This document shows, in pieces, positions 1 to 32,387 of a DNA stretch of 32,387 bases; position 1 is the stretch's first letter; each line of letters opens with the position of its first letter. The translations under genes were made by a program, and so were the position numbers. A model generated the notes under the pieces. It did no database searches. It was not told the DNA's origin and was given only the letters and a program-made list of their open reading frames with translations. Origin of the DNA: Flavobacteriaceae bacterium (lineage in GTDB: Bacteria; Bacteroidota; Bacteroidia; Flavobacteriales; Flavobacteriaceae); the NCBI GenBank assembly GCA_024643385.1, contig JAHEMZ010000031.1:1-32387 (forward strand), in the 5' to 3' direction.

Positions 1-1154
1 GTTTTTTGAACCACTTCATTGGTTCTGCCCATATGTCCGTAGGCAGCTGTTTCAGAGTAAATAGGCTGACGAAGTTTTAATCTCTCTTCAATGATGGCAG
101 GTCGCATATCAAATATTTCCTCCACCTTCTTGGAGATTTCGCCATTCGTCATATTCACTTTGGACGTACCATAGGTATCCACAAAGATCCCCATGGGTTC
201 CACCACACCAATGGCATAACTCACTTGCACTAAGACTTCGTCACAAACACCGGCGGCAACCAGATTTTTAGCAATATGTCGAGTGGCATAGGCCGCAGAC
301 CGATCCACCTTGCTGGGGTCTTTTCCACTGAAAGCTCCTCCACCATGAGCGCCTTTTCCTCCATAGGTATCTACAATGATCTTTCTTCCTGTTAATCCGG
401 TATCCCCATGAGGTCCCCCGATCACAAACTTTCCGGTGGGATTGATATGGTACTTTATCTGATCATTGAATAATGCTTGCGTTTCCGGCTTCAATTGTGC
501 TTTAACTCTTGGAATCAGAATGTTTATGATGTCACTTTTAATTTTAGTCAGCATTCGAGTTTCGTCGGCATCAAAATCATCATGCTGTGTAGAAACCACT
601 ATGGCATCGATACGAACCGGCTTATTGTCGTCGCTGTATTCAATGGTGACCTGACTTTTAGAATCGGGGCGTAAATAAGGGATGTCTTTTTCTTCTCTTC
701 GCAATGCTGCCAGCTCGATCAAAATTTTATGGGAGAGATCCAAAGCCAAAGGCATGAAATTATCAGTTTCACGTGTTGCGTAACCAAACATCATTCCTTG
801 ATCTCCGGCTCCTTGTTCCTCTTTGGAAGCGCGATCAACACCGCGATTGATGTCGTCACTTTGTTCATGGATGGCCGATAAAACACCACATGAGTTTCCG
901 TCAAATTGATAGGCTCCTTTGGTGTATCCGATCTTATTGATCACATCACGGGCTATTTTTTGCACGTCTAAATAAACGTTGGATTTTACTTCCCCCGCCA
1001 AAATTACTTGTCCCGTAGTAACTAAGGTTTCACAGGCTACTTTCGACTCGGGGTCAAAAGCCAAAAAATTATCAATAAGCGCATCACTAATTTGATCAGC
1101 GACTTTGTCTGGATGTCCTTCTGATACACTTTCGGATGTAAACAAATATGCCAT
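1..1154 (-). CDS. metK: S-adenosylmethionine synthetase (3' end outside window)
   Basis: Makes S-adenosylmethionine from methionine and ATP in the cytosol. The reading frame is open from the ATG at 1154 to the window edge (about 384 codons; the family in this phylum is a little over 400), so only the C-terminal end is missing. The start [17 protein letters not shown] is the canonical N-terminus with the substrate-binding GHPDK motif. Further in are [12 protein letters not shown], the ATP-binding signature of the family, and a glycine-rich [18 protein letters not shown] loop. It is transcribed away from the ilv operon and preceded by a promoter (1269-1298) and a SAM-II riboswitch (about 1208-1258), so its product probably represses it. 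The assignment is essentially certain from the motifs. Confidence 0.97.
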
Positions 1155-1207
1155 ATGTTCAAGTTTCTTTAGAAAAAGATTTGAGATGATGCTAGGAAGG
1201 GAGTAGG

Positions 1208-1258
1208 TACTGCCTTTAGCATTTTTTTTGGAGGTTGCAATCAGTCAAATCTTTCCTC
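1208..1258 (-). promoter_or_regulatory. SAM-II riboswitch in the metK leader
   Basis: Read on the minus strand, the segment has the compact SAM-II (metA-type) layout. P1 is GAGG (1258-1255) with CCTC (1234-1231), around the loop GATTTGACTGATTGCA, which closely matches the family's conserved GATTTAnnnnnTTGCA. An eight-A linker and the strand TGCTAAAGGCAG follow, containing the conserved GCTAAA. The pseudoknot pairs CTG (1244-1242) with CAG (1212-1210) and GCA (1238-1236) with TGC (1221-1219). It begins a few bases after the predicted transcription start. The GCTAAAGG strand can instead pair with CCTTCCTAGC (1200-1191), a possible alternative switch helix. The aptamer lies about 55 nt from the metK ATG, further than in textbook SAM-II elements where it masks the ribosome site directly. 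The class is assigned from remembered consensus, not a covariance-model search. Confidence 0.85.
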
Positions 1259-1268
1259 ATTAACGCGT

Positions 1269-1298
1269 CAAAGGTAGGTATTTAATAAGAACTACAAA
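1269..1298 (-). promoter_or_regulatory. metK promoter (Bacteroidota -33/-7)
   Basis: On the minus strand TTTG (1298-1295) is followed after 18 bp by TACCTTTG (1276-1269), an exact match to the TAnnTTTG -7 element. The expected start point, near 1262, is just upstream of P1 of the SAM-II riboswitch, so promoter and aptamer positions support each other. Confidence 0.75.
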
Positions 1299-1340
1299 AG
1301 CAAATAGCATGTCAAAAATCTAAAATTCCATTAGATGAAC

Positions 1341-1364
1341 AAAGCCGGTAATTCCGGTTTTTTT
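1341..1364 (+). terminator. Hairpin with T-run between metK and ilvD
   Basis: CCGG-TAATT-CCGG (1345-1357), extended by G-T and A-T pairs, is followed by seven T residues (1358-1364), the form of an intrinsic terminator on the plus strand. It lies between divergent genes and 204 bp before the chosen ilvD start, so it does not end any visible gene. It could be an attenuator in a long ilv leader or an insulator. No plus-strand promoter upstream of it was convincing. The rest of the 1155-1567 gap holds the metK control elements on the minus strand and, on the plus strand, an AT-rich stretch without a clear consensus promoter for ilvD. Confidence 0.5.
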
Positions 1365-1567
1365 GAGCAAAAAAGAATGCATCATTTTTTTTGCCATAAA
1401 TCTAAATGGGTGGGTATCGTAATATAATAATTGTAAAGTGCAGATAAACAGTTAGTTAAATTAAATATTCTTCAATTGAATTTATGTATGGTCAAATCGT
1501 CATAAATGGGACCAGCAGGAATTACAATACTTTCGAAGCCTCAATAAATATAGGACTTAATTACTTT

Positions 1568-3247
1568 ATGAACCATTTAAACAAATATAGTAAAACGGTT
1601 ACCCAAGATCCTACCCAGCCTGCGGCCCAAGCTATGTTATATGCCATTGGTCTAATCCGTGATGATTTTTATAAACCGATCGTGGGAATTGCCAGCACAG
1701 GTTATGAGGGAAACCCTTGTAATATGCATTTAAATGACTTGGCGCTGCGGGTGAAACAAGGAACGCTTGAGGAGGATGTAGTAGGCTTGATTTTTAACAC
1801 CATCGGAGTAAGCGATGGTATTTCCATGGGAACTCCGGGAATGCGCTATTCATTGCCATCCAGAGATATCATTGCCGATTCAATGGAAACGGTTGTACAA
1901 GCTATGAGTTATGACGGATTAATTACCGTTGTAGGCTGTGACAAGAATATGCCGGGTGCGTTGATGGCCATGATCCGTCTGAATCGTCCTGCCATTCTTG
2001 TGTATGGAGGAACTATCGATTCAGGTTGTCACAATGGTAAAAAGCTTGATGTGGTCTCTGCATTTGAAGCCTGGGGGAGTAAAATGGCAGGAACCATGAG
2101 TGAAAACGAATTTCAACAGGTAGTTGAAAAAGCGTGCCCGGGAGCCGGGGCTTGTGGTGGAATGTATACTGCCAATACGATGGCTTCAGCCATTGAGGCA
2201 TTGGGAATGACATTGCCTTATAATTCTTCCAATCCGGCCTTGAGCAAAAACAAACAACAAGAAGCTGTGGAAGCCGGAAAAGCCATGCGATTATTACTTG
2301 AAAAGGACATCAAACCCAGTGATATCATCACCCGAAAATCGTTGGAAAATGCCATTCGATTAGTAACTGTTCTTGGGGGATCCACCAATGCAGTATTGCA
2401 CTTTTTAGCCATTGCGCGAGCGGCGAATATTGATTTTACACTTAAAGATTTTCAGCAAATTAGTGATACTACACCCTTTTTAGCCGATTTAAAACCCAGC
2501 GGAAAATACCTGATGGAGGATGTACATGACATCGGAGGAATACCTTCCGTATTAAAATATTTACTGAAAAAAGGCTTACTTCACGGCGATTGCCTTACGG
2601 TAACCGGAAGGACCTTGGCCGAAAATTTATTGGATGCTCAGGATCTTCCCAACGACCAAGAGGTGATAAAGCCCATCGAGGAGCCCATTAAAACTACAGG
2701 ACATTTACAAATGCTGTACGGGAATTTGGCGGAAGAAGGCAGTGTGGCCAAGATCACCGGAAAAGAAGGATTGCTGTTTAGAGGAAAAGCAAAAGTATTC
2801 GATAGTGAATATGAGGCAAACGACGGAATTCGTGACGGAAAAGTAGAAAAAGGAGATGTAGTTGTTATTCGTTATGAAGGTCCCAAAGGAGGACCCGGGA
2901 TGCCTGAAATGTTGAAGCCAACGGCTGCCATTATCGGCGCGGGTTTAGGGAAGGATGTTGCATTGATCACCGATGGTCGATTTTCAGGAGGCACCCATGG
3001 TTTTGTGGTAGGCCATATTACTCCGGAAGCTCAGGAGGGAGGAAATCTTGCATTAGTTAAAAATGGCGATATCATTGCCATTGATGCTGAAAATAAGTCT
3101 ATTAATCTGGAAGTATCTGAAGAAGAATTAGTAAAAAGAAGAACCACTTGGACGCCCCCTGAATTAAAATTTAAAAGGGGTGTACTCTATAAATATGCGA
3201 GGACGGTGTCATCTGCTTCAAAGGGCTGTGTCACTGACGAATTTTAA
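1568..3247 (+). CDS. ilvD: Dihydroxy-acid dehydratase
   Basis: Iron-sulfur dehydratase that converts the dihydroxy acids made by IlvC into the keto-acid precursors of valine/leucine and isoleucine. At 559 residues it has the normal family length. Cluster ligands are visible as C51 (GNPCN), C124 (GCDKNMPG) and C196 ([11 protein letters not shown], the family signature); K126 sits at the metal/carbamate site. I place the start at 1568 ([10 protein letters not shown]) because homologues begin there. An in-frame ATG at 1484 would add 28 residues that do not resemble the family. First gene of ilvD-B-N-C-A; ilvB begins 9 bp after its stop. The frame shows no defects. Confidence 0.95.
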
Positions 3248-3256
3248 TACTATTTT

Positions 3257-4990
3257 ATGGAAACACAAACGATACATAACCAAAATAAAACCCAACCAAA
3301 TACAGAGCGTATTTCAGGAAGTGAAGCCGTGGTACGCTGTTTACTTGCGGAAGGGGTGGATATCATCTATGGTTATCCGGGAGGAGCGATCATGCCGGTT
3401 TATGACGAATTATATAAATACCAAGATAAATTGCATCACGTGCTCACCCGGCATGAACAAGGTGCTACCCATGCGGCCCAAGGCTACGCTCGTATCTCCG
3501 GCAAGGTAGGAGTCGCCATCGCAACTTCAGGTCCGGGAGCTACGAACCTAATCACAGGTATTGCAGATGCGCAAATCGATTCTACCCCCATCGTATGTAT
3601 TACAGGACAAGTAGGATCACATCTTTTGGGGAGTGATGCCTTTCAGGAAACGGACATTGTCGGGATCTCTACGCCGGTGACGAAATGGAATCATCAAATT
3701 ACAAAGGCTTCCGAAATCCCGGAAGTTCTGGCAAAAGCCTTTTATATTGCTCGGAGCGGACGTCCCGGCCCCGTTTTAATTGATATCACAAAGGATGCGC
3801 AGTTCGAGGAATTCGATTTTCATTATGAAAAATGTACCGGAATCCGCAGTTATAAACCGGTTCCGACCGTAGAGATTGCCGATGTTGAAAAAGCAGCGGC
3901 ATTGATCAATAATGCGAAGAAACCCTTAATTATTTGGGGTCAGGGGATTATTTTAGGAGAAGCGGAAGCGGAATTGAAATCATTGATCGAAAAAACCGGA
4001 ATCCCCTCTGCTTGGACCATTTTAGGTGCTTCTGCGATTCCAACCTCTCATCCTTTAAACGTTGGAATGGTTGGGATGCATGGAAACTACGCTCCTAATG
4101 TTCTCACCAATCACTGTGATGTGCTCATCGCAATAGGAATGCGTTTTGACGATCGTGTTACCGGAAATCTGAATAGTTATGCCAAACAAGCCAAGATCAT
4201 TCATTTTGAAATTGACCCGGCTGAAGTTGACAAGAACGTTAAAACCGATATCGCCGTGTTGGGTAATGCGAAAGAAAGTCTGCAATTGTTGTTACCCAGA
4301 GTACTTCCTAATACACATGAAGCGTGGCATCAACAATTCAAAGACCTATATGCCATCGAATTTGAAAAGATTATCAACCACGATTTACATCCCAGCAAAG
4401 AAGGTTTGACCATGGGTGAAGTATTGAACGAGATCAATCTGCAAAGTAAAGGCGATGCTGCCATTGTTTCCGATGTGGGACAACATCAAATGGTCGCCTG
4501 TCGTTACGCAAAATTCAATCAGTCCAGAAGCAATATTACTTCCGGCGGGCTCGGCACCATGGGATTTGCCCTGCCGGCCGCCATTGGGGCAAAAATGGCT
4601 GCTCCGGAGAGAGACGTGGTTGCGATCATTGGCGATGGGGGATATCAAATGACCATTCAGGAATTGGGTACCATCTTTCAGACGCGTGTTCCGGTCAAGA
4701 TCGTGGTGTTAAACAACAACTTCCTTGGAATGGTACGTCAGTGGCAACAGCTTTTTTTCGATAAAAGATATGCTTCTACCGAATTGATAAATCCCGATTT
4801 CGTACAAATTGCAAAAGGGTATTTTATCGAAGCAAAGAAAGTCTCCAAAAGAGAAGATCTGTCCGCAGCAGTTCAACAAATGATGCAACATGACGGACCT
4901 TATTTTTTAGAGGTAGTGGTGGAGAAAGAAGGGAATGTATTTCCAATGATCCCAACCGGGGCATCGGTTTCAGATATAAGATTAAGTTAG
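3257..4990 (+). CDS. ilvB: Acetolactate synthase, catalytic (large) subunit
   Basis: ThDP-, FAD- and Mg-dependent enzyme that condenses two pyruvates to acetolactate, or pyruvate with 2-oxobutyrate to acetohydroxybutyrate. It has 577 residues, typical for the family. The N-terminal PYR domain carries the catalytic glutamate E67 in RHEQGATHAAQGYAR, the middle domain binds FAD, and the C-terminal PP domain has the ThDP motif beginning GDGG at residue 459 and ending near the NN of VVLNNNFLGMVRQW. It works with the regulatory subunit IlvN, whose ATG is 2 bp after this stop codon, consistent with coupled translation. Sited between ilvD and ilvN, as expected of a biosynthetic (valine-sensitive) enzyme rather than a catabolic acetolactate synthase. 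Confidence 0.96.
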   Translation: METQTIHNQNKTQPNTERISGSEAVVRCLLAEGVDIIYGYPGGAIMPVYDELYKYQDKLHHVLTRHEQGATHAAQGYARISGKVGVAIATSGPGATNLITGIADAQIDSTPIVCITGQVGSHLLGSDAFQETDIVGISTPVTKWNHQITKASEIPEVLAKAFYIARSGRPGPVLIDITKDAQFEEFDFHYEKCTGIRSYKPVPTVEIADVEKAAALINNAKKPLIIWGQGIILGEAEAELKSLIEKTGIPSAWTILGASAIPTSHPLNVGMVGMHGNYAPNVLTNHCDVLIAIGMRFDDRVTGNLNSYAKQAKIIHFEIDPAEVDKNVKTDIAVLGNAKESLQLLLPRVLPNTHEAWHQQFKDLYAIEFEKIINHDLHPSKEGLTMGEVLNEINLQSKGDAAIVSDVGQHQMVACRYAKFNQSRSNITSGGLGTMGFALPAAIGAKMAAPERDVVAIIGDGGYQMTIQELGTIFQTRVPVKIVVLNNNFLGMVRQWQQLFFDKRYASTELINPDFVQIAKGYFIEAKKVSKREDLSAAVQQMMQHDGPYFLEVVVEKEGNVFPMIPTGASVSDIRLS

Positions 4991-4992
4991 TT

Positions 4993-5526
4993 ATGGAAAC
5001 AGAAAAAAAATTATTCACAGTATCTATTTATACTGAAAACAACGTTGGCTTATTGAATAGGATCTCTGCCATTTTTCAACGACGACATGTAAATATCGAA
5101 AGTATCAACTCATCTGTTTCTGAGATCGATGAGGTATCACGATTTACAATTTTGGTCATAATTACGGAAGCACAGATGCGCAAGATCATTGGCCAAATTG
5201 AAAAGCAGGTGGAAGTGATCAAAGCTTATTATCACACCGATGAAGAGACAATTTATCAGGAGTCATGTCTTTTCAAAATTAAAAGTGATCTATTGTTCGA
5301 GGAGCGTCAAATACAGAATATCATTAAGGAAAGTAACTCTCGAATTGTCACCGTGAACCGCGAGTTCTTTGTTTTAGAAAAATCGGGAAGACGCAGTGAG
5401 GTAGACTTGCTTTACCGAGAATTAAAACCCTTTGGCATTATGCAATTTGTTCGTTCCGGAAGAATAGCTGTGACAAAAGACGAAATGAAAATAACCAAAA
5501 TGCTGGAAGCATTTGCCAGCGCTTAA
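4993..5526 (+). CDS. ilvN: Acetolactate synthase, regulatory (small) subunit
   Basis: Regulatory partner of IlvB that raises its activity and confers feedback inhibition by valine. The 177-residue protein starts with an ACT domain (about residues 7-80; [17 protein letters not shown] and [12 protein letters not shown] are the typical first strand and ligand-loop regions) and continues with the C-terminal IlvN/H domain ending KMLEAFASA. Length is that of the IlvH/IlvN class. It starts 2 bp after ilvB and ends 10 bp before ilvC. Whether valine sensitivity is retained cannot be read from sequence alone. Confidence 0.94.
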
Positions 5527-5536
5527 TATCAGAATC

Positions 5537-7030
5537 ATGAAAAATTATTTTAATACTTTATCGTTACGCGAAAAATTGGCTCAACTAGGAAAATGTCGTT
5601 TTATGGACGCTTCCGAATTTGAGGCAGGAATCCAAGCATTGGAAGGAAAGAAGGTAGTAATTCTGGGTTGTGGTGCTCAAGGACTTAATCAGGGATTGAA
5701 TATGAGGGATTCCGGTCTGGATGTTTCTTACGCCTTACGAAATGAAGCCATCGATGAAAAAAGAGCTTCTTATAAAAATGCAACCTCCAACGGCTTTGAA
5801 GTGGGATCCTTTGAATCATTGATCCCCACGGCAGATCTGGTTTGCAATCTAACACCGGATAAACAACATACCCCCGTGATTCAAAAAGTGGTGCCTTTGA
5901 TGAAGACCGGTGCCACCTTATCCTATTCCCACGGTTTTAATATTGTGGAAGAAGGAATGGAGATAAGAAAAGATATCACCGTCATCATGGTAGCACCAAA
6001 ATGTCCTGGATCGGAAGTAAGAGAGGAATACAAGAGGGGATTTGGAGTTCCAACCTTAATAGCGGTACATCCGCAGAATGATCCTCAAGGAAAAGGATGG
6101 AGTCAAGCAAAGGCCTATGCTTTTGCAACAGGAGGCCACAGAGCAGGAGTTTTAGAGTCTTCTTTTGTGGCGGAAGTGAAGAGTGATTTAATGGGAGAGC
6201 AGACCATTCTTTGTGGCGTGCTTCAAACAGGGTCCATTTTGTGTTTTGATAAAATGGTAGCGCAAGGCACCGATCCATCTTATGCATCCAAGTTGATCCA
6301 ATACGGCTGGGAAACGCTAACCGAAGCACTTAAGCATGGAGGGATCACTCATATGATGAACCGCCTGTCGAACCCGGCCAAAATAAGAGCCTATGAACTT
6401 TCAGAAACCTTAAAGGAAATCCTTACCCCGTTGTTTCAAAAACACATGGACGATATCATGAGTGGCGCATTCTCTTCCGGAATGATGGCCGATTGGGCAA
6501 AGGATGATGCCGATCTACTTCGTTGGCGGGCGGCGACAGGGGAAACGGCCTTTGAAAAAACAGAGCCCACTCCGGAACATATTTCCGAACAACAGTATTT
6601 TGACCATGGAACACTCATGGCTGCATTTATTAAGGCCGGGGTGGAATTGGCGTATGAAACCATGGTTTCTTCCGGGATCATTTCAGCATCGGCTTATTAT
6701 GAATCATTGCATGAATTGCCTTTGATCGCTAATACCATTGCCCGAAAAAAATTATTTGAAATGAATCGGATCATTTCAGATACGGCGGAGTATGGTTGTT
6801 ATTTGTTCGATCATTCTGCAAAGCCTTTATTGGAAGATTTTATGAAAAAGATTCAACCAATGGATATAGGAAATTCAGTACCGAATAAAGGCGTGGATAA
6901 TACCGAACTTATTGAAGTGAATGAGGCGATTCAGGAACACCCTATCGAAAAGGTGGGGAAAGTATTAAGAACCGCCATGACCGCCATGAAAACGATTAAC
7001 ACAGATAAAAAAGAGTTCGCTGAAGCTTAA
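5537..7030 (+). CDS. ilvC: Ketol-acid reductoisomerase (class II)
   Basis: NADPH-dependent isomerisation and reduction of acetolactate/acetohydroxybutyrate. At 497 residues this is the long class II enzyme with a duplicated C-terminal knotted domain, like E. coli IlvC, to which it reads nearly colinearly. The Rossmann motif GCGAQG is at residues 44-49, and R68, R76 and S78, which contact the NADPH phosphate in the E. coli enzyme, are all present, so NADPH use is expected. [15 protein letters not shown] and [19 protein letters not shown] form the metal and substrate site. I start at 5537 ([19 protein letters not shown]); an ATG at 5513 would overlap the end of ilvN and add eight unconserved residues. 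Confidence 0.96.
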
Positions 7031-7033
7031 CCT

Positions 7034-8296
7034 ATGAATACATCGGTCATTTATGTACCTACCCTCGAGAAAATAGAAGAGGCCGCTTTCAAGTTGGAAG
7101 GCGTCATTCACAAAACACCCTTGCTAAAAAGCGCACGCTATTCAGAAGTCTTTCAAAGCCACATTCATTTTAAAAGGGAAGATTTGCAATGGGTTCGTTC
7201 ATATAAGATAAGGGGGGCGTATAATAAAATGTCCACACTTACACAGGAGGAGGCAGAACGGGGTGTTATTTGTGCGAGTGCCGGGAATCATGCGCAAGGG
7301 GTGGCGCTATCCTGTAAATTATTGCAAATTCATGGAACCATATACATGCCTGCGACCACTCCTCAACAAAAGATAGAACAGGTTAAGATGTTTGGAGAGT
7401 CTTATGTGGAAGTCAAATTGGAGGGAGATACCTTTGATGATTCTCAGCAGTTGGCATGGGCTGAGGCTCGAGTTTTGGAAAAAATATTTGTACATCCCTT
7501 TGACGATGAAAGGGTAATTGAAGGACAGGGAACTGTGGCCCTGGAATTATTAGCTCAATTTTCAGAACCGATAGATTATGTTTTTGTGCCCATTGGAGGG
7601 GGAGGATTAGCCGCCGGTTTAAGTAGTGTTTTTAAAGAATTATCTCCAAAGACGAAGATCATTGGAGTGGAGCCATTAGGCGCACCTGCGATGAAAACCT
7701 CAATAGAATTGGGTAAGAACACCACGCTGGTAGAGATCGAAAAATTTGTTGATGGTGCGGCTGTCAAGCGAGTAGGGGATCTTACTTTTTCAATTTGCAA
7801 GGAAAATCTGGAGGAAGTGGTCACGGTTCCTGAAGGTAAAATTTGTCAGATCATATTGGATCTTTACAATAGAGATGCCATGATCATTGAGCCGGCCGGA
7901 GCTTTGAGTATTGCGGCTCTCGACATTTTTTCAGAAGAAATAAAGGGGAAAAATGTAATTTGTATCATCAGTGGAGGAAACAATGATATTACCCGAACTT
8001 CGGAAATAAAAGAAAGAGCTTTATTGTATGCCAACCTGAAACATTATTTCATCATAAAATTTCCACAGCGGGCCGGTGCGTTGAGACAATTTGTGGACGA
8101 TATACTCGGTCCTAATGATGATATCACTCATTTTGAATATACCAAAAAGACCAATCGAGAGAATGGAAGCGCGGTGGTTGGCCTTGAATTAAAATCTCCT
8201 GCCGACCTTCCCCCTTTAATTGAAAGGATGAAGAAGTTCAATTTCTATGGAGATTATTTGAACGATAAACCCGAGCTATTTCAGTTTTTAGTTTGA
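7034..8296 (+). CDS. ilvA: Threonine ammonia-lyase, biosynthetic, single regulatory domain
   Basis: Deaminates threonine to 2-oxobutyrate, the first step to isoleucine. The fold type II PLP domain covers about residues 15-320: the Schiff-base lysine is K58 in SYKIRGAYN, and the phosphate-binding loop is the glycine cluster in VPIGGGGLAAG. Residues about 335-420 form one ACT-like regulatory domain (FPQRAGALRQFVDDIL). The 420-residue length is the short form with a single regulatory domain, unlike the roughly 510-residue E. coli enzyme with two. Isoleucine inhibition is therefore expected but may differ in detail. It begins 3 bp after ilvC and is the last gene before a terminator. A second, regulatory-domain-free relative lies at 19780-20721. 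Confidence 0.93.
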   Translation: MNTSVIYVPTLEKIEEAAFKLEGVIHKTPLLKSARYSEVFQSHIHFKREDLQWVRSYKIRGAYNKMSTLTQEEAERGVICASAGNHAQGVALSCKLLQIHGTIYMPATTPQQKIEQVKMFGESYVEVKLEGDTFDDSQQLAWAEARVLEKIFVHPFDDERVIEGQGTVALELLAQFSEPIDYVFVPIGGGGLAAGLSSVFKELSPKTKIIGVEPLGAPAMKTSIELGKNTTLVEIEKFVDGAAVKRVGDLTFSICKENLEEVVTVPEGKICQIILDLYNRDAMIIEPAGALSIAALDIFSEEIKGKNVICIISGGNNDITRTSEIKERALLYANLKHYFIIKFPQRAGALRQFVDDILGPNDDITHFEYTKKTNRENGSAVVGLELKSPADLPPLIERMKKFNFYGDYLNDKPELFQFLV

Positions 8297-8323
8297 TTCC
8301 TGAAGCCCTACAAAATGTACTTC

Positions 8324-8353
8324 AAAAAAAGCCGAATTGAGTTCGGCCTTTTT
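8324..8353. terminator. Bidirectional intrinsic terminator, ilvA / leuB
   Basis: GCCGAA (8331-8336), loop TTGAG, TTCGGC (8342-8347), flanked by an A-run on the left and a CTTTTT run on the right. The symmetry lets it end both the ilv operon (plus) and the convergent leu operon (minus). Confidence 0.85.
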
Positions 8354-8374
8354 CATTGTAATAATTAGTATGAT

Positions 8375-9493
8375 CTAGATAATAGTGGATTGACCCAAGT
8401 GAATATTGGTAAAATTCATATTGGTATCTTCCGGATGTACGATAAAATCCTGAATGAAATCGCCCACTCTTTCCGTGGTCACCAAGTTATTCTTTGGATT
8501 CAGATCGGGAGTCGTAATATTGAGCTCTAAAGATTTTTCCACAGCTCTATTGATCAATTCCGCTTCCGTATGCAATCCAAAATGTTCCAACAACATGGCT
8601 GCCGATAAGATGGATGCGATCGGGTTCGCAATACCCTTTCCTTTCGCTTGCGGATAAGAGCCGTGTATAGGTTCGAATAATGCGTATTTATTGCCAATAG
8701 AAGCGGAAGCCAGGAGTCCGATGGATCCGCCGATCACACTTGCCTCGTCACTGATGATATCACCAAACATATTTTCCGTCAAGATGACATCGAACTGCTT
8801 AGGATTCAATATAAGTTGCATAGCCGCATTATCCACAAATAGAAAATCAAGGGTTACATCGGCATACTGCGGAGCGATTTCCGTAACCACCTTACGCCAT
8901 AGACGTGAACTTTCCAATACATTGGCCTTATCCACTAGCGTTACCTTTTTACGGCGCGCTTGAGCCGCTTTAAAAGCCAAATGTGTGATCCGTTCTATTT
9001 CTTCTTTAGTATAGATACAGAGGTCGGAAGCCTCAGTTCCGGCCTCGTTCAGTTTCTTTTCTCCAAAATAGATTCCTCCGGTTAACTCACGATAGATACT
9101 GATGTCGGTTCCTTTGATGTTCTCCTCTTTCAAAGGAGACTTGTCTAATAGAGATTCATAGGCTTTTACCGGTCTGATATTCGCAAATAGCCCTAACGAT
9201 TTTCTTAGTTTCAGTAATCCTTGCTCCGGACGTATTGGAGCGGAGGGATCGTTGTCATATTTAGGATCTCCAATGGCACCAAATAGGATGGCGTCACTTG
9301 ATTTACAGAGGTCCAAGGTTTTGTCGGGAAGTGGGTTTCCCGTTTCATCAATGGCAATTGCTCCTACAGAGGCATGCTTGAATTGAAAAGTATGATTGAA
9401 TTCCAAAGCAATGGAATTTAATACTTTGATGGCTTGTTTTGTTACTTCGGGACCTATTCCGTCACCGGGTAATACAGCTATATTCAGTTTCAT
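8375..9493 (-). CDS. leuB: 3-Isopropylmalate dehydrogenase
   Basis: NAD-dependent oxidative decarboxylation of 3-isopropylmalate to 2-oxoisocaproate in leucine synthesis. The 372-residue protein opens with MKLNIAVLPGDGIGPEV, the family's N-terminal signature, which fixes the start at 9493; an upstream in-frame ATG at 9526 would overlap leuD. YDNDPSAPIRPEQGLLKLRK holds the substrate-binding arginines, the ELTGGIYFG segment is typical of LeuB, and DNAAMQLILNP plus TENMFGDIISDEASVIGGS contain the metal-binding aspartates. GSYPQAKGKGIANP is near the cofactor site. Last gene of leuA-C-D-B, one base after the leuD stop codon. Confidence 0.96.
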   Translation of the reverse strand: MKLNIAVLPGDGIGPEVTKQAIKVLNSIALEFNHTFQFKHASVGAIAIDETGNPLPDKTLDLCKSSDAILFGAIGDPKYDNDPSAPIRPEQGLLKLRKSLGLFANIRPVKAYESLLDKSPLKEENIKGTDISIYRELTGGIYFGEKKLNEAGTEASDLCIYTKEEIERITHLAFKAAQARRKKVTLVDKANVLESSRLWRKVVTEIAPQYADVTLDFLFVDNAAMQLILNPKQFDVILTENMFGDIISDEASVIGGSIGLLASASIGNKYALFEPIHGSYPQAKGKGIANPIASILSAAMLLEHFGLHTEAELINRAVEKSLELNITTPDLNPKNNLVTTERVGDFIQDFIVHPEDTNMNFTNIHLGQSTII

Positions 9494-9494
9494 A

Positions 9495-10085
9495 TTAATT
9501 GCGTTTAAGTGCCTCAAAGGCTTCAATTTTATCTTTTTTGCTTACTAGATAATCGATATCATCGTATCCATTAAGCATACATGTTTTTTTATAAGGATCT
9601 ATCTCGAACGATGCTGAAAGAGCATTTCCTTCGATTGAAATAATTTGTTTTTCCAGATCCACCGTAATTTCAGTCCGGGGATTATTTTTTAACTCCTGAA
9701 AAAGTTTCGCTAGAAATGTATCGGTTACCTGAACCGGCAAAAGCCCATTATTCAATGAGTTTCCCTTAAAAATATCGGCAAAGAAACTGGAAACTATGAC
9801 TTTGAAACCATAACCTGTCAAAGCCCAGGCTGCATGCTCCCGGGATGAACCGCAACCAAAATTGGTTCCTGCCACCAAGATACTACCTTGATACGTTGGA
9901 TCATTGAGGACGAACTGCTCATTCAACACCCCCTCTTTGTGGTAGCGCCAATCGCGAAACACATTGTCACCAAATCCTTGCTTATCGGTCGCTTTTAAAA
10001 ATCGGGCAGGAATGATCTGATCGGTATCAACATTCTCTATTTCTAACGGAATGCCGGTTGAGGTGAGCTTTACAAACTTTTCCAT
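9495..10085 (-). CDS. leuD: 3-Isopropylmalate dehydratase, small subunit
   Basis: Small (swivel-domain) subunit of isopropylmalate isomerase, which interconverts 2- and 3-isopropylmalate together with LeuC. The 196 residues match the LeuD family: [14 protein letters not shown] near the N-terminus, [14 protein letters not shown] (the active-site swivel signature) and the [13 protein letters not shown] segment. Its ATG lies two bases after the leuC stop codon. The leuC-leuD and leuD-leuB junctions share the sequence AATTAATATG, with the stop codon TAA just before the next ATG, which suggests coupled translation. Confidence 0.96.
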
Positions 10086-10086
10086 A

Positions 10087-11469
10087 TTAATTGAGATACT
10101 GAGCTAGGTCAGTTATTTTTCCTTCGATCGCTGTGGCAGCTGCAACCAGAGGACTTGCTAAAATGGTACGCGCACCCTGCCCTTGACGTCCTTCAAAATT
10201 TCGATTCGATGTGGAAACACAGTATTCACCTTGTGGGATCTTATCATCATTCATCGCTAAGCAAGCGGAACAACCCGGTTGTCTGAGTTGGAATCCAGCG
10301 GCTTCAAAAATATCTTTGAGTCCTTCCGCTTCAATTTGTGCTTCCACCTGTTTGCTCCCCGGAACCAACCAAGCAGTAACATTACCTGCTTTTTGCTTCC
10401 CTTTTACAATTTGGGCTGCTATTCTGAAGTCTTCTATCCTGGAATTTGTACAGCTACCGATGAAAACATAATTAATGGGTTTGTTCAGCATGCTTTCCCC
10501 TGCTTTCAAACCCATATATTCCAGTGATTTTACAAAGGAATTATCATCCAATGTGGGAATGTTGCCTGATATTTTAATACCCATCCCAGGATTGGTTCCG
10601 TAAGTGATCATGGGTTCAATATCGGATGCTTTAAATACGTATTCTTTATCAAAAACGGCATCAGGATCGGAAGGAAGGGTCCTCCAATAGGCCAATTTCC
10701 TTTCAAATTCTTCACCTTCAGGCGCAAACTTTCTTCCCTTTACATAATCAAAAGTAGTTTGATCAGGAGCGATCATACCCCCACGGGCACCCATTTCAAT
10801 ACTCATATTACATACGGTCATTCGACCTTCCATACTCATGTTTTCAAAGACTTCGCCGGCATATTCACAGAAATATCCTGTACCGGCATTGGTGCCAATT
10901 TGGGCGATGATATAAAGAATCACGTCCTTGGGTAATACGCCATTTTTTAATTTTCCATTGACGCTCACCCTCAACGATTTGGGTTTGGAAAGCAACAGGC
11001 ATTGACTCGCAAAGACCTGAGCTACCTGACTGGTTCCAATTCCGAAGGCAATGGTTCCAAATGCCCCATGGGTTGATGTATGACTATCGCCGCATACGAT
11101 GGTCATTCCGGGTTGGGTAATACCTAATTCCGGTGCCATGACATGGACGATCCCATTGTACTGATGACCTAATTCGTACAATGTAATACCATTCTTTTTG
11201 CAATTTTCAGAAAGCTGTTGCAATTGAATTCGGGAAAGTTCATCTTTTATGGGCAGATGTTGATCAAGGGTAGGCGTATTGTGGTCGGCGGTGGCCACTA
11301 TTTGTTTGGGACGGAGCACAGGAATCCCTCGCTCTTCCAATTCATTAAATGCCTGAGGGCTGGTGACCTCATGGATCAAATGTTTATCAATATACAGTAC
11401 TTGAGGACCATTTTCAATAGTGTCCACTACATGGGCATCCCAAACCTTATCAAATAATGTTTTTCCCAT
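10087..11469 (-). CDS. leuC: 3-Isopropylmalate dehydratase, large subunit
   Basis: Aconitase-family catalytic subunit carrying the [4Fe-4S] cluster. It has 460 residues, standard for bacterial LeuC. Cluster cysteines are C340 (FIGSCTNSR), C400 and C403 ([11 protein letters not shown]). [20 protein letters not shown] (about residues 126-145) is the family's substrate-site signature. The ATG at 11469 shares one base with the leuA stop codon (TAATG), a coupled arrangement. It pairs with LeuD directly downstream. No irregularity in frame or length. Confidence 0.96.
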
Positions 11470-12644
11470 TAAGCAGACATGATTTGTGCGTATACGTGAC
11501 TATTCTCTATGATAAAATGAATGTCCTGGTCTTCGACTTCTTTTTTCTTATCAGCAAAATTCAAAAAGCTTGCATAGATATCGTCTAATTGAAGCTTGGT
11601 GAGATCGTAACCGATCTTTTTTGCCCTGTAAGCCAAGGCCGCTCTACCACTTCGGGCTGTGAGCACAATGGCCGAATCGGTAACACCCACTTCTTTCGGA
11701 TCAATGATCTCATAAGTTTCCCGATTTTTGATCATTCCATCCTGGTGGATCCCGGAACTGTGTGCAAATGCATTGGAGCCCACGATCGCTTTATTGGGCT
11801 GTGTATACACGCCCATATGTTTTGATACCAGCTGACTCGTCGCGTAAATTTCCCGAGTGTTGATATTCGTATTTAGATTCAAATAGGGATGTTGTTTTAA
11901 GATCATAACCACCTCCTCAAGCGCTGTATTTCCGGCCCGTTCTCCTAATCCATTGATGGTGCACTCAATTTGTCTGGCTCCGTGAATAACTCCTTCGATA
12001 GAATTGGCAGTGGCAAGGCCCAGATCATTATGACAATGACAGGAAAGTATCGCTTTTTCAATACCCTTTACATTCTCCATCAGGTATTTGATCTTCGCAC
12101 CGTATTCACTGGGTAAACAATAGCCTGTTGTATCTGGTATATTCAGTACCGTGGCCCCTGCTTTGATAGCCGCTTCGCAGACTCTCGCCAAATATTCATT
12201 ATCGGTGCGACCGGCATCTTCGGCATAAAATTCTACGTCCTCCACAAAAGATTTGGCATAACTTACCGCGTCAAAGGCCCGTGTAATTATTTCGCTGCGA
12301 TTGCTGTTGAATTTGTATTTGATGTGTGAATCTGAGGTGCCGATTCCGGTATGGATCCGCGGTCTTTTCGCTTTTTTTAATGCCTCCGCCGCTACTTCAA
12401 TGTCTTTTTTTACCGCTCGCGTCAATCCGCATACCGTGGCATTTTTAACGATCTCAGAAATGGCTTCAACCGATTTGAAATCACCGGGACTCGAGATAGG
12501 GAAACCCGCCTCAATCACGTCCACTCCCAATTTTTCCAACTGAGCGGCAATGATCAGTTTTTGTTCGGTATTAAGCTTGCAACCGGGGACCTGTTCTCCA
12601 TCCCGAAGGGTGGTATCGAAAATTTGAATTTGGGATTGTGCCAT
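11469..12644 (-). CDS. leuA: 2-Isopropylmalate synthase, short form without the leucine-binding domain
   Basis: Condenses acetyl-CoA with 2-oxoisovalerate, the committed step to leucine. The DRE-TIM catalytic barrel is complete: [13 protein letters not shown] at residues 9-21 (R14, D15), metal ligands H203 and H205 in [10 protein letters not shown], the GERAGN loop at 234-239, and [12 protein letters not shown]. At 391 residues the protein stops soon after the catalytic and linker region; family members with the C-terminal allosteric LeuA dimer domain are usually above 500. Feedback inhibition by leucine through that domain is therefore not expected. Homocitrate or citramalate synthases share the barrel, but the leuCDB context supports 2-isopropylmalate. 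First gene of the operon; no leader peptide, terminator or clear promoter was recognised in 12645-12795. Confidence 0.92.
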
Positions 12645-12795
12645 TTCTTAAGAATAAAGTTTGAATATTGCAGAGCGAATTTATATTTTGGAATACTTTA
12701 TCAACCTGTTTTTCAAGACTTAATTACGGTGTTAAAATTAAATTTTATATTCATAAGTAACTGATATTAAAATAATTAAGCGATAGTAACATCCT

Positions 12796-14337
12796 ATGCC
12801 CAAAGTTCAAAAAGATAATTTATTCGACTTGATTAAATCGTTGTCCAAATCGGAAAAGCGTCAATTTCGATTGTATGCAGGTAGATTGGATGTAAATGAA
12901 GATGCAAAATTCATGGCCTTATTTGCTATTCTTGAGAAATTGGTCAACTACGATGAAGAAGAAATTTTGAAATATGAAGGGATCAAAAAGAAACAGTTAT
13001 CTAATCTAAAAGCACATCTTTATAAGCAGATTTTAATAAGTCTTCGCCTCAATCCCATGCACCAGAATGTGCGTCTGCAAATTCGAGAACAATTGGATTT
13101 TGCCACTATTTTGTACCACAAAGGACTCTATAACCAGAGTTTGAAAATTCTCGAAAAAGCAAAGGCATTGGCTTTGGAGAATGAGGAAAAGAACATGGCC
13201 TATGAGATCATTGAACTTGAAAAAGTGATCGAATCCCAGTACATCACTAGAAGTATTAGCAGTCGGGCAGATGAGCTCACCATAGAAGCCAAGAATATTA
13301 GCAAGCTCAACGTAATTGCAAGTAAACTTTCGAACCTGTCTTTGCAGCTTTATGGAATATTTTTGAAGAAAGGCTACGTAAAGAATGATGAGGAATTTCA
13401 GATCATTACCAACTATTTCAATGACAGGTTACCAAAGGTGAAACTGGAAGAAATAGGTTTTAGAGAGAAATTGTGGTGGTATAATGCGCATTTATGGTAC
13501 AGTTTTTTGATCCAAGATTTTTTATCCTGTTACCGCTATGCCTTGAAATGGACAGATTTGTTCTATGAAAACCCCAAAATGATCGTATTGAACCCTATTT
13601 TCTTCTTGAGAGGAAAACAATACTTATTAGAGGCCTTATTTTTCATCGGAGATATTCCACGCTTTCGCGATGCCCTTGAAAAACTGGAAGCAACCCTTCA
13701 ACAAGAAGATTTTCCCGCTCGGGAGAATGTGCAGAGCTTGGCTTTTTTATATCGTTATTCGCACCGGTTGAACCTGCACTTTATGGAAGGTTCCTTTCAG
13801 GAAGGATCGAAGTGGGTAGATGAGGTGTTGAAAGGAATTAAAACGTTTGAAAATAAAATTGATGAGCACCATGTCATGATCTTTTATTACAAGATCGCTT
13901 GTTTGTATTTTGGTATGGCGGAGCATAAAAAATGCATCTTCTATTTGGATAAGATCATCTCCAATAAATCCTTGGAAATGCGCGAGGATCTTCTTTGTTA
14001 TTCACGCATTCTCAATCTCGTAGCACACTATGAAGCGGGTGAGGACTACCATCTGGAACGACTCATAAAAAGCACTTATAAGTTTTTGATCAAAATGGAA
14101 GATCTGTATCAGGTTCAGAAAGAAATGATCAAATTTTTACGTCGTTTAGGGGAAATATTTCCCCATGAAATAAAAAATGAATTTAAAAAATTGCATACCA
14201 AATTAAAGGAGCTGGAAAATGACCCTTATGAACGTCGTAGCTTCCTATATTTAGATATACTTTCTTGGCTGGAGAGCAATATTGAGGGACGATCTATTCC
14301 GGAAATCATTCAGGAAAAAGCAGTCCCTAAAAAATAA
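12796..14337 (+). CDS. Unassigned all-helical (TPR-like) cytoplasmic protein
   Basis: I do not recognise a named family. The 513-residue product has no signal peptide or membrane segment and is rich in Lys, Glu and Leu throughout, with repeated amphipathic helices of about 35-40 residues (for example YHKGLYNQSLKILEKAKALA and EHKKCIFYLDKIISNKSLE) that resemble degenerate TPR repeats. It begins MPKVQKDNLFDLIKSLSKSE, a highly charged helical segment. Proteins like this are conserved in Bacteroidota and probably act as scaffolds. It is divergent from leuA, 151 bp apart, and is followed by the SAM-I leader, so it is probably monocistronic. A link to leucine synthesis is not supported beyond adjacency. 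Confidence 0.75.
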   Translation: MPKVQKDNLFDLIKSLSKSEKRQFRLYAGRLDVNEDAKFMALFAILEKLVNYDEEEILKYEGIKKKQLSNLKAHLYKQILISLRLNPMHQNVRLQIREQLDFATILYHKGLYNQSLKILEKAKALALENEEKNMAYEIIELEKVIESQYITRSISSRADELTIEAKNISKLNVIASKLSNLSLQLYGIFLKKGYVKNDEEFQIITNYFNDRLPKVKLEEIGFREKLWWYNAHLWYSFLIQDFLSCYRYALKWTDLFYENPKMIVLNPIFFLRGKQYLLEALFFIGDIPRFRDALEKLEATLQQEDFPARENVQSLAFLYRYSHRLNLHFMEGSFQEGSKWVDEVLKGIKTFENKIDEHHVMIFYYKIACLYFGMAEHKKCIFYLDKIISNKSLEMREDLLCYSRILNLVAHYEAGEDYHLERLIKSTYKFLIKMEDLYQVQKEMIKFLRRLGEIFPHEIKNEFKKLHTKLKELENDPYERRSFLYLDILSWLESNIEGRSIPEIIQEKAVPKK

Positions 14338-14351
14338 AATTTTACAAAAAA

Positions 14352-14384
14352 TTTGGATATGAACTTTTTGTTTAGCAACATTTG
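14352..14384 (+). promoter_or_regulatory. Predicted promoter of the first SAM-I operon
   Basis: TTTG at 14352-14355 and AACATTTG at 14377-14384 resemble the Bacteroidota -33 and -7 elements (one mismatch in the -7 element, spacing 21 bp). The expected start, near 14391, falls about 20 nt before P1 of the riboswitch. Confidence 0.45.
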
Positions 14385-14413
14385 TGCTCACAAAGTTCAA
14401 TAACTTACTGAAA

Positions 14414-14524
14414 TGTTATCAAGAAAGGTGGAGGGACTAGACCCGTTGAAACCTTAGCAACCCTTAGTGCAAAACTAAGAAGGTGCTACATTCTACACCA
14501 CAAATTTGTGGATGATAGATAACA
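14414..14524 (+). promoter_or_regulatory. SAM-I (S-box) riboswitch, copy 1
   Basis: Clear S-box core: TTATCAAGAAAGGTGGAGGG, then ACCCGTTGAAACCTTAGCAACC and AAGGTGCTACATTC. P1 is TGTTATC (14414-14420) with GATAACA (14518-14524). The P3 region is the short CTTAGTGCAAAACTAAG hairpin and P4 is CCACAAATTTGTGG. After P1 comes a 7-bp hairpin, CCAATTC/GAATTGG (14530-14549), with no T-run, so termination control is not evident and the output may be translational. It precedes a transsulfuration-family gene and homoserine dehydrogenase, the expected context. High SAM should lower expression. Confidence 0.95.
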
Positions 14525-14647
14525 ACGACCCAATTCTTTCCGGAATTGGTAGTTTACATTCTTTATAACATTTTTCTGTAAAATACGTCCTTAGACGCAT
14601 TTGACTTTGGGTTTTTCAATTAACGTTTAACTCAAAAAACAAGAAAA

Positions 14648-15817
14648 ATGAGTGCTACAAAAATTATTCATGCGGTTCCAAGTGATCCCTTAACCGGCGC
14701 GATCTCTGTCCCGGTTTATCAAACATCAACCTTTATCCAGGAAGCTCCCGGAGTGAATAAAGGATTCGATTATGCCCGTTCCAACAATCCAACCCGCAAA
14801 GTATTGGAAGATCTGGTGGCAAGTTTAGAAAATGGCCATGGTGGATTTGCATTTGCTACAGGGTTGGCTGCGATTGATGCCGTATTGAAACAACTTTCAT
14901 CAGGAGATGAGATCTTGGCTGTGGATGATATCTATGGCGGAGCCTATCGTTTATTTACACACGTCTATCAGAAACTAGGAATTACAGTGACTTATGTCGA
15001 TACGACCGAAATCGAAAATGTTGCAAAAGCCGTAACTTCCAAAACCAAGCTCATTTGGATAGAATCGCCTACCAACCCGACACTGAAGGTTTCGGATATT
15101 CAAGGGATCGCTCAAATTGCCCAAAGCATCGGAGCCTTGTTGGTGGTGGACAATACGTTTGCGTCCCCCATAGCACAAAAGCCATTGGATCTGGGTGCAG
15201 ATATCGTGATTCACAGTGGCACCAAATACATTGGGGGCCACTCCGATCTGGTGGCAGGACTGGTCATCACAAAAACGCAAGAACTTTCAGAGCGGATCAA
15301 GTTCATTCAAAATGCTTCCGGAGGGGTACTGGGTCCGTGGGATTGTTTCTTAACCATCAGAGGGATTGAAACTTTGGACCTGCGCTACCGAAAGCAGTGT
15401 GAAAATGCAATGGAAGTGGCGCTTTATTTAGCACAACACAAGGCTGTTGCTGAAGTTTTCTATCCAGGATTGAAAGACCATAAAAATCATGAAATAGCCA
15501 AACGACAACAAAATGGATTGTTTGGAGGAGTGGTTTCCTTTAGTTTGAAGAAAGATGATCAAGAATCAGCGAACCAATTCGTTACGGCAACTAAGTACTT
15601 TAAACTGGCTGAAAGTTTGGGAGGAGTGAAAAGTCTGCTTTGTCACCCGGCACAGATGACCCATGCCTCTATTCCCCGTGAAAAAAGATTACAGGCCGGA
15701 ATAAAGGATTCTTTGATCCGTCTTTCTTGCGGAATCGAAGAGGTTGAAGATCTGGTGAACGATTTGAAACAGGCGTTCGAAAAAGTAGAAAGAGCGAAAG
15801 AACTAAGTTTTATTTAA
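14648..15817 (+). CDS. Transsulfuration-family PLP enzyme (cystathionine gamma-synthase / sulfhydrylase type)
   Basis: Member of the Cys/Met-metabolism PLP family (MetB, MetC, MetZ, CGL). At 389 residues it is full length. The Schiff-base lysine is K193 in HSGTKYIGGHSD; DNTFASP and YARSNNPTR are other family signatures, and the C-terminal AESLGGVKSLLCHPAQMTHAS matches the cystathionine gamma-synthase/lyase group. Because it is led by a SAM-I riboswitch and followed 11 bp later by homoserine dehydrogenase, the likely role is joining an activated homoserine to cysteine or sulfide to give cystathionine or homocysteine. MetB, MetZ and a lyase cannot be told apart from sequence, so no symbol is given. 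The ATG follows a purine-rich AACAAGAAAA. Confidence 0.88.
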   Translation: MSATKIIHAVPSDPLTGAISVPVYQTSTFIQEAPGVNKGFDYARSNNPTRKVLEDLVASLENGHGGFAFATGLAAIDAVLKQLSSGDEILAVDDIYGGAYRLFTHVYQKLGITVTYVDTTEIENVAKAVTSKTKLIWIESPTNPTLKVSDIQGIAQIAQSIGALLVVDNTFASPIAQKPLDLGADIVIHSGTKYIGGHSDLVAGLVITKTQELSERIKFIQNASGGVLGPWDCFLTIRGIETLDLRYRKQCENAMEVALYLAQHKAVAEVFYPGLKDHKNHEIAKRQQNGLFGGVVSFSLKKDDQESANQFVTATKYFKLAESLGGVKSLLCHPAQMTHASIPREKRLQAGIKDSLIRLSCGIEEVEDLVNDLKQAFEKVERAKELSFI

Positions 15818-15828
15818 CTCGATCATCC

Positions 15829-16968
15829 ATGAACACAGCAATAGCAGAACAACCTAAAACCCTTATCCAATTGCGGGCACTGAAACAAAAAAGGATAAAC
15901 ATTGCACTTTTTGGCCGGGGGAATGTCGGCTCGGTATTGATCGATCAAATTTTAAGTCGTAGAACTGAAATTCAACAAAGAAGGGATATCGATCTACATA
16001 TATTTTGTGTGGCAAACTCCTCAAAAGTTTATCTTGGGAATGGGCTGAATGATTCTTGGCGCGAGAGTTTCGATCAACCATTGGAAACATATAGTTTACA
16101 AAGAATTATCCAATATGCAAGGGAACAAAACCTTCAAAACCTAATAGCCATAGACAATACGGCTTCGTCCGAATTGGTTTCTTTTTATCCCCAATTGGTG
16201 AAACAGGGTTTTCATCTTATATCATCTAATAAAATAGCCAATACAAAGGGTCTTACTGATTATAGAGCACTGCGGCGTTTGTTGGCCGAGCATAAAAAGG
16301 AATATTTGTATGAAACTAATGTTGGAGCCGGATTACCCCTTATCGATACGATAAAGTTATTGCATCTTTCCGGAGAAAACATTACACGAATTCGTGGAGT
16401 CTTTTCAGGATCCTTAAGTTATATATTCAATACTTTTTCCGAACAGGATATTTCCTTTAGTGAAGTGGTGCTCAGAGCGATGGAAAAAGGATTTACAGAG
16501 CCTGACCCACGTGAAGATTTGAATGGGTACGACGTAGCTAGAAAACTTCTTATCTTAGCAAGAGAATTGGATTTAGATAATGAATTAGATGATGTTGCCG
16601 TTCAAAATCTCATTCCGAAAGATCTGAGAAACGTGTGTCAAAGCGATTTTTTGGCGCTGATTAAGGAACTGGATGTTCCATTTCAGATAAAGAAAAAGAA
16701 TCTTTCTAAAAATTCGGTTTTACGTTATGTGGCCGATTTAAAAGGGGACCTTATGAAAGAGGATGGCGGATTGCTTTCGGTTCGATTAGAAACCGTACCA
16801 AAGAATAGCGTGTTAGGTCAGTTAAAGGGAAGCGACTCATTATTTGAGATCTATACCGATAGCTATGGTGCAAATCCCATCGTTATTCAGGGAGCAGGAG
16901 CAGGAGCAGCGGTAACTGCGCGAGGGGTGTTTGGTGACATCCTCCGTTTAAGTGATAAAATAAATTAA
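15829..16968 (+). CDS. hom: Homoserine dehydrogenase (stand-alone, ThrA/MetL-type domain)
   Basis: Reduces aspartate semialdehyde to homoserine, the branch metabolite for methionine and threonine. The 379-residue protein corresponds to the dehydrogenase half of bifunctional ThrA/MetL: GRGNVGS nucleotide-binding loop (29-35), catalytic lysine region SSNKIANTKG (K135), ETNVGAGLP (162-170), FSGSLSYIFN, and the ThrA-like GFTEPDPREDLNGYDVARKL. No aspartokinase domain is attached and there is no C-terminal ACT domain, so allosteric threonine control is not expected from this polypeptide. It lies 11 bp after the transsulfuration gene, which points to homoserine made for methionine under SAM control. 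Confidence 0.92.
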   Translation: MNTAIAEQPKTLIQLRALKQKRINIALFGRGNVGSVLIDQILSRRTEIQQRRDIDLHIFCVANSSKVYLGNGLNDSWRESFDQPLETYSLQRIIQYAREQNLQNLIAIDNTASSELVSFYPQLVKQGFHLISSNKIANTKGLTDYRALRRLLAEHKKEYLYETNVGAGLPLIDTIKLLHLSGENITRIRGVFSGSLSYIFNTFSEQDISFSEVVLRAMEKGFTEPDPREDLNGYDVARKLLILARELDLDNELDDVAVQNLIPKDLRNVCQSDFLALIKELDVPFQIKKKNLSKNSVLRYVADLKGDLMKEDGGLLSVRLETVPKNSVLGQLKGSDSLFEIYTDSYGANPIVIQGAGAGAAVTARGVFGDILRLSDKIN

Positions 16969-16970
16969 AC

Positions 16971-17390
16971 ATGAAAGTAACCTTAGATAGAATTAACGAT
17001 GATTATTTGATCGAAGCCAAGGGGCCGAATAATATTTCAGTACTCATTGATAATAAGACCGAACAAGAAGTGAAAGGTGCCGGTCCGATGGAACTGCTTT
17101 TGATGGCTGTAGGCGGGTGTAATGCGATTGATATACTCTATGTGCTTAAAAAACAACGTCAAACCGTAACTTCTTATAAAGTAGAAGTGGAAGGCACCCG
17201 AACTGAAGTGCGTCGAGCCAAGCCTTTTGGAGCCATCCATGTAACTATTTATTTGGAAGGAGATATCACACCTGAAAAGGCATTAAGAGCAGCATCGTTG
17301 AGCTTTGAAAATTACTGTTCCGTGTCGATGACCCTTGAGAATTCGGTGAAAATTACTTACGACGTAGTCCTAAATGGAACCAAAATTTAA
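16971..17390 (+). CDS. OsmC/Ohr-family protein
   Basis: A 139-residue OsmC-fold protein. The two cysteines used by the family for peroxide or thiol chemistry are C50 in MAVGGCNAID and C116 in FENYCSVSM. The GPMELLLMAVGGC stretch is characteristic of the YhfA-like subgroup rather than classical Ohr. Classical members reduce organic hydroperoxides; the substrate of this subgroup is unknown to me. It starts 2 bp after homoserine dehydrogenase and sits 13 bp before an Rrf2 regulator in a SAM-controlled sulfur operon, so a role in handling reactive sulfur or thiol stress is plausible but inferred only from context. Confidence 0.88.
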   Translation: MKVTLDRINDDYLIEAKGPNNISVLIDNKTEQEVKGAGPMELLLMAVGGCNAIDILYVLKKQRQTVTSYKVEVEGTRTEVRRAKPFGAIHVTIYLEGDITPEKALRAASLSFENYCSVSMTLENSVKITYDVVLNGTKI

Positions 17391-17403
17391 TTAACTTTAG
17401 GCT

Positions 17404-17823
17404 ATGTTGTCCAGAAAAACGAAATACGGTTTAAAAGCACTGAGTTATATGGCTCGTCGGGAAGGGAATCAACCTGTCCAAATTGCTGTGATCTCCGAGG
17501 CTGAGAATATCTCACAGAAGTTTTTGGAAAGCATTCTTTTATCCTTGCGAAAAGCGGGCTATCTGGGTTCGAAGAAGGGAAAGGGGGGAGGATATTACCT
17601 TCTGGAACGCGCGAATAAAACTCCTCTCGCCGCCTTTTACAGAATTTTGGAAGGTCCCATTGCGATGGTGCCCTGCGTAAGTCTAAATTTTTATGAACGT
17701 TGTGCTGATTGTCCCGATGAGAGTAGATGTGACGTCCATAACTTGATGATACAGGTACGCGATAGCACGCTTTCCATACTTGAAAACACTACTTTGGAGG
17801 AATTTGTTAAAAATCCGTTATGA
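17404..17823 (+). CDS. Rrf2-family transcriptional regulator with a four-cysteine cluster
   Basis: A winged-helix repressor of the Rrf2 family (IscR, CymR, NsrR). The 139-residue protein starts MLSRKTKYGLKALSYMA, with the DNA-recognition helix near ISQKFLESILLSLRKAGYL and the wing SKKGKGGGYYL. Unlike CymR it has cysteines C91, C100, C103 and C109 (VPCVSLNF, ERCADCPDESRC), the spacing expected of a metal or iron-sulfur site. CymR controls cysteine metabolism in Bacillus and IscR senses Fe-S status; this protein may sense sulfur or redox state. It is encoded immediately upstream of cysH, whose promoter contains a perfect inverted repeat that is a candidate operator. Confidence 0.9.
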   Translation: MLSRKTKYGLKALSYMARREGNQPVQIAVISEAENISQKFLESILLSLRKAGYLGSKKGKGGGYYLLERANKTPLAAFYRILEGPIAMVPCVSLNFYERCADCPDESRCDVHNLMIQVRDSTLSILENTTLEEFVKNPL

Positions 17824-17829
17824 ATTTAG

Positions 17830-17851
17830 TGAGAAAACAAAATATTTCTCA
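17830..17851. promoter_or_regulatory. Candidate operator upstream of cysH
   Basis: Perfect inverted repeat TGAGAAA-N8-TTTCTCA, 22 bp long, which ends one base before the TACTTTTG -7 element. A dimeric repressor bound here would cover the promoter spacer. The Rrf2 gene ends 7 bp upstream and is the obvious candidate ligand. A second repeat, TAATTC-N5-GAATTA (17871-17887), lies just before the ATG. The operator role is inferred. Confidence 0.5.
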
Positions 17852-17852
17852 T

Positions 17853-17860
17853 TACTTTTG
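17853..17860 (+). promoter_or_regulatory. -7 element of the cysH promoter
   Basis: TACTTTTG is an exact TAnnTTTG match in the 68-bp gap between the Rrf2 gene and cysH, giving a predicted start near 17867 and a leader of about 25 nt. No good -33 TTTG is present at the right distance, as would fit an activator-assisted or weak promoter. Confidence 0.55.
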
Positions 17861-17891
17861 CAAAGTCTACTAATTCGATAGGAATTATGTA

Positions 17892-18524
17892 ATGAATAAA
17901 ATTACAGCACATAATCTTTCTCTTTTTAACGAAAATGTACGTTTTGAAGACCCCCTGGAAATCATATCTTTTGCCTTAGAATATGCTAAAAAACCTATAA
18001 TTACAACCAGTTTTGGCCCCTATTCTGCTGCTGTTCTATTTGCTTGTACTCGGGTAAAGAAAGACATTCCCGTGATCTGGTGTGATACGGGGTACAATAC
18101 CGAAGCCACTTATTCTCATGCCAATCAATTGATCGAAGCCCTGGACTTGAATATCGATATTTTTGTTCCTCGCTTTACTACTGCTTATCTCAATAATACC
18201 ATAGGAAAGCCAAAGATCGATAACCCCAAACATCCTTTATTTTCTCAAATGGTGAAATTAGATCCGTTCGACCGAGCTTTTCAAAAACACAAACCTGATC
18301 TCTGGTTTACAAATGTTCGAAAAAATCAGACCTCCTATCGTGATCAACTCGATGTTTTTAGCCTGAGTAAAGAGGGAATATTAAAGGTGAGTCCCTTTTA
18401 CCACTACGACAATAAAAGTTTGGAGTCTTATATCCGATCAAGGAATCTTCCCATGGAACACGATTATTTCGATCCCGTAAAAGCGCTGGAAAACAGGGAA
18501 TGTGGTATTCATTTAAATCATTAA
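17892..18524 (+). CDS. cysH: Phosphoadenylyl-sulfate (PAPS-type) reductase
   Basis: Reduces activated sulfate to sulfite with thioredoxin. At 210 residues it is a compact CysH. The N-terminal PP-loop-like segment is TTSFGPYSAAVLFACTRV, followed by WCDTGYNTEATY (the DTG element), the substrate loop FTNVRKNQTSYR, and the C-terminal signature ENRECGIHL with catalytic C204. The CC...CxxC cysteines that bind a [4Fe-4S] cluster in APS reductases are missing: the position of the first pair reads LFSQMVKLDPFDRAF. A PAPS rather than APS preference is therefore inferred. ATP sulfurylase, APS kinase and sulfite reductase genes are not in the window. It has its own promoter and is followed by the second SAM-I leader. 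Confidence 0.85.
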   Translation: MNKITAHNLSLFNENVRFEDPLEIISFALEYAKKPIITTSFGPYSAAVLFACTRVKKDIPVIWCDTGYNTEATYSHANQLIEALDLNIDIFVPRFTTAYLNNTIGKPKIDNPKHPLFSQMVKLDPFDRAFQKHKPDLWFTNVRKNQTSYRDQLDVFSLSKEGILKVSPFYHYDNKSLESYIRSRNLPMEHDYFDPVKALENRECGIHLNH

Positions 18525-18540
18525 AAAATTTGGACAAGAA

Positions 18541-18571
18541 TTGGTAAAGACAATTTTATGCTGTTACTTTG
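18541..18571 (+). promoter_or_regulatory. Predicted promoter of the metH-metF operon
   Basis: TTG (18541-18543) and TTACTTTG (18564-18571) approximate the -33/-7 pair with 20 bp between them (one mismatch in the -7). The predicted start lies about 20 nt before P1 of the riboswitch, as in the first SAM-I leader. Confidence 0.45.
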
Positions 18572-18597
18572 TCCCAGTTCATTAACTTTTTGAAGGC

Positions 18598-18701
18598 GTT
18601 ATCAAGAAAGGTGGAGGGAATAGACCCTTTGAAACCTTAGCAACCCTTTGTCATGCAAAGAAGGTGCTACATTCTATCCGATTTACATCGGAATAGATAA
18701 C
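18598..18701 (+). promoter_or_regulatory. SAM-I (S-box) riboswitch, copy 2
   Basis: The core is nearly identical to copy 1: TTATCAAGAAAGGTGGAGGG, GACCCTTTGAAACCTTAGCAACC and GAAGGTGCTACATTC. P1 pairs GTTATC (18598-18603) with GATAAC (18696-18701), and P4 is ATCCGATTTACATCGGAT-like. Ten bases before the metH ATG is a separate hairpin, GTCTAA-ATAAA-TTAGAC (18746-18762), which could belong to a translation-level expression platform; no T-run terminator is seen. It controls homocysteine methylation genes, the canonical target. Confidence 0.95.
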
Positions 18702-18772
18702 AACAACTAAGGAAACTCTCCTCACTTTTGGTAATCGCTGTAAATGTCTAAATAAATTAGACCCTGAATAGT

Positions 18773-19783
18773 ATGCATATTATTGAAAAATTATTACGAG
18801 AACGTATCTTAGTGCTGGATGGCGCCATGGGAACCATGCTACAGCAATACCAATTCACTGAAGAAGACTTTCGAGGGGAGCGTTTTAAAGATTTCCACAA
18901 ATCATTAAAAGGAAATAACGATCTACTCTCACTAACTCAACCGGAAGCGATTGCCGAGGTACATAGAAAATATTTTGACGCAGGAGCTGACATTGTGGAA
19001 ACCAACACCTTTTCCGGAACTACTATTGCCATGGCTGATTATGAACTGGAGGAATTTGTATATGAACTCAATTATGAATCGGCTCGAATTGCCAAAGAAG
19101 TAGCTCAGGAATTTACCTTAAAGGAACCAAATAAACCGCGATTTGTGGCCGGTGCCATGGGACCGACCAATAAGACCGCCAGTTTATCGCCTGATGTCAA
19201 TAATCCTGGATTTCGAGCGATCAGCTTTGATCAATTGCGTATCGCCTATAAACAACAGGCCGAGGCACTTATTGATGGGGGAGTGGATTTCTTATTAGTT
19301 GAGACTATTTTTGATACGCTCAACGCCAAAGCGGCGTTGTTTGCCATAGAAGAGGTGAAGGAAGAACGAAATAGTGCTATTCCGGTAATGGTGAGCGGTA
19401 CAATCACCGATGCTTCGGGAAGGACCTTATCGGGCCAAACAGCAGAAGCTTTCCTAATTTCCATTGCCCATATTCCCTTACTCAGTGTCGGTTTTAATTG
19501 TGCTTTGGGGGCAAAACAATTGGCTCCCCATTTAGAGGTCATCGCCCATCGAACCGAATTGGCTGTATCGGCTTATCCGAACGCAGGGTTACCCAATGCC
19601 TTTGGAGCTTACGATGAGTCTCCTTCTCAAATGGCCGAACAGATCGAAGAATATTTGGATAAGGGTTTGATCAACATCATTGGTGGATGTTGCGGAACAA
19701 CCCCCGATCATATCAGAGCCATTGCTCAATTGGTTACAAATTATAAGCCCCGGAAATTAATTCAAAATACAACCGTCATATGA
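18773..19783 (+). CDS. metH: Methionine synthase, homocysteine-binding half (split MetH)
   Basis: The homocysteine S-methyltransferase barrel of cobalamin-dependent methionine synthase as a separate 336-residue protein. LVLDGAMGTMLQ (14-24) is the MetH N-terminal signature, ETNTFSGT follows, and the zinc ligands that activate homocysteine are C243 (GFNCALG) and C306/C307 (GGCCGTTPDH). E. coli MetH carries this domain plus the folate, cobalamin and reactivation domains in about 1,227 residues; here the rest is at 20726-23395. A PLP-enzyme gene separates the two and overlaps this gene's stop codon by 4 bp (ATGA). The halves must associate or interact transiently to complete catalysis. Confidence 0.93.
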   Translation: MHIIEKLLRERILVLDGAMGTMLQQYQFTEEDFRGERFKDFHKSLKGNNDLLSLTQPEAIAEVHRKYFDAGADIVETNTFSGTTIAMADYELEEFVYELNYESARIAKEVAQEFTLKEPNKPRFVAGAMGPTNKTASLSPDVNNPGFRAISFDQLRIAYKQQAEALIDGGVDFLLVETIFDTLNAKAALFAIEEVKEERNSAIPVMVSGTITDASGRTLSGQTAEAFLISIAHIPLLSVGFNCALGAKQLAPHLEVIAHRTELAVSAYPNAGLPNAFGAYDESPSQMAEQIEEYLDKGLINIIGGCCGTTPDHIRAIAQLVTNYKPRKLIQNTTVI

Positions 19784-20721
19784 TTCCCACAAAACAAGAT
19801 GTTCTAGGTACTTATGAACGGGTGAAACCTTGGGTGCATCGAACTCCGGTGCTTACCTCTACCTACCTGAATGAAATTACGGGGGCCTCCCTCTTTTTTA
19901 AATGTGAGAACTTTCAAAAGATGGGTGCTTTTAAAATGAGGGGAGCGGTGAATGCCATTCAAAATTTAAGTGATGAACAAAAAAATCACGGAGTGGTCAC
20001 ACATTCTTCCGGCAATTTTGGCCAAGCCGTTGCCCTTGCGGCTCAAAAACTTGGAATTACAGCTTTTATAGTCATGCCTGAAAATGCTCCTTTTGTGAAA
20101 AAAGAAGCCGTGAAAAATTATGGAGGCCATGTCATTCTATGCCCTTCTACGATGAAAGATAGAGAGGAAACCTCCCAACAGGTCATTAAAGAAAAAGGAG
20201 CCACTTTTTTACATCCTTCCAACGATATGGATGTAATTTTGGGTAATTCGACAGCCACGCTTGAACTGTTAGAAGATCATCCCGAGCTCGAAGTAATCAT
20301 TCCTCCGGTAGGAGGGGGTGGGCTGCTGGCAGGAACGGCTTTGGCGGCCCATTACTATGGAATGAATTGTTCAGTCATCGGGGCAGAACCCATTCGGGTA
20401 AATGATGCATATCGCTCCTTGCTGTCCGGAAAAATTGAAACGAACAGCTCTTCGGAAACTGTGGCGGACGGATTGAGAACCCAATTGGGGGACAAGAACT
20501 TTCCGATCATAAAATCCTTGGTAAAGGAGATCATTTGTGTCGAAGAGGAAGAGATAATTCAAGCCATGCGACTTATATGGGAACGCATGAAGATCATTAT
20601 CGAACCTTCTTGCGCCGTGCCTTTAGCGGCCGTATTGAAGGAGAAAGAAAAATTTAAAAATAAGAAAGTCGGAATATTGCTATCAGGAGGTAATGTAGAT
20701 CTTTCAAACTTGCCATTTTAA
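19780..20721 (+). CDS. Serine racemase / serine-threonine ammonia-lyase-like PLP enzyme
   Basis: Fold type II PLP enzyme of 313 residues without a regulatory domain. The Schiff-base lysine is K52 in [10 protein letters not shown]; the phosphate loop is VGGGGLLAG. The C-terminal half closely follows eukaryotic serine racemase: [19 protein letters not shown] and LSGGNVDL all have direct counterparts. The asparagine-loop motif reads SSGNFGQ; serine racemase has SSGNHGQ, with the second serine acting as the re-face base, so that serine is present. Possible activities are serine racemisation, or dehydration of L-serine, L-threonine or threo-3-hydroxyaspartate; sequence cannot decide. It is inserted between the two MetH halves, overlapping the first by 4 bp and ending 4 bp before the second, so it must be co-expressed under SAM control. 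Confidence 0.88.
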
Positions 20722-20725
20722 ATGT

Positions 20726-23395
20726 ATGGACACAGCAAAAAGATACTTAAAATTGTCAGGTTTAGAACCTTTGGTGGTCACACCGGAAAGCAATTTCATC
20801 AATATTGGTGAACGCACCAATGTGGCAGGTAGCCGAAGGTTTTTACGCATGATCAAAGAAGGGAACTATGAAGAGGCTTTATCTATTGCGAGACATCAAG
20901 TAGAAGGGGGAGCGCAAATTATTGACATCAATATGGACGACGGTCTTATCGATGGCAAAGATGCCATGGTGAAGTTCCTAAACTTAGTCGTGGCAGAACC
21001 TGATATTTCTCGAGTTCCCATCATGATCGATAGTTCGAAATGGGAGATTATAGAAGCCGGATTGCAAGTGGTTCAGGGAAAATGTGTGGTAAATTCGATT
21101 AGTTTGAAAGAAGGCGAGGCTACATTTTTGCAACAAGCGAAATTGATCAAGCGCTATGGGGCCGCCGTTATAGTGATGGCATTTGATGAGGTAGGGCAAG
21201 CAGATAACCTGGATCGACGTATTGAGATCGCCAAACGTTCTTATGATCTATTAGTGAATGAGATCCATTTCCCCCCGGAGGACATCATCTTTGACCTGAA
21301 CATTTTTCCTGTAGCGACCGGGATGGACGAACATCGTCGCAATGCGATCGATTTTATCGAAGGTACACGATGGGTAAGAGCGAATCTTCCCTATTGCAGT
21401 GTGAGCGGTGGAGTGAGCAATGTATCTTTTAGTTTTAGAGGGAATGATGTGGTTCGAGAAGCCATGCATTCCGTTTTTCTATATCATGCTATTCAAGCCG
21501 GGATGAACATGGGGATAGTCAATCCGGCCATGTTGGAAGTATATGATGATATACCGAAAGATCTGCTGGAACATGTGGAGGATGTCATGCTGGACCGAAG
21601 GGAGGATGCCACCGAAAGATTGCTGGAATTGGCGGAAACAGTCAAAGGAACCAAGGAAGAGAAGAAGGCGGATCTATCCTGGAGAAATGAACCGCTGCAA
21701 GACAGAATTACTCGATCCTTGGTAAAGGGTATTGACGCGTTCATTGAGACGGACATTGAGGAAGCCAGACAAAGTGTGGTCAAACCCATTGAAGTGATCG
21801 AAGGACATTTAATGCAGGGAATGAACGTAGTAGGGGATCTCTTCGGAAGTGGTAAAATGTTCTTGCCTCAAGTGGTTAAGAGTGCCCGGGTAATGAAGAA
21901 GGCAGTGGCTTATCTATTGCCTTATATTGAAGCTGAAAAAGGGCATGTTGCGTCGTATAATGGAAAAATATTAATGGCCACGGTGAAAGGAGATGTACAT
22001 GATATTGGTAAGAATATTGTATCGGTGGTCCTGGCTTGCAACAACTATGAAATTATAGACCTCGGAGTGATGGTTCCACCCGAGAAGATCATTCGCGTTG
22101 CCAAGGAAGAGAATGTAGATATTATTGGTCTGAGCGGACTCATAACTCCCTCCTTGGACGAAATGGTTTTCTTGGCCAAAGAGATGCAGCGACAAGACTT
22201 TAAGGTGCCATTACTTATTGGAGGGGCTACTACCAGCAAAGCACACACGGCCGTTAAGATCGATCCGCAATATGAACAAACGGTTGTGCATGTGAACGAT
22301 GCTTCAAGAGCTGTTACCGTGGTGGGTGATCTGCTTCAGAAGGAGAAAAAAGAGGCTTATAGAACACAACTTAAAGCGGATTATAAACTTTTTAGAGAAG
22401 GATTTTTAAAGCGTCAAAAGGTGAAGGAATACCTAACACTTGAGGAAGCAAGAAGCAATAAACTTGCCCTGGATTGGAATTCAAATGAGATCCTTACACC
22501 TAATCGATTAGGGATTCAAGTGATCGATGAGCTGGATCTACATCTTTTGAAGGATTATATCGATTGGACCCCTTTCTTTAGAAGTTGGGACCTCCATGGT
22601 GCTTATCCGGAAATACTAGCGGATAGCTTAGTGGGCCCACAAGCAACCGATTTATTTAAGGACGCAAATATTATGTTGGAGGAGCTTATTACTGAAAAGA
22701 AGTTGAAGGCTAAAGCTGTTTTTGGATTATTTAAAGCCAATCAGGTAAATGATGACGATATTGAAGTATTACACAATGGTGAGCAAACCTATTTCCGAAC
22801 CTTACGACAGCAAAGTAAAAAAGCGGAAGGAAGACCGAATCTGGCTTTGGCTGATTTCATTGCCCCTAAAACAACAGGGCTACAGGATTTTATAGGTTGC
22901 TTCTGCGTATCCACGGGATTTGGCACGGAAACTTTGGCCAAGCAATATGAAAGGGACCACGATGATTATTCTTCCATTATGGTCAAAGCGTTGTCGGATC
23001 GACTAGCGGAGGCTTTTGCTGAATACCTGCACGAGCGGGTAAGAAAAGTGGATTGGGGTTATGCCAAAGAGGAATCTTTAACCAATCCGGAACTTATTAA
23101 GGAACAATATAAGGGAATCAGACCCGCTCCCGGTTATCCCGCTTGCCCTGATCATTTGGAGAAAATAGCGATCTGGAATTTGCTGAAGGTAGAAGAGACC
23201 ATTGGTGTTTCTTTAACTGAAAGTCTTGCCATGTGGCCCGCCGCCTCGGTGTCAGGTTATTATTTTGGAAACCCCCAAGCTCGTTATTTTGGGCTGGGAA
23301 AGATCACTGAGGATCAAGTGAAGGATTTTGCCGAACGTAAGAACATATCAATAACGGAAGCACAAAAGTGGCTTCAACCCAATATTATAGAATGA
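20726..23395 (+). CDS. metH: Methionine synthase, folate/cobalamin/activation half (split MetH)
   Basis: Transfers the methyl group of 5-methyltetrahydrofolate through cobalamin to homocysteine. In 889 residues it holds the pterin-binding barrel (about 15-280; [24 protein letters not shown]), the cobalamin cap and Rossmann domains with the base-off motif D423-x-H425-x-x-G428 ([10 protein letters not shown]425 is the lower axial cobalt ligand), and the C-terminal SAM-binding reactivation domain (about 560-889), including [12 protein letters not shown], a typical signature of that domain. It lacks only the homocysteine barrel encoded at 18773-19783. Its last bases overlap the metF ATG (ATGA at 23392-23395). 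Confidence 0.95.
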
Positions 23396-24348
23396 AAGTA
23401 ACAGAACATATAGTAAATGCCAAGGGTAAAACACAGTTTTCCTTTGAAATACTTCCACCCCTTAAAGGGCAAAATATCCAATCGACTTTTGATGCGATCG
23501 ATCCATTAATGGAATTCAATCCGCCTTTTATTGACGTAACCTATCATCGAGAAGAATACGTTTATAAAGAACTTCAAAATGGATTATTGCAAAAACAAGT
23601 GGTTCGGAAACGCCCGGGTACGGTAGGAATTTGTGCCGCCATTCAAAATAAATACAATGTGGATGCTATTCCCCATATTCTTTGCGGCGGGTTTACCAAA
23701 GAGGATACAGAGAATTTCTTGATCGATCTGGGGTTTTTGGGTATCGATAATGTGATGGCCTTGCGCGGGGATGCGGTAAAAAGTGAGACTTATTTTTCAC
23801 CTGAAAAAGAAGGACACAGCTATGCAAGTGAGCTGGTTGCTCAAATCTTCAATTTAAATCAAGGGAAATACCTAGAGGAGGAATTGCAGAATACTGCCCC
23901 CACCGATTTTTGTATCGGAGTTGCCGGTTACACGGAAAAACATGTGGAAGCACCCAGCATGGACAGCGATATTTATTTTCTGAAAAAGAAGATCGCCAAG
24001 GGGGCGGGTTATATCGTTACCCAGATGTTTTTTGACAATGCTAAATTTTTCAGTTTTGTCGAAAAATGTCGCAAAGAAGGAATTACGGTCCCTATTATTC
24101 CGGGATTGAAACCACTGGTCACCAAAAAACAACTCAATTTAATTCCTCATCGCTTTAATGTGGATATTCCGGATGACCTGATCATGGAAGTCGTGAAATG
24201 CAAAGATAATGAGGCCGTAAGGCAGGTTGGAATTGAATGGTGTATTGCTCAGAGCAAGGAATTGGTGGAAAGGGAAGTGCCCGTTTTACATTACTATTCT
24301 ATGGGAAAAAGTGATAACATTAAAGCAATCGCCTCTCAAATTTTTTAA
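23392..24348 (+). CDS. metF: 5,10-Methylenetetrahydrofolate reductase
   Basis: FAD-dependent reduction of 5,10-methylene- to 5-methyltetrahydrofolate, the methyl donor for MetH. The 318-residue TIM barrel has the N-terminal catalytic glutamate in [16 protein letters not shown], the [12 protein letters not shown] strand, and [10 protein letters not shown], all typical of MetF. I use the ATG at 23392, which overlaps the metH stop codon by 4 bp and gives the usual N-terminus [10 protein letters not shown]; an upstream ATG at 23368 would intrude into metH. Fourth and last gene of the second SAM-I operon; no terminator follows and the next promoter is only a few bases away. Confidence 0.95.
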
Positions 24349-24354
24349 AAAGAT

Positions 24355-24362
24355 TACTTTTG
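24355..24362 (+). promoter_or_regulatory. -7 element, near-leaderless promoter of the first PagL-like gene
   Basis: TACTTTTG matches TAnnTTTG exactly and ends four bases before the ATG at 24367, so the transcript would begin at or about the start codon. No good -33 element is visible. Confidence 0.5.
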
Positions 24363-24366
24363 CGAC

Positions 24367-25464
24367 ATGTCCCAAAATTTACTGCTCATAGCGCTATGCT
24401 GCTATTGCCTTCCCCTATTTTGTCAACAGGAAGATAGGCAACCCTATTCTTTTGACCTCAATTATTATTATGGAACTTTTTTAAGACATAATAAAAATGT
24501 GGGGCATCTGGTAAAGGACCATCCTGTAGGTTTTATCGTGAGTTATAACCATAAAACATTTGGCAATAAATATTGGCAACAAGCATATAACTATCCGGAT
24601 TGGGGAATTTCTTTTTTGGCACAAGATTTTAAAAGAGAAGAGCTAGGACAGAATTATGGTTTATATGGTCATTATAACTTTTACTTTTTGAATCGTAAAC
24701 TTTCCTTAAGAATTGCTGAAGGAATTGCCTATAATACCAACCCGTTTGATATTGATTCCAATTTTAAGAACATTTCCTATGGGAGTCATTTATTGGCCTC
24801 CACTTATCTGTTAATTCAATATCAACAAGTAAACTTATATAAAGGATTGGGAGTACATGGGGGTCTTAGTTTTGTTCATCATTCCAACGGAAGTTTTAAG
24901 GCACCCAATTCAGGGACAAATATCCTCGGCTTTACGGTAGGTGTAAGTTATGAAATGCATAGGGAAGTGGAAACTACCTATAAAATAAGTGAACCAGCAA
25001 AGGACTATTCCGAGCGGATCAAATTCAATTTTTTAATCCGTGGGGGCGTGAATGAAGGCGATTATTTTAATTTGGGACAACATCCTTTTTATGTTTTTTC
25101 CGCTTTTGCCGACAAACGATTGAATTATAAGAGCACCCTTCAATTTGGTGTAGAATATTTTATTTCAGAATTTCTAAAGAAAGAGATCGAATATGTCTCC
25201 ATCTCATTTCCGGGAAGGGTCGACCCGAAAACAGATTATAAGAGGGCAGCCGTAATGGTCGGGCATGAATTCAGAATAGGTCAATTCGCTATTCCTACTC
25301 AAGTAGGGTATTATTTTTATTGGCCGTATGAATTTGAATCCCGTGTTTATACCCGAATGGGAGTGAAGTATTATCTAACCGATATGCTATTTGCGGTGGG
25401 TACCGTTAAAACCCATGCTGCAAATGCTGAAAATATTGAATTTGGAATAGGCGTGAGGATATGA
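24367..25464 (+). CDS. PagL-like (acyloxyacyl hydrolase family) outer-membrane barrel, copy 1
   Basis: The family is named for lipid A 3-O-deacylase PagL, which trims an acyl chain from lipid A in the outer membrane. The 365-residue protein has an N-terminal signal peptide (hydrophobic to about residue 18) and alternating aromatic strands typical of a beta-barrel (for example NYGLYGHYNFYFL). The diagnostic H-x-S-N motif is FVHHSNGSFKAPN (H171, S173). In PagL the third catalytic residue is a glutamate 12 positions after the serine; by my hand alignment that position is N185 here, so esterase activity is uncertain. It overlaps the following lipoprotein gene by 4 bp. Paralogous to 26240-27355. 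Not connected to methionine synthesis by function. Confidence 0.78.
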   Translation: MSQNLLLIALCCYCLPLFCQQEDRQPYSFDLNYYYGTFLRHNKNVGHLVKDHPVGFIVSYNHKTFGNKYWQQAYNYPDWGISFLAQDFKREELGQNYGLYGHYNFYFLNRKLSLRIAEGIAYNTNPFDIDSNFKNISYGSHLLASTYLLIQYQQVNLYKGLGVHGGLSFVHHSNGSFKAPNSGTNILGFTVGVSYEMHREVETTYKISEPAKDYSERIKFNFLIRGGVNEGDYFNLGQHPFYVFSAFADKRLNYKSTLQFGVEYFISEFLKKEIEYVSISFPGRVDPKTDYKRAAVMVGHEFRIGQFAIPTQVGYYFYWPYEFESRVYTRMGVKYYLTDMLFAVGTVKTHAANAENIEFGIGVRI

Positions 25465-26219
25465 AAAAAAGAATTATTTATATAATTGGGGTTACTTGGT
25501 TTTTAATTTCCTGTAATGGAGAGAACGCCAATGATTGTTTCCAAGCAGCAGGAAATACGATCCAACAAAGTTTCTCTGTGCCTTTTTTCTCTGAAATACG
25601 AATTGAGGATGATGTTTCGTTAATTATCAGACAGGGACCGGTTCAAGAGGTTGTCATTGAAACGGGTGACAATTTACTGAACGATATTCAGGTAAGGGTC
25701 GATGGAGCAATTTTGGTAGTCAAAGATAATAACCGCTGCAATTTTGTGCGAGATTATGGGATTACTAAATTGTTCGTGACCACTCCTGATCTAAAAAAAA
25801 TAAGGAACAGTTCCGAGTTTGATGTCAGGGGAGACGGTGAACTGGAGTTTCCATCTTTGAGATTGGTGAGCAATACTACAGAAGGAATTGAAGATTCCCG
25901 TAAGAGCGGAGATTTTATATTAAAGTTGAAATGTGAGGAATTATGGGTCGAGGCAAATGGTTTTAGTGGTTTCTATTTAGAGGGGTTTTCAGAAAAGGCG
26001 ACTATTGCTTTTGAAGATGAGGTGCCTCGCCTGGAAGCTAGAAATTTAAAGGTAAATGAATTGCGAATATTTCAAAGAAGTGCCAATAAAATGATCGTAC
26101 ATCCGATTCAAAGTATTGTCGGTATTATAAAGGGAACGGGTGACGTAATTTGCGTGAATCACCCACCCGTTGTGGAGGTAGAACAAATTTATACCGGACA
26201 ATTATTGTTTGAAGATTAG
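25461..26219 (+). CDS. GIN-domain (DUF2807-like) lipoprotein, copy 1
   Basis: A 252-residue exported lipoprotein: positively charged start, hydrophobic core and lipobox LISC with the lipidated C18. The mature part is a repetitive beta-rich fold of the head-GIN/DUF2807 type, recognised from the VVIETGDNLLNDIQVRVDG strand pattern followed by KIRNSSEFDVRGDG and the ladder of short strands that ends VEQIYTGQLLFED. Family members are outer-membrane or periplasmic proteins of unknown function. Its ATG overlaps the PagL-like stop codon (ATGA), so the two are probably translated as a pair. Paralogous to 27358-28116, with the same length. Confidence 0.78.
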   Translation: MKKRIIYIIGVTWFLISCNGENANDCFQAAGNTIQQSFSVPFFSEIRIEDDVSLIIRQGPVQEVVIETGDNLLNDIQVRVDGAILVVKDNNRCNFVRDYGITKLFVTTPDLKKIRNSSEFDVRGDGELEFPSLRLVSNTTEGIEDSRKSGDFILKLKCEELWVEANGFSGFYLEGFSEKATIAFEDEVPRLEARNLKVNELRIFQRSANKMIVHPIQSIVGIIKGTGDVICVNHPPVVEVEQIYTGQLLFED

Positions 26220-26221
26220 TG

Positions 26222-26229
26222 TATATTTG
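26222..26229 (+). promoter_or_regulatory. -7 element, near-leaderless promoter of the second PagL-like gene
   Basis: TATATTTG is an exact TAnnTTTG element, ten bases before the ATG at 26240. As for the first copy the predicted start is close to the start codon, so each duplicated unit has its own promoter. A convincing -33 element is not seen. Confidence 0.5.
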
Positions 26230-26239
26230 CACCCGCTAA

Positions 26240-27355
26240 ATGGCTATGAAGTATCTATTTCTCCTGATTTTTTCAGTACTGTTTTGTCGGGTTTCTTTTG
26301 GTCAATATAAAGAACTGAAACCTGTATCCCTGGAAATGAACTATTTCTATGGCAGTATCTTGGAACACAATCTCGATATTTCGCATCTTATTACAGGGCA
26401 CCCTGATGGATATATCATAAGCTATAATAGAAAGACCTATGGATGGAATGAATGGGAGAGTCGATACAATTTTCCGGACTGGGGGTTTTCTTTTATATAT
26501 CAGGATCTTAAGAATGAATATTTAGGGAAGAACTACGGTATTTACGCCCATTACAATTTCTATTTTCTTCAACGTATGTTGCGATTCGGTGTGAGCCAGG
26601 GAGTGGCATACGCAACTAATCCTTATGATATTGAGACCAACTTTCAAAATAATGCTTTCGGGAGTAGCTTATTAAGCTCGACCCATCTTAGATTTGAAAT
26701 TATCAAGGAGAATATAGTGGGAGGTTTGGGAGCGCAAGTTGGAATGGGAGTGGTACATTATTCGAATGCGAATTTAAAGGCTCCAAACAATAGTACCAAT
26801 ACCTTATATTTTTCAGCGGGCTTGAGCTATCAATTCGATGAAGAGAATTTTCCCGCCAGGATTTCCCATGGAAGTTGGCCCAGTAAATTCTATGCAGAAC
26901 GTATTCATGGTAATGCAGTATTCCGAACCGGAATTAACGAAGCCGATGTGAATGGTCTTGGACAATATCCGTTTTATGTATTTTCTTTCTATGCGGACAA
27001 GCGTATCAATTATAAAAGTTCATTTCAGCTGGGTGTGGATTTTATTTTTTCAGATTTCCTGATCTACTTGATCCGATATCGGGAAATTGCATTTCCGGGT
27101 GATGGAATAAAACCGGGATTGGATTACAGGAGAGTGGGCGTGTTCATCGGACATGAATTTCGATTTAACCGAACGTCTTTTGTGTCACAACTTGGAAGAT
27201 ATGTATATTGGCCCTATGAATTCGAAAAGCGGATTTATAACCGATTGGGCTTTAAGCGATATTTTTTTAATGATCACTTCTTTGCCATCGTTTCCTTAAG
27301 AGCCCATTGGGCGAAGGCAGAGGCAGTAGAGTTTGGAGTTGGAGTAAGATTATAG
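26240..27355 (+). CDS. PagL-like (acyloxyacyl hydrolase family) outer-membrane barrel, copy 2
   Basis: Homologous along its whole length to the protein at 24367-25464: shared blocks include NFPDWGFSF, GQYPFYVFSFYADKRINYKS, VYWPYEFEKRIYNR and the C-terminal VEFGVGVRL. It has 371 residues and a signal peptide ending near SFGQ. The H-x-S-N motif is VVHYSNANLKAPN (H173, S175); the position of the PagL catalytic glutamate again holds asparagine (N187, by hand alignment). The start may equally be the ATG at 26246, two codons in. The GIN lipoprotein partner follows after 2 bp. Confidence 0.78.
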   Translation: MAMKYLFLLIFSVLFCRVSFGQYKELKPVSLEMNYFYGSILEHNLDISHLITGHPDGYIISYNRKTYGWNEWESRYNFPDWGFSFIYQDLKNEYLGKNYGIYAHYNFYFLQRMLRFGVSQGVAYATNPYDIETNFQNNAFGSSLLSSTHLRFEIIKENIVGGLGAQVGMGVVHYSNANLKAPNNSTNTLYFSAGLSYQFDEENFPARISHGSWPSKFYAERIHGNAVFRTGINEADVNGLGQYPFYVFSFYADKRINYKSSFQLGVDFIFSDFLIYLIRYREIAFPGDGIKPGLDYRRVGVFIGHEFRFNRTSFVSQLGRYVYWPYEFEKRIYNRLGFKRYFFNDHFFAIVSLRAHWAKAEAVEFGVGVRL

Positions 27356-27357
27356 TT

Positions 27358-28116
27358 ATGAGAAATTTGATTTTTGTTTTAGTTGGAATTATTGTCCTTA
27401 GCAGTTGCAATTCAGAAACAGCATGGGATTGTTTTCAGAATTCGGGAGAAATTGTGAAACAAGAATTTGAAATGGATAAATTCAAAAAGATCATCGTATG
27501 GAATCGTGTACAACTTTTTATTTCCTATGGCGCTGAACAAAAAGTTGTGGTGGAAACCGGTGAAAATTTGATGAATGAAATTAGAGTAAGGGTGGAAGAC
27601 AGTATTTTAAAGGTGAGTGACCGAAATAGTTGTAATTATACCCGGGATTATGGGATCACAAAGGTGTTTGTTACCACGGGAGTAGATTCCTTAGAGATTA
27701 GAAATAGCTCAGGATTAACAACTACCGGTGTTGGCCCGCTTCTATTCAAAAAAATTACGCTTATTTCTGATGATCGCGCGGAAGCCGATGAGTTTCATGT
27801 GGACGGGGATTTCCGATTGGAAGAATTGGATGTTCAGCAGCTGGTGATCGCGGCAAATGGGTTATCCAAATTCTATCTAAAGGGAAAAGCGGTTTCAGGT
27901 AATTTTGGAATGTATGATAGCGATGTGCGCATTGAAGCTGGAGATTTGGAGATGGAAAATCTTTATTTATTTCACAGAAGCACCAATAAAATGATCGTAA
28001 AACCCTCTTATCTTATTCAAGGTATTATTACAGGACTTGGAGATGTAATTTGTTTGAGTAATCCTCCTATTGTTAATGTGGAAGAACGATTTACCGGGGA
28101 ACTTATTTTTCAGTAG
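27358..28116 (+). CDS. GIN-domain (DUF2807-like) lipoprotein, copy 2
   Basis: Paralogue of 25461-26219, also 252 residues: DCFQNSGEIVKQEF, VVVETGENLMNEIRVRV, RDYGITKVFVTT and the RSTNKMIVKP segment are shared. Lipobox LSSC puts the lipidated cysteine at C17. I choose the ATG at 27358 because the signal peptide then begins MRNLIFVLVGII; an ATG at 27307 would lie inside the previous gene. The last 14 bp overlap the 3' end of gldA on the other strand, and no terminator separates them. Confidence 0.77.
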   Translation: MRNLIFVLVGIIVLSSCNSETAWDCFQNSGEIVKQEFEMDKFKKIIVWNRVQLFISYGAEQKVVVETGENLMNEIRVRVEDSILKVSDRNSCNYTRDYGITKVFVTTGVDSLEIRNSSGLTTTGVGPLLFKKITLISDDRAEADEFHVDGDFRLEELDVQQLVIAANGLSKFYLKGKAVSGNFGMYDSDVRIEAGDLEMENLYLFHRSTNKMIVKPSYLIQGIITGLGDVICLSNPPIVNVEERFTGELIFQ

Positions 28117-29002
28117 TAATGGCTGTAAACAGTTGTTCCAAAGAAGAATTCTTTTGGTGCAGCTGAAGTAACTTCAATCCATTATCATGGGCAAAGTCAA
28201 ATACATGAGACCGCATATCCACTTGAGTGGTAAAATGCAGTTGATAAATGAAACCTGATAAATTTTCAACCTTTTTTACCGATGGAATTTGCAATAGGGC
28301 CTCCTCTTCAACGCGATAATCAAATTCGACTTCCACTATCTGGCGCTGGTTTTTGGATAGCTCTTTAAGTAACTGATCTAGCACAATCTCTCCTTTATCA
28401 ATGATAATTACCCTATCACAAATGGCCTCGACCTCCTGCATGATATGGGTAGAAAGTAGGACTGTTTTTTCTTTTCCCACCTGTTTGATCAACTCCCGTA
28501 TCTCAATCAATTGATTAGGGTCTAATCCAGTGGTGGGTTCGTCAAGAATAAGGACTTCCGGATTATGTAATAAAGCATTCGCTAATCCAACTCGCTGGCG
28601 GTATCCTTTAGACAACTGTTGTATTTTCTTATGCGCTTCCGATCGGAGCCCTGTTTTTTCAATGACCTCCTCAATGGCTAATTTGTCAATGCCATACACA
28701 TTTGCATTAAATTCTAAATACTCCCTAACATACATATCCAAGTACAAGGGATTATGCTCGGGTAAGTATCCTATACTTTTTTGAACACTCGAGCCCTCAG
28801 TTAAAATGGAATATCCATTTATACTTGCAGATCCATCATTGGGAGGGAGATAGGTGGTTAAAATTTTCATCAGGGTAGATTTACCTGCGCCGTTTGGGCC
28901 AAGAAATCCAACAATCTCACCCTTTTTTAAGGAAAAGGAAATATCCTTCAGGGCCTGCTGAGAACCGTATTTTTTTGATATGTGACGAACTTCGATGGAC
29001 AT
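28103..29002 (-). CDS. gldA: GldA-like gliding-motility ABC transporter ATPase
   Basis: ATP-binding subunit of an ABC transporter. In Flavobacterium, GldA works with the membrane proteins GldF and GldG and is needed for gliding. The 299-residue protein has Walker A GPNGAGKST (35-43), the Q-loop region YLPEHNPLYLDMYVREYL characteristic of GldA, signature LSKGYRQRVGLA (130-141), Walker B VLILDEPTTGLD (150-161) and the H-loop STHIMQE. I start at 29002 (MSIEVRHISKKYG); an upstream ATG at 29041 adds 13 unconserved residues. A possible -7 element (TAGCTTTA, 29022-29015) would give an almost leaderless transcript. GldF and GldG are not adjacent, so another ABC export ATPase remains possible. Confidence 0.78.
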   Translation of the reverse strand: MSIEVRHISKKYGSQQALKDISFSLKKGEIVGFLGPNGAGKSTLMKILTTYLPPNDGSASINGYSILTEGSSVQKSIGYLPEHNPLYLDMYVREYLEFNANVYGIDKLAIEEVIEKTGLRSEAHKKIQQLSKGYRQRVGLANALLHNPEVLILDEPTTGLDPNQLIEIRELIKQVGKEKTVLLSTHIMQEVEAICDRVIIIDKGEIVLDQLLKELSKNQRQIVEVEFDYRVEEEALLQIPSVKKVENLSGFIYQLHFTTQVDMRSHVFDFAHDNGLKLLQLHQKNSSLEQLFTAITTEK

Positions 29003-29048
29003 AATTTGAAAATGTAAAGCTACGTAATTAAAAAAACGCAAAAAACAT

Positions 29049-29078
29049 TTTGTTGTTTTAAAGTATTGTTTACATTAG
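29049..29078 (+). promoter_or_regulatory. pheA operon promoter
   Basis: TTTG (29049-29052), 18 bp, then TACATTAG (29071-29078), one mismatch from TAnnTTTG; the spacing is the same as in the metK promoter. The predicted start near 29085 is just upstream of the leader-peptide ATG at 29096. Confidence 0.6.
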
Positions 29079-29095
29079 CAACCATAAACAAGACA

Positions 29096-29167
29096 ATGCA
29101 CACATTTTTTACTTTTTTCAACTTTTGGTTTTTTTACTTTTATGGAAAGTACCGGGTTGTATTGTAA
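29096..29167 (+). CDS. pheL: Phe-rich leader peptide of the pheA attenuator
   Basis: A 23-codon reading frame whose product begins MHTFFTFFNFWFFYFYGK. It contains eight phenylalanines, three tyrosines and one tryptophan, a composition otherwise seen in attenuation leader peptides such as enterobacterial PheL. Phe codons lie at 29105-29140, mostly TTT with one TTC. The peptide has no likely function of its own; ribosome stalling on Phe codons when charged tRNA-Phe is scarce is the signal. The CGG GTT codons at the end coincide with strand 2 of the attenuator, and the TAA is at 29165-29167. The gene name is used by analogy only. Confidence 0.85.
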   Translation: MHTFFTFFNFWFFYFYGKYRVVL

Positions 29168-29221
29168 TTAATGAAACATTAATAAATATAGAACCCGGAC
29201 ATAACATCCGGGTTTTTTTTT
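29135..29221 (+). promoter_or_regulatory. Transcription attenuator of the pheA operon (terminator/antiterminator pair)
   Basis: Four elements are present. Pause hairpin 1:2: TACTTT (29135-29140) with AAAGTA (29146-29151). Strand 2, CCGGGTT (29152-29158), is exactly complementary to strand 3, AACCCGG (29192-29198), giving an antiterminator whose loop contains a TTAATG-AAA-CATTAA hairpin (29168-29182). Strand 3 also pairs with strand 4 (29207-29214) in the terminator. A ribosome stalled on Phe codons leaves strand 2 free and permits read-through; one that reaches the stop codon at 29165 covers strand 2 and lets the terminator form. The mechanism is inferred from this geometry. Confidence 0.85.
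29192..29221 (+). terminator. Attenuator terminator hairpin
   Basis: AACCCGGA (29192-29199), loop CATAACA, TCCGGGTT (29207-29214), then a run of T to 29221. It lies 20 bp before the pheA ATG, so it can only act as a leader terminator of the pheA operon. Confidence 0.9.
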
Positions 29222-29240
29222 GTCATTTAAAACATAAAAT

Positions 29241-30110
29241 ATGAAAATTGCTATTCAGGGGATTGAAGGTTCCTTCCATGATGAAGCCGTTCAGAAGCTG
29301 TTCCCCAATCAGAGTTTAGAATTAGTAATGTGTGATTCCTTTGACGGGGTGACGGAGAGTGTCAAAAAGAATAAAGCCGACTTTGGGGTTTTAGCCATTG
29401 AGAATACCATTGCGGGATCAATTTTGCCCAATTATAACTTGGTCGAAGCCGGTGATTTTGAGATCATTGATGAGGTGTTTTTAAATATTCAAATGTATTT
29501 GATGGCTTTGGAAAGTGAATCTATCATTGATATTTTTGAAGTACATTCTCATCCAGTGGCTTTGTTGCAATGCCGCGATTATCTAAGGAGATTTCCGCCT
29601 CAATTTAAAATTATTGAGGGAAAAGATACCGCCAGTGAAGCAAAGCGGATTCGTGAAAATAATTTACAAGGGGTTGCCGCTATTGCCGGAAAGCAAGTCG
29701 CCAAGCGATTCGGACTAAAAATATTGGATAGCAATATCCAGGATATGAAAGAAAATCAAACTCGTTTTGTGCTGATTGGAAAACGAGGCGCAACGTTAAG
29801 CAAGAAAACACCAAACAAGGCTACGATGAAGTTTCAATTAGGCCATGAGGTGGGAACTTTAAGTAAAGCGCTACAAATAATGGCTGCGAATGAGATTAAC
29901 CTTACTAAAATTCAATCACTTCCTGTTACGGGAACACCCTGGAGGTATGCTTTTTTTGTGGATGTAACTTTTGAGGACCCGGATAGATTCTATGCAGCGG
30001 TTGAAGAATTACAGCCATTCGTAAAAAACTTTAAAATACTGGGCGCTTATGCGCAAAATCGAGAAAATATTCCAAGTAAATTAACTAGTGTATTGCAGGA
30101 TGGAGAATAA
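29241..30110 (+). CDS. pheA: Prephenate dehydratase
   Basis: Converts prephenate to phenylpyruvate, the last common step before phenylalanine. The 289-residue protein has the PDT catalytic domain (about 1-182: IQGIEGSFHDEA, GVLAIENTIAGSI, and the TRF motif T174-R175-F176) and a C-terminal ACT domain (about 195-275). The ACT motifs that bind Phe read GTLSKAL (205-211) and QSLP (225-228) in place of the usual GALV and ESRP. This variant looks common in the phylum but may weaken feedback inhibition. No chorismate mutase domain is attached, unlike the E. coli P-protein; that activity is supplied by the next gene, whose ATG overlaps this stop region by 11 bp. Confidence 0.95.
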   Translation: MKIAIQGIEGSFHDEAVQKLFPNQSLELVMCDSFDGVTESVKKNKADFGVLAIENTIAGSILPNYNLVEAGDFEIIDEVFLNIQMYLMALESESIIDIFEVHSHPVALLQCRDYLRRFPPQFKIIEGKDTASEAKRIRENNLQGVAAIAGKQVAKRFGLKILDSNIQDMKENQTRFVLIGKRGATLSKKTPNKATMKFQLGHEVGTLSKALQIMAANEINLTKIQSLPVTGTPWRYAFFVDVTFEDPDRFYAAVEELQPFVKNFKILGAYAQNRENIPSKLTSVLQDGE

Positions 30111-31200
30111 GAAAGAACTAAGAAATTGGTTGAACCAGATGAATTTGGCTCACCCATTGGTGATAGCAGGGCCTTGTAGTGCCGAGACAGAGGAACAGGT
30201 GCTTACCATTGCTCACGCTTTAAAGAAAACAGACACAACGGTATTACGAGCCGGAATTTGGAAACCCCGAACTCGTCCCGGTAATTTTGAAGGAGTGGGA
30301 GCCTTGGGATTGAAATGGTTGCAAAGGGCCAAAGAAGAAACAGGAATGTTAACAACCACGGAGGTTGCAAATGCTCATCATGTGGATTTGGCGCTTAAAC
30401 ATGATGTGGATATCTTATGGGTAGGTGCGCGGACTACCGTTTCGCCTTTTATTGTTCAGGAGATTGCAGATGCGCTCAAGGATACCGATAAAATTGTGTT
30501 GATCAAAAATCCCGTGAATCCCGATCTGTCCCTTTGGTTAGGAGCGGTTGAACGCTTTTATTCGGCAGGTATTCACCAATTGGGGGTAATCCACCGTGGT
30601 TTCTCCACTTACGAAAAAACGCGTTATCGAAATAATCCTGAATGGCAAATTGCGATCGATCTACAGAATCGTTTCCCTGATCTGCCCCTCATTCTCGATC
30701 CTTCTCATATTGCGGGAAGAAGAGATATTATATTTGATCTGTGTCAAACAGCCTTAGATTTAAATTATGACGGAATTATGGTTGAAACACACCACGATCC
30801 GGACAATGCCTGGAGCGATGCGAGTCAGCAGATCACGCCCGATACATTAAAACAAATGACGATCGATCTGAGAATTCGAAAGGAAGTGGGAGATGCTGTA
30901 GAATTCAATAATAAACTGGCAACACTTCGAACAAAGATAGATGTTATCGATCATCAGTTGATTGAGATTCTGGGGAAAAGAATGAAGATAGCTGATCAAA
31001 TTGGGGAATTAAAGCGAGCCAATAACGTTGCCATTCTGCAATCGAAACGTTGGAATGAGATCCTGGGAAGAATGATTCTCGAGGGTGAGGAACATTTGCT
31101 TAGTGAAGAATTTATTTTAAGAATTTTTAAAGCAATTCACCAAGAGTCCATTAATCATCAAAAGAATACGGTTAGTTTGGAAGAAAAAAGCCTGCAATAG
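30100..31200 (+). CDS. Fused DAHP synthase (KDO8P-synthase type) / chorismate mutase
   Basis: Catalyses both the entry step of the shikimate pathway (PEP + erythrose 4-phosphate to DAHP) and chorismate to prephenate. In 366 residues the N-terminal DAHP synthase barrel spans about 1-260 (VIAGPCSAET with metal ligand C26, the KPRTRPGNFEG substrate loop, LIKNPVNPDLSLW, DPSHIAGRRD), and the C-terminal AroQ-type chorismate mutase spans about 270-350 (LRTKIDVIDHQLIEILGKRM, IGELKRANN). Bacteroidota commonly carry this fusion. I start at 30100, where MENKKELRNW begins; an ATG at 30088 adds four residues. Translation is probably coupled to pheA through the 11-bp overlap. The stop codon lies in the terminator loop. 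Confidence 0.93.
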   Translation: MENKKELRNWLNQMNLAHPLVIAGPCSAETEEQVLTIAHALKKTDTTVLRAGIWKPRTRPGNFEGVGALGLKWLQRAKEETGMLTTTEVANAHHVDLALKHDVDILWVGARTTVSPFIVQEIADALKDTDKIVLIKNPVNPDLSLWLGAVERFYSAGIHQLGVIHRGFSTYEKTRYRNNPEWQIAIDLQNRFPDLPLILDPSHIAGRRDIIFDLCQTALDLNYDGIMVETHHDPDNAWSDASQQITPDTLKQMTIDLRIRKEVGDAVEFNNKLATLRTKIDVIDHQLIEILGKRMKIADQIGELKRANNVAILQSKRWNEILGRMILEGEEHLLSEEFILRIFKAIHQESINHQKNTVSLEEKSLQ

Positions 31201-31210
31201 CAGGCTTTTT
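31184..31210. terminator. Bidirectional terminator after the pheA operon
   Basis: GCCTGC (31190-31195), loop AATA, GCAGGC (31200-31205), with an A-run before and a T-run after. The stop codon TAG (31198-31200) of the DAHP synthase gene lies within it. It also sits at the 3' end of the convergent gene at 31214. Confidence 0.88.
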
Positions 31211-31213
31211 CTA

Positions 31214-31669
31214 TTAATTTTTTGGTCTCTTAAAGATATAACGAGTAACATAAATTCCATTGTCGTCATCTCTACCCGCATGGCTTTCCACACCACTATT
31301 CACAAAGGCCAATTCCCAGCCATCTTCAGACATGGCATTTAACTTGGAAGTAACAACGGCATCGTTAGCAGCGATGTTCTGAAAACGAATACCCCCCAAG
31401 TTAAAGAAGTTAAGCAGCTTGGTCTCGTCAAAATCCTTTAAGCGAATATCTCCTCGGTCGGATTTATTGCGATCATTATCTTCTTCCGATCGCGTGGAAG
31501 TGAATTCTTTATAATCCCTACTTTCATTGGCAGAGATCATACGTGATCTTCCCAGACCATTTGGGATTATAGATTCAATAACCGTTACCGTTTGGAATTC
31601 ATAAACTTGCGTCTGGCCTTTTTGGGCAAAAGCAACTGTCAAAAGCACTAAAAATAAGAATCTATTCAT
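31214..31669 (-). CDS. Small secreted protein with a DUF4177-like C-terminus
   Basis: A 151-residue exported protein of unknown function. MNRFLFLVLLTVAFAQKGQTQ is a signal peptide with cleavage near residue 21. The middle is hydrophilic (repeated Asp, Arg, Ser: EEDNDRNKSDRGD). The end, LNAMSEDGWELAFVNSG followed by YVTRYIFKRP, resembles the DUF4177 pattern of a long helix, GWEL and a terminal strand. I choose the ATG at 31669 for the signal peptide; a longer frame to 31945 would run across the rsgA start. Its promoter (31699-31706) lies between the two divergent genes. Confidence 0.7.
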   Translation of the reverse strand: MNRFLFLVLLTVAFAQKGQTQVYEFQTVTVIESIIPNGLGRSRMISANESRDYKEFTSTRSEEDNDRNKSDRGDIRLKDFDETKLLNFFNLGGIRFQNIAANDAVVTSKLNAMSEDGWELAFVNSGVESHAGRDDDNGIYVTRYIFKRPKN

Positions 31670-31698
31670 AAAATGAAAATTTAAAGATGATTTGAACT

Positions 31699-31706
31699 CA
31701 AATATA
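31699..31706 (-). promoter_or_regulatory. -7 element for the secreted-protein gene
   Basis: On the minus strand TATATTTG is an exact TAnnTTTG match, about 30 bp before the ATG at 31669. The -33 region has no clear TTTG. Confidence 0.5.
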
Positions 31707-31753
31707 TTATTAAAAGGCCATTGTTTATTTGAAATTTCGGAATTTTGCCATTG

Positions 31754-32387
31754 ATGAATGGAACGGTTTATAAATCTACGGGAAGCTGGTATACGGTCAA
31801 GGCCTTGAACGGAACTCTGTATGAGTGTAAGATCAAGGGTAAGTTCCGTATGGAAGGAATCAAGAGTACCAACCCTATTGCGGTAGGAGACAAGGTTGCT
31901 TTTACGGTAGAGAAAAAAGGGGATGAAACCATTGGCATTATTCATGAAATTGAAGAAAGGGATAATTATATCATTCGAAAGTCTGTTAACTTATCCAAAC
32001 AAACACATATTATTGCGGCAAATATTGATACCGCATTTTTATTGATCACGTTCAATAACCCTCCTACTTTTACCACCTTTATCGATCGTTTTTTGGTAAC
32101 AGCAGAGGCCTATCGTATCAAGGCAGTTTTACTTTTTAATAAGATCGATACGTACAACGAAGATGAATTATTGGAAATAAAATATTTGGCGGCCTTATAC
32201 AGGAAGATCGGTTATGAATGCATCGGTATTTCAGCAAAGACAGGTAAGAACATCGATAAGGTAAAACAATTGATGCAAAACAAAGTGTCCATGTTTTCCG
32301 GTCATAGCGGTGTGGGGAAATCTACACTGATCAATACGTTGGAACCCGGGTTAAACCTAAAGACAGCTACAATATCCGAACAACATT
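31754..32387 (+). CDS. rsgA: Ribosome small-subunit-dependent GTPase RsgA (3' end outside window)
   Basis: A circularly permuted GTPase that helps mature the 30S subunit. Reading from the ATG at 31754 gives 211 codons before the window ends. The N-terminal OB-fold starts MNGTVYKSTGSWYTVK. The GTPase motifs come in the permuted order diagnostic for RsgA: NKID (G4), SAKTG (G5), then GHSGVGKST (G1); G2, G3 and the C-terminal zinc finger lie beyond the edge. A possible -7 sequence GAATTTTG (31740-31747) suggests an almost leaderless start. It is divergent from the small secreted-protein gene. Confidence 0.95.
   Translation, partial: MNGTVYKSTGSWYTVKALNGTLYECKIKGKFRMEGIKSTNPIAVGDKVAFTVEKKGDETIGIIHEIEERDNYIIRKSVNLSKQTHIIAANIDTAFLLITFNNPPTFTTFIDRFLVTAEAYRIKAVLLFNKIDTYNEDELLEIKYLAALYRKIGYECIGISAKTGKNIDKVKQLMQNKVSMFSGHSGVGKSTLINTLEPGLNLKTATISEQH

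Follow-up and report, generated by a model that had tools for sequence, protein, structure and literature searches.

The DNA analyzed here, hereafter the window, is a stretch of 32,387 nucleotides from a member of the Flavobacteriaceae whose assembly comprises 2.68 Mb in 126 contigs and is 94% complete. Judged by pheA, its nearest named relatives belong to the same family (e.g., Halomarinibacterium, Aureisphaera, Aureitalea, and Altibacter). The features around this gene are the following:

29050-29078, + strand: putative promoter, with TTG at 29050, an 18-nt spacer, and TACATTAG at 29071-29078 (read from the sequence)
29096-29167, + strand: leader ORF encoding MHTFFTFFNFWFFYFYGKYRVVL, followed by a stop codon (read from the sequence; comparison of homologues)
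29119-29151, + strand: possible strand 1 or pause hairpin region (tentative; partially conserved)
29152-29158, + strand: strand 2, CCGGGTT, within the final codons of the leader ORF (exactly complementary to strand 3)
29190-29221, + strand: intrinsic terminator formed by strands 3 and 4 (predicted by folding; a terminator-like stem with a T-run in 113 of 114 leaders of the family)
29192-29198, + strand: strand 3, AACCCGG, common to the antiterminator (2:3) and the terminator (3:4) (sequence and co-variation)
29208-29214, + strand: strand 4, CCGGGTT (read from the sequence)
29241-30110, + strand: pheA, encoding prephenate dehydratase with a C-terminal ACT domain (Pfam)
30100-31200, + strand: DAHP synthase fused to chorismate mutase (Pfam DAHP_synth_1 and CM_2)

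In the pheA product, Pfam recognizes the prephenate dehydratase domain (PDT, PF00800; E = 2e-53) and, slightly below the cut-off, the ACT domain (PF01842; E = 5e-6). The next gene had been read in the first-pass annotation as a DAHP synthase/chorismate mutase, an assignment upheld by Pfam. Its start overlaps the end of pheA by 11 nt, and the two genes are therefore probably co-transcribed. Because of this overlap, it is also plausible that the charging of Phe-tRNA sets the flux into the aromatic pathway.

The leader ORF runs from an ATG at 29096 to a TAA at 29165-29167, and its 23 codons include eight for Phe, three for Tyr, and one for Trp. When both strands of the 32-kb window were scanned for ATG frames of 10-45 codons and aromatic residues were counted per 12-residue stretch, this leader was the only frame with at least eight aromatics per 12 residues. 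Upstream of it, TACATTAG differs at one position from the flavobacterial -7 box TAnnTTTG, whose position in the promoter is taken from a study of Flavobacterium psychrophilum (PMC9723704, 2021), and transcription would be expected to start near 29083. Of 113 homologues, 102 have a TAnnTT[TA]G box in the 60 nt before the leader ATG, as opposed to 8.6% of shuffled sequences.

The stem of the terminator, AGAACCCGGA/TCCGGGTTTT, pairs 29190-29199 with 29207-29216 around a loop at 29200-29206, with a fold energy of about -13.5 to -13.8 kcal/mol. It leads into nine T residues (29213-29221), which end 19 bp before the ATG of pheA (29241). Taken by itself, the 2:3 pairing has a more favorable energy (-18.5 kcal/mol) than 3:4 (about -13.5 kcal/mol); in the lowest-energy fold of the entire leader, the 3:4 stem is present. 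The same is predicted in 21 of the 23 leaders whose whole-leader folds were examined.

Much of what the first-pass annotation had described at this locus stands. The coordinates of the 23-codon frame and its count of eight Phe codons agree with the sequence, strands 2 and 3 are exact complements, the promoter-like pair with its 18-nt spacing is present, and the terminator with its nine T residues precedes pheA, with 19 bp rather than 20 to the start codon. The pause hairpin fared less well. Within the window, TACTTT (29135-29140) can indeed pair with AAAGTA (29146-29151), and CAAC (29119-29122) with the GTTG that ends strand 2. In 18 close leaders, however, these strand 1 candidates keep 69% and 78% of their pairs; all six TACTTT/AAAGTA pairs are found in only three of the 18, and the CAAC/GTTG pairing is likewise incomplete. 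The hairpin was therefore dropped as a defining part of the element, given its poor conservation among close leaders.

Other regulatory elements are found elsewhere in the window. Three SAM riboswitches exceed the Rfam cut-offs (1205-1264 on the - strand; 14413-14525 and 18596-18703 on the + strand), one being a SAM-II and two SAM (S-box) aptamers. Both S-box elements lie upstream of apparent sulfur-amino-acid genes, which from their ORF translations read as a trans-sulfuration-type PLP enzyme and a methionine-synthase-like protein. In addition, ilvD, whose likely start is 1571, has a terminator-like hairpin with a T-run (1340-1370) some 200 nt upstream. In two relatives, L175 and L173, a short Ile/Val-rich ORF (MNQNCSAIVIIIITGPPR; MSTPVNTVISSITVIC) stands before a terminator of this type, a layout suggestive of a branched-chain leader attenuator, apparently degenerate in the window.

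For comparison with relatives of the window, regions upstream of pheA were gathered from 23 named genomes and about 110 others of the family, which gave 119 distinct regions. An ATG frame with at least six aromatics in 12 residues occurs in 114 of the 119. At the stricter density of at least eight in 12, the proportions are 108 of 119 for the real regions and 0.08% for dinucleotide shuffles. The motif FNFWFFYF is nearly identical in close relatives and gives way to TYYNWFYFFFSKRNEALYV or YFWNGFYFYFFFKRGTGLL types farther off; in the wider family, Phe and Tyr change places freely and the aromatic content is maintained. At the nucleotide level, the Asn-Phe-Trp codons AACTTTTGG (29120-29128 in the window) are invariant, third positions included, in 18 of 18 close leaders (alignment A1).

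The first-pass annotation had called the peptide Phe-saturated and had proposed aligning the region upstream of pheA in other Flavobacteriaceae. The alignment bears out the leader and goes against the refuting outcome that the annotation had named (homologues with neither the frame nor the 2:3 and 3:4 complementarity): an aromatic mini-ORF persists in nearly all homologues, and strands 2, 3, and 4 co-vary. Its description of the peptide fits the window, with eight Phe among 23 codons, but not the family as a whole: overall, the leaders consist of 24% Phe, 13% Tyr, and 3% Trp, with Trp present in 84 of 114. As their codons read, this is a family of aromatic leaders (Phe and Tyr, often with one Trp) rather than of Phe leaders only.

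Beyond the family, a phylum-wide sample was considered. All 11 loci besides that of the window with a pheA E-value of 2e-56 or better have aromatic mini-ORFs; five belong to Flavobacteriaceae, another five to different families within its class, and one (L151) to a family outside that class. At one locus outside Flavobacteriaceae (L153), the best frame is unusually distant from pheA (-357). None of the 18 more distant loci in this sample has a frame at a density of at least six. The aromatic mini-ORFs that precede pheA in six Bacteroidota genomes outside Flavobacteriaceae, the feature examined at these loci, suggest that the leader may reach past the family.

Strand 2, although it lies inside the coding frame, changes together with strand 3. 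When strand 3 was permuted among genomes (2000 permutations, ignoring kinship), the 2:3 complementarity fell from 17.75 with the own-genome partner to 13.27 with permuted partners (sd 0.30; maximum 14.3). Six types of strand 3 core were distinguished (CCCGG, TCTCG, TCCCG, TCCTG, TTCCG, and GCCCG), and each fits its own strand 2 best. On the pheA tree (39 typed rows), the core type changes at least six times; even two sister loci, L040 and L042, differ in core type, and the strand 2 of each fits its own strand 3. In the 18 closest leaders, RNAalifold finds no co-variation, because the 3:4 pairs hardly vary and the stem is nearly invariant. The co-variation signal comes only from more distant relatives.

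The position of strand 2 relative to the aromatic codons is also constrained. In a search of the entire ORF for the segment that pairs best with strand 3, that segment began 12-14 nt past the first base of the final aromatic codon of the run in 77% of leaders, as opposed to 42% (maximum 48%) when permuted strand 3 sequences served as control. The final Phe codon of FFYF begins at 29138 in the window, 14 nt upstream of strand 2. A ribosome with its A site on the final aromatic codon should have its leading edge at about this distance. A test of 2:3 pairing at fixed offsets gave only a weak peak at offset 11 (4.42 pairs out of 8 vs. 3.80), because clades differ in the register of strand 2. Strand 2 is placed so that a ribosome stalled at the aromatic codons would leave it exposed and a ribosome at the stop codon would cover it, as attenuation demands. 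This analysis establishes the ORF and the pairing strands, together with their conservation, co-variation, and spacing.

These observations bear on several other explanations of the locus. The simplest is that an ordinary terminator precedes pheA and that the Phe codons merely reflect T-rich DNA, with no regulatory leader peptide. Phe is indeed readily encoded by T-rich DNA. Moreover, when RNA model R1 was run against the window's own genome, the pheA leader was the only convincing match; the matches beyond it were mostly terminators alone, the next best (L137) being a terminator downstream of another gene and devoid of a leader. However, dinucleotide-matched shuffles almost never yield such frames, FNFWFFYF is kept, and Tyr, Trp, and Asn codons are conserved in the same frame as those for Phe. 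Together with this conservation of the frame, the co-variation of strand 3 with a strand 2 inside the ORF effectively refutes the explanation, to which we give hardly any credence.

It might also be supposed that the RNA senses Phe or tRNA-Phe directly, as a riboswitch or T-box type element, and that the ORF is incidental. T-box RNAs are known to regulate aromatic genes in Firmicutes. At the leader, however, no Rfam family, T-box and riboswitch families included, has a member at either the gathering or a relaxed threshold, alignment A1 contains no conserved aptamer-like structure outside the terminator, and what is conserved is a run of codons followed, at ribosome distance, by strand 2; direct sensing is thus highly improbable. 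No more probable is an arrest peptide, whose nascent chain would halt the ribosome upon sensing a small molecule rather than through tRNA charging. That close relatives strongly conserve NFWFFYF, and with it the invariant AACTTTTGG, would be expected of such a peptide, yet in the family at large Phe and Tyr exchange positions freely and the aromatic content is what is kept. In addition, the layout would induce the operon when charged tRNA is low, which is the sign expected for a biosynthetic operon.

The sequence evidence leaves little doubt that the leader is a ribosome-mediated transcription attenuator controlling the pheA-DAHP synthase/chorismate mutase operon. From it we infer where transcription starts, that the leader is translated, that the ribosome stalls on it, that transcription terminates, and that the operon responds to amino acids; these steps would be connected as follows. 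RNA polymerase would start near 29083, and a ribosome would begin the leader peptide. When charged Phe-tRNA is plentiful (as well as Tyr-tRNA, in the family at large), the ribosome would reach the stop codon at 29165 and cover strand 2; strand 3 would then pair with strand 4, the terminator would form, and transcription would end near 29221. When aromatic tRNA is uncharged, the ribosome would stall in FFTFFNFWFFYF with its leading edge just short of strand 2, so that strands 2 and 3 could pair, no terminator would form, and the operon would be transcribed.

The mix of aromatic codons may be related to the genes that accompany pheA. In the window's genome (assembly 94% complete), no match was found to prephenate dehydrogenase (tyrA), and an aromatic amino-acid hydroxylase homologue (Phe-hydroxylase) is encoded at G000:C90:5335-6141; Tyr may therefore come from Phe. 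Of 80 sampled relatives, 28 have no tyrA above the family cut-off; the pheA clade of the window accounts for 27 of these. Genomes with tyrA mostly carry it 1-2 kb downstream of pheA. Where the locus of a tyrA-less relative is long enough, DAHP synthase/chorismate mutase directly follows pheA. The hydroxylase is found in 25 of the 28 tyrA-less genomes vs. 30 of the 52 others (Fisher p = 0.005). Most genomes of the window's pheA clade thereby share the combination seen in the window's genome, a hydroxylase and no tyrA. The Tyr share of Phe plus Tyr in the leader is 0.28 in the tyrA-less group, which includes named loci placed by clade and not one by one, and 0.41 in the others (Mann-Whitney p about 1e-7). 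These p-values overstate the evidence, because the loss of tyrA was probably one event on one long branch. The sole tyrA-less genome outside the window's clade (G294) has a Tyr-rich leader (L102). The association between tyrA loss and a Phe-biased leader is suggestive only and probably mirrors one evolutionary event. It is conceivable, though we would not count it as probable, that the Bacteroidota pheA leader acts as an integrated aromatic sensor whose codon mix is retuned to the products of the operon and becomes more Phe-biased after loss of tyrA, with Tyr presumably supplied via the hydroxylase. If so, the codons of the leader would follow the end products made by the operon.

Whether a flavobacterial version of this leader had been described was left open in the first-pass annotation, and in part it had. 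In F. psychrophilum, the region upstream of pheA, that is, the same gene in the same bacterial family, contains a structured element that is conserved in other genera of the Flavobacteriaceae and has no Rfam match, and the same study presented strong clues that leader-peptide attenuators precede amino-acid operons (PMC9723704). The main text of that study contains no pheA leader sequence, strand assignment, co-variation, Phe/Tyr mix, or tyrA content. In the papers searched, we found no earlier report of the strand-level co-variation, the ribosome spacing, the Phe/Tyr/Trp mix, or the link to tyrA, part of which the supplements of PMC9723704 may hold, and no literature on a pheA attenuator in Bacteroides. 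The present work adds a sequence-level case for aromatic leader-peptide attenuation across the Flavobacteriaceae, which are bacteria without Shine-Dalgarno sites.

Among well-known systems, the closest is the leader of enterobacterial pheA. There, pheL is a short Phe-rich ORF with alternative 2:3 and 3:4 hairpins and a terminator directly before pheA, all of which the flavobacterial leader shares. It differs from its enterobacterial counterpart in that the flavobacterial leaders mix Phe and Tyr, often with one Trp, and in that the flavobacterial operon carries DAHP synthase/chorismate mutase. The Rfam family of the enterobacterial leader (Phe_leader, RF01859) scores 23.9 bits here, below its gathering cut-off of 55. 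The tryptophan operon leader is likewise a case of ribosome-mediated attenuation; it follows the same general logic with a different amino acid and different genes, and its family (Trp_leader, RF00513) scores 20.7 bits against a cut-off of 41. The mechanism is a textbook one, and the leader is a well-conserved Bacteroidota version of it rather than a new type of switch.
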